DNA of 64,000 bases. It comes from Novosphingobium sp. GTDB lineage: Bacteria > Pseudomonadota > Alphaproteobacteria > Sphingomonadales > Sphingomonadaceae. How positions within the stretch are numbered: the stretch's first letter is position 1; each line of letters opens with the position of its first letter. Of this stretch, positions 1 through 64,000 are shown piece after piece. Position numbers and translations under genes: made by a program. The stretch is from contig JADJYM010000013.1 of NCBI GenBank assembly GCA_016719755.1, positions 64,501-128,500 on the forward strand. The letters are read 5' to 3'. Under the pieces are notes generated by a model. It searched no databases and was not told where the DNA came from. It worked only from the letters and a program-made list of their open reading frames with translations.

Positions 1-1993
1 CCACCAGGTAGGTGCCGTTGACCAGCTTGGTGACGCTGCCGCAGGCCGATGTCGGAACCGTCGTCGAGGCCGAGGGGCCGTTCAGATCGGTACAGAAATC
101 GGTGTATTCGCTGTCGAGGTAACCGATGTTGGCATTGAGCCGCAGGTTGTCAGTCGCCTTGAACGAGGCTTCGAACTCGATCCCCTTGGTGGTCGCCGCG
201 CCGACGTTCAGCTGGGCGGTTTCCTGGCCCGAAGCGACTGCCGGGTTGGGAATGAACACGCCGAATTCAAGCTCCTTGAACTTGGTCACGAAGCCGGTGA
301 GGTTGAGGCGCAGCTTGCCATCGAGGAAATCGCCCTTCATGCCGGCCTCGAACAGTTCCGAGGTGTTGTCGGCGGTCGGGCCCGCGGTGACCATGCTGGC
401 CGAACGGGCGCCATAGCCGCCGCCCTTGTAGCCCTGGCTCCACCCGGCATAGACCATCAGATCGGGGTTGATCTTGTAATCGATCCCGGCCTTGAACGTC
501 GCGCGGTTGCGCGAATAGCTGTCCTTGAAGGCCTTGCCCGCGCTGAAGTTGGTGTTGGCCAGGTTTTCCATGAATTCCAGCGACTTCACCACGCTGCGCG
601 TGTTGAAGAACGCGGGCGAAAGCAGGGTGCCGGTGGGATCGCGGAAATAGCTCTTGTCTTCCCACGACTGGCGCACGCCAAGCGTGATGTTAAGCTTGTC
701 GGTCAGGCCGAAGATGCCTTGCGCGAACAGGGCCTTGGCGGTGTTGTCCTGGGTGACGAAATCCTGGCTGCCGAACTGCAGCGAAGGGGCCAGCAGCACC
801 GGCAGGGTCGGGAAGGCCTGGCTCATCTCGAAGCTCTGCTTCATGTAGTAGCCGCCCAGCACCAGGTTCACCCGCGACATCATGCCGTCCATTTCCGAGA
901 AATCGGTGGCAAGCCGCAGTTCCTGGCTGAACTGGCGGTGCGACTGGACGCGGAAGGTCGGGAAGAAGAACTTCTCGGACTGGTCGAAGTCGCTGTCGTT
1001 GAAGTCGTCGGTCTTGATGTAGCCGGTGATCGAGGTGAGGTTCACCGCGCCCATCTTGGCGTTGATCGTGCCGATCAGGCCGTACTGGTCGGTATCGTGG
1101 TTGGCGGGGAAATCGCGGCCGATGGTGAAGGCGCCGTCGTTCGGTTCCTGAAAGCCGAACACGATGGCCAGCAGCTTGGTGCTGTCCGGTGCGGCATCGC
1201 CACCCGGGGCGCTGGAGCGGTCATTCAGCCACCAGCCCTTGATGTTGACCGACAGGCTTTCGCTCGGCGTGAACAGCAGCGTGCCGCGTACCGAGAAGCG
1301 ATCCTGTCCGCCGATGCTCTGGCCATTGACGCGGTTGCGGAAGTAGCCGCCCAGCGATTCCTGCCCCGCGACCACGCGCAGCGCCAGCTGATCGCGGATC
1401 AGCGGCACGTCGACCGCGACGCGGGCGTCCAGGCGGCCGTAATTGCCCGCGGTGGCCATCGCTTCAACGCCGAAGTTGCCCGACGGGTTCTTGGAATAGG
1501 TGGCGATGCCGCCCGCGAGCGAGTTCTTGCCGAACGAAGTGCCCTGCGGACCGCGCAGCACTTCAACGCGCTCCATGTCGAAGGTGTCGAGCATGGTGGC
1601 GACCGGGCGGGTGACATAGACGCCGTCAATCGAAACACCGACCGGGCTTTCCTCGGTCGATTCGATGCCCTGCGCGCCAAGCCCGCGGATGTAGATCGCC
1701 GCCGAGTTGGAGAAGGTCGCAACCGGCTGGATTGAGACGTTGGGCGTGGTCGGGGCAAGGTCGGTCAGGTCGCGCGCGGCGGACTTGAGCAGGGTGCGTT
1801 CGTCAAAGGCGGAAATCGCCTGCGGCACGTCCTGCAGCGTTTCTTCCTTGAAGCGCGCGGTGACGACGATTTCGCCGTCATTTCCGCCGCCGCTCACTTC
1901 GTTGTCCGCCGACTGCGCAAGGGCCGGCTGGGCCACCGTGAGCACCGCGATCGCGGCAACTCCGGATAGCAGGTTGTGATTCAGTGCTTTCAT
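1..1993 (-). CDS. TonB-dependent receptor, C-terminus cut by the window edge
   Basis: This outer-membrane TonB-dependent receptor is read from the ATG at 1993; 664 codons are present and the gene runs off position 1, so its C-terminal barrel strands are missing. The N-terminus is a Sec signal peptide (MKALNHNLLSGVAAIAVLTV, then AQPALAQ). A TonB-box-like GEIVVTARF segment and a plug domain follow, with RGLGAQGIE and LRGPQGTSFGKNSLAGG (the usual RGPQG..G.N..GG plug motif). A long series of alternating beta-strand segments follows. The ligand cannot be read from sequence. It lies divergently from a DUF3237 gene and next to the quinate/shikimate genes, so uptake of a plant aromatic or ester is a reasonable inference. 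A TTGACA on the minus strand at about 2056-2061 could be its -35. Confidence 0.9.
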   Translation of the reverse strand, partial: MKALNHNLLSGVAAIAVLTVAQPALAQSADNEVSGGGNDGEIVVTARFKEETLQDVPQAISAFDERTLLKSAARDLTDLAPTTPNVSIQPVATFSNSAAIYIRGLGAQGIESTEESPVGVSIDGVYVTRPVATMLDTFDMERVEVLRGPQGTSFGKNSLAGGIATYSKNPSGNFGVEAMATAGNYGRLDARVAVDVPLIRDQLALRVVAGQESLGGYFRNRVNGQSIGGQDRFSVRGTLLFTPSESLSVNIKGWWLNDRSSAPGGDAAPDSTKLLAIVFGFQEPNDGAFTIGRDFPANHDTDQYGLIGTINAKMGAVNLTSITGYIKTDDFNDSDFDQSEKFFFPTFRVQSHRQFSQELRLATDFSEMDGMMSRVNLVLGGYYMKQSFEMSQAFPTLPVLLAPSLQFGSQDFVTQDNTAKALFAQGIFGLTDKLNITLGVRQSWEDKSYFRDPTGTLLSPAFFNTRSVVKSLEFMENLANTNFSAGKAFKDSYSRNRATFKAGIDYKINPDLMVYAGWSQGYKGGGYGARSASMVTAGPTADNTSELFEAGMKGDFLDGKLRLNLTGFVTKFKELEFGVFIPNPAVASGQETAQLNVGAATTKGIEFEASFKATDNLRLNANIGYLDSEYTDFCTDLNGPSASTTVPTSACGSVTKLVNGTYLV

Positions 1994-2076
1994 AATCACC
2001 CTCCCGTGAATGTTTGTTCTGCCAATCTGGCGATTTCGGCAACAATGCTGCCAAAACTGTCAAATGCGTTGATGCT

Positions 2077-2086
2077 TAGTATACTA
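2077..2086. promoter_or_regulatory. 10-bp palindrome TAGTATACTA between divergent genes
   Basis: A perfect 10-bp palindrome sits in the 134-bp gap between the divergent TonB receptor (start 1993) and the DUF3237 gene (start 2128). Its position suits an operator for one or both promoters. It does not match the GAACTAGTTC element found further along this locus, so if it is an operator it would belong to a different regulator. Function is inferred from position only. Confidence 0.3.
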
Positions 2087-2127
2087 CGTGTTTGACTCTG
2101 TCCAGACCGATCCGAGGGAGAAATGCG

Positions 2128-2631
2128 ATGTCAGCTGCCGCCACTCAAGCCTTGCCGCCCTTGCGGAGCAGAATCCTGTGCACCGTGGAGTTCGAAGTCG
2201 CCGGAGGACTGATCGCCATCGGCTCCTCGCCATTTGGCGACCAGCGGCTGGGCTATGTCACGGGCGGGCGATTCTACGGTGAACGGCTGAACGGAACGGT
2301 CCTGCCGGGCGGCGGCAACTGGTCGCGCAGCGGACGGCTGGGCGATGCGGCGGCGGTCGGCACGTTCGATGCCCGCGCGGTGTGGCAAACCGCTGGCGGC
2401 GCGCTGATCTATGTCACCTACGGCGGGCGCAGCGTGATCCCCGACGATGTCCGCGCCGCGTTTGCCGACCCCTCGGCGCCGCCAGTCGATCCCGCGCGCT
2501 ATTACCTGCGGATCGCCCCGGTGTTCGAAACGGCCGATCCGGCACTGGCCTGGCTCAACGGGGTGCTTGCGATCGGGGTGGGCGAACGCACCGATTTCGG
2601 AGTACGCCACGTGGTCCACGAAGTTCTCTAG
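2128..2631 (+). CDS. DUF3237 family protein
   Basis: This 167-aa cytoplasmic protein looks like the DUF3237 family, which occurs beside aromatic-compound degradation genes but has no agreed biochemical role. Supporting features are the hydrophobic-start strand CTVEFEVAGGLIAIGSSPFG, the segment GRFYGERLNGTVLPGGGNW, the internal ARYYLRIAPVFETADP and the final ERTDFGVRHVVHEVL. There is no signal peptide. The start at 2128 is chosen because GAGGGAG lies 7 nt upstream of that ATG; a longer reading from 2092 has no such site. It is transcribed away from the TonB receptor and converges on the shikimate dehydrogenase gene. Confidence 0.75.
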   Translation: MSAAATQALPPLRSRILCTVEFEVAGGLIAIGSSPFGDQRLGYVTGGRFYGERLNGTVLPGGGNWSRSGRLGDAAAVGTFDARAVWQTAGGALIYVTYGGRSVIPDDVRAAFADPSAPPVDPARYYLRIAPVFETADPALAWLNGVLAIGVGERTDFGVRHVVHEVL

Positions 2632-2701
2632 ACGCGGCACAGCGGCGGCGAGGCTGGGCCTTAGGAGGGCGCGCCAGGCTCTTTCATCGCGACAAGCTTA
2701 A

Positions 2702-2731
2702 GTCAATTAAATTGACGTAAATTGAATTGAC
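2702..2731. repeat. AT-rich palindrome GTCAATTaAATTGAC with degenerate second copy
   Basis: A perfect 7-1-7 inverted repeat (2702-2716) is followed at once by a looser copy, GTAAATTGAATTGAC (2717-2731). It lies between the convergent ends of the DUF3237 and shikimate dehydrogenase genes. It is AT-rich and has no T-run, so it is not an obvious intrinsic terminator. The role is unknown. Confidence 0.35.
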
Positions 2732-2740
2732 CGGGCTGCC

Positions 2741-3577
2741 TTATGCCGCACTCAGGAAGCTGTCCTGCATCCGAGCCTTGTCGGCCTGGTGCCCGGTGAA
2801 GATCGTGAAGGCGAGCGCTGCCTGCCCCACCGCCATGCCACTGCCGTTCAGCACCCGGCAACCGCGATCGCGCGCGATGCGCAGCAAGGTGGTTTCCAGC
2901 GGGAAATAGACGATGTCCGCCACCCAGTGGTGCTGCAGGATCAGCGCGGGGTCGATCGCCGGGTCGGGATAGGCGGCCATGCCCATCGGCGTCGAGTTGA
3001 CGATCCCGTCGATCCGTGCCGTATCGAGAGTGGCTGATTCCACCGCGACGGCGCGGTCCTTGCCGAATCTGGCGGAGAGGCGCGCGGCCAGTTCGCGGGC
3101 GCGCTGCGAATCGATATCGGTGATCTCTAACACGCCGGTGCCCAGCATCAGCAGCGCCGTGCCTACCGCCGTGCCGGCGCCGCCCGCGCCCAGTTGCAGC
3201 ACGCGGTCCATCGCCGCGCCGGGCAGACCTTCGGCCAGGCTGCCCTGAAAGCCGGTCATGTCGGTGTTGTGGCCGATCAGCCGTCGCCCCCGCATTTCGA
3301 CCGTGTTGACCGCGCCGACCAGCTCGGCGCTTTCCGCCAGTTCGTCGAGCAGCGGGATGACCGCCTGCTTGAAGGGATAGGTGATGTTGACGCCGCTGAA
3401 GCCCTGCGCGGCGAGATCGTGCAGCAGGGGAGAGAGGTCGCTGTCAGGGCGTTCCTCGGCGGTGAAATCGAACAGGGTGTAGGTCAAGTCCAGCCCCTGC
3501 GCGCGCGCCTCCTGTTCGTGCAGCCAGGGCGAGCGCGAGGCGAGGATGGATCGGCCGATGAGCCCGGTGCGCAGCAT
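2741..3577 (-). CDS. Shikimate/quinate dehydrogenase, probably NAD-dependent and catabolic
   Basis: This 278-aa enzyme of the shikimate/quinate dehydrogenase family interconverts shikimate with 3-dehydroshikimate or quinate with 3-dehydroquinate. Visible family features are the SRSP substrate loop (14-17), catalytic Lys70 in NITYPFK, Asp106 in HNTDMTG, and the dinucleotide loop GAGGAG (130-135). The position that is NRT in NADP-dependent AroE reads DID (154-156). Acidic residues there are typical of NAD-preferring quinate/shikimate dehydrogenases, so a catabolic role is inferred. The ATG at 3577 gives the usual family length; an upstream extension to 3691 would overlap the preceding receptor gene. 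It lies 67 bp downstream of a TonB receptor gene on the same strand. Its neighbours include the permease and the dehydroshikimate dehydratase of the same route. Confidence 0.85.
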   Translation of the reverse strand: MLRTGLIGRSILASRSPWLHEQEARAQGLDLTYTLFDFTAEERPDSDLSPLLHDLAAQGFSGVNITYPFKQAVIPLLDELAESAELVGAVNTVEMRGRRLIGHNTDMTGFQGSLAEGLPGAAMDRVLQLGAGGAGTAVGTALLMLGTGVLEITDIDSQRARELAARLSARFGKDRAVAVESATLDTARIDGIVNSTPMGMAAYPDPAIDPALILQHHWVADIVYFPLETTLLRIARDRGCRVLNGSGMAVGQAALAFTIFTGHQADKARMQDSFLSAA

Positions 3578-3644
3578 GGTTGCTTTCAAGCGGAAAGGCC
3601 CGGGGCTGTCGAGAGGACAGCCCCGGCAGTCAGGGTGAAGGGGA

Positions 3645-6623
3645 TCAGAACGCGATCTTTGCGCCGATGTAGAACGAGCGGCCGACCGCATCGTAAAGCG
3701 CGGTATCGGTACCGTTCTGCGAGCTGGCGACGAACGGCAGGCCCTTGTCGAACAGGTTGTTCACGCCGGCGCGCAGTTCGAACTGCTTGCCGACCTTGAC
3801 CGATCCGAACAGGTCCCACAGCGCATAGGCTGGCACGCCGACCTGGGTGTTGTTCGGGGTCAGGACCGAACTGACGTCCTTCAGCGCGCTCTGGTAGCGC
3901 CAGCGCAGGCCCATGCCCATCGTGTCCGACTTGTAGCCGAATGTGGTCAGCGCCTTCCACTTGGGCGCGGCGCGCGGCGGGACCGAACCGGGGTTGGAGC
4001 CGCCGACGCTGACGCCGGTGTAGTTGGCAAAGGCCGCGCCGGGAAGCAGCTGCACCTTGTATTTGTTCAGCAGGCCGATCGCGGAATCGACATAAAGCTT
4101 GCCGCTTTCGCCCAGGAAGCGCGCCGGCACGCCCCAGTGGACCTGCGCCTCGAAGCCGTCGGTTTCCAGCTGGCCGAGGTTGAGGAACGGGGTGCGCACG
4201 TTGAGGATCTGGCCGGTGGTGGTGTCGCGGCTGATCAGGCCGCAATATTCGTTGGCGTTCGAATAGGTCGGGTTCGAACCATCCAGGTTGAAGCACTTGG
4301 TCAGCACGGTCAGGCCCGGAACGGTCGAGATCACGCTCTTGATCTTGATGTTGTAGTAATCGACCGAGAACGAGAAATCGCCCAGGATCCCGTCAGACTG
4401 CGGCGCGTTGAACACGAAGCCGAGGTTCCAGGTGGTGGCGCGTTCCGGGGTCAGGCCGGTGTTGCCAGAAACCAGCTGGCCGGTGGCCGTGGTCGGGAAC
4501 TGATAGGAACCGACCGCCGCCGAGGGCACGCCCTGGGTGACGCACAGCGCCGAAACCTGGGCGGCGTTGGCGCCGGTGCGCGCCGTGGAGCGGCTGTCGC
4601 ACGGATCGCCCAGCGATCCCGGCGGGGTGCCGATCACCAGCTGCGCGCCCTGCGGGGGCGAGAACAGCTCGCCGATGTTGGGCGCGCGCACCGCGCGCTG
4701 ATAGCTGCCGCGGATCAGCAGCGAATCGATCGGTCGCCAGCGGGCATCCGCCTCGTAGCTGGTCACCGAACCGGTCACCGAGTAGTCGGAATAGCGGATC
4801 GCGCCGCCCACGCCGAATTCCTCGGCAAAGGGCTTGCCCGAGAGCAGCGGAATGTCGATCTGCGCGGCGAATTCCTTCACCGAGATCGATTTCTTGGGAA
4901 CCGGCAGAGTATTCACCACGCCTTCGATGTTGCCGCCGGGGTTGCTGGCAACCACCAGGTTGAAGGCGTTGGGCGAAACCAGATCTGCGTCAGGCGTGAA
5001 TTCATAGGAGTTCTTGCGGTAGCCTGCGAGCAGCGCCAGCTGCACCGGACCAGCGCCCAGATCGAACAGCTTGCCGTTGACCTGCGCCTGGACCTGGGTC
5101 TGGCCCAGCCGTTCGCGGCTGATCGCCGACTTGGTGATGAACGCGACGCAGGCCGGCGAGAGCTTGCGGGCATTGGCATCGCCGAACGGGTTGAAGCCCC
5201 CGGCGCAAAGCGAGGCGCCGCCATCGGCAGCGTTCAGCAGCCGCTGGACCTGGCTTTTCAGCACGGCGTTGTTCATCGTCTGGTTGTGGACCGACTGATC
5301 GTATGCCGCGAACAGGTCAAAACTCCAGCCGTCGGTGATATCGCCCTTCAGGCCGGCCAGGTACTGCTGCACCTGATAATTCTCGTCCCAGTTCTTGTCG
5401 GGCACACCAACATAGCGCGCGTTCCAGTTGAACGCGGCAGCCGGGGTGGGGCGCGAGGCGAGGATCGTGCGCAGGTCGGCCGGGATGAAGGGGTTGGTCA
5501 CCGGAATGGTGGTCAGCGCCGGGAACTGGGTCAGGCTGCCGCCGCTTTCGGTGTTGACGGTCAGGTCCACGAACATGAACTGGCCGTAGGCGGTGAGCGA
5601 GGGGGTCAGTTCATAGTCAGCCTTCACGAAGGCGGTCTTGCGTTCCAGCGCGTTCATGAACTGGATCTGCTGGCCAACCGGCATGCGCACATTGTTGCCG
5701 ATCACCATATACCCGGCGGTGCCGTTCGGCCCCTTGTAGTTCTGCGCACCGTTCTGGAAGAACAGGCTGCCGTCGTTGTTGAAGCCCAGGTTCGACAGCT
5801 GGAAGTTGTTCGGCAGGGTGGTCACCCCATAGCCGTTGAAGATACCCTGGATGACCGACGCGGCCGGCGCATTGGTGGCGGATGGCACGAAGGTGCCGGT
5901 GCCGATGAACGAGGACGGGGTCTTGTCGAAGAAGAAGCTGCGCGCGTCGCCGTTGATCGCGTCCTGCTTGGCATAGCTGAAGGCCGCGACCACGCTGCCG
6001 CGGCCTTCGGCGAACTTGGTGCCAAGCGCCAGCGAGCCGTTGAACTTGTAGCCATCACCGCGTTCGCTGATCGAATTCATCAGATCGATCTTCACGCCCT
6101 GGAAATCGCGCACGGTCTTGAAATTGACCACGCCCGACATCGCGTCAGAACCATAAATTGCCGAAGCGCCGCCGGTGATCACGTCCACGCCGCCGACGAT
6201 GGCATCGGGCAGGATGTTGATATCGACGTTGCCGGCAATGTCAGACGCCGGCAGGCGGCGGCCATCGAGCAGCACCAGGTTGCGGTTGGTGCCCAGGCCG
6301 TGAAGGTTGATCGCGGCGCGCCCGCCGGTGCCCTGGCCGCCGGTCGCGGCATTGCCGCCGACGGTGAAGCTGGGCACCTGGTTCAGGGCATCCTGCAGGG
6401 TGGCGGTGCCGGCTTCCTTGATCGCCGCGTCGCTGACCGAGATGATCGGGCTGACCGAAGTGTTGTTCGGGCGCTGGATCAGCGAGCCGGTGACAACGAT
6501 GTCCTCAGCCTTGGCCGAATCATCATCGGTAGCCTGATCCTGGCCGAAGGCCGGAGTCGCCAGCGCGATCGCGCAGGACATCACAGAAGCGGAAAACGCA
6601 AGGCGCGAGCCGATTTGACGCAT
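3645..6623 (-). CDS. TonB-dependent receptor, Oar-like large type
   Basis: This complete outer-membrane receptor has 992 aa. A signal peptide (SRLAFSASVMSCAIALATPAFG) is followed by a TonB box region EDIVVTGSLIQRP and a plug with LHGLGTNRNLVLLDGRRL and GGASAIYGSDAMSGVVNFKT. This is the form typical of the large sphingomonad receptors. A long barrel follows, ending in an aromatic C-terminal strand (SFYIGAKIAF). The start at 6623 is preferred because GGGAGGG lies just upstream; the frame stays open to 6674, but that would run into the promoter. The gene has its own promoter containing the GAACTAGTTC element, so it is probably controlled by the TetR protein of the locus. The shikimate dehydrogenase gene follows it. 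The likely substrate is a quinate/shikimate ester or related plant aromatic, by inference from neighbours. Confidence 0.9.
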   Translation of the reverse strand: MRQIGSRLAFSASVMSCAIALATPAFGQDQATDDDSAKAEDIVVTGSLIQRPNNTSVSPIISVSDAAIKEAGTATLQDALNQVPSFTVGGNAATGGQGTGGRAAINLHGLGTNRNLVLLDGRRLPASDIAGNVDINILPDAIVGGVDVITGGASAIYGSDAMSGVVNFKTVRDFQGVKIDLMNSISERGDGYKFNGSLALGTKFAEGRGSVVAAFSYAKQDAINGDARSFFFDKTPSSFIGTGTFVPSATNAPAASVIQGIFNGYGVTTLPNNFQLSNLGFNNDGSLFFQNGAQNYKGPNGTAGYMVIGNNVRMPVGQQIQFMNALERKTAFVKADYELTPSLTAYGQFMFVDLTVNTESGGSLTQFPALTTIPVTNPFIPADLRTILASRPTPAAAFNWNARYVGVPDKNWDENYQVQQYLAGLKGDITDGWSFDLFAAYDQSVHNQTMNNAVLKSQVQRLLNAADGGASLCAGGFNPFGDANARKLSPACVAFITKSAISRERLGQTQVQAQVNGKLFDLGAGPVQLALLAGYRKNSYEFTPDADLVSPNAFNLVVASNPGGNIEGVVNTLPVPKKSISVKEFAAQIDIPLLSGKPFAEEFGVGGAIRYSDYSVTGSVTSYEADARWRPIDSLLIRGSYQRAVRAPNIGELFSPPQGAQLVIGTPPGSLGDPCDSRSTARTGANAAQVSALCVTQGVPSAAVGSYQFPTTATGQLVSGNTGLTPERATTWNLGFVFNAPQSDGILGDFSFSVDYYNIKIKSVISTVPGLTVLTKCFNLDGSNPTYSNANEYCGLISRDTTTGQILNVRTPFLNLGQLETDGFEAQVHWGVPARFLGESGKLYVDSAIGLLNKYKVQLLPGAAFANYTGVSVGGSNPGSVPPRAAPKWKALTTFGYKSDTMGMGLRWRYQSALKDVSSVLTPNNTQVGVPAYALWDLFGSVKVGKQFELRAGVNNLFDKGLPFVASSQNGTDTALYDAVGRSFYIGAKIAF

Positions 6624-6671
6624 GAACCATCCCTCCCTTTGCCGGCCCCTGGGGCTCGGCTTCCGACGGCT

Positions 6672-6700
6672 CATTTATGTTACGAACTAGTTCCTGTCAA
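6672..6700 (-). promoter_or_regulatory. Promoter with embedded operator, for the TonB receptor
   Basis: Read on the minus strand there is TTGACA (6695-6700), a 17-bp spacer and TAAATG (6672-6677). The spacer contains the perfect palindrome GAACTAGTTC (6684-6693). The 25-bp stretch 6675-6699 recurs identically at 8788-8812 in front of the TetR gene. A repressor bound in the spacer would block RNA polymerase, which fits autoregulation by TetR plus control of the receptor. Confidence 0.7.
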
Positions 6701-6705
6701 TTTGT

Positions 6706-7941
6706 TCATTTCGCCCCGCCGACCTCGCCCGACAGGCGCTGGACCATGAAGGCGCAGACCGCGCAGGCCAGCAGCGGCACGCAATAGGCGGCAAACAGAA
6801 CCGGCAGAGCGACCTTGGCGGCCATCAGCTGGCCACCCGCCCAGGGGCCGACAATCGCTCCGCTGCGACCGATGCCGATGGCCCAGCCAATTCCCGTGGC
6901 GCGCACGGGTGAGGGGTAGGTGCCCGCCGCCAGCGGCCAGACCCCGTTGTAGCCGCCCTGGAGCAGGACCCCGATCAGAAAGGCCGTGCCCATGGTTGCC
7001 GCAACGCCCATCGGCACCGATCCGAACCACAGCATGGCCGCCGCCGCGCCGCACAGCATGGCGGGGACCAGCTTGCCCAGCGGCAGGCGCACGGCCAGCA
7101 GGCTCATCGTAACGGTGCCGGTGAAGGCGCCCAGGTTGTAGAGCGCGCCCGCGTAGATCCCGTCGGTTTCGGAAAGCCCCGCCTCGATCGCCAGTTTGGT
7201 GATCCAGCTGACAATGAAGTACAGCACCATCAGTCCGAAGAACACCGCGCCCCACAGTGCCAGGGTGCGCGCGCGCAGCAGCGGAGAGAACAGCGATGCC
7301 ACCCCGGCCTGCCGCACCTCGCCATCGTGCGATTGCGGCACCGCATCGCTCAGCAGCACCCAGGCGAGCGGGAACAGCACCACGGTGATCGCGCCAGCGC
7401 CCACCAGCAGCGCGTGCCAGCCGTATACCGGCAACAACCGGGCGACGATCAGCCCGGTGAACACGGCGGCAAAGGGATAGCCTGCCTGGACCAGTCCCAC
7501 CGCCAGGTTGCGGTGCCGGTCGGGCGCGCTTTCCGAGGCGAGCGCGGCCATCGCCGCCAGTACCGTGCCGATGCCAGCACCCACCAGCACCCTGAGTGCG
7601 AAGAGCTGGCTTACCGTTTCGACAAACCCGCTCGCCAGCATGCCGCAGGACATCAGGGCCAGCGCGGCGAGGATAATGCGCCGCCGCCCGAACCTGTCGG
7701 CCAGCGGGGCGATGAACATGCCTCCGATCGCCATGCCCAGCAGTCCGGCGCTGAACAGGGTGCCCATCGTGTCCGCGCCGATCGCCCAGTCCGACTGGAT
7801 GCGCGGAGCGATGAACGACAGGATCGTTACGTCGATCCCGTCGGCCATGTTGATCGCGAAGCACAGCGCGACCACCGCAATGGCGCGGGTGGTCCAGTTG
7901 GCTGGCGCGGCTCCGCTGGCGGCTGGGGTGGTAACGGCCAT
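6706..7941 (-). CDS. MFS permease, aromatic acid:H+ symporter type
   Basis: This 411-aa inner-membrane protein has about twelve hydrophobic segments and belongs to the major facilitator superfamily. The N-terminal NMADGIDVTILSFIAPRI matches the DG(F/Y)D signature of the aromatic-acid:H+ symporter (AAHS) branch, to which PcaK and BenK belong. The loop after segment 2 is APLADRFGRRR. The expected cargo here is quinate, shikimate, dehydroshikimate or protocatechuate; I infer this from the neighbouring dehydrogenase and dehydratase. The start ATG at 7941 has GAAGGA just upstream. It lies 72 bp downstream of the TetR gene on the same strand, probably in one transcript with it. Confidence 0.85.
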   Translation of the reverse strand: MAVTTPAASGAAPANWTTRAIAVVALCFAINMADGIDVTILSFIAPRIQSDWAIGADTMGTLFSAGLLGMAIGGMFIAPLADRFGRRRIILAALALMSCGMLASGFVETVSQLFALRVLVGAGIGTVLAAMAALASESAPDRHRNLAVGLVQAGYPFAAVFTGLIVARLLPVYGWHALLVGAGAITVVLFPLAWVLLSDAVPQSHDGEVRQAGVASLFSPLLRARTLALWGAVFFGLMVLYFIVSWITKLAIEAGLSETDGIYAGALYNLGAFTGTVTMSLLAVRLPLGKLVPAMLCGAAAAMLWFGSVPMGVAATMGTAFLIGVLLQGGYNGVWPLAAGTYPSPVRATGIGWAIGIGRSGAIVGPWAGGQLMAAKVALPVLFAAYCVPLLACAVCAFMVQRLSGEVGGAK

Positions 7942-8013
7942 GATCCTTCTTCCCGTTTTGGCCGGGGCATCCGCGCGGGAAGAACAGCTGCCGGGCGCAG
8001 GCCCGGCGCGCGG

Positions 8014-8760
8014 TCAGTCCTTGTGCGTCACCCAGGCGATTATGATGTCCGCCACCTGGCGCGCCCGCCGCTCGACCGCCTCGGGGCTGGTCATGTCGAC
8101 CCCGAAGTTGTGCGCGAAGGTGAACTGGTTGGAGACGTTGTAGAAACTGAGCGCGGTCATATTGAGGTGGAGGTCGACAGGATCGATCCCGGCCCGCATC
8201 GAGCCTTCTGCCTGCCCCCGCGCGATGAGCTTTTCGAGCAGTTCGATAACCTTGCGGTTGCCCTGCGGCAGGCCCTCGATCTGCTTGAGATGTTCGGCGC
8301 GGTGGATGTTCTCGTTCATCACCAGCCGCACCAGTTCGGGATGCTGCGAATGGTAGCGCACGTCATGCTCGATCAGGCGGCGCAGCGCTTCCAGAGCGGT
8401 GCCGCTATCGGTATCGACCGCGTCCTCGCTCTCGCGCACGCGGCGATAGGCGCGCTCCAGCACGGCGCGGTAAAGTTCGTCCTTGCCATCAAAGTAGTAG
8501 TAGATTTTGCGCTTGGTGGCGCGGCCCGCGATCTCGTCGATCCGCGCGCCCGCCAGGCCCTTTTCGACGAATTCCTGGGTGGCGATGTCGATGATCTGAT
8601 TGATCGCTTCTTCGCGTGCCTGGGCGTGGCTGCGGCGGGCAGGTTTGGCGGGCTTGGCGGCCTGATCGGACAAGATGGTATCTCCGTGCTGCGCGGCGCG
8701 CGTCGGCGCGGGGCGCGTATAGCCCCTTGCGTTACCGCTCTTTGCCGCCGCCGTCTGCAC
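8014..8760 (-). CDS. TetR family transcriptional regulator
   Basis: This is a TetR-type repressor of up to 248 aa. The N-terminal DNA-binding part is clear: EEAINQIIDIATQEFVEKGL, then ARIDEIAGRATKRKIYYYFD and GKDELYRAVLERAYRRV. The C-terminal ligand domain is variable, with no assignable ligand. Two starts are possible. The GTG at 8760 has AAGGGGG upstream and suits the promoter at 8785-8813. A TTG at 8673 has GGAG upstream and gives a more usual 219-aa protein. It probably represses itself, the permease and the receptor at 6623 through GAACTAGTTC. The inducer may be a pathway compound such as quinate or dehydroshikimate; this is inference. Confidence 0.88.
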   Translation of the reverse strand: MQTAAAKSGNARGYTRPAPTRAAQHGDTILSDQAAKPAKPARRSHAQAREEAINQIIDIATQEFVEKGLAGARIDEIAGRATKRKIYYYFDGKDELYRAVLERAYRRVRESEDAVDTDSGTALEALRRLIEHDVRYHSQHPELVRLVMNENIHRAEHLKQIEGLPQGNRKVIELLEKLIARGQAEGSMRAGIDPVDLHLNMTALSFYNVSNQFTFAHNFGVDMTSPEAVERRARQVADIIIAWVTHKD

Positions 8761-8784
8761 AGGATAGCCCCCTTTTCCGCCGCC

Positions 8785-8813
8785 ATTTTATGTTACGAAC
8801 TAGTTCCTGTCAT
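8785..8813 (-). promoter_or_regulatory. Promoter with embedded operator, for the TetR gene
   Basis: On the minus strand an ATGACA -35 (8808-8813), a 17-bp spacer and a TAAAAT -10 (8785-8790) form a good promoter. The spacer carries GAACTAGTTC (8797-8806). The block 8788-8812 is identical to 6675-6699, including positions outside the palindrome. The site also lies in the divergent region upstream of the dehydratase operon, starting at 8897, so it may affect that promoter as well. Confidence 0.7.
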
Positions 8814-8896
8814 TTTTGCTTTTGTCAAGCGCGGGGGCGTGATAGCACTTTGGTCAAGCGCCGGATCAGGCGCTGCCGGATTGGGAGCCACGCAGC

Positions 8897-10756
8897 TTGA
8901 AGACCTCGATCGCCACGGTGTCGATCAGCGGCGCGCTTGACGCGAAGCTGCGCGCGATTGCCGCGGCGGGCTATGACGGTGCCGAAATTTTCGAGAACGA
9001 TCTGCTCTCCACTCATCTCTCCGCGCGAGAGATTGCGGCGCTGGTGGCCGATCTGGGCCTGACCTGCACGATGTTCCAGCCGTTCCGCGATCTGGAGGGC
9101 CTGCCCGACGCCCAGCGCAGCCGCGCTTTCGACCGGTTGGAGCGCAAGTTCGACACGATGGAGGAACTGGGCACGGACCTGCTGCTGGTCTGTTCCAGCT
9201 GTTCGCCGCAGGCAGAGAGCGAGCGGGGGTGCCTGCTCGCGGACCTTGCCGAAGCAGGGGAGCGCGCCGCGCGCCGGGGCCTGCGCATCGGTTACGAGGC
9301 GCTCGCCTGGGGGCGGCACGTGAACGACCACCGCGATGCCTGGGCGCTGGTGCGCGATGTCGATCATCCCGCCCTGGGGCTGGTGCTGGACAGCTTCCAT
9401 TCACTGAGCCGAGGCATCCCCTCCAGCTCGATCGGCGATATCCGCGCCGACAAGCTGTTTCTGGTCCAGGTGGCCGACGCGCCTCTGCTGCGGATGGATC
9501 ACCTGCAATGGAGCCGCCACTTCCGGTGCATGCCGGGGCAGGGCGAGTTCCCGCTGGACGACTGGGCCGAGGCGATCCGGCGGATCGGGTACCGGGGTTA
9601 CTGGAGCCTCGAAATCTTCAACGACCGCTTCCGCGCGGGCTCAGCCAGCAGCGTGGCGCTGGACGGATACCGTTCGCTACGCCTGCTCGAAGGCGGGATC
9701 GAGCGTCCGGTGGCGAGTGCCGCCGCGCTGCCGCCGCGCGTGGCGACGAGCGGAGTGGAGTTCATCGAATTCGCCGCCAGCCACGATGAGGCGCAGGCGC
9801 TGGGTGCCATGCTGCGCCCATTGGGCTTCGTCCCCACCGCGCGTCACCGCAGCAAGGACGTGACGCGCTGGCAGCAGGGCGAGATCAATCTTGTCATCAA
9901 CTGCGAGCCGGAGGGACTGGCGCACAGCTTCGACGTGGTTCACGGCGCCTCGGTGTGCGCCATTGGCCTCGCGGTGGACGATGTCGCGGGCGCGCTCGCG
10001 CGGGCCGATGCGTTGCGCGTTCCCCGCTTCGAACAGGCCGTGGCGCCGGATGAATGGCCTATCCCCAGCGTGCGCGGGGTGGGGGGCAGCCTGCTCTATT
10101 TCGTCGATGGCGCCAGCCGCGCGGAAATGTGGGCGCACGAGTTTCCTCATAGGCTGGAAGCGCCGCTGCCCCCCCGGATCGGCGGGATCGACCACGTCGC
10201 GCAGACCATGCAGTTCGAGGAGTTCCTGTCCTGGCTGCTGTTCTACGTTGCGCTGCTCGATGTGCGCAAAACCCCGCAACTGGAGATCGCCGACCCGATG
10301 GGGCTGGTGCAGAGCCAGGCGGTGGAAGCGCCAGGCGGTGCGGTGCGTTTCACGCTCAACGGATCGCTGGCCAGCCAGTCGCTCTCATCGCGTTTCATCC
10401 AGAACTATTTCGGGGCCGGCGTGCAGCATATTGCCTTTGCCTGTCCGGACATCTTCGCCGCTGCCGATGCAGCCATCGCAGGCGGGATCGAGCGGCTGGA
10501 AATCCCGCGCAACTACTATGACGATCTTGAGGCGCGCTGGGGTCTGGAGCCCGAGTTGATCGAGGCGATGGCGCAGCGCGACATCCTGTATGACCGTGAC
10601 GGAGACACCGAATACTTCCAGTTCTACACCCGCGCCTTTGCCCGCCGGGTGTTCTTCGAACTGGTCGAGCGGCGCGGCTATGCGGGATACGGGGCGGTCA
10701 ACGCGCCGATCCGCCTGGCCGCGCAGGCCCGCCACAAACCCGAACAGATCGATTGA
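8897..10756 (+). CDS. quiC: 3-Dehydroshikimate dehydratase fused to an HPPD-like domain (QuiC type)
   Basis: This 619-aa two-domain enzyme converts 3-dehydroshikimate to protocatechuate, the committed step of quinate/shikimate catabolism. The N-terminal TIM barrel (sugar phosphate isomerase-like, about 1-265) has the expected metal ligands in sequence: Glu134 (GYEAL), Asp165 (LVLDSFH), Gln191 (LVQVADAP) and Glu239 (SLEIFND). The C-terminal half (about 280-610) is a 4-hydroxyphenylpyruvate-dioxygenase-like VOC fold. It retains the metal triad His433 (GIDHVAQ), His511 (QHIAFAC) and Glu588 (VFFELVER); the role of this domain in fused dehydratases is not established. The TTG start at 8897 gives MKTSIATVSISG, which fits the family N-terminus. 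It is the first gene of a four-gene + strand run. Confidence 0.93.
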   Translation: MKTSIATVSISGALDAKLRAIAAAGYDGAEIFENDLLSTHLSAREIAALVADLGLTCTMFQPFRDLEGLPDAQRSRAFDRLERKFDTMEELGTDLLLVCSSCSPQAESERGCLLADLAEAGERAARRGLRIGYEALAWGRHVNDHRDAWALVRDVDHPALGLVLDSFHSLSRGIPSSSIGDIRADKLFLVQVADAPLLRMDHLQWSRHFRCMPGQGEFPLDDWAEAIRRIGYRGYWSLEIFNDRFRAGSASSVALDGYRSLRLLEGGIERPVASAAALPPRVATSGVEFIEFAASHDEAQALGAMLRPLGFVPTARHRSKDVTRWQQGEINLVINCEPEGLAHSFDVVHGASVCAIGLAVDDVAGALARADALRVPRFEQAVAPDEWPIPSVRGVGGSLLYFVDGASRAEMWAHEFPHRLEAPLPPRIGGIDHVAQTMQFEEFLSWLLFYVALLDVRKTPQLEIADPMGLVQSQAVEAPGGAVRFTLNGSLASQSLSSRFIQNYFGAGVQHIAFACPDIFAAADAAIAGGIERLEIPRNYYDDLEARWGLEPELIEAMAQRDILYDRDGDTEYFQFYTRAFARRVFFELVERRGYAGYGAVNAPIRLAAQARHKPEQID

Positions 10757-10778
10757 ACCCCAAGGGAGAGAGAACCCC

Positions 10779-11762
10779 ATGATCCGTGCATTCCTGCCGC
10801 GCCTGCTGCTCGCCACTGCCGCCATCGGCCTTGCGGCCTCTGCTTCGGCGGCCCCCCAGCGCGTGTTCCCCGTGGCCGACAAGCCTGACCTTGCCGACCA
10901 CCTGCCCAACCCGCCGATCGCCATGCCGGGTGGGGTCAAGGCCTACCGCGATGTCGTTTATCAGACGGTCGACGGCTATCGCCCGCAAATCGTCGACATC
11001 TATGTTCCCGCGGCCAAGGGACCGCATCCGCTGGTGCTGTATATCCACGGCGGTGGCTGGCGCGCGGGCCACACCCGCCATTCGGGCGCGCTGTCCGATT
11101 TCCCCAAGGCGCTGGCCGCGCTGGCGGCGGAGGGCTTCACTGTCGCCAGCCTTGAATACCGCCTGTCGAGCGAGGCGCAGTTCCCCGCGCAGTTGCAGGA
11201 TGCCAACGCCGCGCTGCGGTTCCTGCGCGCCAATGCCAAGGCCTACAAGATCGACCCGGCCCGCGCGGGTGTATGGGGCGGATCGGCGGGCGGACATCTC
11301 ACCGCCCTGACCGCGCTCACCTGCCGCGATGCCGCGCTCGATCCGCAGGCGGGCAGCGACCAGTGCGTCCAGGCCGCCGTCACCTGGTACGGGGTGTTCG
11401 ACTTTGCCGGGATGAATGCCACTCCGGACGGTAACTCCGCCGGGGCCAAGCTGCTCGGCTGCACCGGTCCGTGCAGCGCCGAAGCCAACCGCAAGGTCAG
11501 CCCGGTCGCCTACATGGATGCCAAGGACCCGCCGTTCCTCCTGATCCACGGCACCGAGGACAAGGTTGTGCCCGCTGAGCAATCGCGCATCGGTGAGGCT
11601 GCGCTCAAGGCGGCAGGCGTTCCTGTCCAGTCGATCTACATCGAAGGCGTCGACCACAGCTTCATCGGCAAGACTCCGGCTGAAACCCGCGCGGCCACCC
11701 TGCGGGCGATGAACGCCACCTATGACTTCTTCCACGAGAAGCTGGGAGTCCCCCGCAAGTGA
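10779..11762 (+). CDS. Exported alpha/beta-hydrolase, BD-FAE/carboxylesterase-like
   Basis: This 327-aa serine hydrolase has a cleavable signal peptide (RLLLATAAIGLAASASAA). The core carries the oxyanion HGGGW motif (LVLYIHGGGWRAG), the nucleophile elbow GGSAGG, a DGNSAG segment, a lid-like pair of Cys (LGCTGPC) and a late DHSF His. This is the layout of carboxylesterases that act on small esters, including feruloyl-esterase-like enzymes. The ATG at 10779 follows AAGGGAGAG. It lies 22 bp after the dehydratase gene and overlaps the next esterase by 4 bp. In this locus a plausible job is hydrolysis of hydroxycinnamoyl-quinate or -shikimate esters in the periplasm, releasing quinate or shikimate. 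That substrate is inference. Confidence 0.85.
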   Translation: MIRAFLPRLLLATAAIGLAASASAAPQRVFPVADKPDLADHLPNPPIAMPGGVKAYRDVVYQTVDGYRPQIVDIYVPAAKGPHPLVLYIHGGGWRAGHTRHSGALSDFPKALAALAAEGFTVASLEYRLSSEAQFPAQLQDANAALRFLRANAKAYKIDPARAGVWGGSAGGHLTALTALTCRDAALDPQAGSDQCVQAAVTWYGVFDFAGMNATPDGNSAGAKLLGCTGPCSAEANRKVSPVAYMDAKDPPFLLIHGTEDKVVPAEQSRIGEAALKAAGVPVQSIYIEGVDHSFIGKTPAETRAATLRAMNATYDFFHEKLGVPRK

Positions 11763-13327
11763 TCCGCGCGCTGCTTGCTACTGCGGCGCTCGCGCTGGCT
11801 GTGCCCGCGCTTGCCAAACCCATCGCGGTCGATGGCGGCAAGATCGAGGGGGTTGCGCTGCCTTCCGGCGTCAACGCCTGGCTGGGCGTGCCCTTCGCCG
11901 CGCCCCCCTTGCGCGAGCTGCGCTGGCAACCGCCCCGGCAGGTGAAGCCGTGGACCGGCACCTATCATGCGGACCGCACCGCGCCGCAGTGCCTCCAGCC
12001 GCTGAGAAGCCCGCGCCAGAACCACTACTTCGGCAACGAGGCGAGTAGCGAGGATTGCCTCTACCTCAATGTCTGGGCACCCAGGTCCGCGAAGAAGCTG
12101 CCGGTGGTGGTCTGGGTCTATGGCGGGGGCTTCAACATCGGTTCGGCCAGCATGGCGAACTATTCGGGCGAGCCGCTGGCAAAGGCCGGGGTGGTGCGGG
12201 TCAACATCGCCTACCGCGTGGGCGCGCTGGGCTTTCTGGCTCATCCCGAGCTGTCGCGGGAAAGCGGCTATGGCGCCTCGGGCAACTACGGTCTGATGGA
12301 CCAGATCGCCGCGCTGCAATGGGTGCAGCGCAATATCGCGAAGTTCGGCGGCGATCCGGCGAATGTCACCATTGCCGGGCAGTCGGCCGGTTCGATGTCG
12401 GTGGCGCTGCTGCAGATGAGCCCGCAGGCCAAGGGCCTGTTCCACCGCGTGGTGGGGATGAGCGGTAGTCCGTTCGGCGGAATGCTTGGCCCGGTCAGCC
12501 AGCAAAAGGCCGAGGCGCAGGGGCTGATGCTGCAAAAGGAACTGGGTGCGGGATCGCTCGCCGACATGCGCGCGGTTCCGGGCGACAAGGTTGCCGCCGC
12601 CGCCACTATGCGCGATCCGATCGCGGTCGACGATCGCTATGTCACCGGCAGCGCGGAGCAGGTCTTCGCGGCGCGCGCGCACAGCGATGTGCCAGTGCTG
12701 ATCGGCTATACCCGCGACGAAAGCTTCCGTCCGCTTGGCCCGGTGAACGATGCGGCTGCGCTGGCTGCTGCGGTAAGGGCGCGTTTCCCCACCAATGGCG
12801 ATGCGGTGCTTGCAGCCTATGGCGCAACCGATCCGGCGCGCGCGGCGGCGGACATCGCGCGCGATAGCACGGTGGGCCTCCAGATGGCGGGCTGGGCGGC
12901 GAGCCAGCAGGCGCACGGCAAGGCGGCGGCCTATGTCTATCTGTTCACCCGCCGCCAGCCCTATGCCCCGGGGATCACCTTCAACGATCACGATCCGGCA
13001 ACCGTCGGCGCCTACCACACCGGCGATGTGCCCTACTGGCTGCGCACGCGCGATGCGCTGAACCTGTTCCGCACGACGCGGGTGTGGGAGCCGTCCGACG
13101 TGGCGCTGGAAGCGGAGATGTCGGCGGCATTGCTGTCCTTTGCCAGGGGCGGCGTTCCGGTCAGCCCCGGGCTGGGCCAGTGGCCCGCCTTCGCGCCCGC
13201 CAATCCCCGGCTTGCCATGCTGGGCGAGAGCAGCGCGCTTGTCAGTTGGCCGCATTTCGCGGACCTGGCGCTGTTCATGGGGCAGGGCGAAATGCCGCGC
13301 CCGGCTGGCGCAAAGCCGCGCGATTGA
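11759..13327 (+). CDS. Exported carboxylesterase type B
   Basis: This 522-aa type-B carboxylesterase begins with a signal peptide (IRALLATAALALAVPALA). It shows the family signature SEDCLYLNVWAP, the oxyanion loop VYGGGFNIGSA, the nucleophile GQSAGSMS and the late His region VGAYHTGDVPYW. The GTG start overlaps the preceding stop (GTGA), so translation is probably coupled. Substrates of this family range widely over esters. The operon context (dehydroshikimate dehydratase, second esterase) suggests plant phenolic or quinate esters, but nothing in the sequence fixes this. Confidence 0.88.
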   Translation: MIRALLATAALALAVPALAKPIAVDGGKIEGVALPSGVNAWLGVPFAAPPLRELRWQPPRQVKPWTGTYHADRTAPQCLQPLRSPRQNHYFGNEASSEDCLYLNVWAPRSAKKLPVVVWVYGGGFNIGSASMANYSGEPLAKAGVVRVNIAYRVGALGFLAHPELSRESGYGASGNYGLMDQIAALQWVQRNIAKFGGDPANVTIAGQSAGSMSVALLQMSPQAKGLFHRVVGMSGSPFGGMLGPVSQQKAEAQGLMLQKELGAGSLADMRAVPGDKVAAAATMRDPIAVDDRYVTGSAEQVFAARAHSDVPVLIGYTRDESFRPLGPVNDAAALAAAVRARFPTNGDAVLAAYGATDPARAAADIARDSTVGLQMAGWAASQQAHGKAAAYVYLFTRRQPYAPGITFNDHDPATVGAYHTGDVPYWLRTRDALNLFRTTRVWEPSDVALEAEMSAALLSFARGGVPVSPGLGQWPAFAPANPRLAMLGESSALVSWPHFADLALFMGQGEMPRPAGAKPRD

Positions 13328-14363
13328 GCCTGCTTGCCGCCCTGGCGCTGGCCGCATCCGCCCCGGCAGACTGCGCGCCCGGCAGCGAGCTCGACTATGT
13401 CTGCGGGCCGGAAAAGCCCGAGGACCTGCTGGCCCTGCCGGGCACTCCATGGCTGGTGACAAGCGGCTTCGCGCCCGGAGCGGGGCTGAAGCTGGTCGAT
13501 ACCCGCAGCCACGTCTGGCGCAAATGGTATGCGGGCGCCGCGCAGGTCCGATATGACCGCAAGGCGTTTCCGCATTGTCCCGGCCCGCTGGATCCTGCGC
13601 TGTTCAACGCGCGCGGGCTGGCGCTGCGTCAGACCGGGCCGGGGCGCTGGCGGCTGCTCTGACGGTCAACCACGGCGGGCGGGAGTCGATCGAGGCGTTC
13701 GATATCGCGGCCGGGCCGGCGGAACCCGTCCTGACCTGGCGTGGGTGCCTGCCGATGCCCGAGGGTCAAGTGGCAAACAGCGTCGCCAGCTTTGCCGACG
13801 GCACGGTGCTGGCAACCGTGCTGACCCGTCCCGGCACTTCGATTGCAGACTTCGTGCAAGGGCGGATCACCGGCGCGGTGTGGCAGTGGCGGCCCGGCGA
13901 CAGCGGCTTCAGCGAGATCGCGGGCACGCAGGCACCGGGCAACAACGGGCTGGAAGTCGATCCCGACGAACGGCATTTTTACGTTGTCGCTTTCGGGTGG
14001 CACGCGGTGCTGGTGTTTGACCGGACGCGGTCCACCGCGCCGCCCGAACGGATCGAGGCACCGGACTTCATGCCCGACAACATTCACTGGACCGGAGGCC
14101 GCCTCCTGCTCACCGGAATGCGGCTGGACGAACCTGCCTGCGGGGGGCTGCGCAAGGTGGTAGACGGCAAGGCGGACCCGATGCTGTGCCATCGCGGCTG
14201 GGTGGTGGGGGAAGTGGACCTTGCCGCCCGGCGCATCTCGACCTTCGCCTATGGCACGCCTCAAGCCGGGTTCAACGGCCATTCCTCCGCCGCGCTGGTG
14301 GGCGGGACGTTGTGGCTCGGCTCGTTCCAGTCAGGGCGGCTGGCGGTGGTGCGGGGACGCTGA
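13324..14363 (+). pseudogene. SMP-30/gluconolactonase-like beta-propeller, split by a single-base frameshift
   Basis: The N-terminal part opens at a TTG (13324) that overlaps the previous stop (TTGA). It encodes MSLLAALALAASAPADC and an exported propeller-like sequence, ending at a TGA at 13660-13662 after GPGRWRLL. The reading continues without loss one frame back (-1) as LTVNHGGRESIEAFDI through to GRLAVVRGR at 14363. NHGGRESIE is a typical conserved motif of SMP-30/strictosidine-synthase-like propellers. The two halves together would make about 346 aa. A one-base deletion, a sequencing error or ribosomal frameshifting could explain the break; no classical slippery heptamer is visible at CTGCTCTGA. 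Products of this family are often lactonases. It is last in the operon. Confidence 0.75.
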
Positions 14364-14379
14364 AGATGCGGCGCGGAGC

Positions 14380-15675
14380 CTAGGCCGCCAGTTTCTTTGC
14401 CTTCGCCGCGCCCGCGAACAGTTTTTCGCGCATCGGGGCGAAATCGCCGACGCCGAAGTTCGCGGGATCTTCCGCGCCGACGATGTCTTCCTCGCCCCAG
14501 CAATCGGCCAGGTCGATGTCACGCGCGGTAATCAGGCGCTGCTGCGGGATCGAATAGAAGGCGCGGACGCGCGGGCGGGTGTAGTCGCTGGGGTTCTGGT
14601 CGATCACCATGCCCAGCAGGCCCGAGCGCAGCCGCACCACCGATCCGATCGGATAAACGCCCATCGTTTCGATGAACTGCTGCATGATCTCTGGATCGAA
14701 CCAGCCCTTCATGAAGTTCATCTGGCCGATCGCCGTCGCCGGATTCACGCCGACGCCCTCGGCGGTGTCGCTGACCATTGAATCGTAAGTGTCGCAGATC
14801 GCCGCCATGCGGCTCAGCAAGGCGATCTGTTCGCCTTTCAGACCCAGCGGATAGCCGCTGCCGTCGATCGTTTCGTGATGCTGAAGCGCAACGTCGAGCA
14901 CACCTTGCGGCATATCGCCGCCCGCTTCCAGGAAGGCATGGCCCAGTTCGACGTGGCGCTTCAGGATATCGTGCGGGAGATTGCGGAAATCGCCGCCATA
15001 GGCGGTCAGGTCCACCGGCAGGTGGCCGATGCCGACATCCATCAGCAGCCCGGCCATGCCCGCCTCGCGGATCGTGCGCGACGGCAGCTTCATGTGCCGG
15101 GCCAGCGAGATCATCAACGCGCTGACCGCCAGGGCGTGGCGATAGACGTATTCGTTGTCACGCTTGCAGCGCATCAGCCCATTGAAGGCGTGCGGGTTGC
15201 GCTGGATCGAGGAGAAGATGTCCTCGATCACCGGTTCGACCTGGTCGGTGCGGATCGCCTTGCCAAGGCGGGATTCCAGGAAAATCCGGCTGACCACCCG
15301 GCGGCCCTTGCCCGCGACCACGCCCGCCCGGCCGAATTCGCGGGCCATGGTCTGGGGCGCGGTAGAGCGCAGATCGGCCTGCGGATCGGGCGCGGCGGCG
15401 CGGGCGCGCTGCGGCATGGTCCGTACCGTTGAGCGGACGGGCGGCGGGGGCGCGGGATCGCTCGCGCGGACCGGCAGCGGGCGCACGTCGAGTCCCTTGG
15501 AAATGTCGATCACCACACCGTCGATCCCGCTATCCTGCAGATCGGCAAGCATCGCGGCATCTTCGAGCAGGAAGCGCGACTTCCAGAACGGGTGTTTGAA
15601 CCACGAACCCTCAAGCTTGTGGATGAACATGCCCAATTCCACGTCCGACAGCCTGATCCGCTTCAACATTGCCAT
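14380..15675 (-). CDS. DUF3391 plus HD-GYP protein with a degenerate HD motif
   Basis: This 431-aa cytoplasmic protein has an N-terminal DUF3391 domain (MLKRIRLSDVELGMFIHKLEG) and an HD-GYP domain from about residue 140. HD-GYP domains usually hydrolyse cyclic di-GMP. Here the expected LLHDIGK reads LLMDVGI: the His is Met212 and the Lys is Ile216, while Asp213 remains. The GYP part HHETIDGSGYP is intact. Metal binding and activity may therefore be altered or lost. GAGGAC precedes the first ATG. It lies at the downstream end of the chemotaxis operon (83-bp gap) and converges on the frameshifted propeller gene. Confidence 0.88.
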   Translation of the reverse strand: MAMLKRIRLSDVELGMFIHKLEGSWFKHPFWKSRFLLEDAAMLADLQDSGIDGVVIDISKGLDVRPLPVRASDPAPPPPVRSTVRTMPQRARAAAPDPQADLRSTAPQTMAREFGRAGVVAGKGRRVVSRIFLESRLGKAIRTDQVEPVIEDIFSSIQRNPHAFNGLMRCKRDNEYVYRHALAVSALMISLARHMKLPSRTIREAGMAGLLMDVGIGHLPVDLTAYGGDFRNLPHDILKRHVELGHAFLEAGGDMPQGVLDVALQHHETIDGSGYPLGLKGEQIALLSRMAAICDTYDSMVSDTAEGVGVNPATAIGQMNFMKGWFDPEIMQQFIETMGVYPIGSVVRLRSGLLGMVIDQNPSDYTRPRVRAFYSIPQQRLITARDIDLADCWGEEDIVGAEDPANFGVGDFAPMREKLFAGAAKAKKLAA

Positions 15676-15758
15676 AGTCCTCTGAATATTCGTATTTTCT
15701 AAGCTGCGGGGCGGAAGCGCAGGGTTGCCCGGTCCCTAAGCATTTCCCCCTATTTCCC

Positions 15759-16043
15759 TTAGGTGCAGGTCTCGCAGGTGACTTCGCCGTGGATCGCGCG
15801 CAGTTCGGCCTGAAGCTCGGCCATGCCCACGGCGGAGAGGGCACAGGCGTGGCAATCGGCGAGCAGCAGCGCGGCGAGCGAGCGCTGCATCTGCGCGATC
15901 CGGTCAATCGCCTGAAGCGCGTGCATGTGCGCCGCAGCAAGCCCCGGATCGGCGCAGAGGCCCGCACCCAGCGCGTCGGTTTCTGCCCCGAGCCGGTCGA
16001 GGATCCGGGCAATAGCCTGCACTTCGGGCGCGGCGCGGGCCAC
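15759..16043 (-). CDS. Small Cys-rich protein in the chemotaxis operon, function unknown
   Basis: I do not recognise this 94-aa protein. It begins with a GTG at 16043, only 2 bp after the cheW stop, so it is probably translationally coupled. It is mostly helical in appearance and lacks a signal peptide or membrane segment. Two Cys pairs stand out: DCHAC (in ALLLADCHACALS) and TCETCT at the extreme C-terminus, a possible metal or redox site. Its fixed place after cheW argues for a role in the array or its signalling output, but no function is claimed. Confidence 0.6.
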   Translation of the reverse strand: MARAAPEVQAIARILDRLGAETDALGAGLCADPGLAAAHMHALQAIDRIAQMQRSLAALLLADCHACALSAVGMAELQAELRAIHGEVTCETCT

Positions 16044-16045
16044 GG

Positions 16046-16486
16046 TCAGGCCGCTTCGGCCAGAACGTCGGCCCCGCCGAGCGCGGGCAGATCGAGCACC
16101 ATCACCATCGTCTCGCCGATCGCGGCCAGCCCCTCAAGGAAGCGCACCACAGCGTCGCCCGCTCCGGCCGGCGGCGGCTGCAGCGCGCCGGCCGGAATGG
16201 TGACGATGTCGCTGACCGATTCGACGATCAGCCCGCAGGCCTTGCCGCCCAGCTGGGTAACGATGATCGCGTGGCGCGCGCTTGCCTGGGTCGGCGTCCA
16301 GCCGAGCCGGGCGGCGAGGTCGATCACCGGCAGCACGGTGCCGCGCAGGTTGACCACGCCCGCGACATGGGCAGGGACCTGCGGCAGGCGGGTGACAGGC
16401 GTCCAGGCGCGGATTTCGCGGATCGCCATGATGTCGATCGCGAAGACCTGGCCCTGGACTTCGAAGGTGATGAGTTCGCGGTGCAT
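16046..16486 (-). CDS. cheW: CheW adaptor protein
   Basis: This single CheW domain of 146 aa couples receptors to CheA. The sequence has the standard start RELITFEVQGQVFAIDIMAIREI, followed by RLPQVPAHVAGVVNLRGTVLPVIDLAARLG, and it closes with the VMVLDLPAL strand. The ATG at 16486 gives the normal family length; the open frame to 16759 overlaps cheY and is not real. It lies 26 bp downstream of cheY. Confidence 0.95.
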   Translation of the reverse strand: MHRELITFEVQGQVFAIDIMAIREIRAWTPVTRLPQVPAHVAGVVNLRGTVLPVIDLAARLGWTPTQASARHAIIVTQLGGKACGLIVESVSDIVTIPAGALQPPPAGAGDAVVRFLEGLAAIGETMVMVLDLPALGGADVLAEAA

Positions 16487-16512
16487 GGTGGCTGTGTGCT
16501 CCGGAGTGGGGA

Positions 16513-16896
16513 TCAGTGTGCGACGCGGCGAACCGCGGCGACCAGCTTGTCGGGATCGAACGGCTTGACGATCCATCCGGTGGCCCCGGCCTCGCGCGCG
16601 CGCTGCTTCTTCTCGGGTGCGCTTTCGGTAGTCAGCACGAGGATCGGCCGGTCGGCGTGGCGGCTGCCCGCGCGCAGTCGCTCGATCAGGCCAAAGCCGT
16701 CGAGCCGGGGCATGTTGATGTCGGTGATGACCACGTCGACGTCGTTGACCACCAGCCATTCGAGCGCGGCCTGGCCATCGTCGGCCTGGTGAACCTCGAA
16801 CCCGCTGGAGGCGAGGGCATGGTTTAGCAGCGCGCGCATCGAGGCGCTGTCATCGACTGTGAGGACGCGGGTCGGCTGGTTTGGGGCGGTGGACAT
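16513..16896 (-). CDS. cheY: CheY-type single-domain response regulator
   Basis: This 127-aa receiver domain has no output domain. All phosphotransfer residues are present: the acidic pair Asp15-Asp16, phosphoacceptor Asp59 (ITDINMP), Thr89 (VLTTES) and Lys111 (IVKPF). It is the natural phosphate target of the CheA of this operon. What it controls (motor, pili or another output) cannot be told; no flagellar or pilus genes are in the window. Confidence 0.95.
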   Translation of the reverse strand: MSTAPNQPTRVLTVDDSASMRALLNHALASSGFEVHQADDGQAALEWLVVNDVDVVITDINMPRLDGFGLIERLRAGSRHADRPILVLTTESAPEKKQRAREAGATGWIVKPFDPDKLVAAVRRVAH

Positions 16897-16920
16897 GGGC
16901 TTTGCTCGCTTTTGCTGGGT

Positions 16921-17472
16921 TCAGAACAGTTCGACTTCGCCGCCGGTCAGCGGACGGCGGGCGGGACGGATGGCGGGGGCCATGGCGGGCGCGACGCTGC
17001 GGCAACGCACCCGGCCCTCGACCGGGCGGAAATCGACCCGCCGCGCGTTGTTGCCGCCCAGGTCCTCGCGGATCAGGACGATGCGCTCGCGCTCCAGAAA
17101 GCGGCGCGCGAATTCGGCGTTGCGGCTGCCGATCGGGGCCATGCCCTGGCGCATGTTGGCCCCGCCATAGAGATGCGCCCGAAGCCGAGACTTGATCGCG
17201 CCCTGGGCCAGCATCTGGTTGATCAGCAGTTCCATCAGGAACACGCCGTAATGTTCATCAACGCCAAAGCCCGTCGCGCTGGCAGGCGGTTCGGCCAGCA
17301 GGAAATGGTTCATGCCGCCGACTCGCGCCTCCGGATCGAACAGGCAGGTGGCGACACAGCTGCCAAGGACGGTGGTGAATTCCTCGCGCGGGCTGGCGCT
17401 GACCAGGGCCTGGCCCTGAAGCACGGTGATCCGCTCGGCGGCGGGCGGGACGTGGATCGCCTGGGCAGTCAC
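16921..17472 (-). CDS. cheD: CheD chemoreceptor glutamine deamidase
   Basis: This 183-aa CheD deamidates Gln residues in chemoreceptors. The catalytic Cys lies in VLGSCVATCLFD, and the His in VGGMNHFLL; HLYGGANM is another family motif. The start is the GTG at 17472, 4 bp after the cheB stop; extension to 17619 would overlap cheB. The family length (about 160-200 aa) agrees. Confidence 0.93.
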   Translation of the reverse strand: MTAQAIHVPPAAERITVLQGQALVSASPREEFTTVLGSCVATCLFDPEARVGGMNHFLLAEPPASATGFGVDEHYGVFLMELLINQMLAQGAIKSRLRAHLYGGANMRQGMAPIGSRNAEFARRFLERERIVLIREDLGGNNARRVDFRPVEGRVRCRSVAPAMAPAIRPARRPLTGGEVELF

Positions 17473-17476
17473 GGGT

Positions 17477-18502
17477 TCAGGCAGCCTTGTGGAAGGTATG
17501 GCGGGCGATCCGCCCGATCGGTGCGACCACGCCCGCCGCGCCCAGCGAGATTGCCGCGCGCGGCATCCCGAAGACGGTGGACGTCGCTTCGTCCTGGGCA
17601 ATGGTGCGGGCGCCGGCATTGGCCATGGCGAGCAGCCCCCGCGCGCCGTCGCAGCCCATCCCGGTCAGCAGGATGCCGACCGCGCGGGGGCCGCACAGGG
17701 CGGCGACCGATTCGAACAGCACGTCGATGCTGGGGACATGGCCGGATACCGGCTCGCCCTGGCGCAGCTTGACGTAGAAGCCGCCGCTGCCGCCGATCGT
17801 CATGTGCCGGTCTCCTCCGGGGGCAAGATAGACGTGGCCGGAGCGCACCGGCATATCGGACTGGGCCAGCACCACCTTGGCCGGGCAGACCTGGTCCAGC
17901 GTCGCGGCGATGGCGGGGGCAAAGCGGGCGTTGACGTGCTGGACGATCATCACCGGCGGGCAATCGGCGGGAAAATCGCGCAGCAGCACCTGCAGAGCCT
18001 CGACCCCGCCGGTCGAGGCGCCGGCCGCGATCAGCCGCGCGTCGCCGCCCAGCGAGGCCTGGGCCTGCTGCGACAGCCGCCGCGCCACTGGCCAGCGGTT
18101 GTGGTACTGCACCTTGCTGGCCTGGCGGATCAGGCTGGCGAGCTTGCCATTGTCATCAAGCGGCAGCCCGCCCTGGCGGTCCGCCTTGGCATAGCAATCG
18201 ACCGCCCCCAGCGCGAGCGCGCGGGCGGTGACAGCGTTGCCTTCCTGGGTGGAACCGGACACGACGATCACCGGGGTAGGGCGCAGCTGCATGATCTTTT
18301 CGAGGAAATCGAGCCCGTTCATCCCGGGCATCTCGATGTCGAGCGTGACCACGTCGGGATTGAACAGCTTGATCAGTTCGCGCGCCTCGGCGGCATTGCC
18401 GGCCGTGCCGATCACCGAAATGTCGGCTTCGGCAGACAGGCGCGACATCAGGATCGCGCGCATGGTGGGCGAATCATCGACGATCAGGACGCGGATGGTC
18501 AT
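17477..18502 (-). CDS. cheB: CheB receptor methylesterase/response regulator
   Basis: This 341-aa protein has a receiver domain (Asp9-Asp10, phosphoacceptor Asp55 in TLDIEMPGMNG) and a C-terminal methylesterase/deamidase domain. The catalytic triad is intact: Ser in AAGASTGGVEAL, His in IVQHVNARF and Asp in LTGMGCDGARG. It removes methyl groups from receptors when phosphorylated by CheA. The ATG at 18502 overlaps the cheR stop (ATGA). Compare the second CheB at 23718, which lacks the His. Confidence 0.95.
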   Translation of the reverse strand: MTIRVLIVDDSPTMRAILMSRLSAEADISVIGTAGNAAEARELIKLFNPDVVTLDIEMPGMNGLDFLEKIMQLRPTPVIVVSGSTQEGNAVTARALALGAVDCYAKADRQGGLPLDDNGKLASLIRQASKVQYHNRWPVARRLSQQAQASLGGDARLIAAGASTGGVEALQVLLRDFPADCPPVMIVQHVNARFAPAIAATLDQVCPAKVVLAQSDMPVRSGHVYLAPGGDRHMTIGGSGGFYVKLRQGEPVSGHVPSIDVLFESVAALCGPRAVGILLTGMGCDGARGLLAMANAGARTIAQDEATSTVFGMPRAAISLGAAGVVAPIGRIARHTFHKAA

Positions 18503-19371
18503 GCGCTTTTCCTCCTGTAGATGGTGGGGCCGACCGGGCTGAGCAACGCGGCGGCGGGGCCGGTCACGCGCTCGCTGTGGCCGATGTAGAGGTGTCCGCC
18601 GGGCACCAGCGCCTCGGCAAAGCGGGCCACCAGCCGTTCCTTGGTCGGCTGGTCGAAATAGATCATCACGTTGCGGCAAAAGATCGTGTCGAAGCGCCGC
18701 TGCATCGGCCAGTCGCCCAGCAGGTTGAGCGTGCGGAAGCGGACCATGGCGCGGGCCTCGCGCTCGATGGTTGCGGTTTCGCTGTCGCTGCGGGTCCACA
18801 GGTCGCGCAGCACGGCGGGCACGTCCTTGAGGTCGCCGACCGGATAGGTGGCGGCATTTGCCCGCTCCAGCGCGTGGGCGGCGATGTCGCTGGCCAGCAC
18901 GCGCAGGTTGCGCGCGGCAATGTGTTTGCCCGTGATGCGGTCCTCGCCCAGCAGGGTCAGGACCAGCGACCAGGTTTCCTCGCCGCTGGAACACCCCGCC
19001 GACCACAGCCGCACCGGCTGGCCCGCGTTCAGCCGTGCCAGCAACTGCGGGCGGACCTGTTCGGCAAAGTGCAGGAAATGGTGCGCTTCGCGGTAGAAAT
19101 AGGTGTGGTTGGTGGTCAGCGCGCTGACCGCCCTCAGCCGTTCGGCCGGGTCCTGCCGGATCCGTTCGATATAGGCGGCAAAGGTCATGCTGCCGGTGGT
19201 GCGGACCAGCGGCGCCAGGCGCGAATAGACCAGCATCGCCTTGCCTTGCGGCAGCACGATCCCGGCATCGGCGTGCACGATGGCCGCCACGGCCTCGAAA
19301 TCGGCCGGGCCATAGACGTCCGGGCTGATCCCGGGCAGTCCGGCGGGCGCAAGGGTGGCGGCAGCGCTCAT
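18499..19371 (-). CDS. cheR: CheR receptor methyltransferase
   Basis: This 290-aa CheR methylates Glu residues of chemoreceptors using S-adenosylmethionine. The N-terminal helical domain contains TTNHTYFYREAHHF. The SAM-binding domain has RLWSAGCSSGEETWSL, and the motif TIFCRNVMIYFDQPTKER precedes GGHLYIGHSE. It overlaps cheA upstream and cheB downstream by 4 bp each, so it sits in the middle of a coupled operon. Confidence 0.95.
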   Translation of the reverse strand: MSAAATLAPAGLPGISPDVYGPADFEAVAAIVHADAGIVLPQGKAMLVYSRLAPLVRTTGSMTFAAYIERIRQDPAERLRAVSALTTNHTYFYREAHHFLHFAEQVRPQLLARLNAGQPVRLWSAGCSSGEETWSLVLTLLGEDRITGKHIAARNLRVLASDIAAHALERANAATYPVGDLKDVPAVLRDLWTRSDSETATIEREARAMVRFRTLNLLGDWPMQRRFDTIFCRNVMIYFDQPTKERLVARFAEALVPGGHLYIGHSERVTGPAAALLSPVGPTIYRRKSA

Positions 19372-21452
19372 GCCGCTTCCCGCAGCTGTCCCGCCGCGAC
19401 CGAGCGGGCAACCAGTCCGTCGACGTCGAGGATCAGCGCGACGCGTCCGTCGCCCAGGATGGTGGCTCCGGCCACGCCTTCGACCTGGCGGTAATGGGTA
19501 TCCAGGCTCTTGATAACGAACTGGCGCTGGTCCGAGATTGAATCGACCAGCAGCGCGGCCTGGCCGTGCGCTTCGGTATCGACCACGATCAGCACGCCCT
19601 GTTCGGGATACTCGCGGCAGCCTGCCGCGCCCAGCTCGCGCCCCAGCGGCACCACCGGGATGAACCGCCCGCGCACGTTGAGCATCTGTCGCCGCGCGCC
19701 AAGGCCCTTCACGTCGCCTGGCGCGGGGCGCAGACTTTCGATCACGTGGGCCAGCGGCACGACCATGGTCTGGTCGCCGACGTTGACGATCATCCCGTCG
19801 GAAATGGCAAGGGTCAGCGGCAGGGTCAGGACAAAGGCGGTGCCCTTGCCGGCGACGGATTCGATCGTGATCCGCCCGCCCAGGTCCTTCACGTTCTGGC
19901 GGACCACGTCCATGCCGACACCCCGCCCGGAAATGTTGGAGACCTGCTGCGCGGTGGAAAAGCCGGGGGCAAAGATCAGCAGGTCGATCTCCTCGCCGGA
20001 AAGCTGCGCGTCGGGCGCGATCAGGCCCTTTTCGACCGCCTTGGCAAATACCCGCGCGCGGTCGATCCCGGCGCCGTCGTCTTCTACCCGGATCAGGATC
20101 CGGCCCGAGCGCTGCTCCGCCGACAGGCGCAGCGTGCCTTCGGCGCTCTTGCCCGCGGCAAGGCGTCGGTCTGCGGGTTCAATCCCGTGGTCGACCGCGT
20201 TGCGGATCAGGTGGGTCAACGGTTCGCCCAGGCGCTCGATCACGGTCTTGTCGAGTTCGGTTGCCTCGCCCGAAACCTCCAGGCGGACGTGCTTGCCGGT
20301 TGACTGGGTCAGTTCGCGCAGGATGCGCGGCACCCGGCTGAACACCGAACCGATCGGCTGGGCGCGGATCGCCATGGCACTTTCCTGGATATCGCGGGTC
20401 AGCGTTTCGATGAGGGCCAGCTCCTCGGCCGCGCTGGCGCCATCGCTGCCAAGCCGCTGGGCCAGCATGGCCTGGGCAATCACCAGTTCGCCCACCGCGT
20501 CGATCAGCCGGTCGAGCTTGGGCAGGTCGATGCGGATCGACTGTCCGGCAGGCGGGGCGGGCGGGGGCTGGGTCGCGGCGCAGGGGGCAGGGTTTGCGGC
20601 GCCGGGTGCGGCGGGAACGGCAGCTGGGGCAGGGGGCGCGACGATCCGGGCCGGGGGGAAGGGGGCATCCCCGCCGAACGCCAGGCCGCAATCGTCGCCC
20701 GCGAATTCGAAGATTTCCGCAACCGCCGCTTCGGTCATGTCGGCCGGCAGGCAGAGCGTCCAGCCGAGGTAGCCCTGGAACGGGTCGAGCGCGTCCAGTT
20801 CGGGCACCAGCGACCAGTCGCATTCGCTCACCCGCCCGCCCGCGCTGACCAGCTCGCGCAGCATCAGCAGCGGCTCTCCGCCATTGACCATGGCGCCCGC
20901 ATGGGGCCGCAGCCGCAGGGTCCATTCCGCTGCCGGAGCAGGCGCGGCAAGATCGTCGAGCAGGGCGTCGAGATCGAGATCGAAGCCCTGGTCCGCAGCG
21001 GCGGAAGCGGGGACAGGGGTAGGGGCAGGCACAGGGGCGGACGCTGGCGTTTCGAGCGCCGGGGCCGCGCCTGCATGGGCCGCCTGCGCCGCCGTCAGTT
21101 CGGCCAGCAGCGCCGCATCTGCGGGCGGTGCCGTGCCTTCCTGGGCGGCGCTGACATGGTCGCTCAGCGTATCGAGCGCACGCAGCATCAGCTCGGTCAG
21201 CGGCGGCGTGATTGCCACCGTGCCTTCGCGCACGTCGGACAGCAGGGTTTCATAGGTGTGGGTGAAGGCCTGAAGCGCGACATGGCCGAAGGCGCCCGCG
21301 CCGCCCTTGATCGAATGGACCGCGCGGAAGATCGCGTTGATCGTGTCGGCGTCCTCGGTGCCCGCTTTGCAGGCCGCCAGGCCCGCTTCGGCGGCGGCCA
21401 GCGATTCCTCGCATTCGGCAAAGAAGATCGCCTGGATTTCCTCGCTGGTCAT
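19368..21452 (-). CDS. cheA: CheA chemotaxis histidine kinase
   Basis: This 694-aa hybrid-type CheA has an N-terminal Hpt domain with phosphoacceptor His46 in AVHSIKGGAGAFG. An Ala/Pro-rich linker and region follow (about 130-310). Next come the dimerisation domain (RIDLPKLDRLIDAVGELVIAQ) and the kinase domain: N-box LIRNAVDHGIE, G1 VEDDGAGIDR and G2 GRGVGMDVVRQ. The C-terminal domain is CheW-like (QTMVVPLAHVIESLRP). The P2-like region shows no clear CheY-binding motif. It overlaps the STAS gene and cheR by 4 bp on either side. Confidence 0.95.
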   Translation of the reverse strand: MTSEEIQAIFFAECEESLAAAEAGLAACKAGTEDADTINAIFRAVHSIKGGAGAFGHVALQAFTHTYETLLSDVREGTVAITPPLTELMLRALDTLSDHVSAAQEGTAPPADAALLAELTAAQAAHAGAAPALETPASAPVPAPTPVPASAAADQGFDLDLDALLDDLAAPAPAAEWTLRLRPHAGAMVNGGEPLLMLRELVSAGGRVSECDWSLVPELDALDPFQGYLGWTLCLPADMTEAAVAEIFEFAGDDCGLAFGGDAPFPPARIVAPPAPAAVPAAPGAANPAPCAATQPPPAPPAGQSIRIDLPKLDRLIDAVGELVIAQAMLAQRLGSDGASAAEELALIETLTRDIQESAMAIRAQPIGSVFSRVPRILRELTQSTGKHVRLEVSGEATELDKTVIERLGEPLTHLIRNAVDHGIEPADRRLAAGKSAEGTLRLSAEQRSGRILIRVEDDGAGIDRARVFAKAVEKGLIAPDAQLSGEEIDLLIFAPGFSTAQQVSNISGRGVGMDVVRQNVKDLGGRITIESVAGKGTAFVLTLPLTLAISDGMIVNVGDQTMVVPLAHVIESLRPAPGDVKGLGARRQMLNVRGRFIPVVPLGRELGAAGCREYPEQGVLIVVDTEAHGQAALLVDSISDQRQFVIKSLDTHYRQVEGVAGATILGDGRVALILDVDGLVARSVAAGQLREAA

Positions 21453-21709
21453 GCCTCGCCTCCTTCCAGCAGCGCGGCTTCAAGACCGGCCATCCGGGCC
21501 GTTTCGCGCAGCGCGCCCGACGCCGCGATCACTGCCCCCGCGCCGGTGCGGCGCGCGCTCAGCAACAGCTGGAGCAGTGCCTGCCCGGCCTGCTGGCAGG
21601 CGCTGCCGTCGATCCGCAGCGGTTCGTTGCCCTGCGCGGCCCGGAATTCGGGCAGCAGCGCGGCCACGGCGGCGCGGTCGCAGCGCGGAGGCAGCTGGAT
21701 GGTTGCCAC
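21449..21709 (-). CDS. STAS domain protein
   Basis: This 86-aa small cytoplasmic STAS/anti-sigma-antagonist-like protein has an N-terminal strand MATIQLPPRCDRAAVAALLP. The core LRIDGSACQQAGQALLQLLLSARRTG aligns in form with the D(S/T)xGLQLLL segment of the family. In other systems such domains are switched by serine phosphorylation, but the phosphosite is not clear here. It sits between mcp and cheA and overlaps cheA by 4 bp, suggesting a built-in partner of this array. Confidence 0.8.
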   Translation of the reverse strand: MATIQLPPRCDRAAVAALLPEFRAAQGNEPLRIDGSACQQAGQALLQLLLSARRTGAGAVIAASGALRETARMAGLEAALLEGGEA

Positions 21710-21711
21710 GA

Positions 21712-23544
21712 TCAGAACTCGGTCCAGTCTTCGTCGCTGCCCGTGCTCTTGAGCGCGAGGTTGCCGTGAGTGGCGGGCATGGGCGCCGCGCTCTTGCGGA
21801 ACGAGGGCATACGGATCGCGGCGGGTTGCGCCTGGGCGGCTTCGGCGCCGGTGCGGAAGTGCGCGACCAGCCGGGTCAGTTCGGCGGCCTCGTCGGCCAG
21901 GCTGCGCGCGGCGGCGGTCGATTCCTCGACCATCGCGGCGTTCTGCTGGGTCATGCGGTCCATTTCGCCGACAGCGGTGTTGACCTGCTGGAGATTGCTG
22001 GCCTGGTTTTCGGCCGACTGGGCAATCTCCTGCATCAGGCTGCTGACTTCGCCCACGCGGGTGACAATGCGTTCCAGCAGCGCGCCGGTTTCGCCCACCA
22101 GCGTTACCCCTTCGCCAACCTGGCCGGAACTGGTGGTGATCAGCTGCTTGATATCCTTGGCGGCATCGGCAGAGCGCTGGGCCAGCGCGCGCACCTCGTT
22201 GGCGACCACGGCAAAGCCCTTGCCCGCATCCCCGGCGCGCGCCGCTTCGACCCCGGCGTTGAGCGCCAGCAGGTTGGTCTGGAACGCGATTCCGTCGATC
22301 ACGTTGATGATCTGGTTGATCTCCTGCGAGGAGCGCTCGATCGCGCCCATGGCGGAAATCGCGCGCTGGACCACGGCGCCGCCCTCGGTCGCCTCATGGT
22401 GGGCCTCGCCGATCGAGCGGCGGACTTCGGCGGCGCTTCCGGCGCTTTCCCTGACGATGCCGGTCACCTGGTTCATCGCCGCCGCCGTTTCCTCAAGGCT
22501 TGCTGCCTGTTGCTCGTTGCGAAGCGCCAGATCGTCGGACGCGGCTCGGATTTCCGATGCGCCGGTGCTGACGCTGCGGGCCGATGCGGTGACCGACTGC
22601 ATCACCCCGCCGAGCTGGTCGAGCGTGGCGTTGAAGCTGGCGCGCAGCGCCTCGTATTCATCGGCCAGCGGCTGGCTGATCCGGTAGCCAAGGTTGCCGC
22701 CCCCCAGTTCGGTGAGGCCGGTGCCGATCGCCTCGACCACCGCGCGCTGCTTTTCCTGCGCCGCGATGCGCTGCTGCGAGGCTTCGCGGAACACCTCGAT
22801 CGCGCGGGTCATCTCGCCGATCTCGTCGTCGCGGTGGTTGATGGTGCGGCCGACTTCAAGATCGCCGGCGGCCATTCGACTCATCGTTTCGGCGGTCCGG
22901 GCCAGCGGATCAAGCGCCTGGCGGTTGGCATAGCGTAGCGCCCCCATCACCATCGCCACGATCGCCACGGCAAAGGCCAGCAGCAGCGCTGAGATGATGG
23001 TCAGCGCGCTCTGGCTGCTGGCGGCCACTTCCTGGCGGTGTTCGTTGACCTGCGCGACCAGGCTGTTCACCCCGGCATTGTGTTCCTCGTACAGATCCTC
23101 AAGGCGCTGGGCGCTGGCCAGCATGGCCTCGCGGTCACCGCGTTCCACGGCGGGAATCGAGCGGTTGTTGATCTCGTTCCAGATCGCATCGGCACCGGCC
23201 TCGGCCTTGGTGCGCAGCGCATCCTTGAGATTGCTGTCGAGCGCGCTCTCCGCCCAGTAGGCGTTGCGCTGGCGATAGGCCTCTTCCATCGTCTTGAGCC
23301 GTGCCCGATGCGTGGTGAAGTCCGAAGGGTCGCGCAGCATCATGCTGGCCTCGGCGAAAGGTTCCACCGCGAACTGCGGCGGTGGCAGCACGTCGGCGAC
23401 CAGATCGCTCAGCAGGCGGTCTTCGACATAGATCGAGCCACCGAACCGGATGTGGTTAACTCCAAAGGTGGCCACCAGCATGGTCGCGGCGATCGTGGAG
23501 ACGATGACGATGCCGCCGATCCGGCTTTTGCGTTTGATGCTCAT
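21712..23544 (-). CDS. Methyl-accepting chemotaxis protein
   Basis: This 610-aa transmembrane receptor has a first membrane segment at about 9-27 (GGIVIVSTIAATMLVATFG). A periplasmic helical sensor of about 150 aa follows, then a second segment (LTIISALLLAFAVAIVAMVM), a HAMP domain (NRQALDPLARTAETMSRMAAG) and a long signalling coiled coil. The hairpin tip reads EVRALAQRSADAAKDIK, preceded by IDGIAFQTNLLALNAGVEAA. The start at 23544 follows GAGGG; the open frame to 23610 has no support. It is the first gene of the operon, so its promoter should lie in 23545-23717. The ligand is unknown. Confidence 0.93.
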   Translation of the reverse strand: MSIKRKSRIGGIVIVSTIAATMLVATFGVNHIRFGGSIYVEDRLLSDLVADVLPPPQFAVEPFAEASMMLRDPSDFTTHRARLKTMEEAYRQRNAYWAESALDSNLKDALRTKAEAGADAIWNEINNRSIPAVERGDREAMLASAQRLEDLYEEHNAGVNSLVAQVNEHRQEVAASSQSALTIISALLLAFAVAIVAMVMGALRYANRQALDPLARTAETMSRMAAGDLEVGRTINHRDDEIGEMTRAIEVFREASQQRIAAQEKQRAVVEAIGTGLTELGGGNLGYRISQPLADEYEALRASFNATLDQLGGVMQSVTASARSVSTGASEIRAASDDLALRNEQQAASLEETAAAMNQVTGIVRESAGSAAEVRRSIGEAHHEATEGGAVVQRAISAMGAIERSSQEINQIINVIDGIAFQTNLLALNAGVEAARAGDAGKGFAVVANEVRALAQRSADAAKDIKQLITTSSGQVGEGVTLVGETGALLERIVTRVGEVSSLMQEIAQSAENQASNLQQVNTAVGEMDRMTQQNAAMVEESTAAARSLADEAAELTRLVAHFRTGAEAAQAQPAAIRMPSFRKSAAPMPATHGNLALKSTGSDEDWTEF

Positions 23545-23654
23545 GTATATCCCTCGGCCTGTGCGCGCCCTTCCCGGCGCAGTCGGGGCGGGATTAGAGG
23601 GTAAACGCAAAGGCCGGGCTGACCCGGGTATACGGGAACCTACGCAGCCAGCCG

Positions 23655-23671
23655 GGGCAAAGGCTTTGCCC
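23655..23671. promoter_or_regulatory. 8-1-8 palindrome GGGCAAAGgCTTTGCCC between divergent mcp and second cheB
   Basis: A perfect inverted repeat sits in the 173-bp gap between the divergent mcp (start 23544) and CheB-like gene (start 23718), 47 bp before the latter. Position and symmetry suit an operator serving one or both promoters. A hairpin in the leader of the CheB-like gene is the alternative. Confidence 0.35.
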
Positions 23672-23717
23672 GCCCGCGCTATCTGGCCGGAACCAGTCAG
23701 TTAAGGTTGCCCAAGCC

Positions 23718-24746
23718 ATGCATGAAGCCAGAGTCCTGGTTGTTGACGATTCCGCCGCGATGCGCGCGCTGTTCTCCGACCTGCTTGACCAGACGCGCAA
23801 CGTCCGCGTGGTCGGCACCGCCGCCAGCGCCGCCGAGGCCCGTGACCAGATCGCCGCGCTGCGCCCCAATGTCCTGACGCTCGATGTCGAAATGCCGGGG
23901 ATGAGCGGGATCGAGTTTCTGGCCGAAGTGATGGAAGAGGCGCCGATGCCGGTGGTGATGCTCTCCAGCCTTACCCAGAGCGGGACGGAAACCTCGCTCA
24001 AGGCGTATGAGCTGGGCGCGGTGGAGTGCTTTCCCAAGCCGCTTAGAGCCACGCCCGAACAGTTCGCCAAGACCGTGGGCAAGCTGGGCAAGATCGTGCT
24101 GGCCGCTGCCAACAGCAACGTGCGCGACCGCCGCCCCGTCCGCGAGCCGCGCGGCGCCCAGGCGCAGTTCACCTGGAACGGTCACTATGCCGCCTTCAGC
24201 GCCTCGATGGGCGGGATCGACGCACTGGGCGCGGTGCTGGCGGAATGGCCCGCGCAGTGCCCGCCGACCGTGATCGTGCTCCAGACCGAACCGGAACTGG
24301 CCCATACCTTCATCGCCCGGCTCGACAGCCAGCTCAGGTGCGCGGTTCGCGCGGCGAGCGATGGCGCGCCGATGACGCCGGGCCATGTCTACATTGCCTC
24401 CGATCCCGACCGCCACGTGGTGTTCGAGGCGGGCAGTCCGGCGCGGCTGCGGCTGGTGGAGCGCGAACCGGTGGACGGCGCGCGGCCATCGGCCACGCTG
24501 CTGTTCGGCACAATGGCCCGCGCCGGACTGCCCGCCGTGGGGGCTGTGCTGACCGGGATGGGCGAGGATGGCGCGCGCGGGCTGAAGCTGATGCGCGACG
24601 CGGGCTGCGATACCCTGGCCCAGGATCCGGCCAGTGCGACCGTTGCCGAAGCCCCCGCCGCGGCGCTGGCCAGCGGCGGTGCGGCCCGCGCGGTGCCGCT
24701 GGACGAGCTTGACCGGGCGGTGCTTGATTGCTGCAACATCGCCTGA
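23718..24746 (+). CDS. Second CheB-like protein, catalytic His replaced
   Basis: This 342-aa protein has the CheB layout. The receiver domain has Asp10-Asp11, phosphoacceptor Asp56 in TLDVEMPGMSG and Lys107 in FPKPL. The C-terminal methylesterase-like domain has Ser163 (SASMGGIDAL) and the Asp of LTGMGEDGARG. The His that follows Gln in active CheB (QHM-type motif; QHV in the neighbouring CheB) is Thr190 here (VLQTEPELAHTF). Methylesterase activity is therefore doubtful. It may act as a phosphate sink, a substrate-binding decoy or a regulator of the array. It is transcribed away from the mcp operon. Confidence 0.85.
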   Translation: MHEARVLVVDDSAAMRALFSDLLDQTRNVRVVGTAASAAEARDQIAALRPNVLTLDVEMPGMSGIEFLAEVMEEAPMPVVMLSSLTQSGTETSLKAYELGAVECFPKPLRATPEQFAKTVGKLGKIVLAAANSNVRDRRPVREPRGAQAQFTWNGHYAAFSASMGGIDALGAVLAEWPAQCPPTVIVLQTEPELAHTFIARLDSQLRCAVRAASDGAPMTPGHVYIASDPDRHVVFEAGSPARLRLVEREPVDGARPSATLLFGTMARAGLPAVGAVLTGMGEDGARGLKLMRDAGCDTLAQDPASATVAEAPAAALASGGAARAVPLDELDRAVLDCCNIA

Positions 24747-24799
24747 TGCCGTAACGTCACGTCCTTTCGGGAAAGGGGGCAAATAGGCGCTTGCGCTGT

Positions 24800-24815
24800 T
24801 TAACCGATCGGTTAA
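24800..24815. promoter_or_regulatory. Operator TTAACCGATCGGTTAA before the acyl-CoA dehydrogenase gene
   Basis: This perfect 16-bp palindrome ends 10 bp before the ATG at 24826. A near-identical site lies at 26159-26174 before the thiolase gene. The form is typical of TetR-type regulators of fatty-acid or acyl-CoA catabolism. The regulator itself is not in the window. Confidence 0.7.
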
Positions 24816-24825
24816 GGCACCGCCC

Positions 24826-25983
24826 ATGACCGAGAGCGAAGAGATCACCGAAATCCGCCGCGCCGTGCAGGCGCTGTGTGCCGATTTTCCCGGCGAATAC
24901 TGGCGCGAGAAGGACCGGGACCGGGCCTATCCCGGCGAATTTGTCGATGCGTTGACCCGCTCGGGCTTCCTTGCCGCACTGATCCCGGAAGAGTTCGGCG
25001 GATCGGGCCTCAGCCTCGATGCGGCGGCGGTGATCATGGAGGAAATCCAGGCCGCCGGCTGCAACGGCGCCTCTGCCCATGCGCAGATGTACATCATGAA
25101 CACGCTGCTGCGCTATGGCAGCGCGGAGCAGAAAGCGAAGTACCTCCCCGGGATCGCCGACGGATCGCTGAGGCTTCAGGCCTTCGGCGTGTCGGAACCC
25201 ACCAGCGGGACCGATACCCTGTCCTTGCGCACCGTCGCGGTGCGGGATGGCGATGAATACGTGGTCAACGGCCAGAAGATCTGGACCAGCCGCGCCGAAT
25301 ATTCCGACCTCATGCTGCTGCTCGCCCGCACCACCCCGCGCGACCAGGTGAAAAGCAAGACGGAAGGGCTTTCGATCTTCCTCGTCGACATGCGCGAAGT
25401 TGTCGGCAAGGGCATGACGATCAAGCCGATCCGCACCATGATGAACCACTCGACCACCGAGGTGTTCTTCGACGACATGCGGATCCCCGCCTCTGCCCTG
25501 ATCGGCGAGGAAGGGAAGGGCTTCCGCTATATCCTATCAGGCATGAACGCGGAACGCATCCTGATCGCGGCGGAATGCGTCGGCGATGCCAAGTGGTTCA
25601 TCAGCAAGGCCAGCGACTATGCCAAGGACCGCAGCGTCTTTGCGCGGCCGATCGGCCAGAACCAGGGCGTCCAGTTTCCGATCGCGCGCTGCTATGCCCA
25701 GATGCGTGCCGCCGAACTGATGGTCCACCACGCCGCGCAGGTCTATGATCAGGGCGGCAATCCGGGCGAGGAGGCCAACATGGCCAAGCTGCTCGCTTCC
25801 GAAGCCAGCTGGGCCGCCGCCGACATGTGCGTGCAGACCCACGGCGGCTTTGGCTTTGCCGAGGAATACGACGTGGAGCGCAAGTTCCGCGAGGCGAGGC
25901 TCTATACCGTGGCGCCGATCAGCACCAACCTGATCCTCAGCTACCTGGCCGAACACGTGCTGGGCCTACCGCGCAGTTATTGA
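24826..25983 (+). CDS. Acyl-CoA dehydrogenase
   Basis: This 385-aa FAD enzyme introduces a double bond between C2 and C3 of an acyl-CoA. It has the N-terminal helical domain (IPEEFGGSGLSLDAA), FAD/substrate motifs FGVSEPTSGTDT and NGQKIWTSRAEYSDLMLLLART, and the C-terminal QTHGGFGFAEEYDVERKFREAR. Chain-length specificity cannot be read. The operator TTAACCGATCGGTTAA overlaps its promoter region. It probably forms a regulon with the thiolase downstream and may share transcription with it, though a strong hairpin at 26028-26087 lies between them. Confidence 0.93.
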   Translation: MTESEEITEIRRAVQALCADFPGEYWREKDRDRAYPGEFVDALTRSGFLAALIPEEFGGSGLSLDAAAVIMEEIQAAGCNGASAHAQMYIMNTLLRYGSAEQKAKYLPGIADGSLRLQAFGVSEPTSGTDTLSLRTVAVRDGDEYVVNGQKIWTSRAEYSDLMLLLARTTPRDQVKSKTEGLSIFLVDMREVVGKGMTIKPIRTMMNHSTTEVFFDDMRIPASALIGEEGKGFRYILSGMNAERILIAAECVGDAKWFISKASDYAKDRSVFARPIGQNQGVQFPIARCYAQMRAAELMVHHAAQVYDQGGNPGEEANMAKLLASEASWAAADMCVQTHGGFGFAEEYDVERKFREARLYTVAPISTNLILSYLAEHVLGLPRSY

Positions 25984-26027
25984 GGGGTTTTGTCCGCCTG
26001 ACGGCGGTGCGGGAAGCCCATCCGGCC

Positions 26028-26087
26028 GCCAGCCCGCTCCCCGGCCTGACCACCCTGCACCCTGGGGTCGGCGGGGAGCGGGCTGGC
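26028..26087. repeat. Long perfect inverted repeat (16-bp arms) between acyl-CoA dehydrogenase and thiolase
   Basis: The left arm GCCAGCCCGCTCCCCG (26028-26043) and its exact reverse complement (26072-26087) enclose a 28-nt loop that can pair further on itself. No T-run follows, so it is not a typical intrinsic terminator. It resembles the palindromic intergenic repeats seen elsewhere in this window. It may stabilise or separate the two transcripts. Confidence 0.6.
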
Positions 26088-26158
26088 TTGGCTAAGCTTT
26101 CGACGGATGTCGGAAGCGCACCCTGCAAAGAAGACTCCCACTCCTCCCCTTGCGATTC

Positions 26159-26174
26159 TTAACCGTGCGGTTAA
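26159..26174. promoter_or_regulatory. Operator TTAACCGTGCGGTTAA before the thiolase gene
   Basis: The 7-bp arms TTAACCG and CGGTTAA are identical to those of the site at 24800-24815; only the two central bases differ. It lies 60 bp upstream of the thiolase ATG, a suitable position for repression of a second promoter of the same regulon. Confidence 0.7.
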
Positions 26175-26234
26175 ACGGAGTCGCGAGGGACGCAGCCGCG
26201 CGACTGGCGCGTGGCGGCCCGAAGGAGAACAACC

Positions 26235-27488
26235 ATGGCTGACGCCTATATCATCGACGCCGTGCGCACCCCGCGCGGCATCGGCAAGCCCGGCAAGGGC
26301 GCGCTTTCGCACCTGCACCCGCAGCACCTCGCCGCTACCGTGCTCAAGGCTCTGAAAGAGCGCAACAACCTCGACACCAGCACTGTCGACGACGTGATCT
26401 GGTCGACCTCGACCCAGAAGGGCAAGCAGGGCGGCGATCTGGGCCGCATGGCCGCGCTGGCCGCAGGCTATGACGTCAGCGCCAGCGGCATGACGCTCGA
26501 CCGCTTCTGCGGCGGCGGCATCACCTCGGTCAACCTTGCCACGGCAGCCGTGATGTCGGGCATGGAAGACTGCGTGATTGCGGGCGGCACCGAAATGATG
26601 AGCTACACCGCGCAGATCGGCGCGGAAGAAGCCAATGCCGGGCTGAAGCCGCTGGGCATGGGCTCGGGCAACATGGCGCTCGACGCGCTGCACCCGCAGA
26701 GCCACCAGGGCGTGTGCGGCGACGCGATTGCCGCGATGGAAGGTATCCCGCGCGAAGCGCTCGACGCGCTGGCGCTGGTCAGCCAGGAACGCGCCGCCCG
26801 CGCCATTGCCGAAGGCCGCTTCGACAAGTCGCTGGTCACCGTCTACAACGAGGACGGCACCGTCGCGCTTGACCGCGAGGAATTCCCCCGCCCGGAAACC
26901 ACCGCCGAAGGGCTCGCCAGCCTGAAGGCCAGCTTCGATGCCATCGCCGATTTCGATCTGGGTGGCACCACCTTCCGCAAGCAGATTCAGCGCCGTTATC
27001 CGGACCTGAACTGGAAGGGCGTGCACCACGCCGGCAACAGCTCGGGCGTGGTCGATGGCGCGGGCGCCGTGCTGATCACCAGCAAGGAATACGCCGACAA
27101 GCACGGTCTCAAGCCGCGCGGCCGGATCGTCGCCTATGTCAACTGCGGCGATGATCCCACGCTGATGCTCAACGCCCCGGTTCCGGCGGCGAAGAAGGTG
27201 CTGGAGAAGGCGGGCCTCAAGAAGGAAGACATCGACGTCTTCGAAATCAACGAGGCCTTCGCCGTGGTCGCCGAAAAGTTCATCCGCGACCTCGATCTGG
27301 ATCGCACCAAGGTCAACCCCAACGGCGGCGCCATGGCGCTGGGTCACCCGATCGGCGCGACCGGTTCGATGCTGATCGGCACCGCGCTGGACGAACTGGA
27401 GCGGATCAAGGGCCGCTATGGCCTGATCACGATGTGCGCGGCGGGCGGCATGGCCCCGGCGATCATCATCGAACGGATCGACGGCTGA
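26235..27488 (+). CDS. Acetyl-CoA C-acyltransferase (thiolase)
   Basis: This 417-aa thiolase cleaves 3-oxoacyl-CoA with CoA to acetyl-CoA, the last step of beta-oxidation. It has nucleophile Cys92 (LDRFCGGGITSVNLAT), the motif NGGAMALGHPIGATGS with the catalytic His, and CAAGGMAPAIIIE with the second Cys. AAGGAG lies 7 nt before the chosen ATG. It is followed by a good terminator at 27519-27553. Together with the acyl-CoA dehydrogenase it points to breakdown of a fatty or aromatic-side-chain acyl-CoA. Confidence 0.93.
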   Translation: MADAYIIDAVRTPRGIGKPGKGALSHLHPQHLAATVLKALKERNNLDTSTVDDVIWSTSTQKGKQGGDLGRMAALAAGYDVSASGMTLDRFCGGGITSVNLATAAVMSGMEDCVIAGGTEMMSYTAQIGAEEANAGLKPLGMGSGNMALDALHPQSHQGVCGDAIAAMEGIPREALDALALVSQERAARAIAEGRFDKSLVTVYNEDGTVALDREEFPRPETTAEGLASLKASFDAIADFDLGGTTFRKQIQRRYPDLNWKGVHHAGNSSGVVDGAGAVLITSKEYADKHGLKPRGRIVAYVNCGDDPTLMLNAPVPAAKKVLEKAGLKKEDIDVFEINEAFAVVAEKFIRDLDLDRTKVNPNGGAMALGHPIGATGSMLIGTALDELERIKGRYGLITMCAAGGMAPAIIIERIDG

Positions 27489-27518
27489 TCGCTCAATCGA
27501 TGGACGATTAGTCCTTTG

Positions 27519-27553
27519 CGCCCCGGCCGTAGCTGATACGGTCGGGGCGTTTT
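27519..27553 (+). terminator. Rho-independent terminator after the thiolase
   Basis: A stem of CGCCCCGGCCGTA (27519-27531) pairs with TACGGTCGGGGCG (27537-27549), with one G-T wobble and a 5-nt loop, and is followed by TTTT (27550-27553). It ends transcription 31 bp after the thiolase stop, so the next gene probably has its own promoter or depends on read-through. Confidence 0.85.
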
Positions 27554-27571
27554 GATGTGGAGAGGACGGAA

Positions 27572-28957
27572 ATGAGCGACCTGCTGGGGCAAATCGGCGC
27601 AATCGTTGGGCCACAGGGGCTGATTACCGGCGCGGATGTGGCCCTGCGCGCGGGCGACTGGCTGGGGCTATCGACCTGCCAGGCCAAGGCCGTGGTGCGT
27701 CCCGCAAGCACGCAGGAACTGAGCGCGGTGATGGCGCTGTGCCACGCGGCGGGGCAGAGCATCGTGCCGGCAGGCGGCCTCACGGGGCTGGTCCATGGGG
27801 CCGACTGCACGCCTGATGACATCCAGGTCTCGCTGGAGCGGATGCGCGCCGTGGAGGCGATCGATCCTGTCGGACGGACGATGATCGTCGAGGCTGGATG
27901 CCCGGTTCAGGCTGCGCAGGAAGCGGCCGAGGCGCAGGGGCTGAAGTTCGCGGTCGACTGGGGCGGGCGCGGCACGGCGACCATTGGCGGCGGCATTTCC
28001 ACCAATGCGGGCGGCAATTCCGTGGTCCGCTATGGCATGATGCGCGACAACGTGCTGGGGCTGGAGGCGGTCATGGCCGATGGCACCATCATCAGCGCGA
28101 TGAACACCCTGATCAAGAACAACGCCGCCTATGATCTGAAGCACCTGTTCATCGGCAGCGAGGGCACACTGGGGATCGTTACCCGCGCCGTATTGAAACT
28201 GCAAAGCGCGCCGCTTTCCACCCAGACCGCGCTGCTGGCGCTGGGCGGGTTCGATGCGGTGCAGCGGCTGTTCGTGCTGGCCGGCCAGCGCTTTGGCAGC
28301 GCGCTGACCTCGTTCGAGGTGATGTGGGCCAATTTCTACGAACCCATTGGCGTCGCCATGGGGCGCCACACCCCGCCGCTGCCCGGCGGGCATTCGCACT
28401 ACGTTCTGATCGAGACCAGCGGCAACGATCCCGAACGCGACGCCGCGCAGTTCGAAGCCGTATTGGGCGAGGCGCTGGAGCAGGGGCTGGTGATCGACGC
28501 GACCATCGCCGCAAGCAAGACGCAGGCGGCGGGCATCTGGAAAATCCGCGACGATATCGAAGGGCTCTACATCCACTCCATGCCGGCGGTGACCTTCGAC
28601 GTCAGCCTGCCGATTGTGGCAATGGAAAGCTATGTGCGCGGTGTGGAAGCGGCGGCGCAGGCGGCCTTTGGCGACAGCGTGAAGTTCGTGGTGTTTGGCC
28701 ATATCGGCGATGGCAACCTGCACATCATCCTTGGTGCCCAACCGTTTACACCCGAAACCCGTCACCGGATCGAAGAAATCGTCTATACGCCCTTGAAAGC
28801 GCTGGGCGGTTCGATTTCTGCCGAACACGGCATCGGCCTTGAAAAGCGCGACTGGCTGGCGCTGTGCCGCAGCGATGCGGAAATCGCGCTGATGCGCACC
28901 CTAAAGGCGGCGATGGACCCCAGGGGCATTCTCAATCCCGGCAAGGTGCTCGCCTGA
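27572..28957 (+). CDS. FAD-binding oxidase, D-2-hydroxyacid dehydrogenase (GlcD/D2HGDH-like) family
   Basis: This 461-aa flavoprotein is of the PCMH/FAD-oxidase C type. The FAD domain shows PAGGLTGLVHGA and the GRGTATIGGGISTNAGGNSVVRYG region. The C-terminal part has FGHIGDGNLHI and ISAEHGIGLEKRDWL, typical of D-lactate, glycolate or D-2-hydroxyglutarate dehydrogenases. The substrate is undetermined. The ATG at 27572 follows GAGGACGG; the GTG five codons earlier is less likely. It sits between thiolase and crotonase genes. Confidence 0.88.
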   Translation: MSDLLGQIGAIVGPQGLITGADVALRAGDWLGLSTCQAKAVVRPASTQELSAVMALCHAAGQSIVPAGGLTGLVHGADCTPDDIQVSLERMRAVEAIDPVGRTMIVEAGCPVQAAQEAAEAQGLKFAVDWGGRGTATIGGGISTNAGGNSVVRYGMMRDNVLGLEAVMADGTIISAMNTLIKNNAAYDLKHLFIGSEGTLGIVTRAVLKLQSAPLSTQTALLALGGFDAVQRLFVLAGQRFGSALTSFEVMWANFYEPIGVAMGRHTPPLPGGHSHYVLIETSGNDPERDAAQFEAVLGEALEQGLVIDATIAASKTQAAGIWKIRDDIEGLYIHSMPAVTFDVSLPIVAMESYVRGVEAAAQAAFGDSVKFVVFGHIGDGNLHIILGAQPFTPETRHRIEEIVYTPLKALGGSISAEHGIGLEKRDWLALCRSDAEIALMRTLKAAMDPRGILNPGKVLA

Positions 28958-28995
28958 TTTCCCAACTGATACCTATAAATAACTGAGAGAGCTGC

Positions 28996-29784
28996 ATGTC
29001 TGCCCTGACTTACGAAACCTCTGACCACGTCGCCACGATCACGCTCAACCGGCCGGAGCGGATGAACACCATCTCGCCCGCGATGCTGGACGAACTGTGC
29101 GACATGCTGAAGCGGGCCAACAAGGACGCCGAGGCGCGGGTGGTGGTGCTGACCGGGACGGGACGCGCGTTCTGCGCCGGGCTCGACCTGACCGAAGCTT
29201 CGCGCGGCGAGGGGATCGGCGGCGGCCAGCGCCAGGCGCCCGAAACGCTCGACCTCAGCCATACCCCGCCGACCGTGCTGTTCGACATGGACAAGCCGGT
29301 GATCTGCGCGCTCAACGGTTCGGCAGCAGGTTATGGGATGGACCTGGCACTGGGTTGCGACATCCGGATCATGGCCAATAATGCCAAGCTGGCCGCCGCG
29401 TTCGTCAAGCGCGGGGTCCTGCCGGAAAGCGGCGGCACCTGGTTCCTGCCCCGGATGCTCGGCTGGGCCAAGGCGGCGGAGATCATCTTCACCGGCCGGA
29501 CGCTGGACGCCGCGCAGTGCCTTGCCGAAGGGCTGGTCAACGCGGTCGTCCCGGCGGATCAGGTCGCGGCCGAGGCGCGCAAACTGGCGCTCGAAATCGC
29601 CGCCAACGCCCCGCTTGCAGTGCGCGCCGCCAAGCGGATGATGCGGATGGGGCTGGACGAACCGTTCGGCACCCATGTCCAGCACGTCTACCTGCAACTG
29701 CTGCCGCTGTTCGCCAGCGAAGACTTCAAGGAAGGCGTCGCCTCGTTCCTCGAGAAGCGCCCGGCGGCGTTCAAGGGGCGGTAG
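28996..29784 (+). CDS. Enoyl-CoA hydratase/isomerase (crotonase family)
   Basis: This 262-aa crotonase-fold enzyme has the substrate-binding segment TITLNRPERMNTISPAM, the oxyanion motifs GRAFCAGLDL and ALNGSAAGYGMDLALGCDIRI, and the acid region RGVLPESGGTWFLPRMLG. Hydration of a 2-enoyl-CoA is most likely, which would complete the acyl-CoA route of this block; an isomerase role cannot be excluded. A GAGAG site precedes the ATG. Confidence 0.92.
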   Translation: MSALTYETSDHVATITLNRPERMNTISPAMLDELCDMLKRANKDAEARVVVLTGTGRAFCAGLDLTEASRGEGIGGGQRQAPETLDLSHTPPTVLFDMDKPVICALNGSAAGYGMDLALGCDIRIMANNAKLAAAFVKRGVLPESGGTWFLPRMLGWAKAAEIIFTGRTLDAAQCLAEGLVNAVVPADQVAAEARKLALEIAANAPLAVRAAKRMMRMGLDEPFGTHVQHVYLQLLPLFASEDFKEGVASFLEKRPAAFKGR

Positions 29785-29814
29785 GGTCAACGCTGCCACT
29801 GCATCGCAGAAGGA

Positions 29815-29885
29815 GCAGTCCCTCCCTGTTTCGCGAAGCGGAATGGAGAGGGGGACCGTCCCGCAGGGATGGTGGAGGGGCTGCG
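29815..29885. repeat. Palindromic repeat flanking the DUF559 gene (3' side)
   Basis: This GC-rich block contains two imperfect hairpins: CCTCCCTG...GGAGAGGG around TTTCGCGAAGCG, and ACCGTCCCGCAGGGATGGT. It directly follows the crotonase gene and precedes the DUF559 gene's 3' end. Such CCTCCC/GGGAGG hairpins resemble repetitive intergenic elements of alphaproteobacterial chromosomes; copy number in this genome cannot be known from one window. Confidence 0.5.
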
Positions 29886-29890
29886 GCCAT

Positions 29891-30247
29891 TCACTGCGGC
29901 TGTTGGCAAATTCCGATTATGGCCTGCGCCACATCGACTGGCGATTTCAGGACATCGGCGGCAAAAAACCTGACCACGCGGTAGCCCTGGCTTTCCAGCC
30001 AGCAGGTGCGCTGCGCATCTGTTGTCGGCCTGTCACCCATGTCGTGAGCGCCACCGTCGATTTCTATCACCAGTTTTGCGGCAGGGCAGTAGAAGTCGAC
30101 AACATAAGGCCCCGCTGGATGCTCACGCCGGAACTTGAGGCCGTTGACCTGCCTGAGTTCGCTCCACAGCAGGGCTTCTGGCAGGGGCGGTGCCTTGCGC
30201 AGGGCGCGGGCCTTTAGGACCGTGGCACGGGTGGTCTGGCGTGGCAT
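29891..30247 (-). CDS. DUF559 protein, Vsr-like nuclease fold
   Basis: This 118-aa small basic protein of the DUF559 family, which is related to very-short-patch-repair endonucleases, has the sequence arrangement GLKFRREHPAGPYVVDFYC followed by AKLVIEIDGGAHD, then RTCWLESQGYRVVRFF. The Asp of VDFYC and the Glu of IEIDG fit a PD-(D/E)xK active site. Its biological role is unknown. The ATG at 30247 has GGAAGGG 5 nt upstream, and that site lies inside the palindromic repeat 30251-30319. The gene is sandwiched between two repeats and two unrelated genes, so it may be a passenger of a repeat-based element. Confidence 0.78.
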   Translation of the reverse strand: MPRQTTRATVLKARALRKAPPLPEALLWSELRQVNGLKFRREHPAGPYVVDFYCPAAKLVIEIDGGAHDMGDRPTTDAQRTCWLESQGYRVVRFFAADVLKSPVDVAQAIIGICQQPQ

Positions 30248-30250
30248 TGG

Positions 30251-30319
30251 CCCTTCCGTCAGCCCTGCGGGCTGCCACCTCCCCATCGCCTGCGGCGACA
30301 GGGAGGGTCTTTTCACCCT
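30251..30319. repeat. Palindromic repeat flanking the DUF559 gene (5' side)
   Basis: There are two stems here: AGCCctgcGGGCT, and CTCCC plus ATCGCC paired through a TGC loop with GGCGA and GGGAG. The block covers the DUF559 ribosome-binding site and overlaps the stop codon of the 2-hydroxyacid dehydrogenase gene (30313-30315). It is similar in composition, but not identical, to the repeat at 29815-29885. Confidence 0.5.
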
Positions 30320-31479
30320 TCCAGCAGGGCCGCGCGCCCGACATCGCGGGCGTTCGGAATGCCGGTCAGCCCCAGCGCGGTGCGCATGTCCTGTTTGTAG
30401 AGGCCGAGCATCCGGGTCAGCGCCGCTTCGCCGCCGGCGGCCAGCGCCATCACCCACGGGCGGCCGACCAGCGCGGCCCTGGCGCCCAGCGCCAGCGCCT
30501 TGACCAGATCCTGCCCGCAGCGGATCCCGCCATCGACCAGCAGCGTGGTTTCGCTGCCCACCGCGTCCGCGATGCGCGGCAGCATGGAAGCGGTGGAGGC
30601 CGCGCCGTCGAGCTGGCGGCCACCGTGGTTGCTGACGATCATCCCGTCCGCGCCGACCGCCACGGCAGCGCGGGCGTCGGCCACGTCGAGCACGCCCTTC
30701 AGCACCAGATTGCCCTGCCACACCCCCCGCAGCCATTCGATGTCGGTCCAGGTGACCGAGCTGTCGAACTGGGTGCCGGTCCAGTGCAGGTAGTCGCGCG
30801 GGTTCTTTGACTGCTTCACGTACATGGCGATGTTGCCGAAGCCATGCGGGGCGCCTTTCAGCCCCACGTCCCACGCCCAGCGCGGGTGCAGCGCATAGTC
30901 GAGTGCGCCCGACCGGAAGCGGCCCCACGGCCCCAGCCCGCCCGCCATGCCGTTGCGGATGTCGCGGTAACGGGTGCCAAGCACCGCAAGGTCGATGGTG
31001 AAGGCGAGGGTGCGCACCCCGTTGTCCCAGGCGCGGGCGAGGATTTCCTGCACGATCCCCCGGTCCTTCAGCATGTAGAGCTGGAACCAGGCGGGCCGGT
31101 CGGACACCGCGCCGACTTCCTCCAGCGTGCAGATACCCACGGTGGATAGGCAGAAAGGGATGCCCGCTGCGTCAGCCGCGCGCTTGGCCTGCACTTCGCC
31201 GCGCCGCGCGGTCATCCCGCCCATGCCGACGGGGGCGAGGATCAGCGGCATGGCCAGCTTTTCGCCGAACAGATCGACCGAGCAGTCCATCTTCGAGGCG
31301 TCGACCAGCACTTTCTGGTTCAGGCTGACCTCTTCCCAGTCTGCGGTGTTGCGGCGCAGGGTCACTTCCGCGCCCGCGCCGCCATCGATGTAGTCGAACA
31401 GGAAGCGCGGCAGCCGCTTCTCCGCCTCGCGCCGGAAATCGGCGAACGAGGCGGGAAGGAGGTTGAGCGACTGCCCCAT
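30313..31479 (-). CDS. FMN-dependent alpha-hydroxyacid dehydrogenase (LldD/MdlB-like)
   Basis: This 388-aa protein of the L-lactate/mandelate/glycolate oxidising flavoenzyme family turns a 2-hydroxyacid into a 2-oxoacid. It has the N-terminal ASFADFRREAEKRLPRFLFDYIDGGAG, ILAPVGMGGM, the FMN and substrate segment LKGVLDVADA, and the active-site motif IVSNHGGRQLDG with its catalytic His and Arg. The C-terminal part carries LLVDGGIRCGQDLVKALALGA. Its start shares one base with the stop of the ThDP enzyme gene (TGATG), so the two are coupled. Together they look like an oxidation-decarboxylation pair as in mandelate catabolism. Confidence 0.9.
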   Translation of the reverse strand: MGQSLNLLPASFADFRREAEKRLPRFLFDYIDGGAGAEVTLRRNTADWEEVSLNQKVLVDASKMDCSVDLFGEKLAMPLILAPVGMGGMTARRGEVQAKRAADAAGIPFCLSTVGICTLEEVGAVSDRPAWFQLYMLKDRGIVQEILARAWDNGVRTLAFTIDLAVLGTRYRDIRNGMAGGLGPWGRFRSGALDYALHPRWAWDVGLKGAPHGFGNIAMYVKQSKNPRDYLHWTGTQFDSSVTWTDIEWLRGVWQGNLVLKGVLDVADARAAVAVGADGMIVSNHGGRQLDGAASTASMLPRIADAVGSETTLLVDGGIRCGQDLVKALALGARAALVGRPWVMALAAGGEAALTRMLGLYKQDMRTALGLTGIPNARDVGRAALLEG

Positions 31480-33026
31480 CAGAGCATGGCTTCGATCAGG
31501 CGCGGCCCCTTGTGGGCGAGTGCCTCGACCAGTGCGGCGCGCAGTTCCTCTGCCGTTTCGACGCGGACGGCTGGCACGCCCATGCCTTCGGAAATTTGCG
31601 TCCAGTTCAGCCCCGGATTGCGCAAGTCGAGCATCGACAGCGCCTTTGGTCCGGGGTTCTGCACACCCACCCGCATCAGTTCGATGTTGAGGATCGCGTA
31701 GGAGCCGTTGTTGAGAATGATGGTGGTGACGTCGAGCTGCTCGCGCGCCATCGTCCACAGCGCCTGGTTGGTGTACATGCCCGAGCCATCGGCCTGGAGC
31801 GCGATCACCTTGCGGTCCGGGCAGGCGACTGCCGCGCCCACTGCCAGCGGCAGGCCCTGGCCGATGGCCCCGCCGGTCAGTTGCAGCCAGTCGTGCTTTG
31901 CCGCGCCCGCGCACATGCTGAAAGCCGCGCCGCCGGAGGTGGCGCTTTCATCCGAAACGATGGCGTTTTCGGGCAGCAGTTCGCTCAGGATCGCGCCGAT
32001 GTTGGCCGAATTGAGCTTGCCCGGATCGGCCTCGAAGCGGGTGGGTGCCTGGATCAGGGCTGGCTCGGCAGGGGCGTTCAGCGCTTTGGCAAGGCCAGCG
32101 AGCGCCGCCTGCGCATCCTCGCGCAGCGAGGCCAGCCGCACCAGCCGCGAATCCGGTGGCGAAAGGAAGCTGGGCTTGCCGGGATAGGCGAAGAACGAGA
32201 CCGGCGGTTCGGTGCCGCAGAACACGATGGCCTTGAAATCCGCGAGGTAGCTTTCCGCCATTTCGCCGAAATAGGGCAGCTTTTCCACCGCGACCCGGCC
32301 CGCGCCGCGCTGGTGACGGGTGACAAAGGTTTCGGCGATCAGCCGCGCCCCGGTGGCCGCCGCGATCCGTCCGGCCTCCACCAGCGCCTCCTCGCGCAGC
32401 GCCCGCCCGCCCAGGAACAGCGCCTTGGGGCCTTCCACTTCGCTGAGCACGGCGGCGGCATCGAGGATCGCCTGGGCGGGCGCGCGCGGAGCCGGGGCTG
32501 CGGGCCGGGCGGCGGCGGGGGCGGATCCTTCGGTCCAGGCGTGGTCGGCAGGGACGATCACCGTTGCCACCTTGCCCGGATAGGACTGGGCGACCGCAAA
32601 GGCCTCGGCCCCGGCCTGGGCAAGATCGCGCTCGGAGTTGGAGACCCGCACCCAGTCCGACATCGGCCGGGCCACGCCCGCCGCGTCCGATGTCAGCGGT
32701 GCGTTGTAGTGCAGGTGATAGGTCGCATGGTCGCCGACCATGTTGATGACGGGCGAGCCTGCGCGGCGTGCATTGTGCAGGTTGGCAAGCCCGTTGCCCA
32801 GCCCCGGGCCAAGGTGAAGCAGGGTGACTGCGGGCTTGTCCGCCATGCGCCCGTAACCGTCAGCCGCGCCGGTCACCACGCCTTCGAACAGGCCCAGAAT
32901 CGCGCGCATCCCGTGCTGGCGGTCAACCGCCGCGACCAGTTGCATTTCCGACGTGCCGGGGTTGGCGAAGCAGACCTCAACCCCGTGTGCGTAAAGCGTT
33001 TCGATAAAGGCTTCGGCCCCGTTCAT
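31479..33026 (-). CDS. ThDP-dependent enzyme, acetolactate synthase/benzoylformate decarboxylase-like
   Basis: This 515-aa ThDP enzyme has three domains: PYR (CFANPGTSEMQLVAAVD, with the catalytic Glu in LGLFEGVVTGAADG), a central domain, and PP (ADGSGMYTNQALWTMA...NNGSYAI, the GDG-N cofactor motif). Database names for such proteins are usually acetolactate synthase large subunit. However, there is no small subunit here, and the adjacent FMN 2-hydroxyacid dehydrogenase suggests decarboxylation of a 2-oxoacid. GGGAGG precedes the ATG. The substrate is unassigned. Confidence 0.88.
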   Translation of the reverse strand: MNGAEAFIETLYAHGVEVCFANPGTSEMQLVAAVDRQHGMRAILGLFEGVVTGAADGYGRMADKPAVTLLHLGPGLGNGLANLHNARRAGSPVINMVGDHATYHLHYNAPLTSDAAGVARPMSDWVRVSNSERDLAQAGAEAFAVAQSYPGKVATVIVPADHAWTEGSAPAAARPAAPAPRAPAQAILDAAAVLSEVEGPKALFLGGRALREEALVEAGRIAAATGARLIAETFVTRHQRGAGRVAVEKLPYFGEMAESYLADFKAIVFCGTEPPVSFFAYPGKPSFLSPPDSRLVRLASLREDAQAALAGLAKALNAPAEPALIQAPTRFEADPGKLNSANIGAILSELLPENAIVSDESATSGGAAFSMCAGAAKHDWLQLTGGAIGQGLPLAVGAAVACPDRKVIALQADGSGMYTNQALWTMAREQLDVTTIILNNGSYAILNIELMRVGVQNPGPKALSMLDLRNPGLNWTQISEGMGVPAVRVETAEELRAALVEALAHKGPRLIEAML

Positions 33027-33105
33027 CCGGCATATCCTCCCTGATTTCGGGGGAGGCTAGCGCCTGTGCGGGCTTAGTGAAAGACCAATCCTTGATTGCA
33101 ACCGG

Positions 33106-33417
33106 TCAGCCGTGTTGCTCTGCGCAGATCAGGCACAGCGAATGGATGATCGCGCGCACCACCGGGTCCTTGAGGCTGTAATAGCGGGTCTGCGCTTCGC
33201 CGCGGATGGCGACCACGCCCTCGTCGCGCAGCATGGCCAGGTGCTGCGAGACGGCGGACTGGGACAGGCCGGTCAGCGTCACCAGTTCGCTGACCGAAAC
33301 TTCGCCCTCGTCCATCCGGCAGAGCATCAGCAGACGCTCAGGGTGGCTCATGAACTTCAGCCGCGCCGCCATGGCGGCGGAATTGGTCTTCAGTTCGGAA
33401 AGGTCGGTTGGCTTCAT
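33106..33417 (-). CDS. bigR: ArsR-family repressor, BigR/SqrR-like persulfide sensor
   Basis: This 103-aa winged-helix regulator has the recognition region SVSELVTLTGLSQSAVSQHLAMLRDEG and the wing GEAQTRYYSL. Cys33 (LMLCRMDEG) and Cys98 (LCLICAEQ), with Cys95 nearby, match the two distant Cys that form a polysulfide bridge in BigR/SqrR. It is divergent from a persulfide dioxygenase gene, its expected target. CTTAG-N5-CTAAG lies directly upstream of its own ATG. Confidence 0.87.
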   Translation of the reverse strand: MKPTDLSELKTNSAAMAARLKFMSHPERLLMLCRMDEGEVSVSELVTLTGLSQSAVSQHLAMLRDEGVVAIRGEAQTRYYSLKDPVVRAIIHSLCLICAEQHG

Positions 33418-33420
33418 AAT

Positions 33421-33435
33421 CTTAGCCTAGCTAAG
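33421..33435. promoter_or_regulatory. Inverted repeat CTTAG-N5-CTAAG upstream of the ArsR gene
   Basis: This perfect 5-5-5 inverted repeat begins 4 bp upstream of the ArsR start codon. It is a candidate autoregulatory operator, though it may be too close to the start to be the only one. Confidence 0.4.
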
Positions 33436-33493
33436 GGGTGGCGCGCAGATGTGCAATGGCCGTTTCAATTTGCTACCTGATGGGCGCTGCGGG

Positions 33494-33527
33494 GCGCATT
33501 ATTCGCTTGCTATAATTGCGCATTATT
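33494..33527 (+). promoter_or_regulatory. Divergent promoter region with repeated GCGCATTATT, probable BigR operator
   Basis: GCGCATTATT occurs at 33494-33503 and 33518-33527 in the only AT-rich part of the 154-bp gap between the ArsR and persulfide dioxygenase genes. The second copy is part of ATAAT-TGCGC-ATTAT. Known BigR sites are AT-rich palindromes, so this is the best operator candidate. A TATAAG (33531-33536) may be a -10 for the + strand gene. Confidence 0.5.
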
Positions 33528-33571
33528 GCATATAAGGCAAGTGTAATATATCTTCGTGCAAAGGATCGCAC

Positions 33572-34495
33572 ATGACCGATACCGCTCTTGCCACTGCCGT
33601 GGCCCAGATCGACCAGGCCCGAGCCAGCGGGCGGGTGCCGCGGGTGAAGACCTTCTTCGATCCCGCGACCTTCACCGCGACCCATGTTGTCTGGGACGCC
33701 GCCACCGGCAAGGCGGCGGTGATCGATTCGGTGCTGGATTTCGACCAGCCCTCGGGCCGGACCTCCACCGCCAGCGCGGACGCGGTGATCGCCTTCGTGC
33801 GCGAGCAGGGACTGGAAGCCGAATGGTTGCTGGAAACCCACGCCCACGCCGATCACCTGTCTGCCGCGCCCTACCTCAAGGAGCAGCTTGGCGGCAAAAT
33901 CGCCATCGGCGCGGAAATCCGCACCGTGCAGGGCGTTTTTGCCGGGGTGTTCAACGAGCCGGACAGTTTTGCGACCGACGGTTCGCAGTTTGACCGGCTA
34001 TTGGCCGATGGCGAGCAGGTGGTGCTGGGCGAACTGGCGCTGATCGCGCTGCACGTGCCGGGGCACACGCCCGCCTGCATGGCCTATGTCATCGGTGATG
34101 CGGTGTTCGTGGGCGATACCCTGTTCATGCCGGACTATGGCACGGCGCGCTGCGATTTCCCGGGCGGTGATGCCCGGGCTCTCTATCGCTCGGTGCGCCG
34201 CCTGCTGGCCCTGCCTGCGGAGACGCGTGTGTTCCTGTGCCATGACTACCTGGCACCGGGCCGCAGCGATTACGTGTGGGAAACAACGGTCGCGGCGCAG
34301 CGAGCGGGGAACGTCCAGATCCATGACGGGATCGCGGAGGATGAATTCGCCGCCATGCGCGAGGCGCGCGATGCCACGCTTGGCATGCCGCGCCTGATTC
34401 TCCCGTCCGTGCAGGTCAACATCCGCGCCGGGCACTTCCCCGAACCGGAGGCTAACGGGGTCAGCTACCTCAAGCTGCCGCTGAACCTGCTATGA
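33572..34495 (+). CDS. Persulfide dioxygenase (ETHE1/Blh-type metallo-beta-lactamase fold)
   Basis: This 307-aa cytoplasmic protein oxidises glutathione persulfide to sulfite. It has the metal motif THAHADHL (His90, His92, Asp94, His95), followed by LHVPGHTPACMAY, VGDTLFMPDYGTARCDFPGG and FLCHDY. The mononuclear iron type of the family (His, His, Asp ligands) is expected. It is divergent from the BigR-like repressor and overlaps the exporter gene at its 3' end, forming a sulfide-detoxification unit. Confidence 0.92.
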   Translation: MTDTALATAVAQIDQARASGRVPRVKTFFDPATFTATHVVWDAATGKAAVIDSVLDFDQPSGRTSTASADAVIAFVREQGLEAEWLLETHAHADHLSAAPYLKEQLGGKIAIGAEIRTVQGVFAGVFNEPDSFATDGSQFDRLLADGEQVVLGELALIALHVPGHTPACMAYVIGDAVFVGDTLFMPDYGTARCDFPGGDARALYRSVRRLLALPAETRVFLCHDYLAPGRSDYVWETTVAAQRAGNVQIHDGIAEDEFAAMREARDATLGMPRLILPSVQVNIRAGHFPEPEANGVSYLKLPLNLL

Positions 34496-35277
34496 TGGCC
34501 GATGTCACCTATCTGCTCTCGGCGCTCAGCGGCGTTGCGGTGGGTTTCACCCTGGGTCTGGTCGGCGGGGGTGGATCGATCCTGGCGGTGCCGCTGATGG
34601 TCTATGTGGTGGGAGTAAAGAACCCGCACATCGCCATCGGCACAGCCGCGCTTGCGGTTGCCGTCAATGCGCTGGCGGGGCTGGCGAGCCATGCCCGCGC
34701 CCATAACGTCAACTGGCGCTGCGGCGGCGCTTATGCGCTGGCCGGGGTGGCGGGGGCCTTCGCCGGGTCGAGCGCGGGCAAGGCAGTGGACGGGCAACAC
34801 CTGCTGCTGCTGTTCGCCCTGCTGATGCTGGTGATCGCCGGGCTGATGTTCCGCAATCGCGGGCAGGAAGGCATCGAGGGCGTGGTCTGCAACCGCGACA
34901 ACTTCCCCAAGGTTACTGCCTTCGGCTTTGGCACCGGGGTGCTGTCCGGTTTCTTCGGGATTGGCGGCGGGTTCCTGATCGTGCCGGGGCTGGTCGCCTC
35001 TACCGCGATGCCGGTTGGCCGGGCAGTGGGCACTTCGCTGGTTGCGGTTACCGCCTTCGGCCTCACCACGGCCTTCAACTATGCGCTGTCCGGATTGGTC
35101 GACTGGCCGCTGGCGGGCACCTTCATCGTCGGCGGGGTGCTGGGCAGCGTGGCGGGAACCGCGCTGTCGCGGCGGATGGCGGCGGACAAGGGCCGGCTGA
35201 GTACGGTCTTCGCTGGGCTGGTGGTGGTCGTTGCGCTCTACATGATCTGGCAGGGGATTGGCCGCCTCGGTCTTTGA
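34492..35277 (+). CDS. TauE/SafE (TSUP) family sulfite or sulfur anion exporter
   Basis: This 261-aa inner-membrane protein has seven or eight hydrophobic segments. The two pseudo-repeats contain [21 protein letters not shown] and [20 protein letters not shown], the defining G-rich motifs of the family. Its start overlaps the dioxygenase stop (ATGA). It probably exports the sulfite made by the dioxygenase, as in other BigR operons. Confidence 0.9.
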
Positions 35278-35356
35278 TGCGGCGCAATGCCTTGTGTCGC
35301 CGGTTCCGCTCGTTAAGGAGCGGTGCAAACCGGGACTGGATGCGGGAGCGAAACCC

Positions 35357-36586
35357 ATGAACTACGATGTGCTGATTGTCGGGGCGGGGCAGGGCGGGGC
35401 CTATGCCGCGATCACGCTGCGCCAGCAGGGCTTTGAAGGCACGATCGGCATGGTCGGCCGCGAAAGCGAACCGCCGTACGAGCGTCCGCCGCTGTCCAAG
35501 GAATACATGCTGGGCGACAAGACCTGGGATCGTCTGCTGATCCGCCCGGCCGATTTCTGGCAGGGCAAGAATATCGATCTGCTGCTGGACACGGAGGTCA
35601 CCGCGGTCGATCCCGCCGGGCAACAGGTGACGACCGCTGACGGGCGCAGCATCGGCTATGGCGAACTGATCTGGGCTACGGGCGGCGATCCGCGCCGCCT
35701 GTCCTGCGCCGGGGCTGACCTGGCCGGCGTCCACGGGGTGCGCAACCGTGCCGATGCAGATGCGATCCTTGCCGAACTGGGCGGCGTGTCCCGCGTGGTT
35801 GTGATCGGCGGCGGCTACATCGGGCTGGAAGCGGCCGCCGTGCTGCGCAAGCTGGGCAAGGAAGTGACCCTGCTGGAAGTCCTCCCCCGCGTCCTGGCGC
35901 GCGTTGCTGGGCCGCAATTGTCCGAATTCTACGAGGCCGAACACCGCGCCCACGGCGTCGACCTGCGCACCGGCGTGGGGGTCGACAGCATCGTGGGCGA
36001 GCGCCGCGTGACCGGCGTGAAGCTGGCCGATGGCAGCGTGATCGATTGCCAGATGGTGATCGTGGGCATCGGCATCGTCCCCGCCGTCGGCCCGCTGCTT
36101 GCCGCAGGCGCTGCGGGCGGCAACGGGGTGGACGTGGACGAATACTGTCGCACCAGCCTGCCGCACGTCTGGGCGATCGGCGATTGCGCCGCCCACGCCA
36201 ACCGCTTTGCCGAAGGGGCGATTCTGCGGCTGGAAAGCGTGCAGAACGCCAACGACCAGGCAAGCTGCGTGGCCAGGGCGATCCTCGGCGATCCGCAGCC
36301 CTATGGCGCGACGCCGTGGTTCTGGTCGAACCAGTATGATCTCAAGCTCCAGACGGTCGGCCTGTCCGCCGGGCACGATGCCACCGTGCTGCGGGGCGAT
36401 CCGGCCACCCGCAGCTTTTCGGTGATTTACCTCAAGGGCGGCAAGCTGATTGCCATCGACGCGGTCAACGCGATCAAGGACTATGTCCAGGCCCGCAAGC
36501 TGGTGGAAGAAGGCGCGGCGATCGAGGCGGTGGACCTGGCCGACACCTCGCGCCCGCTCAAGGAGCTGCCCCGCGCGGCCAGCTGA
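35357..36586 (+). CDS. NAD(P)H:ferredoxin reductase-type flavoprotein
   Basis: This 409-aa FAD-dependent pyridine nucleotide oxidoreductase has [17 protein letters not shown] for [16 protein letters not shown], a second Rossmann motif [21 protein letters not shown] for NAD(P)H, and [10 protein letters not shown]. The family is that of the reductases that feed [2Fe-2S] ferredoxins of P450s and aromatic dioxygenases. No ferredoxin or oxygenase gene is adjacent, so its partner is elsewhere. GGGAGCG precedes the ATG at 35357. It may belong to the sulfur operon by position, 79 bp downstream. Confidence 0.9.
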
Positions 36587-36611
36587 GCGGCTGGTGATCC
36601 CGGCGCGGCCG

Positions 36612-36640
36612 TGTCTCGACTTCGCCTGACACGAACGAAG
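36612..36640. repeat. Degenerate palindromic repeat, GTCTCGAC...GAACG type
   Basis: GTGTC at 36612 pairs with GACAC at about 36629, and GTCTCGACTTCGC and ACGAACG lie within the stretch. It matches in pattern the right arm of the much better preserved palindrome inside uvrA (62720-62745), so both may belong to one repeat family. Confidence 0.45.
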
Positions 36641-36660
36641 GGGGGCGCTTGCCATCTTTC

Positions 36661-36751
36661 GTCGTTGCGAGGCCGCAGGCCGAAGCAATCCAGGAGCGGC
36701 GTTGAACTGCCTTCTGGATTGCCGCGTCGGGCGTCGCCTCCTCGCAATGAC
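36661..36751. repeat. Intergenic palindromic repeat, GTCATTGCGAGG family, copy 1
   Basis: The outer arms GTCGTTGCGAGG (36661-36672) and CCTCGCAATGAC (36740-36751) pair with one mismatch; the inner arms GCAATCCAG (36685-36693) and CTGGATTGC (36714-36722) pair exactly. Related copies lie at 42516-42600 and 57341-57425. The element sits between convergent genes. Confidence 0.8.
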
Positions 36752-36762
36752 TATGCTGTGTA

Positions 36763-37392
36763 TCAGCCCCGGTCGCGCTTGTAGGCGGGCAGGGCCAGCC
36801 CCTTGTGGATCGCCACTCCGCGCAGCGCGAACCCGGCCAGTGCGGCAAAAGGCCAGGCAATTTCGCGCGGCAGGCCGGCCAGCGATCCCGCCGCGCACAG
36901 CGCCGCGGCCAGCGCGGCGGCGGTAACGTAAAGTTCCGGCCGCATCAGGATCGAGGGGCGCCCCGCCAGCACATCGCGGATGATTCCGCCGACGCAGCCG
37001 GTGACGATCCCCATCACCACGGCCGGCAACGGCGCCACGCCAAAGGCCAGCGCCTTGGCGGTGCCGAGCACGGCATAGGCGCCCAGCCCCGCCGCGTCGG
37101 CCCATTCCAGCATCTGACCTTCCCACCAGCGGCGCGGGGTGAACCAGGCGATCAGCGCTACGCAGAGTATCACGGGGGCGACCCACGGATCGCGGACCCA
37201 GAACACCGGCGCGCCGATCAGCAGATCGCGCACCGATCCGCCGCCCACGCCCGTCACCAGCGCGAAGAAGCCCATCGTCACGAAAGTCTGCTTCAGCCGC
37301 GCGGCGAGCAGCGCGCCGGTCAGCGCGAAGACTGCCGTGCCTGCAAGGTCGAGCAGCGGCGGCAGCGAGGGAAGGGCGGCGGCGTCGGCCAT
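36763..37392 (-). CDS. TRIC/UPF0126 family membrane protein (YicG-like)
   Basis: This 209-aa inner-membrane protein has two UPF0126 units with about seven hydrophobic segments. The paired motifs VTGVGGGSVRDLLIGAPVFW and VTGCVGGIIRDVLAGRPSIL are the family hallmark; homologues include trimeric intracellular cation channel (TRIC)-like proteins. The start at 37392 is 14 bp after the amidohydrolase gene, suggesting co-transcription. The ion carried is unknown. Confidence 0.88.
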   Translation of the reverse strand: MADAAALPSLPPLLDLAGTAVFALTGALLAARLKQTFVTMGFFALVTGVGGGSVRDLLIGAPVFWVRDPWVAPVILCVALIAWFTPRRWWEGQMLEWADAAGLGAYAVLGTAKALAFGVAPLPAVVMGIVTGCVGGIIRDVLAGRPSILMRPELYVTAAALAAALCAAGSLAGLPREIAWPFAALAGFALRGVAIHKGLALPAYKRDRG

Positions 37393-37405
37393 CGGGACCT
37401 GTCCC

Positions 37406-38725
37406 TCAGGGCTTTGGCGCGGGCCGGACCCCGCCGACAATCGACAGGACAATGGCCTGCGTCGCGGTGCGGATCGCCCCTTCGGCGTCAGGGGCGAACA
37501 GCGGCGAATGGTTGACCGGCACAGGCTTGCCCACCGCCTTCAGCCCGGCGATCACCTTGGGGTCATAGCCGCCGATCCCGAGATAGAGCGAGGGCACCCC
37601 GGCGTTGACTACTTCGGACCAGTCCTCGCTGCCCGACATCGGGGGCACGCTGGCGGGAATGAAGACCACGCCCGGCCCCAGCAGGGGTTTCAGCAGCGCG
37701 CTGGTGGAGCGGGCGAGGGCGGCTTCGTTGATCACCGCGCCGGTGCCGCCCATGTAGGCGATGGTCGGTTCGCCCGCGCGCGACATGGCCGCAACCGCCT
37801 TTGCCGTGCGAGTCATGCCATCCTTCAGCAGGTTACGGGTCGACTCGTCGTTGGAGCGCAGGTTGACCTTAACCAGCGCCTCGTCGGGGATGATGTTGGG
37901 CACGGTCCCGGCCTGGAACGCGCCGACAGTGAGGACGCCGAAGGTTCCGGCTTCGCGCTCGCGGCTGATCACGGTCTGCACGTCGGTAACGAAGCGCGCG
38001 CCCATCACCACCGGGTCGATCGATTCGCTGGGCATCGAACCATGCGCGCCGCGCCCGTGGAAGGTTATGGCGTAGCTGTCCGAGGCTGAAGAGGACGCCC
38101 CCTCCTTGATGAAGACCGAGCCGGTCGGCAGGTTGGAAACGTGCGCGGCGAGGCCATAGTCGGGGCGGGGGAAGCGGGTCAGCAGGCCATCGTCGAGCAT
38201 CGCTTTCGCGCCGCCCAGTGCTTCTTCGGCAGGCTGGCCCATCAGCACGACCGTGCCCTGCCACTGGTCCTTCAGCGTGACGAGGCCCTGCGCCACGGCG
38301 ATCAGCCATGTGACGTGGACGTCATGCCCGCAGGCGTGCATCGCGTTCGGCGCCTTGCTGGAAAAGGGCAGGCCGGTCTTCTCGGCCATCGGCAACGCGT
38401 CCATGTCGGCGCGGACCAGCACGGTCGGCCCATCGCCATTGCGCAGCACGGCGACCACGCCCGTGCCGCCGACCTTCTCGGTAACGGTATAGCCCAGCTT
38501 CTTCAGCCGCGCGGCAAGGATGGCGGCGGTGCGGACTTCCTGCATCGCCAGTTCCGGATGGGCATGGAGATCCTGATAGGTGGCGATCAGCCCCGGCATC
38601 TCCTTGTCCAGCATGGCATCGAGCCGGGCCTTGGCGGCGGCGGGATCGGTGGTCTGGGCATGAAGCGGCGCGCTTGCGGCTGCGAGGGCCAACAGGCCGA
38701 GTCCGGCCGCCAGAAATGTGCGCAT
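37406..38725 (-). CDS. Exported M20 family amidohydrolase/aminoacylase
   Basis: This 439-aa protein has a signal peptide (FLAAGLGLLALAAASAPLHA). The M20 metal-binding positions are visible: RADMDALP, AMHACGHDVHVTWL and GQPAEEALGGA, and late PPMSGSEDWSEV. The lid domain has FHGRGAHGSMPSESIDPVV. This is the amidohydrolase branch (hippurate hydrolase, IAA-amino acid hydrolase, N-acyl amino acid hydrolase). The periplasmic location is inferred from the signal peptide. The start ATG follows GAGGGAACGGG. Confidence 0.9.
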   Translation of the reverse strand: MRTFLAAGLGLLALAAASAPLHAQTTDPAAAKARLDAMLDKEMPGLIATYQDLHAHPELAMQEVRTAAILAARLKKLGYTVTEKVGGTGVVAVLRNGDGPTVLVRADMDALPMAEKTGLPFSSKAPNAMHACGHDVHVTWLIAVAQGLVTLKDQWQGTVVLMGQPAEEALGGAKAMLDDGLLTRFPRPDYGLAAHVSNLPTGSVFIKEGASSSASDSYAITFHGRGAHGSMPSESIDPVVMGARFVTDVQTVISREREAGTFGVLTVGAFQAGTVPNIIPDEALVKVNLRSNDESTRNLLKDGMTRTAKAVAAMSRAGEPTIAYMGGTGAVINEAALARSTSALLKPLLGPGVVFIPASVPPMSGSEDWSEVVNAGVPSLYLGIGGYDPKVIAGLKAVGKPVPVNHSPLFAPDAEGAIRTATQAIVLSIVGGVRPAPKP

Positions 38726-38781
38726 GTGTTCCCGTTCCCTCGTTCCTGTGTCGGCATCCCTACCGCGCGGCGGGCGGTGCG

Positions 38782-39471
38782 TCACCTCTTCAGGGCGCGG
38801 CGGCGGCGGAAAAGCAGCACGGTGCCGAGCAGGCTCGATCCGAGCGCCAGCACCGAAAACACCCACAGCAGCGGGTGCGACGTATCCTCGCGCTCCGCCG
38901 GGTCCAGGATATGCAGTCCCCAGAAGAAATCGTAGAGCCGCCACCAGCGGGTGCGCACGGCCTCGATCTCGCCGCTGTCCCGGCCCACGTAGACATGGGT
39001 GCCGTCCGCCAGCGTGACCTGCCAGACGGCGGTCTTGCGGCGGAAATCGGCAGGCGGGTACGCGGCATCGAACAGGCGGGCAGAGAGCGCAGACCTGCCG
39101 CCCGCGATCCCTTCGGCCACCGCGCGGCGGGCTTCGGCCTCGTCGGCTGGCGGCAGCGGACGGCTACCTTCTGCGGCAAGCTCGATGCGGCCGATGCTGC
39201 CATCCATGTAAGTGGCAATCAGCACTGAACGGCCACGCTGGTTGAGGATGCGCCCCTCGCGGATCATCGTCCCCTGATTGGCGCCGTTGAGCGCGACGGT
39301 CACCGCGCGCGGCGGGCTTTCGATCCTCAGCGTGGTGCCGCGCACTTCCTCGATCGGTCGCAGGGTCATCACCAGCCCGCTCAGCGTCCAGACCAGCAGC
39401 GGCAAGGCGGCGGCCCAGCCGAGCCAGATATGCCAGCGCGCGAAACGCTGCATGGCGCGGCGGCGGATCAT
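38782..39471 (-). CDS. PepSY domain membrane protein
   Basis: This 229-aa protein has an N-terminal membrane segment (WHIWLGWAAALPLLVWTLSGLVM) and a C-terminal one (LLWVFSVLALGSSLLGTVLLF). Between them is a periplasmic PepSY-like domain ending in WQVTLADGTHVYVGRDSGEI. RWWRLYDFFWGLHILDP is typical of PepSY-TM proteins, which are often linked to iron or reductase functions. Its role here is unknown. It begins 10 bp before the end of the gene upstream. Confidence 0.8.
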   Translation of the reverse strand: MIRRRAMQRFARWHIWLGWAAALPLLVWTLSGLVMTLRPIEEVRGTTLRIESPPRAVTVALNGANQGTMIREGRILNQRGRSVLIATYMDGSIGRIELAAEGSRPLPPADEAEARRAVAEGIAGGRSALSARLFDAAYPPADFRRKTAVWQVTLADGTHVYVGRDSGEIEAVRTRWWRLYDFFWGLHILDPAEREDTSHPLLWVFSVLALGSSLLGTVLLFRRRRALKR

Positions 39472-39480
39472 GCCGCGCCG

Positions 39481-39684
39481 TCAGTCTTCGACCAGGTCCT
39501 GCAACTTGGCCTTCAGCGCCTGAATGCGGGTTGCTGCCTCGGTAAAGGTCGCCACGTCATCGCGGCGGTTGTTGCCGCGCGCTTCCTTGGCGGCTTCGAC
39601 ATAGCCGTCGAGATCGACTTCCAAAGCATCGACCAGCATTTCGATTTCGTCGGTGGTCAGCTTGACGGGAATGGCTTTGGACAC
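39481..39684 (-). CDS. Small conserved-looking protein, unknown function
   Basis: This 67-aa hydrophilic protein, predicted to be a pair of helices (VKLTTDEIEMLVDALEVDLD; TEAATRIQALKAKLQDLVED), starts at a GTG at 39684 with AGGAG 8 nt upstream. That start is much better supported than the long open frame reaching 39960, which overlaps lpd. I do not recognise a family. Confidence 0.65.
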   Translation of the reverse strand: MSKAIPVKLTTDEIEMLVDALEVDLDGYVEAAKEARGNNRRDDVATFTEAATRIQALKAKLQDLVED

Positions 39685-39791
39685 GGGAAGGCTCCTGGGG
39701 GGTGACGGGGCAAGGAAGGGGCCGCCCGGACGCGCCGGACGGCCCCGATGATAGAATGCTGCGATCGCTTGTCGACCGGATTTGGATCGGC

Positions 39792-41195
39792 CTAGATGTG
39801 GATGGGTTTGCCCTGCACGGCCATGGCCGCTTCCTTCAGCGCCTCGCTGTGGGTCGGGTGGGCGTGGCAGGTATAGGCGATGTCCTCGCTCGTCGCGCCG
39901 AATTCCATGGCCTGCGCGACCTGCGCAACCATGGTCCCCGCGACCGAGGCGATCATCCACGCGCCAAGCACGCGGTCAGTCCTTGCGTCCGCGATCACCT
40001 TTACCCAGCCGTCCGGCTCGTGGTTGGTCTTGGCGCGGCTGTTGGCCATCATCGGGAACTTGCCGATCTTGACCTCAAGCCCCGCATCCTTCGCCGCTTC
40101 CTCGGTCAGGCCGACGCCGGCGAATTCGGGCATGGTGTAGACCACGCCCGGGATCACCGCGTGATTGACGATGCCGGTGCCGGTGGCGATGTATTCGGCC
40201 ACGGCAATGCCTTCGTCCTCGGCCTTGTGGGCCAGCATCGGCCCCGGGATCACATCGCCAATGGCGCGCACGCCGTCGACGCTGGTGCGGAAGTCATGGC
40301 CGGTATCGATCTGCCCGCGCGCGTTGAGCGAAAGGCCGATCCTGTCGATCCCCAGCCCTTCGACGTTCGGGCGGCGGCCGATGGCGACCAGCACGCAATC
40401 CGCTTCCAGCGTCTGCGCCTCGCCACCCTTGGCGGGTTCAAGGGTGAGGGTGGCCTTCTTGCCCTTGACGGCGGCCCCGGTCACCTTGGTGCCCAGCTTG
40501 ATGTCCATGCCCTGCTTCTTGAAGATCTTGGCGGCTTCCTTGCGGATGTCGCCGTCCATGCCGGGCAGCAGCTGGTCGAGGAACTCGACCACGGTGACCT
40601 TGGCGCCGAGCCGGCTCCACACCGAGCCAAGCTCCAGCCCGATCACGCCGCCGCCGATCACCACCATGTGTTCCGGCACCCGGTCCAGCGCCAGCGCGCC
40701 GGTTGAATCGACGATGATCCCCTTGTCGTTATCGACCTCCACGCCGGGCAGCGGGGTGACGCTGGAACCGGTAGCGATCACCACTTCCTTCGCGGTGACG
40801 GTCTTGCCCGCAACCTCGACCGTGTGGGCATCGACAAAGCTGGCGCGGCCCTTGAGCCATTCGACCTTGTTCTTCTTGAACAGGTATTCGATCCCGCCCG
40901 TCAGGCCCTTGACCGCATCGGCCTTGTCAGCCTGAAGCGCGGCGAGATCGAGCTCGACCTTGCCCAGCTTCACGCCATAGCGGGCCAGCGCGCCGCCCGC
41001 CGCCTCGGCGAACTTCTCCGATCCGTGGAGCAGCGCCTTCGAGGGGATGCAGCCGACGTTGAGGCAGGTCCCGCCCAGCGTCTCGCGGCTTTCCGCGCAG
41101 GCCGTTTTCAGCCCCAGCTGCGCCGCGCGGATCGCGCCGACATAGCCGCCGGGACCGGCACCGATGAACAGGACGTCGTAATCGTAATCAGCCAT
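39792..41195 (-). CDS. lpd: Dihydrolipoyl dehydrogenase
   Basis: This 467-aa E3 component reoxidises dihydrolipoamide in 2-oxoacid dehydrogenase complexes. It has the FAD motif GAGPGGYVGAIRAAQLG, the redox disulfide ETLGGTCLNVGCIPSKALL, the NAD motif VIGGGVIGLELGSVWSRLGA and the C-terminal HAHPTHSEALKEA with the catalytic His-Glu pair. GGAG precedes the ATG at 41195. It is downstream of sucB across a palindromic repeat, and serves the 2-oxoglutarate complex. Confidence 0.97.
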   Translation of the reverse strand: MADYDYDVLFIGAGPGGYVGAIRAAQLGLKTACAESRETLGGTCLNVGCIPSKALLHGSEKFAEAAGGALARYGVKLGKVELDLAALQADKADAVKGLTGGIEYLFKKNKVEWLKGRASFVDAHTVEVAGKTVTAKEVVIATGSSVTPLPGVEVDNDKGIIVDSTGALALDRVPEHMVVIGGGVIGLELGSVWSRLGAKVTVVEFLDQLLPGMDGDIRKEAAKIFKKQGMDIKLGTKVTGAAVKGKKATLTLEPAKGGEAQTLEADCVLVAIGRRPNVEGLGIDRIGLSLNARGQIDTGHDFRTSVDGVRAIGDVIPGPMLAHKAEDEGIAVAEYIATGTGIVNHAVIPGVVYTMPEFAGVGLTEEAAKDAGLEVKIGKFPMMANSRAKTNHEPDGWVKVIADARTDRVLGAWMIASVAGTMVAQVAQAMEFGATSEDIAYTCHAHPTHSEALKEAAMAVQGKPIHI

Positions 41196-41205
41196 TTTCA
41201 TCTCC

Positions 41206-41283
41206 GTCATCCCGGGCCTGCCCCGGGATCGCTGGCGGCGTGGCGCCGAGTGGCCACCGGTCCCGGATCAGGTCCGGGACGAC
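41206..41283. repeat. Intergenic inverted repeat, GTC(A/G)TCCCGG family
   Basis: The arms 41206-41230 and 41259-41283 are 25 bp each and match at about 20 positions as reverse complements. They lie between sucB and lpd, starting 11 bp from the lpd start codon. It is a different family from the GTCATTGCGAGG repeats. Confidence 0.7.
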
Positions 41284-41287
41284 GCTA

Positions 41288-42487
41288 TCACAGGTCGATC
41301 AGCAGGCGGGTGGGATCCTCGATCGCTTCCTTGATGGTCTTGAGCGCGGTCACCGCCTCGCGCCCGTCGATCAGGCGGTGGTCATAGGACAGCGCGAGGT
41401 ACATCATCGGCCGGATCACGATCTGGCCATCACGCACGACCGGGCGATCCTCGATCCGGTGGAGGCCGAGCACGGCCGACTGCGGAGGGTTGATGATCGG
41501 CGTGGACATCAGCCCGCCAAAGATCCCGCCGTTGGAGATCGTGAAGGTGCCGCCCTTCATGTCTTCCATGGTCAGGGTGCCGTCCTTGGCGCGCTTGCCC
41601 AGGTCGGCAATCGCCTTTTCAATGTCGGCAAAGCCCAGCTTGTCGACATCGCGCACCACCGGCACGACCAGCCCGTTGGGGGCGGACACGGCGACCGACA
41701 GGTCGACATAGGGGTGATAGACGATCTCGTCGCCCTCGATCCGGGCGTTGACCGCCGGGATGTCCTTGAGCGCGAGGCAGGCAGCCTTGGCGAAGAACGA
41801 CATGAAGCCCAGCTTCACCCCGTGCTTCTTCTCGAACACGCCCTTGAACTTCTCGCGCGCCTCGATCACTGCCGACATGTCGCAGTCGTTGAAAGTGGTG
41901 AGCAGGGCAGCAGTGTCTTGCGCTTCCTTGAGGCGGCGGGCGACGGTCTGGCGCAGGCGGGTCATCTTGACCCGTTCCTCGCCGCGCGAACCGGCGGCAG
42001 CGGCAGGGGCCGCGGCGGGGGCGCTGACGGCGGGGGCCGGGGCCGCGCTCTTGGCGGCGGCAGCGGCCAGCACGTCTTCCTTGGTGATGCGCCCGTCCTT
42101 GCCGGTGCCCTTGATGCTGGCCGGATCGATCCCGTGTTCCAGCACCGCGCGGCGCACGGCGGGAGAGAGAACCGCGGCATCGCTTTCATCAGCGGCCGGG
42201 GCAGGGGCCGCGGCGACCGGAGCCGCTGCGGAGGCGGCAGCCGCGCCGGAACCGGCCTCGATCGTGCCGATCACCGCGCCAACGGCAACATTGTCGCCGG
42301 CCTTGGCGATGTGCTGGCCCATGACACCGGCGACTGGCGCGGTCACTTCGACCGCGACCTTGTCGGTTTCCAGGCTGGCGATCGGTTCGTCGGCGGCAAC
42401 CGCCTGACCGGGCTGCTTGAGCCATTCGCCAATCGTGGCTTCGGACACGGATTCACCCAGAGTGGGGACTTTGATTTCGGTGGACAT
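41288..42487 (-). CDS. sucB: 2-Oxoglutarate dehydrogenase E2, dihydrolipoamide succinyltransferase
   Basis: This 399-aa protein has an N-terminal lipoyl domain with the lipoylated Lys in [15 protein letters not shown], then Ala/Pro linkers (about 80-105 and 155-180) around a peripheral subunit-binding domain ([20 protein letters not shown]). The catalytic domain ends in [17 protein letters not shown] with the active-site His and Asp. It transfers the succinyl group to CoA. The start follows GGAAGAG. Confidence 0.97.
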
Positions 42488-42515
42488 GGTTCTCTTCCAG
42501 TCGGCTAACAGCGGG

Positions 42516-42600
42516 TCGTCTTTGCGAGCGAAGCGAAGCAATCCAGCGCGGTTTGCGCGGCCCTGGATCGCTTCGGGGCTGTGCCCCTCGCAAGGACGAA
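42516..42600. repeat. Intergenic palindromic repeat, GTCATTGCGAGG family, copy 2
   Basis: It runs from TCGTCTTTGCGAG through GAAGCAATCCAG to CCTGGATCGCTTCG and CTCGCAAGGACGA. The central GGTTTGCGCGGCCCTGGAT is identical to copy 3 at 57341-57425. It lies between sucA and sucB. Confidence 0.8.
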
Positions 42601-42617
42601 GGAGTAGGGGCGGCGCA

Positions 42618-45443
42618 TCAGGACTTTTTCCTGCGGCGGATTTCGGAGCGGACCGAGAGGCCCAGGGCGTGGCTGATCAGCGCGCCCTGTTCGGCCTCAT
42701 GGCGCTTGGCGAGGCCCGTGGCGGGCGAGGCGCTGGCGACGCGGCCGGCATAGCGCGGGCGGGTGACCTTGCGCTCGGCGGCGATCAGGGCTTCCTCGAT
42801 CAGGCTTTCGACGAAGAACCAGCCGCCGTTGTTGCGCGGTTCTTCCTGGCACCAGACCACGTCTTCCAGGTTCGGCATCCGCGAGAAGCGCAGCGCGAGC
42901 GGCTCGCCCGGGAAGGGGTAGAGCTGCTCCAGCCGGATGATCTGGGTATCGTCCATCCCCGCCGCGTCGCGCGCTTCCATCAGGTCGTAGGCGACCTTGC
43001 CGGAACACAGGATCACGCGCCGCGTTGCCTCGTCCGCCGCGCCATTGCGATCGGAGAGGATGCGCTTGAAGTGCGCCGCGCCGATGAACTCGCTCGCCTC
43101 GCTTTTCGCCATTGGATGGCGCAGCAGCGACTTGGGAGTCATGATGATCAGGGGCTTCCGGAACGGGCGGTGCATCTGCCGGCGCAGCACGTGGAAGTAG
43201 TTGGCCGGGCTGGTGATGTTGCACACCTGGATGTTGTCCTGCGCGCACAGCTGGAGGTAGCGTTCCAGCCGGGCGGAGGAATGCTCCGGCCCCTGGCCTT
43301 CGTAGCCGTGGGGCAGCAGCATGACGAGACCGTTGGCGCGCAGCCACTTCGATTCCGAAGCCGCGATGTACTGGTCGATCATGATCTGCGCACCGTTGGC
43401 GAAATCGCCAAACTGCGCTTCCCACAGCACCAGGGTCTTGGGATCGGCGCTGGCATAGCCGTATTCGAAGCCCAGCACACCGTATTCCGATAGCGGGCTG
43501 TCATGCACTTCGAACTTGCCGTGGGGCACGGTGGTCAGCGGAATGTACTTGTGCTCGTCGGTCTGGTCGACCCACACCGCGTGGCGCTGGCTGAACGTGC
43601 CGCGCCCCGAATCCTGGCCCGACAGGCGGACCGAGAAGCCTTCGGACAGCAGCGAGCCATAGGCCAGCGCTTCGGCGGTGGCCCAGTCGAACCCGCTGCC
43701 GCTGGCGAACATCTCGCGCTTGGCATCGAGCACGCGGGCCAGCGTCTTGTGGATCTGGATCGAATCCGGGACAGTCGTCAGCGTCCGGCCCAGACTGTCG
43801 AACAGCTTCTGCTCGATCCCGGTATGGACGTTGCGGCGCGCGGTTTCGGGATCGGCCGGGGCGTGCAGGCCGGTCCAGCGCCCGCCGAACCAGTCAGCCT
43901 GGTTGGACTTGTAGCTTTTCGCGGCGTCGAATTCCTGTTCCAGCGCGGCGATGAAGTGGGTTTCCACCTCGCCGCCGTAGTTGGCGTCGATCACGCCTTC
44001 CCTCACCAGACGCTCGGCATAGAGCTTGCTGACCGCCGGATGCTGGCGGATGCGCTGGTACATCAGCGGCTGGGTAAAGCCCGGCTCGTCGCCTTCATTA
44101 TGGCCGAAGCGGCGATAGCACCACATGTCGACCACGATGTCGCGCCCGAAGGTCTGGCGATAGTCGATGGCGAGCTTGCAGGCGAAGGTCACGGCTTCCG
44201 GATCGTCGCCGTTGACGTGCAGGATCGGCGCCTGGACGCCCTTGGCGACGTCCGAGGGATAGGGCGATCCGCGGCTGAACTGCGGGCTGGTGGTGAACCC
44301 GATCTGGTTGTTGATGACAAAGTGGATGCAGCCACCGGTGTTGTAGCCCTTGACGCCGGAAAAGCCGAAGCATTCCCAGACAATGCCCTGGCCCGCGAAG
44401 GCCGCGTCGCCGTGGATCAGCACCGGCAGGACCTGCTTGTGCTTGCCCGGACCGATGTCGTCGCGGAACACCTGGTTGGCGCGGACCTTGCCCAGCACCA
44501 CCGGGTCAACCGTTTCGAGGTGGCTGGGATTGGGCAGCAGGCTCATGTGCACCTTGACCCCGTCGAACTCGCGGTCGGCGCTGGTGCCCAGGTGATATTT
44601 CACGTCGCCCGAACCGCCGACGTCTTCCGGATTGGCGGTTCCGCCAGAGAATTCGTGGAAGATCACGCGGTAGGGCTTGGCCATCACGTTGGCCAGCACG
44701 TTGAGGCGGCCGCGATGGGCCATGCCGTAAACGATCTCGCGGACGCCCATCTGGCTGCCGTACTTGATCACCGCTTCGAGCGCGGGGATCATCGATTCGC
44801 CGCCATCCAGACCGAAGCGCTTGGTGCCGACGTACTTCTTGCCAAGGAACTTTTCGTACTGTTCGCCCCGGATCACGGCGGCAAGGATCGCCTTCTTGCC
44901 CTCGGGCGTGAAGTCGATGTGCTTGTCCGAACCCTCGATCCGTTCCTGGATGAAGCGGCGCTCCTCCACGTCGGCGATATGCATGTATTCGAAGCCGACC
45001 TTGCCGCAGTAGTTCTGCTTCAGGGTCTCCACGATTTCGCGCACGGTGTACCAGCCCATGCCCCGGGCATCGCCGACGAACACCTTGCGGTCCTGCGCGG
45101 CGCCGACGAAGCCGTGGTATTCAGGCGTCAGGTCTGCGGGCAGGTCGCGCTTGGCAAGGCCCAGCGGATCAAGATCGGCAGCCAGGTGCCCGCGCACCCG
45201 GTAGGTGCGGATCAGCATCATCGCGCGAACGGAATCGGCTGCGGCTTCTTCCACCGCGCGCTGGTCCATGGCCATGCCCGCCTTGCCGGCCGCCGCCTTG
45301 ATCGCGACCTGCATCGCGGTCGGATCGAGCGCCTGGGTCAGGTCGTCCTCGTCCGTGCCGCCAAAGCGCGGCCAGTCGCGCCGCGCCCAGCTGGGGCCGG
45401 GTTGCGGATCATCGGGGAGGAATTCGTGGCTTTCGCTGCCCAT
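42618..45443 (-). CDS. sucA: 2-Oxoglutarate dehydrogenase E1
   Basis: This 941-aa ThDP-dependent E1 decarboxylates 2-oxoglutarate and succinylates the E2 lipoyl arm. It has the N-terminal segment [10 protein letters not shown], then [29 protein letters not shown], the ThDP region [17 protein letters not shown] and [13 protein letters not shown], and the C-terminal transketolase-like half with [21 protein letters not shown]. The length is normal for the family. Confidence 0.97.
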
Positions 45444-45519
45444 TGCAACCGGCCTTTCGCTTCAAATCTGTCGGGGCCTGCGCTCCCGGGGAGGAAACAC
45501 GCATGGCATAATCATGGTT

Positions 45520-45541
45520 GCCCGGGGCCGAAGCCCCGGGC
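45520..45541 (-). promoter_or_regulatory. Very stable UUCG-loop hairpin between sucD and sucA
   Basis: On the transcribed minus strand GCCCGGGGC-TTCG-GCCCCGGGC forms a perfect 9-bp stem with a cUUCGg tetraloop. There is no T-run, so it is probably not a terminator. It may protect the sucD 3' end, block ribosome or exonuclease passage, or set different sucD and sucA levels. Confidence 0.5.
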
Positions 45542-45552
45542 AGGGGATCTAC

Positions 45553-46443
45553 TCAGACGCGCTCCTTGAGCACTTCGGCCAGCGTCTCGCCCAGCAGCGA
45601 GGGGCTGGAAGAGACGCGGATGCCGGCCTCCTCCATCGCCGCGATCTTGTCCTCGGCGCCGCCCTGGCCGCCCGAGACGATCGCGCCGGCATGGCCCATG
45701 CGGCGTCCCGGAGGAGCCGTGCGCCCGGCGATGAAGCCGGCCATCGGCTTCTTGCGGCCGCGCTTGGCCTCGTCCTTGAGGAACTGCGCGGCTTCTTCTT
45801 CCGCGCTGCCGCCGATTTCGCCGATCATGATGATCGACTTGGTCTCGTCATCGGCCAGGAACAGTTCCAGCACGTCGATGAAGTTGGTGCCATTGACCGG
45901 ATCGCCGCCGATGCCGACCGCGGTGGTCTGACCCAGGCCGATCTGGGTGGTCTGGAACACGGCCTCATAAGTGAGGGTGCCCGAACGGCTGACGACGCCG
46001 ACGCTGCCCTTCTTGAAGATCGATCCGGGCATGATGCCGATCTTGCATTCGTTGGGGGTCAGCACGCCGGGGCAGTTCGGCCCGATCAGGCGGCTCTTGC
46101 TGCCGGAAAGCGCGCGCTTGACGCGGACCATGTCGAGCACCGGAATGCCTTCGGTGATGCAGACGATCAGTTCCATCTCTGCATCGATCGCTTCAAGGAT
46201 CGCGTCGGCTGCGCCCGGAGGCGGCACGTAGATGCACGAGGCGGTCGCGCCGGTCGCGGCCTTGGCTTCGGCCACGGTGTCGAACTGCGGCAGGCCGATG
46301 TGCTCGGTCCCGCCCTTGCCGGGGGTCACGCCAGCGACCATCTGGGTGCCGTAATCCAGCGCCGCCTGGGTGTGGAACGAACCGGTCGCGCCGGTCATGC
46401 CCTGGGTGATGACCTTGGTGTTCTTGTTGATCAGAATGGACAT
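45553..46443 (-). CDS. sucD: Succinyl-CoA synthetase alpha subunit
   Basis: This 296-aa protein has the N-terminal CoA-binding Rossmann part ([28 protein letters not shown]), [21 protein letters not shown], and the phosphohistidine in [14 protein letters not shown]. It catalyses succinyl-CoA to succinate with nucleotide phosphorylation, together with SucC. The beta subunit gene sucC is not next to it or anywhere in the window. GGAGGA precedes the ATG. Confidence 0.96.
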
Positions 46444-46445
46444 CT

Positions 46446-47030
46446 TCAGAATCCTCCAATGGCTTGCGCCGTAAGTATCTGGCCTTTCAGGCCGAATTTC
46501 CGCACCAGCGGATCTTCCTGATCCGCAATGAAACTCACTTCCACCCCGTGACCGGGCTTCCAGCCAGGTTCCCAGAGATATTTCGTCTGCCCGCCCGGGA
46601 GCGGCTGGGTGCCGGTGCCGGGGCGGCCCATCAGGGCCTCGAGCGCGGCGGCGGCAATCGGCTCCGCCGCGTCGAAATCGTAGAGCCGGCAGCCGTTGCT
46701 CCAGGCGCCATCGGCATCCTGATAGCGCGACAGCGCCAGCCACACCTGCCGCTGACCGACCTTGCGGCTGAACTGCGCGCCCCGCAGGCGGGCGCCCGGC
46801 TCACGCGCAAGCACTTCTTCGCGCCCGCCATTGACCAGCCGGTCAAGGCTGGGGTGGGCTTGCGGCGCAACCGCCTGCCATCCCCCGCGCCGTGCCGCGC
46901 TGGCCATCGCCGGAAGACTGCGCACCTTGGCGCAGACCCCCTTGAACGCGGCGAACAGCGCCTGCTCGTCAGCCGTAGGGGCGGCCTGGGCGGCCCCGGC
47001 CAGGGCCAGCAGCGCGGAAGCCAGCGCCAT
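46446..47030 (-). CDS. Exported protein of unknown function between sucD and its upstream neighbour
   Basis: This 194-aa protein has a signal peptide ([17 protein letters not shown]). It has two notable Cys (FKGVCAKV and SNGCRLYDF) and several Trp and Tyr ([12 protein letters not shown]). I recognise no family. The stop is 2 bp before the sucD start, and the start is 2 bp after the previous gene's end, so it belongs to the same transcript as mdh and sucD. Confidence 0.75.
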
Positions 47031-47032
47031 GC

Positions 47033-47547
47033 TCAGCGCCCTTCCGTGAACTTGACCGCAATGCGAATGCCGCGGGCCTTTTCGGTGCCCATTGGTTCCA
47101 GCACCACGGTCTGCGTTGCGGTTTTCCAGGCCTGCTTGAGCCCGTCGGCGGAGACCAGCGGCTTGCCAAGCAGCGTGGCAAGCCGGGTGCGGACCGCCTG
47201 GTCCCCGGCCAGATCGACCACTGGTGACATGATCATGCAGCGCCCCGCGTTCGGCCCCTGCTGGAACACCACCAGCATCGTCATGTCGCTGGGCTTGCTG
47301 AACAGCGCGGCGGGCTGGGGCTTGCCATCGGGCGTGGTGATGCTGCCCTGCTGCCAGCCGCGCTGCGCCAGAACGGCGAAGCTGGGCGAGGGCGTTCCGC
47401 TCGCCGCCATGCAATCGCGCACGTGACCGACAATCGCGTCGGCGCTGGGCACGCCCGGCGGCAGGGCCGGTGCAGCCGCCTTCTTGCCGGCCGCATGAAG
47501 CGGCGCGGCAAGCGCGGCGATTGCCATGGAGAGGAGCAGGCGGCGCA

Positions 47548-47548
<1 letters not shown>
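47033..47548 (-). CDS. Exported protein of unknown function downstream of mdh
   Basis: This 171-aa protein has a signal peptide (RLLLSMAIAALAAPLHAAG). Two Cys (VRDCMAAS, GRCMIMSP) recall the pattern of the neighbour at 46446, so the two may be a related or interacting pair. Its ATG shares a base with the mdh stop (TGATG). No family is recognised. The mature protein is expected in the periplasm. Confidence 0.75.
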
Positions 47549-48657
<1,109 letters not shown>

Positions 48658-48669
48658 TCAACTAATTCG

Positions 48670-48690
48670 TGCAAATGGTTCTCAATTGCA
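48670..48690. promoter_or_regulatory. Fur-like box, TGCAA...TTCTCA...TTGCA
   Basis: The sequence has TGCAA and TTGCA ends and a central GGTTCTCA, resembling alphaproteobacterial Fur boxes. It is 8 bp upstream of the candidate mdh -35 and about 160 bp from the mdh start. Iron-dependent control of the TCA operon is the simplest reading; an unseen small RNA is an alternative. Confidence 0.5.
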
Positions 48691-48801
48691 ATAAGCTTCT
48701 AACGCTAGGGAAACGGTCGTGATCCATCCGGCGCCGGATCGTTACATCCGGCCCTCATATCCGGTCGTGCCGGGCGGTCTTCTATCGGGGATCAGGCATA
48801 G

Positions 48802-48822
48802 GCGGGGAAGGATAAACCCCGC
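48802..48822 (-). terminator. Possible terminator hairpin after the GGDEF-EAL gene
   Basis: GCGGGG and CCCCGC are separated by a 9-nt loop, about 20 bp beyond the GGDEF-EAL stop. No T-run follows on either strand, so termination would be weak or Rho-assisted. Confidence 0.35.
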
Positions 48823-48842
48823 TTGAACGAAGGAGGCGGGCT

Positions 48843-50771
48843 TCAGCCCACCGCGCGCTTCGGCGCGGCGTCCTTCTCGCGCTCCTGCGCAAGGAGCATT
48901 GAGGCGAGGTAATCCGGAACGGCGCGGCTGAAGTAGTAGCCCTGGCCCAGCGTACAGCCCGCGGCTCGCACGGCGTTGACCTGCTCGACCGTTTCCAGCC
49001 CCTCGGCGACGATCTGCATCCCCAGCGTGGAGGCCATTTCCGAGACCGCGCGGATGATCGCGTCGCTCTTCTTGCCGACGTTGACGCCCGACACGAAGCT
49101 GCGGTCGACCTTGATCTTCCCGAACGGATACTTGTTGATGTAGCCGAGCGAGGAATAGCCGGTGCCGAAATCGTCGAGCGCAAAGCGCACCCCGGCCGCG
49201 CTGAGTTCGGCCATGAAGTCCTCGGTCTGCTTCGAATGGTCGAGCAGCACGGTTTCGGTGATTTCCAGCTCCAGCCGGTGCGGCGGCAGCCTGGCTTCGC
49301 GCAGCGCGCTGAGGATACCCAGGGCCGCGCCCGGTGCCTTGAGCTGGAGCGGCGAGAGGTTGACCGCCACGGTCACGTCGTCCGGCCACTGCGCGGCGGC
49401 CTTGGCGGCCTGCGCGGTGATCCAGTTGCCCAGCGTGATGATGACGCCGGTTTCCTCGGCCACCGGGATGAATTCGTCGGGGCGCAGTTCGCCCTTTTCG
49501 GGGTGGAACCAGCGCACCAGCGATTCGAAGGCGCGGATCCGCCCGGTCTTGAGGTCGACGATCGGCTGGAAGAACACCGACAGTTCGTCGCGCTGGATGG
49601 CAAGGCGCAGCTCGCTCTCGATCTCGCGGCGGCGCACCAGGTCGCGGCTCATCGACGGATCGAAGAAGCTCACCTGGTTCCGGCCGTTGACCTTGGCGTG
49701 ATACAACGCCAGGTCCGCACCCTGCATCAGGGATTCAAGGTCCGGCCCGTCGTCCGGCAGGATCGCCGCGCCGATCGAGCAGCTGATTTCCAGGCGGTCG
49801 TCGTCGATCCGGATCGGGCGGGTCATCTCGGCCAGCACGGCCATGGCGATGGTTTCCACCTCGCGGCGGTCCTTGACGTCGCAGGCCATGATGAATTCGT
49901 CGCCGCCGAAGCGGCCGATCACAGCTTCGGCCTTGCCCAGCGCGCGCAGGCGCTGCGCAACCTCGCACAGCACCCGGTCGCCGACCTGGTGACCCAGCGC
50001 GTCGTTGACTTCCTTGAACTTGTCGAGGTCCATCCAGAACATGGCGAGCCGCGGCGCCGTGCGCCGGCGCGAGAGGTGTTCGACGAGGAAATGGTTGAGC
50101 CCCGCCCGGTTGGCGAGGCCGGTGACGACGTCGGTCCGCGCGAGGTGCTGCATCTTTTCGGCCAGCCGCGCGCTGGTTTCCACCGAAGCGATCGAATCGC
50201 GCAGGGTGCGGAACACGTGCATCGTGATCGACATCATGCCCAGCCACAGCAGCACGATGGCCACCGCCAGGCCCTTGCGGCCAATGTCGCCGTCCTGCCA
50301 CAGGGCCAGGATGATCGGGAAGAACGTCAGGACCATCTGGCCGATCGAGATCATCGGCCGCCCCGCGTTGCGGGCAGCAATCCCCGCGCCATAGCCGATG
50401 GCATAGCCGACGATCAGCAGTTGGGCAGAGGCTTCCACCCTGAACCACACCGCCAGCGCGGCCAGCAGGCCCAGCTGGGCGGAGAAAGTGAAGGCGCCCA
50501 CTTCGTACAGCAGTTCCAGCCGCCGCGAATCCCGGTTGACCATGCGCGGCAGGACCAGCGCCAGCACCACGCGCGCCACCGCCACCACGCTGAGCGCGAT
50601 GGCGACGTGCCAGATGGCGGGGATATCGGCAATCGAGGCGGTCAGCAGGCTGGCCATGACGCCGGTGGCAGCGCCAACGGCGAGGTTCGCGGGCTGGGTA
50701 TAGAGCGTCTCGACCAGGGTCTTCCTGACCCGGTCGTCGATGGCATTGGTGCGAAACAGCACCCGCATCAA
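48843..50771 (-). CDS. Membrane GGDEF-EAL cyclic di-GMP protein
   Basis: This 642-aa protein has about six N-terminal membrane segments (to about residue 190), then a diguanylate cyclase domain with an intact RFGGDEF and an EAL phosphodiesterase domain. In the EAL domain the signature motif reads ESLVRW instead of EALVRW (Glu kept), and NLSPLQL, ITETVLLDH, DDFGTGYSSL and EGLET are all present. Both activities are therefore possible on sequence. No periplasmic sensor domain stands out. There is no obvious operon partner. Confidence 0.93.
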   Translation of the reverse strand: MMRVLFRTNAIDDRVRKTLVETLYTQPANLAVGAATGVMASLLTASIADIPAIWHVAIALSVVAVARVVLALVLPRMVNRDSRRLELLYEVGAFTFSAQLGLLAALAVWFRVEASAQLLIVGYAIGYGAGIAARNAGRPMISIGQMVLTFFPIILALWQDGDIGRKGLAVAIVLLWLGMMSITMHVFRTLRDSIASVETSARLAEKMQHLARTDVVTGLANRAGLNHFLVEHLSRRRTAPRLAMFWMDLDKFKEVNDALGHQVGDRVLCEVAQRLRALGKAEAVIGRFGGDEFIMACDVKDRREVETIAMAVLAEMTRPIRIDDDRLEISCSIGAAILPDDGPDLESLMQGADLALYHAKVNGRNQVSFFDPSMSRDLVRRREIESELRLAIQRDELSVFFQPIVDLKTGRIRAFESLVRWFHPEKGELRPDEFIPVAEETGVIITLGNWITAQAAKAAAQWPDDVTVAVNLSPLQLKAPGAALGILSALREARLPPHRLELEITETVLLDHSKQTEDFMAELSAAGVRFALDDFGTGYSSLGYINKYPFGKIKVDRSFVSGVNVGKKSDAIIRAVSEMASTLGMQIVAEGLETVEQVNAVRAAGCTLGQGYYFSRAVPDYLASMLLAQEREKDAAPKRAVG

Positions 50772-50880
50772 GGTTCGCCAGCGTCGGATAGTCGTCGCCC
50801 TCTCGTTAAGGATTGCCCTAAAGCAGCGATGTCACCGATTGGTTAACGCAGGCCTTCCAGCGCTCGGGGCTGCTCGCTGG

Positions 50881-51198
50881 TCAGCGCGGCGGACTGTCGA
50901 CCCGGGCGGCGAGAGCGCCGGCCATGCGCCGGTCGAGCGTGCGGCAGATACCCAGCCAGTAGTCGTAGCCCTGCCGGTCGCCGGCAAAGAAGGCGCGCTC
51001 GGCGGTCTGCCGGGCGGTCTCCGCCGCACCCAGGCCGTGGGCCGCGAAATGCCGCAGCGCGTCGCGCAGCAGCGGATCGTGGGCTGTGCCCGGCACCATG
51101 CGGTTGTCGTTGGCGGCGCGGCGGATCAGCCGGGCACGCAGGCGCGGGGCAAGCGACAGCTGCAGGGCGGGTCGGGCGGCGGCGAAACGGATCGGCAT
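50881..51198 (-). CDS. Small basic protein, unknown function
   Basis: This 105-aa Arg/Ala-rich protein has no signal peptide. The middle reads HDPLLRDALRHFAAHGLGAAETARQTAERAFFAG, which looks helical, followed by YDYWLGICRTLDRRMAGALAAR. I recognise no family; it is isolated between the GGDEF-EAL and cell-wall hydrolase genes. Coding is supported by the codon pattern and by lack of an alternative ORF, but not by a strong ribosome-binding site. Confidence 0.55.
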   Translation of the reverse strand: MPIRFAAARPALQLSLAPRLRARLIRRAANDNRMVPGTAHDPLLRDALRHFAAHGLGAAETARQTAERAFFAGDRQGYDYWLGICRTLDRRMAGALAARVDSPPR

Positions 51199-51324
51199 CC
51201 TGGGCCTTCTTGCAAAAGCTGGCCGGACATGGCCTTGGCGGGGAGCCGCTGCTTAGGCCGGGGATGGCTAAGGCTTGGTGAGAGGCTATGGTTTCCGCCG
51301 GTTAACCTTGTTGGTGGAGGCCGG

Positions 51325-52491
51325 TCAGGCGCCGGGCTGGGCGATCCAGCGGCCACTGTCGCGGTATTCGGGGCGCACGTCCTGCGGCGCCGTGGGCAGG
51401 GCATCGCCCCGGTAGAGCGCTTCGCCGCCGCGGTTCTGGACATCCTGCGAATAACGCGGCGCGGGCAGGGCGCGTGCTGTGCCCAGCGGAGCGCCGACGT
51501 CGCCCGGCTGGACCAGCCCGCCCGCCTGCGCGCGCTTGAGGCCCTCGTCATAGGCGCGCTGGATCGCCAGCGGATCGAGCGCCGCATCGGGCTCGCGGTC
51601 GGCGGCCGGATTGCGGGCGTGCGGCGCGGCCAGCGGCTCGCCCCCCAGATAGGCAAAGCGGAACGCGCCCGATCGCCCCGCCGCGCCCATGAAGCTGTAG
51701 AACCGGTGCGCGCCGATCGTGGTGAGATAGCGCAGGCTGGGTGCCCAGTAGGGGTGGATCGCGATGGTGTGGTAATGCGTGGCCAGCCCCACGCTCGGCT
51801 CGACATATCCGGCCAGCGCCGCCAGGGCCACGCCCTGCGCGCGTTGCCAGAACATCGGATTGGGGATCTTGGCCATCGATCCGTCGCAGGTGAAGCTGAA
51901 CTGGCAGCCGGTGCGCCGCTCGGACCCCTGAAATACCACCCCGCAGACCGTATTGGGATAGCTGGGATGGGCAACCCGGTTGAGCACCACCTGCGCCACG
52001 GCGCGCTGGCCCTGGTCGGGCTCGCTGCGCGCTTCGTAGTAGATCGCTGCGGTCAGGCACTGAATCGCGCGGGTGCGGTCGATGCCGGAATTGTCGACCC
52101 GGATCGCTCGGGCAACCGCCCCGGCAATGTCCGCCTCGCCCGGCGCGTTGTCGGCGTCGCTCTGGATGCCGGGCACCAGCGGGGTATCGTCGGTGGCAAG
52201 GTAGTAGAAGGCCGATCCCGGAAAGCTGTCGCCTGTCCGCTCGAACGGCATCGGCTCAAGCTCAAGCTGCGCGGCCCCGGCATTGCCGATGTCGAAGGCA
52301 TCCCACTCGCCGCGCCAGTCGCCGGGCGCGGCAAGCGCGGGCACGGCCATCGCCGCCAGCAGCACCAGCACCCGCCGCCCCATGTGGCGGCGCTCCATCC
52401 GCTGACCCAGCCGGCGCGGGGCGCGCCGCTTCAGCCGCGCGGAGAAATCGCGCGGACGGGGTTCATAGGGAAAGGTCAGCCTGTGCTGCAT
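51325..52491 (-). CDS. SleB/CwlJ-type cell wall hydrolase
   Basis: This 388-aa protein has a membrane anchor or signal near residues 38-55 (GRRVLVLLAAMAVPALAA) and a SleB (hydrolase_2) domain at about 135-265. The domain has AIYYEARSEPDQGQRAVAQVVLNRV with the catalytic Glu, VCGVVFQGS, CQFSFTCDG and THYHTIAIHPYWAP. It should cleave peptidoglycan glycan strands. The C-terminal 120 residues are low-complexity and family-variable. A hairpin CTACGCGC/GCGCGTAG (52506-52525) lies 14 nt before the start. Confidence 0.88.
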   Translation of the reverse strand: MQHRLTFPYEPRPRDFSARLKRRAPRRLGQRMERRHMGRRVLVLLAAMAVPALAAPGDWRGEWDAFDIGNAGAAQLELEPMPFERTGDSFPGSAFYYLATDDTPLVPGIQSDADNAPGEADIAGAVARAIRVDNSGIDRTRAIQCLTAAIYYEARSEPDQGQRAVAQVVLNRVAHPSYPNTVCGVVFQGSERRTGCQFSFTCDGSMAKIPNPMFWQRAQGVALAALAGYVEPSVGLATHYHTIAIHPYWAPSLRYLTTIGAHRFYSFMGAAGRSGAFRFAYLGGEPLAAPHARNPAADREPDAALDPLAIQRAYDEGLKRAQAGGLVQPGDVGAPLGTARALPAPRYSQDVQNRGGEALYRGDALPTAPQDVRPEYRDSGRWIAQPGA

Positions 52492-52671
52492 CGCTTCTCT
52501 GTGTGGCTACGCGCCCTTGCGCGTAGGCCGGGAAACCGGGACGGCGCCAGCGGGCTTTTCGCGCCGTGCCGAACCGGGACGTGTGCCGGGCATAGGGGCA
52601 AGCGGTTAAGAAATGGCGCAATTCACGCGCCCGCTTGCAAGGGGCACCGGCCAGGCCTATGCGCGGCCCCA

Positions 52672-52845
52672 CGTCATGGGTTGCCTGTGCAAGCAGGCCT
52701 AAGAGGGAAGCGGGTCCTATTCCCGCGCTGCCCCCGCAACTGTGACCGGGGAGCGCCGCTCCACTATGCCACTGGCTTCATTCCTTCGGGAAGGGCCGGG
52801 AAGGCGGGGCAGGCGCGCTGATCCGGGAGCCAGGAGACCTGCCGA
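52672..52845 (+). ncRNA. Cobalamin riboswitch
   Basis: This is the leader of the btuB operon. The conserved order is present: GAGGGAAGCGGGTCC, then ATTCCCGCGCTGCCCCCGCAACTGTGAC, then GCCACTGG, and the B12 box AGCCAGGAGACCTGCC (52828-52843). Adenosylcobalamin binding should reduce expression of the downstream transporter genes. The expression platform probably includes the CCCGCG/CGCGGG hairpin at 52893-52909 and the region up to the btuB ribosome-binding site. Confidence 0.93.
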
Positions 52846-52892
52846 TGACGGTCGTTCCGCGCCGGGCGGGGTGTACCGGATTGCAGCGTGGA

Positions 52893-52909
52893 CCCGCGTT
52901 TGGCGCGGG
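52893..52909 (+). promoter_or_regulatory. Hairpin CCCGCG-TTTGG-CGCGGG, probable riboswitch expression platform
   Basis: A perfect 6-bp stem and 5-nt loop lie 50 nt after the B12 box and 10 nt before a short upstream ORF. No T-run follows, which favours control of translation over termination. Confidence 0.45.
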
Positions 52910-52919
52910 GCCTCTCGCC

Positions 52920-52958
52920 ATGAACGGCATTCGTTCATTGCTGGAGGATTGCGCGTGA
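52920..52958 (+). CDS. 12-aa upstream ORF overlapping the btuB start
   Basis: ATG at 52920 opens MNGIRSLLEDCA and stops at a TGA that overlaps the btuB GTG (GTGA). The btuB Shine-Dalgarno GGAGGA lies inside this ORF. If translated, it would couple ribosome passage to btuB initiation and could relay the riboswitch state. Its own ribosome-binding site is weak, so translation is uncertain. Confidence 0.35.
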   Translation: MNGIRSLLEDCA

Positions 52959-54814
52959 AATATCTGTTTTTACTGGGTTGTTGTTGTCTGTCCTCCGCCC
53001 CGGCGCTGGCGCGGGATGCCGCTGTCGATGATGAGCCGGGGGAGCAGGTCATCCTGCACCACCCGCCCCGCGACACCTATATCACTGTGGTCGCAACCGG
53101 GCAGGAAGAACCGCTGGTCCGCTCTGGCCAGTCAATCAGCGTGGTCGCCCGGGACGAGATCGAGGCGGTGCAGGGGCCGGACCTGACCCGCGTGCTGGAA
53201 CGCCTGCCCGGCGTCACTACCGCGCGCAGCGGCGGTCTTGGCAGCCAGACCAGCCTGTTCGTGCGCGGCGCCAATTCGCAGCAATTGCTGGTGACGGTCG
53301 ACGGCGTGAGGATGGCGGACGTGGCCGCGCCCAGCGGCGGGTTCGATCTTGGCACCCTGCTGACCGGCAGCATCGGCAAGCTGGAACTGCTGCGCGGATC
53401 GAACAGCGTCGCCTGGGGCAGCGATGCCATGGGCGGGGTGCTGGCGGTGACCACCAGGGTGCCCGGCGGCCTGACCGGATCGCTGGAATACGGCGCGCAC
53501 GACAGCCTGACCGCGGCGGCCAGTGCCGGAACCGGGGGCGATGGCTACAGCCTGGCAGTCAGCGGCGGCTATACCCGAACCGACGGGATTTCCGCTTACG
53601 CCGCCGGAACCGAACCGGACGGCTTCCGCCAGTGGCATGGCACTGTGCAGGGCGGGGCAGAGCTGACCTCTGGCCTGTGGTTGCGCGCGGTTGGCCGCTA
53701 TGCCGACAGCACGGTCGATTTCGATGGCTATCCCGCGCCCAGCTACAGCTTTGCCGACACGTCCGAATACCAGACCACCCGGCAGGGGTCGGGCCGGATC
53801 GGGCTGGAATACACCGGCAAGGGGCTGAAGCTGGCGGGCGGGATCGCGCTGTCCGATACGCGCCGCGCCTATTTCGACCCGACTTACGCCGCCACGCCGA
53901 ATTTTGAAACGGCCGGGCGCAGCTGGCGCGCGGACCTTAAGGGCCGCGCCGACCTTAGCGACGAATTCGTGCTGGATTTCGGCGCGGACAGCGAATGGAC
54001 GCGCTTTTCGACCACCTATGACGCGCGACAGGACGCGCGGCTGAGCAGCGGCCATGTGCTGTTGGGCTATCACGGCGACGGGGTTCACCTGACCGGCGGG
54101 GTGCGGCTGGATGACCATGACCGGTTCGGATCGCATTGGACCTTCGGCGCCAACGGCGCAGTCGAACTGGCCGAGGGCTTGCGGCTGCGCGCCAGCTTTG
54201 GCGAGGGGTTCAAGGCGCCGACGCTCTACCAGCTCTATGGCTATGGCGGGAACGTGGCGCTGCGGCCGGAAACCTCCACCGCGTTCGATGCCGGGATCGA
54301 ACTGGGCGACCGGGGCGGGTATCGCCACTTCGCCGTCACCCTCTTCCGCCGCGACAGTCGCAACCTGATCGATTACGTTTCGCCCGGCGGTTACTTCAAC
54401 ACCGCCCGCGCCCGCGCCGAAGGGGTTGAAGCGGAACTGACCGGCGAACTGACCGAAGGGCTGCGCGGCTATGCCAGTTACAGCTACACCAGGTCCGTCA
54501 ACCGCCAAACCGGCAAGGATCTGGCCCGCCGCCCGCGCCATGCCTTCAGCACCGGCGTGGACTGGACCACTCCGTTGGCCGACCTGAAACTGGGCGCGGA
54601 TCTGCGGGTGCTGTCCGGCAGCTTCGACGATGCCGGAAACTTCACCCGGCTGGACGGCTTCGCGCTGGTAACGGTGCGCGCCAGCCTGCCGGTGACCGAG
54701 CAGGTGGAACTGTTCGGGCGGATCGAAAACCTGGGCAACAAGCAATACCAGACGGTCGCGGGCTATGGCACTTATGGCCGCTCCGCCTATGCGGGGCTGC
54801 GCGCGCGGTGGTAA
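52955..54814 (+). CDS. btuB: TonB-dependent vitamin B12 receptor
   Basis: This 619-aa outer-membrane receptor has a signal peptide (KYLFLLGCCCLSSAPALA), a TonB box DTYITVVATGQ, a plug domain (SVVARDEIEAVQGPDLTRVLERLPGV, LFVRGANSQQLLVTVDGVRM, ELLRGSNSVAWGSDAMGGVL) and a barrel ending in a Trp (GLRARW). The GTG start has GGAGGA 7 nt upstream. Control by the cobalamin riboswitch and the downstream btuFCD-like genes identify it as the cobalamin or cobinamide receptor. Confidence 0.94.
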   Translation: MKYLFLLGCCCLSSAPALARDAAVDDEPGEQVILHHPPRDTYITVVATGQEEPLVRSGQSISVVARDEIEAVQGPDLTRVLERLPGVTTARSGGLGSQTSLFVRGANSQQLLVTVDGVRMADVAAPSGGFDLGTLLTGSIGKLELLRGSNSVAWGSDAMGGVLAVTTRVPGGLTGSLEYGAHDSLTAAASAGTGGDGYSLAVSGGYTRTDGISAYAAGTEPDGFRQWHGTVQGGAELTSGLWLRAVGRYADSTVDFDGYPAPSYSFADTSEYQTTRQGSGRIGLEYTGKGLKLAGGIALSDTRRAYFDPTYAATPNFETAGRSWRADLKGRADLSDEFVLDFGADSEWTRFSTTYDARQDARLSSGHVLLGYHGDGVHLTGGVRLDDHDRFGSHWTFGANGAVELAEGLRLRASFGEGFKAPTLYQLYGYGGNVALRPETSTAFDAGIELGDRGGYRHFAVTLFRRDSRNLIDYVSPGGYFNTARARAEGVEAELTGELTEGLRGYASYSYTRSVNRQTGKDLARRPRHAFSTGVDWTTPLADLKLGADLRVLSGSFDDAGNFTRLDGFALVTVRASLPVTEQVELFGRIENLGNKQYQTVAGYGTYGRSAYAGLRARW

Positions 54815-55635
54815 GGCGGCTCGCCTGTCTCGCCGCGCTGGCGCTGGCGGCCTGCTCTGCCGCGCCCGCGCGCGAGGCGGCGAGTGCGCTGCCCCGGCTG
54901 GTGAGCCTTAATCCCTGCACCGACGCGATCCTGGCCGAAGTGGCCGATCCCGAACAGTTGCTGGCGGTCTCCGCTTACAGCCACGATCCCGCCTCCAGCT
55001 CGATGGATCTGGCGAAAGCCCGGCAATTCCGCGCCACCGGGGGCAGCGTCGAGGAGATCCTTGCGCTGCGTCCCGATGTGGTGGTGGGAGCCAGCTTCAT
55101 GCCCCCCGCCACTGCGCAGGCGCTGGAGCAGCTGGGGTTCCGGCTGGAGCGGTTCGGGATTGCCCCCACGGTGGAGGAGAGCAAGGCGCAGGTGAGGCAG
55201 CTTGCGGCGCTGGCCGGGCATCCTGAACGGGGTGAGGCGCTGGTCGCGCGGATCGATGTCGCGCTGGCGCGCGCCGCGCCGCCGCCCGGCGCGCCGGTTG
55301 CGGCGGTGGTCTGGCAATCGGGCGGGATTGTGGGCGGGGCGGACACGCTGGTTTCCGATGTGCTGGTGCGCACCGGCTTTGCCAACATGGCGGCGCAGGA
55401 GGGGCTGCGGCAGGCCGACCACCTGCCGCTCGAAGCCATGATCGCCCGCCCGCCGCGCGTGATTTTCGCCGCTGGCGCCCATGAGGCGAACGAGGACCGG
55501 ATGCTGGCCCATCCCGCGCTCAGCCGGATCAGGGACACGCGGCGCGAACCGCTCGATCCCGCGCTGCTGTGGTGCGGCGGGCCGACCATTGTGCGCCTGG
55601 CCGAGCGGCTGGCAGAGGCCCGGCGGACGCGATGA
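54808..55635 (+). CDS. btuF: Vitamin B12 ABC transporter substrate-binding lipoprotein
   Basis: This 275-aa protein has a lipoprotein signal (LAALALAACSAAPAR) followed by a type III periplasmic binding fold: RLVSLNPCTDAILAEVADPEQLLAVSAYSHDP and RATGGSVEEILALRPDVVVGASF. The GTG start overlaps the end of btuB by 7 bp. It delivers cobalamin to BtuC in the periplasm. Confidence 0.92.
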   Translation: MVRRLACLAALALAACSAAPAREAASALPRLVSLNPCTDAILAEVADPEQLLAVSAYSHDPASSSMDLAKARQFRATGGSVEEILALRPDVVVGASFMPPATAQALEQLGFRLERFGIAPTVEESKAQVRQLAALAGHPERGEALVARIDVALARAAPPPGAPVAAVVWQSGGIVGGADTLVSDVLVRTGFANMAAQEGLRQADHLPLEAMIARPPRVIFAAGAHEANEDRMLAHPALSRIRDTRREPLDPALLWCGGPTIVRLAERLAEARRTR

Positions 55636-56594
55636 CCCGTCCGGTTCCCCTGCTGCTCATCGGACTGACGCTGGCCGTGCCGCTTTCCTTGCTGGCGGGG
55701 CGGGTGTGGCTCGATCCATTCGCCAATCTGCCCGATAATGCGCTGATAATCCTTCTGGAACTGCGCCTGCCGCGCGCCCTGCTGGCGCTGTTGATCGGGG
55801 CGGGTCTGGGGGCTTCGGGCGCGGCGATGCAGGGCTATCTGCGCAATCCGCTGGCCGATCCCGGGCTGTTCGGGATCGCGCCCGGCGCGGCGCTGGGGGC
55901 GGTACTGAGCTTCTGGACCGGCTGGGCGGCGCAGCCCTATGCGCTGCCCGCCTTTGCCCTGGCGGGCGCGGCGGGAGCGATGGCGCTGCTGGCGCTGATT
56001 GCCGGGCGCAGCGGCTCGGTCACGCTGTTCACGCTGGCGGGAATGATGATCGCCAGCCTGGCGGGCGCCTTGATGAGCCTCGCCATCAGCCTCTCGCCCA
56101 CGCCCTTCGCGATGAGCGAGATCGTTACCTGGCTGATGGGTGCGGTCAGCGACCGGTCGTGGCGCGACGTGGGGCTTGCGCTGGTGCCGACGCTGGCCGG
56201 GATCGCCCTGCTGCGCATGGCCGGACCGGCGCTCGACGCGCTGACGCTGGGCGCGGCGTCGGCGCGCTCGCTGGGGGTGGAGCCGCGCCGCCTTCAGGCG
56301 CTGATGGTCGCGGGCGTGGGGCTGTGCGTCGGTTCGGGCGTGGCGGTGGCCGGGATCATCGGCTTCGTCGGCCTGATCGTGCCGCATCTGATGCGCCGCT
56401 TTACCGATCGCCGCCCCTCGCAGCTGATCGTGCCGAGCGCGCTGGCGGGCGCGCTGGTGCTGCTGGCGGCGGATGTGCTGTGCCGGGTATTGCCGCTTGC
56501 GGGCGGCGAACTGCGGCTGGGTATCGCGCTCTCGCTGCTGGGGGCGCCGTTCTTCCTGATGCTGCTGCTGAAGATGCGGAGGGAACTGGCGTGA
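55632..56594 (+). CDS. btuC: Vitamin B12 ABC transporter permease
   Basis: This 320-aa FecCD/BtuC-type permease has about ten membrane segments. Typical stretches are RLPRALLALLIGAGLGASGAAMQGYLRNPLADPGLFGIAPGAALG, WLMGAVSDRSW and GFVGLIVPHLMRRFTDRRPSQLIVPSALAGALVLLAADVLCR. The start overlaps the btuF stop (ATGA). Confidence 0.93.
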   Translation: MTRPVPLLLIGLTLAVPLSLLAGRVWLDPFANLPDNALIILLELRLPRALLALLIGAGLGASGAAMQGYLRNPLADPGLFGIAPGAALGAVLSFWTGWAAQPYALPAFALAGAAGAMALLALIAGRSGSVTLFTLAGMMIASLAGALMSLAISLSPTPFAMSEIVTWLMGAVSDRSWRDVGLALVPTLAGIALLRMAGPALDALTLGAASARSLGVEPRRLQALMVAGVGLCVGSGVAVAGIIGFVGLIVPHLMRRFTDRRPSQLIVPSALAGALVLLAADVLCRVLPLAGGELRLGIALSLLGAPFFLMLLLKMRRELA

Positions 56595-57328
56595 TGGGTG
56601 GTGACCTGCACGCGGACAAGGTGGCGCTTGCTGGCCGCCTGCTGGACATCTCCGCCACTCTGCGCCCCGGCGAAGTCACCGCGATCTGCGGGCCTAACGG
56701 GGCGGGCAAGTCCAGCCTGCTTTCGTGCCTTGCCGGATTGCTGGCCCCGGATGGCGGCCAGGTGGCGCTGGGTGGCACGCTGCTCACCGCCCTGCCACCG
56801 CGCGAGCGGGCGCGGGCGATCGGCTATCTGCCGCAGACCGCGGAGGCCGCCTGGGACATTTCGGTCGAAACACTGGCCGGGCTGGGCCGCATCCCGTGGG
56901 GCGATGCGGCTGCCGGGCCGGTCGAAGCCGCGCTGGAGGCGCTCCAGCTTCGGGATCTGCGCGCCCGGCCATTGTCGCGCCTGTCCGGCGGGGAGCGCGC
57001 GCGGGCGCTGCTGGCGCGGGTTCTGGCCGGTCAGCCGCGCTGGCTGCTGGCCGACGAGCCGCTCGCCAATCTTGATCTTGCCCACGGCGCGGCGCTGGTC
57101 GCGCGGCTGCGGGGGCTGGCGGCGCAGGGCATGGGGGTGGTGCTGGTGCTCCACGACCTGGCCCAGGCCATGAACCACGCCGACCGGGTGCTGGTGCTGA
57201 GCGGCGGGCGCCTGATTGCCGACGGCCCGCCGGACGAGGCACTGCACCAGGATGTGATCGCGGGCGTCTGGGGGATCAAGGCGCGCTGGCTGGGCGATGC
57301 CGGCCACCGCGCCCTGGCGCTGGGGTAA
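56594..57328 (+). CDS. btuD: Vitamin B12 ABC transporter ATPase
   Basis: This 244-aa ABC ATPase has Walker A CGPNGAGKSSLL, Q-loop GYLPQTAEAAWD, signature LSRLSGGERARALLAR, Walker B WLLADEPLANLD and switch His VLVLHDLAQAMNHADRV. The ATG shares one base with the btuC stop; a GTG three bases earlier is equally possible. It energises BtuC. Confidence 0.93.
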   Translation: MGGDLHADKVALAGRLLDISATLRPGEVTAICGPNGAGKSSLLSCLAGLLAPDGGQVALGGTLLTALPPRERARAIGYLPQTAEAAWDISVETLAGLGRIPWGDAAAGPVEAALEALQLRDLRARPLSRLSGGERARALLARVLAGQPRWLLADEPLANLDLAHGAALVARLRGLAAQGMGVVLVLHDLAQAMNHADRVLVLSGGRLIADGPPDEALHQDVIAGVWGIKARWLGDAGHRALALG

Positions 57329-57340
57329 ACCAGCCGGACG

Positions 57341-57425
57341 TTCGTCATTGCGAGGACGAAGCCCGAAGCAATCCAGAGTGGTTTGCGCGGCCCTGGATTG
57401 CTTCGCTGCGCTCGCAATGACGAGC
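57341..57425. repeat. Intergenic palindromic repeat, GTCATTGCGAGG family, copy 3
   Basis: It runs from TTCGTCATTGCGAGG through GAAGCAATCCAG and CTGGATTGCTTC to CTCGCAATGACGA. The two halves are near-exact reverse complements around a GGTTTGCGCGGCC core that is also present in copy 2. It lies between the convergent btuD and the M3 peptidase gene, where it could act as a bidirectional transcript end. Confidence 0.85.
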
Positions 57426-57446
57426 GGTTGATGGAAGGCGGCGCTT

Positions 57447-59618
57447 CTACTTCAGTCCGCGCGCCTTCAGCATCGGCTCGACCCCCGGATCGCGGCCCGC
57501 GAAGGCGCGGTACATTTCCGCATAGTCGCGGCTGTTGCCCTGGCTGAGCACCATGTCGCGGAATCGCTGACCGTTGGCGCGGGTCATGCCGCCGTTGTCC
57601 ACGAACCACTGGTAGGCATCATGATCGAGCATCTCGGTCCACAGGTAGGCGTAATAGCCCGCCGCATAGCCGCCGCCCCAGATGTGGCGGAAATAGCTGG
57701 TGCGATAGCGCGGAGGGATGCGCGCGATGTCGAGCCCGGTCGCGGCGAGCGCCTGCCTTTCAAACGCATCGGGATCCTGCTGCCCGGCGCTGGCAGGGAG
57801 CGCATGCCACTTCTGATCGAGCAGCGCGGCGGAAACCAGTTCGCCCAGCGCATACCCCTGGTTGAACCGCTGTGCCTTCTGCACCCGCTCGACCAGAGCC
57901 TTTGGCATGGGTTCGCCAGTCTTGTAGTGCTTGGCGAAGTTGGCGAACACGCGCGGCTCCATCATCCAGTTCTCGTTGAACTGGCTGGGGAACTCCACGA
58001 AATCGCGCGCGGTGTTGGCCCCGGCGATCGAGGGGTAGCGCTGGTTCGAGAGGATGCCGTGCAGGGCATGGCCGAATTCGTGGAACATGGTGTTCGCATC
58101 GTCGAAGCTGATCAGCTGCGGCTGGCCGGGTGCGGGCTTGGGCGAGTTCTGGACGTTGAACACCACCGGCCTGGTCCCGAACAGGTGCGACTGTTCGACG
58201 AAGTTCGACATCCACGCGCCGCCCTGCTTGTTGTCGCGCGTCCACGGGTCGAAATAGAACAGCGCAAGTTCGCTGCCGTCGGCATCGTAGACGGTGTAGA
58301 CGGTTACGTCCGGGTGATAGACCGGCAGGTCGGTGCGCTTCCTGAAGGTCAGCCCGTAAAGCTGGCCCGCAGCAAAGAACACGCCGTTTTCCAGCACGTT
58401 GGTGATCTCGAAATAGGGCTTCACCTGGCTTTCGTCGATGTCGTACTTCGCCTTGCGGACCTTCTCGGCATAGAAATCCCAGTCCCATGGCTGGACGGTG
58501 AGCCGGCCGCCGGTCTTGCGGATCATCGCGTTGATCTCGGCAACCTCGCGGCCCTGCTGCCGGGCCAGCGCGGGCACCAGCCCTTCCATGAAGCGGATCG
58601 CGGTGGCGGGGTTCTTCGCCATCTGGTCGCTCATGGTGAAACTGGCAAAGTCGCCATAGCCAAGCAGCCGGGCCTTTTCGGCGCGCAGCCGGGCGAGTTC
58701 GGCGATCAGTGCGCGGGTATCGTTGGCATCGCCGCGCAGGGCGCGGGTCGAGGCGGCCTCGAACAGGGCGCGGCGGGTATCGCGGCTGGTCAGGTTCACC
58801 AGCAGCGGCTGCTGCGTGGTGTTCTGCAGCGCAAGCACGTACTTGCCCTTCAGCCCCCGGTCCTCGGCGGCCTTGGCGGCGGCGGCGATGTCGGCGGGGG
58901 AAAGGCCCGCCAGCTTGGCCTTGCTGTCCACCACCAGCGCGGCATCCCGGGTCGCGGCGGTCAGTTTCTGGCCAAAGTCGGTCTGGAGCGTCGAGATCCG
59001 GCCGTTGAGCGCTTTCAGCTGCTCCTTCTGGGCGGAATCGAGCAGCGCGCCGTTCTGGACGAAGCGTTCGTGCGTCAGGGTCAGCAGGCGCAGCTGGTCG
59101 GGCGCCAGGTTCAGGCTGGCGCGCTGGTCGTAGAGCGTCTTGACCCGGGCAAACAGCTTGTCGTTGAGGTAGATCGCATCGCGCAGCGCGGCCAGCTTGG
59201 GCGCGATTTCGCTGTCGATCCTGTCGAGCGTCGGATTGGTGTTGGCAGCGGTCAGCGCGCTGAACACCGCATTGGCGCGGTCCAGCATCTGGCCCGAACG
59301 CTCCATCGCCTCCAGCGTGTTGGCAAAGGTCGGAGCCTCGGGGTTATTGGCGATTGCCTCGATCTCGGCGCGCTTGATGGCGATGCCCTGTTCGATCGCG
59401 GGCTGGAAATCGCTGTCCTTGATCCTGGAGAAGTCGGGTGCCTGGAATGGCAGGCTGGACGGCTGGGCGAACACGCCGGTGCCCTCGGGAATGACCGGCG
59501 CATAAGGCGCGGGGGCAGGGCTGGCAGCGGCAACGGGGGGAGGGGTCACAAGGGCCTCCTTGGGAGCGCAGGCGGCAAGGGCCAGCGCGGTGAGCGGAAA
59601 AAGGGCAAGACTACGCAT
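57447..59618 (-). CDS. dcp: M3 family peptidyl-dipeptidase (Dcp-like) lipoprotein
   Basis: This 723-aa zinc metallopeptidase has the active-site HEFGHALHG and the distal Glu segment ARDFVEFPSQFNENWM. A lipoprotein signal (FPLTALALAACAPKE) suggests an envelope location, unlike cytosolic Dcp of enterics. It releases dipeptides from peptide C-termini. GGAGGA precedes the ATG at 59618. An M13 oligopeptidase gene lies upstream on the same strand, suggesting joint peptide use. Confidence 0.93.
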   Translation of the reverse strand: MRSLALFPLTALALAACAPKEALVTPPPVAAASPAPAPYAPVIPEGTGVFAQPSSLPFQAPDFSRIKDSDFQPAIEQGIAIKRAEIEAIANNPEAPTFANTLEAMERSGQMLDRANAVFSALTAANTNPTLDRIDSEIAPKLAALRDAIYLNDKLFARVKTLYDQRASLNLAPDQLRLLTLTHERFVQNGALLDSAQKEQLKALNGRISTLQTDFGQKLTAATRDAALVVDSKAKLAGLSPADIAAAAKAAEDRGLKGKYVLALQNTTQQPLLVNLTSRDTRRALFEAASTRALRGDANDTRALIAELARLRAEKARLLGYGDFASFTMSDQMAKNPATAIRFMEGLVPALARQQGREVAEINAMIRKTGGRLTVQPWDWDFYAEKVRKAKYDIDESQVKPYFEITNVLENGVFFAAGQLYGLTFRKRTDLPVYHPDVTVYTVYDADGSELALFYFDPWTRDNKQGGAWMSNFVEQSHLFGTRPVVFNVQNSPKPAPGQPQLISFDDANTMFHEFGHALHGILSNQRYPSIAGANTARDFVEFPSQFNENWMMEPRVFANFAKHYKTGEPMPKALVERVQKAQRFNQGYALGELVSAALLDQKWHALPASAGQQDPDAFERQALAATGLDIARIPPRYRTSYFRHIWGGGYAAGYYAYLWTEMLDHDAYQWFVDNGGMTRANGQRFRDMVLSQGNSRDYAEMYRAFAGRDPGVEPMLKARGLK

Positions 59619-59688
59619 CGTTGGGTCCTCCAACGGACGAGGGCCGACGCGCGGCGCCGCCCTCAAACCGGAAATCAGGGGCGGGTGA

Positions 59689-61743
59689 TCACCAGATCTT
59701 CGCGCGCTTTTCGGGCGCGATGTACAGCTTGTCGCCCTGCTTGACGCCGAACGCATCGTACCAGGCGTCAATGTTGCGGACCGGGCCGAACAGGCGGAAC
59801 CGGTCCGGGCTGTGCGGATCGGTCGCGACCTGCTGGCGCAGCGAATCCTCGCGGGTCTTGGACCGCCAGGCCTGCGCCCAGCCCCAGAACAGGCGCTGCT
59901 TGCCGGTCAGCCCGTCGAGCACCGGCGGCTCGGCCCCGTTCAGCGACATCAGATAGGCGTCATAGGCAATTTGCAGACCCGCGTGGTCGGCGATGTTCTC
60001 GCCCATGGTGAGGTCCGGATTGATGAAGGCGCCGGGGACGGCCTCATACCTGGCGTACTGTTCGCCCAGAACCCTGGCGCGTTCCTCGAACCTTTTGCCG
60101 TCGCCTTCGGCCCACCAGTCACGCACCGCGCCGGTGGCGTCGATCTTGCGGCCCTGGTCGTCGAAGCCATGGGTGATCTCGTGGCCGATGATCGCGCCGA
60201 TCGCGCCATAGTTGACCGCATCGTCGGCATTGGGATCGAACAGCGGGGCCTGGAGGATGCCCGCCGGGAACACGATCTTGTTTTCCAGCCCGCCGTTGTA
60301 GGCGTTCACCGTCTGCGGGTTCATGCCCCACTTCTTGCGGTCGACCTTCTTGCCAAGGTCGCTCATCGCGTAGTCCGCGTTGAACTTTCCGGCGCGCTGG
60401 ACATTGCCGTAAAGGTCGCCCGCATCGATGACGAGCGCATCATAGCTGCGGAACGTGTCGGGATAGCCAACCATCACGTCCATCCGCGACAGCTTGAGCA
60501 GCGCGGCTTCCTTGGTGGCGGGGCTCATCCAGTCGTTGGACCTGATCCGCCCGGCCATGGCGACCTTCAGGTTGGCGACCAGCGCATCCATCTTGGCCTT
60601 GGACGAGGCGGGGAAGTGGCGGGCGACATAGTCCTGACCCACCAGATCGCCCAGCGAGGTATCGACCAGGCTCACCGCGCGCTTCCAGCGCGGCCGGATC
60701 TGGCCCACGCCCGACAGCGACCGGGTATATTCAAAGCGGCTGTCGACCATCGCCCTGGTGAGATAGGGCGAGGCCTGGCTGGCGATGTGGAACTGCTGCC
60801 ACAGCTTGAGCGTGGCAAGCGGGGTTTCGGCGTAGAGCGCGGCAAGATCGCGCACCGCGGTGTTCTCGCCCACCAGGATGCGCGTCTGCGGGGCGATGCC
60901 CGCGCCCGCGAAATAGGCCGTCCAGTCGATGCCGGGGGCATAGCTGGCCAGTTCGGCGGTGGAATAGATGTTGTTGATCTTGGTGATGTCGCGGCGGTCG
61001 GCGATCTTCCAGCTCTTTTCCGCGACCCTGCTTTCGAAAGCGAAGATCGCCTCGGCCGCCGCCTTGGGGTTGGGGTTGCCGATCGCCTTCATCGTCCGCT
61101 CAAGGTAGGCGCGGTAGGCGTCACGCTGCTTGGCGAACTGCGGCGCGGTGTAATATTCGCGCTCGGGCAGACCGAGGCCGCTCTGCCCCAGGCCCAGGAT
61201 GTTCATTTCCGGATTGGCGGTATCGGGCAGCACGCCCATGTCGACCAGGGTGATTCCGAACTTGCCGTTGGTGCCGCCCATGAACCGCGCGAAATCGGCC
61301 TTGGTCCTGAGTTTGGCGACGGCGGCGAGATCCTTCTTCAGCGGGGCAAGGCCCAGCTTCTCGATCTTCGCCTCGTCCATGAAGCTGGCATAGAGCGCGC
61401 CGTACTTGCTGCTGGCCGGGGCCTTGGTGATCAGTTCGCGCAGCTGGCTAGAGGTCCGCTCGCTCAGGTCATAGAAGGTGCCGACGCTGGGGCGGTCGGC
61501 CGGAATTTCGGTGGCATCGTCCCACTTGCCCGAAGTGTGGCGGAAGAAGTCGTCGCCTGCGCGTGCGCTGGTATCGCCGCCAGCCAGATCGACGCCCCAG
61601 GCGCCGATCGCGGCCTTCGCCGGGGCGTGGCCAGCGTGGGCTGCATGATCATGGGCGGCGGGGGTGGCGGCGGTCTGGGCAGTCAGCGGCGCGGCGGCCA
61701 GTGCGCAAAGCGCTGCGGTAGCCAGAAGGTGGCGCGATTTCAT
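59689..61743 (-). CDS. M13 family metalloendopeptidase (PepO/neprilysin-like)
   Basis: This 684-aa protein has a signal peptide (HLLATAALCALAAAPLTAQ) and a His-rich linker (AAHDHAAHAGHAPAK). The catalytic zinc motif is HEITHGFDDQG, with a second part ENIADHAGLQIAY and substrate residues VNAYNGGLENKIVFPAGIL. The C-terminus ends KIW, where the family often has CxVW. It is expected to be periplasmic. The ATG at 61743 follows GGAG at a long spacing. Confidence 0.93.
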   Translation of the reverse strand: MKSRHLLATAALCALAAAPLTAQTAATPAAHDHAAHAGHAPAKAAIGAWGVDLAGGDTSARAGDDFFRHTSGKWDDATEIPADRPSVGTFYDLSERTSSQLRELITKAPASSKYGALYASFMDEAKIEKLGLAPLKKDLAAVAKLRTKADFARFMGGTNGKFGITLVDMGVLPDTANPEMNILGLGQSGLGLPEREYYTAPQFAKQRDAYRAYLERTMKAIGNPNPKAAAEAIFAFESRVAEKSWKIADRRDITKINNIYSTAELASYAPGIDWTAYFAGAGIAPQTRILVGENTAVRDLAALYAETPLATLKLWQQFHIASQASPYLTRAMVDSRFEYTRSLSGVGQIRPRWKRAVSLVDTSLGDLVGQDYVARHFPASSKAKMDALVANLKVAMAGRIRSNDWMSPATKEAALLKLSRMDVMVGYPDTFRSYDALVIDAGDLYGNVQRAGKFNADYAMSDLGKKVDRKKWGMNPQTVNAYNGGLENKIVFPAGILQAPLFDPNADDAVNYGAIGAIIGHEITHGFDDQGRKIDATGAVRDWWAEGDGKRFEERARVLGEQYARYEAVPGAFINPDLTMGENIADHAGLQIAYDAYLMSLNGAEPPVLDGLTGKQRLFWGWAQAWRSKTREDSLRQQVATDPHSPDRFRLFGPVRNIDAWYDAFGVKQGDKLYIAPEKRAKIW

Positions 61744-61908
61744 GGTGTTGCGAACTCCGGTTTTTATGGGCGCAGTCGGCTGATTGGCCGGACGCCGGTC
61801 TGCCGCCTGCCTCGCGCGCGGCCCCAGATGTGTCAATGTCGTTCGCAGAACGCCATGTGCGGTTGGTCGGGCGGTGGTGAAAGCCGGGTGCCGGGCCTTG
61901 CGGGAATC

Positions 61909-61923
61909 GAACAGATGTGGAAC
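61909..61923. promoter_or_regulatory. LexA (SOS) box of the alphaproteobacterial type
   Basis: GAACAGATGTGGAAC is, on the other strand, GTTC-N7-GTTC, the direct-repeat SOS box of alphaproteobacteria. It ends 10 bp before the uvrA ATG, so the uvrA leader must be very short or the box lies just after the transcription start. Confidence 0.75.
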
Positions 61924-61933
61924 AGCGCATTCC

Positions 61934-64000
61934 ATGTCGCTCAGCAAAATCGTCGTCCGGGGTGCCCGGGAACACAACCTCAAGGGCTTTGATGTCGAGC
62001 TGCCGCGCGACAGCCTGATCGTGATTACCGGCCTGTCGGGTTCGGGCAAGTCAAGCCTCGCGTTCGATACGATCTATGCCGAAGGGCAGCGGCGCTATGT
62101 CGAGAGCCTTTCGGCCTATGCGCGCCAGTTTCTGGAAATGATGCAGAAGCCGGACGTGGAGCATATCGACGGCCTGTCCCCGGCAATCTCGATCGAGCAG
62201 AAGACCACCAGCCGCAACCCGCGCTCGACGGTCGCCACGGTGACCGAGATCTACGATTACATGCGCCTGCTGTGGGCGCGGGTGGGGGTGCCCTACAGTC
62301 CGGCCACCGGCCTGCCGATCGCGGCGCAGACCGTCAGCCAGATGGTCGACCGGGTGATGGCCCTGCCAGAGGGCACACGCGGCTATCTGCTTGCCCCCGT
62401 GGTGCGGGCGCGCAAGGGCGAATACCGCCGCGAACTCGCCGAATGGCAGAAGGCGGGCTACACCCGCGTGCGGATCGACGGCGAGCTTTACGCGATCGAG
62501 GACGCCCCCGCGCTCGACAAGAAGTACAAGCACGACATCGAAGTGGTGGTTGACCGCGTTGCCGTGCGCGAAGGGATCGAGACGCGCCTCGCCGACAGTT
62601 TCGAACAAGCCCTGAAACTGGCCGAGGGGCTGGTCTATTTCGACCTTGCGGACACGACTGTTGCCGAAGTCACCAAGGCTCCGTTCGCATCGAGCGCGGT
62701 CGAGACACCTGCGCGCGACGTCTCGACTGCGCTCGATGCGAACGGGCCGGGGGGTAAGATGAAGGGGGCGGGCCTGCCGCCCAACCGCATCGTCTTTTCC
62801 GAGAAGTTCGCCTGTCCCGTCTCCGGCTTCACCATCGAAAGCGTGGAGCCGCGCCTGTTCAGCTTCAACGCGCCGCAGGGCGCGTGTCCCGCCTGCGATG
62901 GGCTGGGCGAAAAGCTGCTGTTCGATCCGCAGCTGGTCGTGCCGAACGAGATGCTCAGCCTCAAGCAGGGTGCGGTGGTGCCCTGGGCCAAGTCCAACCC
63001 GCCTTCGCCCTATTACATGCAGGTGCTCTCCAGCCTGGCGGCCGAATTCGGCTTCAGCCTGGAGACGCCATGGCAGGACCTGCCGGTGGAAGTGCGCATC
63101 GTGATCCTGCACGGAACGGCAGGCCGTCCGGTGCCGCTGACCTTCACTGACGGCAAGAAGAGCTACACGGTCAACAAGGCTTTCGAAGGGGTGATCGGCA
63201 ACCTCAACCGCCGGATGCTCCAGACCGAAAGCGCCTGGATGCGCGAGGAGCTGGGCAAGTTCCAGACCGCCCAGCCGTGCGAGACCTGCGAGGGCAAGCG
63301 CCTCAAGCCCGAGGCGCTGGCGGTGAAGGTGGGGGGCGATGACATTTCCAGCGTCACCCGCCTGTCGGTGGCGGCGGCGGTGGAATGGTTCGGCGGCCTG
63401 AACGAGCGGCTGACCAGCCAGCAGCAGCAGATCGCCCGGGCGATCCTCAAGGAGATCAACGAGCGGCTGGGGTTCCTCAACAACGTCGGCCTCGATTACC
63501 TCAATCTCGACCGCACTTCGGGCACGCTGTCGGGCGGGGAAAGCCAGCGCATCCGGCTGGCCAGCCAGATCGGATCGGGCCTGTCGGGCGTGCTTTACGT
63601 GCTGGATGAACCCAGCATCGGCCTGCACCAGCGCGACAACGACCGGCTGCTGGAAACGCTGCGGCGGCTGCGCGATCTTGGCAACACGGTGATCGTGGTC
63701 GAACATGACGAGGACGCGATCCGCACGGCTGACCATATTGTCGATCTTGGCCCCGGCGCAGGCGTCCACGGCGGGGAGATCGTCGCGCAGGGGACGCTGA
63801 AGGACATCCTCAAAAACAAGGACAGCCTGACCGGCCAGTACCTTTCGGGCGCGCGGCGGATCGAGGTTCCCAAGCAGCGGCGCAAGGGCAACGGCCATTT
63901 CATCACGGTCCACAATGCGCGGGCCAACAACCTGCGGAACGTCACCGCCAGCATCCCGCTGGGCACTTTTACCTGCGTGACCGGCGTTTCGGGATCGGGC
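61934..64000 (+). CDS. uvrA: Excinuclease ABC subunit A, 3' end cut by window; palindromic repeat inserted in frame
   Basis: The first 689 codons of UvrA, the damage-sensing ATPase of nucleotide excision repair, are present. The N-terminal sequence [20 protein letters not shown] precedes Walker [36 protein letters not shown]. The zinc-finger pair ([14 protein letters not shown]) and signature [20 protein letters not shown] with [16 protein letters not shown] follow. The second ABC half begins at [14 protein letters not shown] and the second Walker A is cut. Residues 250-271 ([20 protein letters not shown] and NG) are encoded by a 65-bp palindrome (62681-62745) in a linker just before [13 protein letters not shown] LexA box lies directly upstream. 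Confidence 0.97.
62681..62745. repeat. Palindromic repeat inside the uvrA coding sequence
   Basis: The left arm (62681-62706) begins CCGTTCGCATCGAGCGC and ends GGTCGAGAC. The right arm (62720-62745) is its reverse complement at 25 of 26 positions; the loop is 13 nt. The element is 65 bp, in frame with uvrA and free of stops in that frame. It resembles the degenerate GTCTCGAC...GAACG repeat at 36612-36640. Confidence 0.85.

Follow-up and report, generated by a model that had tools for sequence, protein, structure and literature searches.

The window analysed here, a stretch of 64,000 nucleotides of Novosphingobium DNA, ends within uvrA (61934..64000, forward strand), which encodes excinuclease ABC subunit A in 985 codons and extends past the window end. 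The UvrA protein scored above the cut-off of two NCBIfam equivalogs, with 1571 bits for PRK00349 and 1440 bits for TIGR00630. Within the gene and on the same strand lies a palindromic element of a repeat family that we call family A (62681..62745). Its left arm (62681..62706) is a family A unit in reverse orientation with one mismatch to the pattern, its right arm (62720..62745) is a unit in forward orientation with none, and a loop of 13 nt (62707..62719) separates them. As a preliminary description of this DNA had stated, the two 26-nt arms pair at 25 of 26 positions (96%), and the element is read in frame: counted from the ATG at 61934, it forms codons 250-271 of uvrA without a stop. The stem score of this linker was 23, whereas 20 dinucleotide shuffles of it averaged 7.8 and did not exceed 13. 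Similarly, the RNA fold of the insert reached -60.8 kcal/mol against -31.8 +/- 3.0 in 200 shuffles (z -9.7). When known RNA families were compared with the insert, three miRNA models alone matched, far under their gathering scores, which we read as plain hairpin likeness.

The insert follows the residues TTVAEVTKA (62654..62680, forward strand), which we refer to as the "TVAE" linker allele. Compared with L091, the nearest relative by DNA (86.0% identical), the linker is longer by 22 residues (66 nt), and both flanks are equal in length. The residues just to the left of the insert differ at seven of nine positions, TTVAEVTKA here and GTVPGREEE in L091. The expectation of an insertion with clean edges therefore held for the lengths but not for the sequence of the left flank. 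We found no empty allele from a very close strain: the nearest uvrA relative is 86% identical, and its left flank differs too.

In two alignments to solved structures, UvrA is aligned up to query residue 238 and the alignment resumes at residue 285 or 286; in 2r6f, four residues lie between the aligned flanks. An AlphaFold model places predicted strands at residues 233-238 and 285-289 on either side of a stretch, 248-281, with a block mean pLDDT of 22-28. The model is middling overall (mean pLDDT 66.5, 24 sequences) and falls below 50 elsewhere too, for example at 292-327, so that the low value in the loop is weak evidence. We predict, at this low model quality, that the insert sits in an exposed, unstructured loop, which we place after the UvrB-binding domain and ahead of the first zinc module.

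Family A in the genome and in other genes

Allowing up to three mismatches, we counted 60 half-sites of family A, each a 26-nt unit, in the 3.7-Mb Novosphingobium genome; the reversed pattern, searched as a control, gave 0. This search bears out the view that the element belongs to a repeat family. Merging the half-sites by hand gave 35 places, of which two are coding (uvrA and an E2 acyltransferase gene) and 33 are intergenic or unclear; a place was called coding from codon use on both sides together with an open frame. The genome holds 25 inverted pairs, 63-104 bp long. One further palindrome of the family lies 23 nt past the uvrA stop, beyond the window (L031:3416-3483); its 26-nt arms are fully complementary, and its position is like that of a transcription terminator. 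The degenerate relative that had been noticed in the window is present as a decayed single half-site at 36613..36638 on the forward strand (three mismatches, 0.00 expected by chance), in DNA that is intergenic or unclear. It adjoins, within 36613-36760 of the window, an imperfect inverted repeat of another kind, the AAGCAATCCAG type, with arms at 36674-36696 and 36711-36733 that are 74% complementary.

The E2 acyltransferase insert forms residues 116-150 of an open frame and lies in the linker that joins the lipoyl domain (11-83) to the E3-binding domain (159-192). In a second Novosphingobium genome, G028, two of the nine family A places inspected are coding, one in a carboxyltransferase gene (Pfam Carboxyl_trans) and one in the gene for the NAD-dependent DNA ligase LigA. 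The copies in uvrA, E2, carboxyltransferase and LigA are 56-104 bp long and are read in one common frame (PFxSSxVE ... VSTxLDxNG), in agreement with the earlier suggestion that the family can spread into coding DNA. We rejected the idea that UvrA is the sole coding target, since inserts are also found in E2, carboxyltransferase, LigA (at two sites) and GlyS.

The LigA of G028 (L310/L323) carries two in-frame palindromes at two sites and of two families, C3 and A, and a second genome has family A at the second site (L325, G011). Recognisable LigA inserts were present in at least 2 of 26 genomes of the genus, compared with 13 of 26 for uvrA; the LigA figure is a lower bound because the scan delimited site 2 in 19 of the 26 and site 1 in three. 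Among the half-sites of another family, D, inspected in G028, 3 of 30 are coding and lie in two genes, glyS and a methyltransferase-like gene identified by a weak match (27.9 bits, cut-off 27; no NCBIfam match). The GlyS protein (L359, glycyl-tRNA synthetase beta subunit) contains tandem family D peptides, with SPAQAGAS repeated and then EVPAFAGT. Family D units also stand three in a row, in a single orientation and at a spacing of 101-104 nt, at G028:C29:43079-43302 and at G028:C1:447569-447797. Finally, family A elements occur on large secondary replicons of Sphingobium (nine plasmid-collection records), and in all nine records no annotated feature lay under the best family A match.

The UvrA loop across Sphingomonadaceae

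We searched for UvrA in 61 genomes (58 matched), in an even draw of 149 genomes across the family (147 matched) and in named genomes (80 loci, the best of them from Novosphingobium). Linkers read from 254 loci gave 248 distinct ones, nearly all from Sphingomonadaceae. Five rows (L060, L265, L269, L279 and L281) were dropped at the anchor search, and two whose anchors fell too far upstream (L159 and L200) were kept among the 248. The even draw yielded 145 loci that were read and 141 linkers.

Palindrome arms were found in 73 of the 248 distinct linkers and fell into eight subfamilies in four sequence groups, A to D. The same scan found no arms (0/248 each) in two control stretches of uvrA flanking the linker. 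In the even draw, arms were present in 36 of 141 genomes, or in 35 of 136 distinct linkers. A stem score of 15 or more was reached by 51 of the 248 linkers, and the top score among 20 shuffles per row was 14; L136, a VPGRE linker (see below) with a score of 13, was set aside as probably due to chance. Group B is of the CTTCGACAAGCTCAG type, group C and its subtypes are of the type CCCTCCCGC..GCGGGAGGG and like sequences, and group D is CCCCGCCTTCGCGGGG and like sequences. Since groups A and B have outer ends in common and could be distant relatives, the number of unrelated groups in the loop is at least three. Within one clade, like flanks enclose different families (D in L042, C in L043 and B in L152). 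A series of decayed copies (L040, L059, L111, L221 and L224) retains a single recognisable arm and keeps the frame open.

If the inserted residues were an ordinary part of the protein in this group, all sphingomonad UvrA proteins would be expected to have a homologous segment of the same length. This was not so: 111 of the 248 linkers are short with a VPGRE motif, and the 73 with arms are described above. Outside the family, the loop was short in all 56 outgroup genomes that could be judged. Among the matches listed, and counted by hand, 0 to 30 nt separated the matched UvrA parts in 22 of 24 genomes from other families of the same order, and the gap was 0 to 24 nt in the 34 genomes that could be judged, of 112 matched, from other orders of the same class. 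We conclude that the same UvrA loop has been entered by different palindromes repeatedly in related bacteria and is a recurrent landing site. In this way the loop offers small repeats a natural point of entry into an important gene.

Resident repeats and reading frame

We counted exact half-sites of each of the four families in 26 Novosphingobium genomes, selected from the 37 of the genus (G000-G036) as those with a full or nearly full UvrA match; G036 and G021, the latter with a C insert of one arm (L048), were among those left out. Copies within uvrA are part of these counts. In 13 of the 13 insert-bearing genomes the family of the insert was also present elsewhere, with at least two exact half-sites per genome; the inserts are of family A (G000 and G003), B (G013, G006, G007, G029 and G026), C (G009, G027, G015 and G011) or D (G028 and G016). 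In G003 there were just two half-sites of family A, and in G016 the sub-variant CCCTGC..GCAGGG was found both in uvrA and elsewhere. Repeat load was higher in the 13 genomes with an insert than in the 13 without one (p 0.0003, for hand-summed counts that include the uvrA copies and are not corrected for relatedness). Two genomes of the group without inserts, G032 and G035, have long linkers without recognisable arms, and two others, G004 and G031, have many repeats yet no uvrA insert.

The recognised arms in uvrA lie in a single phase for families A (7/7 and 7/7), B (16/16 and 16/16) and D (8/8 and 13/13), counts that we give without a p-value because the rows they come from are related. Stops are few in the alternative frames of these arms. 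The frames in use give peptides rich in Ser, Thr, Pro, Ala and Glu, and the others are mostly Arg-rich or more hydrophobic. The conserved frame in A, B and D points to selection at the level of the peptide. A strict single-frame rule does not hold for every family, since the C and C4 arms in uvrA are not confined to one phase, and in G028 the methyltransferase-like gene has its D copy in a different frame.

Origin and fate of the inserts

Taken together, we consider it very likely that the 65-bp feature is a copy of a non-autonomous, REP-like dimer that landed in frame in a tolerant UvrA loop, where it would be kept as putative neutral ballast because its frame and peptide do no harm. The unit would be a dimer formed by two inverted copies of a sequence of about 26 nt, and a mobilising enzyme acting in trans would move it. 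The dimer would land in frame within the exposed, unstructured loop of UvrA. We infer that the majority of landings in genes would be lost, that in-frame landings giving a hydrophilic, flexible peptide in a loop would be tolerated, and that the palindrome would decay afterwards with the frame staying open. This reading is supported by the dispersed family, by the four groups in the loop, by the resident match in 13 of 13 genomes and by the single frame of A, B and D. A RAYT was the candidate mover that we considered, and our search for a parent transposon was limited to Y1 transposases. We found no RAYT-type Y1 transposase (Y1_Tnp, PF01797; E 0.001) in the genome itself; a match was present in 6 of the 26 genomes of the genus and bore no obvious relation to their repeat load. 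We therefore rejected a RAYT as the mover.

The palindrome could in principle be a chance outcome of uvrA divergence or an assembly artefact. No point speaks in favour of this, and it is refuted by the 35 places at which the family occurs, by a stem far above the shuffles and by the palindromic state of the site in other assemblies too. Alternatively, the hairpin itself could be selected as a strong palindrome in the uvrA message or DNA, acting as a pause, stability or regulatory element. The extreme fold of the insert and the fact that several repeat groups share little beyond palindromy at this one point are consistent with such selection; however, the decayed copies lose an arm and keep the frame, and arms were not recognisable in 105 of the 141 even-draw genomes, which together make this explanation unlikely. 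We also considered that the inserted peptide is useful to UvrA, for example as a tether or as a contact for UvrB or another partner. This could explain why open frames and hydrophilic peptides are retained, decayed copies included, but the site is occupied by peptides of differing sequence, a recognisable one is missing from those same 105 genomes, and the loop is predicted, at low model quality, to be unstructured. We regard a useful peptide as very unlikely, and conclude that the insert is most likely putative neutral ballast for UvrA and not a functional part.

A stronger competitor comes from the distribution of the linker types. Insert-free relatives mostly show a VPGRE motif where TVAE goes with inserts. 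Only 1 of 117 VPGRE linkers is palindromic (5 are long and 111 short), compared with 60 of 78 TVAE-like linkers (17 long, 1 short); the remaining 53 linkers are of neither type and 12 of them are palindromic. Thus, 60 of the 73 palindromic linkers are TVAE-like and one is VPGRE; L066 may be a case of an insertion inside a VPGRE linker. The near-exclusive association of inserts with TVAE is not predicted by simple neutral insertion. It would follow if two old alleles exist, a short VPGRE and a long TVAE, with palindromes accumulating in the long one and the linker being swapped between species in very short recombination tracts, so that the presence or absence of an insert would mostly reflect exchange and not repeated insertion. 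On a well-supported tree built with FastTree, insert and no insert alternate among L095, L097, L039 and L045: L039 and L095 have like B inserts and flanks and are interleaved with the VPGRE rows L045 and L097 (support 100), and L039 and L045, 95.7% identical elsewhere, differ in the linker. Insert presence changes 40 times on the tree with branches below 95 collapsed, and up to 50 times otherwise, whereas shuffling the labels gave means of 58 and 63; we do not read these changes as insertion counts because linker exchange would inflate them. On the other hand, 75-nt windows beside the linker showed no excess likeness to the supposed donor, so that no import by recombination was detected there, the eight subfamilies still require insertions, and the clade of L042, L043 and L152 has different families enclosed by like flanks. 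These patterns call for either strong parallel change or an exchange of linkers in very short tracts. We consider it possible, if short of probable, that exchange between two old alleles explains most of the pattern of presence and absence.

In-frame palindromes of this kind have counterparts in the literature. In the accessible text of PMC3733652, intragenic REPs of the GTAG and CGTC super-families are described as small palindromic dimers encoding 20 to 30 residues, many of them in DNA synthesis and repair genes. Named examples are uvrA in Thioalkalivibrio and in O. terrae, a DNA ligase in O. terrae, and uvrB in R. conorii. For two sphingomonads, E. litoralis and S. alaskensis, REPs are listed in tRNA synthetases and tRNA pseudouridine synthase B. 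In that text, REPs in other genes of one functional category are at differing sites, and sharing of a single site is given only for two Xanthomonas species, in recB. Here, by contrast, a single UvrA loop is common to several repeat families across a bacterial family. Judged on 25 paired copies inspected against the description in that text, family A carries neither the GTAG nor the CGTC tag. The CGTC REPs are described there with their tag and a stem of 8-9 bp beginning with AT, which family A does not match and family D does: one arm, that of L108, judged by inspection, reads CGTC ATCCCAGC GAAA GCTGGGAT CTC, with a CGTC tag, an 8-bp stem from AT and a 4-base loop.

The preliminary description had likened the element to the protein-coding palindromic elements of Rickettsia. 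As far as the accessible text of PMC10969869 describes them, those RPEs are selfish palindromic repeats of about 150 bp that lie in frame in many unrelated genes and encode a conserved peptide. In-frame insertion into unrelated genes (uvrA, E2, carboxyltransferase and LigA) is common to both, but the coding copies of family A are 56-104 bp long. Because the Rickettsia elements are described as RPEs of about 150 bp or as CGTC-tagged REPs, we retain the likeness in behaviour and not the membership. Family A also resembles REPINs and RAYT-associated REPs as they are described in the accessible literature, which consist of short palindromic units in inverted pairs, dispersed over the genome in tens to hundreds of copies (here 60 half-sites and 25 pairs); it differs from them in that its genome has no Y1 transposase match that could represent a cognate RAYT. 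Like MITEs, family A is short, non-autonomous and built on inverted repeats, but the flanks of the 25 paired copies in its own genome have no constant target-site duplication, only a trend towards C-rich sequence on the left and G-rich sequence on the right.

Three core strings of the family A sequence were not found in print in the literature searched, and the accessible text of that literature gave no family-wide, single-loop UvrA hotspot in sphingomonads. The element itself, as first described, is confirmed, and the interpretation given with it is supported; that description was silent on the multi-family hotspot and on the in-frame uvrA REPs of other phyla published in the accessible text. 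In-frame REPs, including those in uvrA of other phyla, are thus already known from these sources, and the multi-family, single-loop hotspot across Sphingomonadaceae is the addition made here.

Repeats within coding DNA are usually viewed as rare accidents, and the UvrA loop has been entered by several groups across a family. We tentatively propose, as a reading less likely than not, that the loop serves permanently for both landing and exchange, so that any resident family can be inserted or replaced in frame and alleles are traded between species. If true, tolerance alone would not suffice, and some form of targeting would be at work, either insertion directed by hairpins or recombination over very short tracts. 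The short, long, fresh and decayed states that stand side by side form a natural series on the entry of selfish palindromes into proteins, and this series bears on which frames survive, on how repeats without a visible transposase are moved, and on why UvrA is hit so often.
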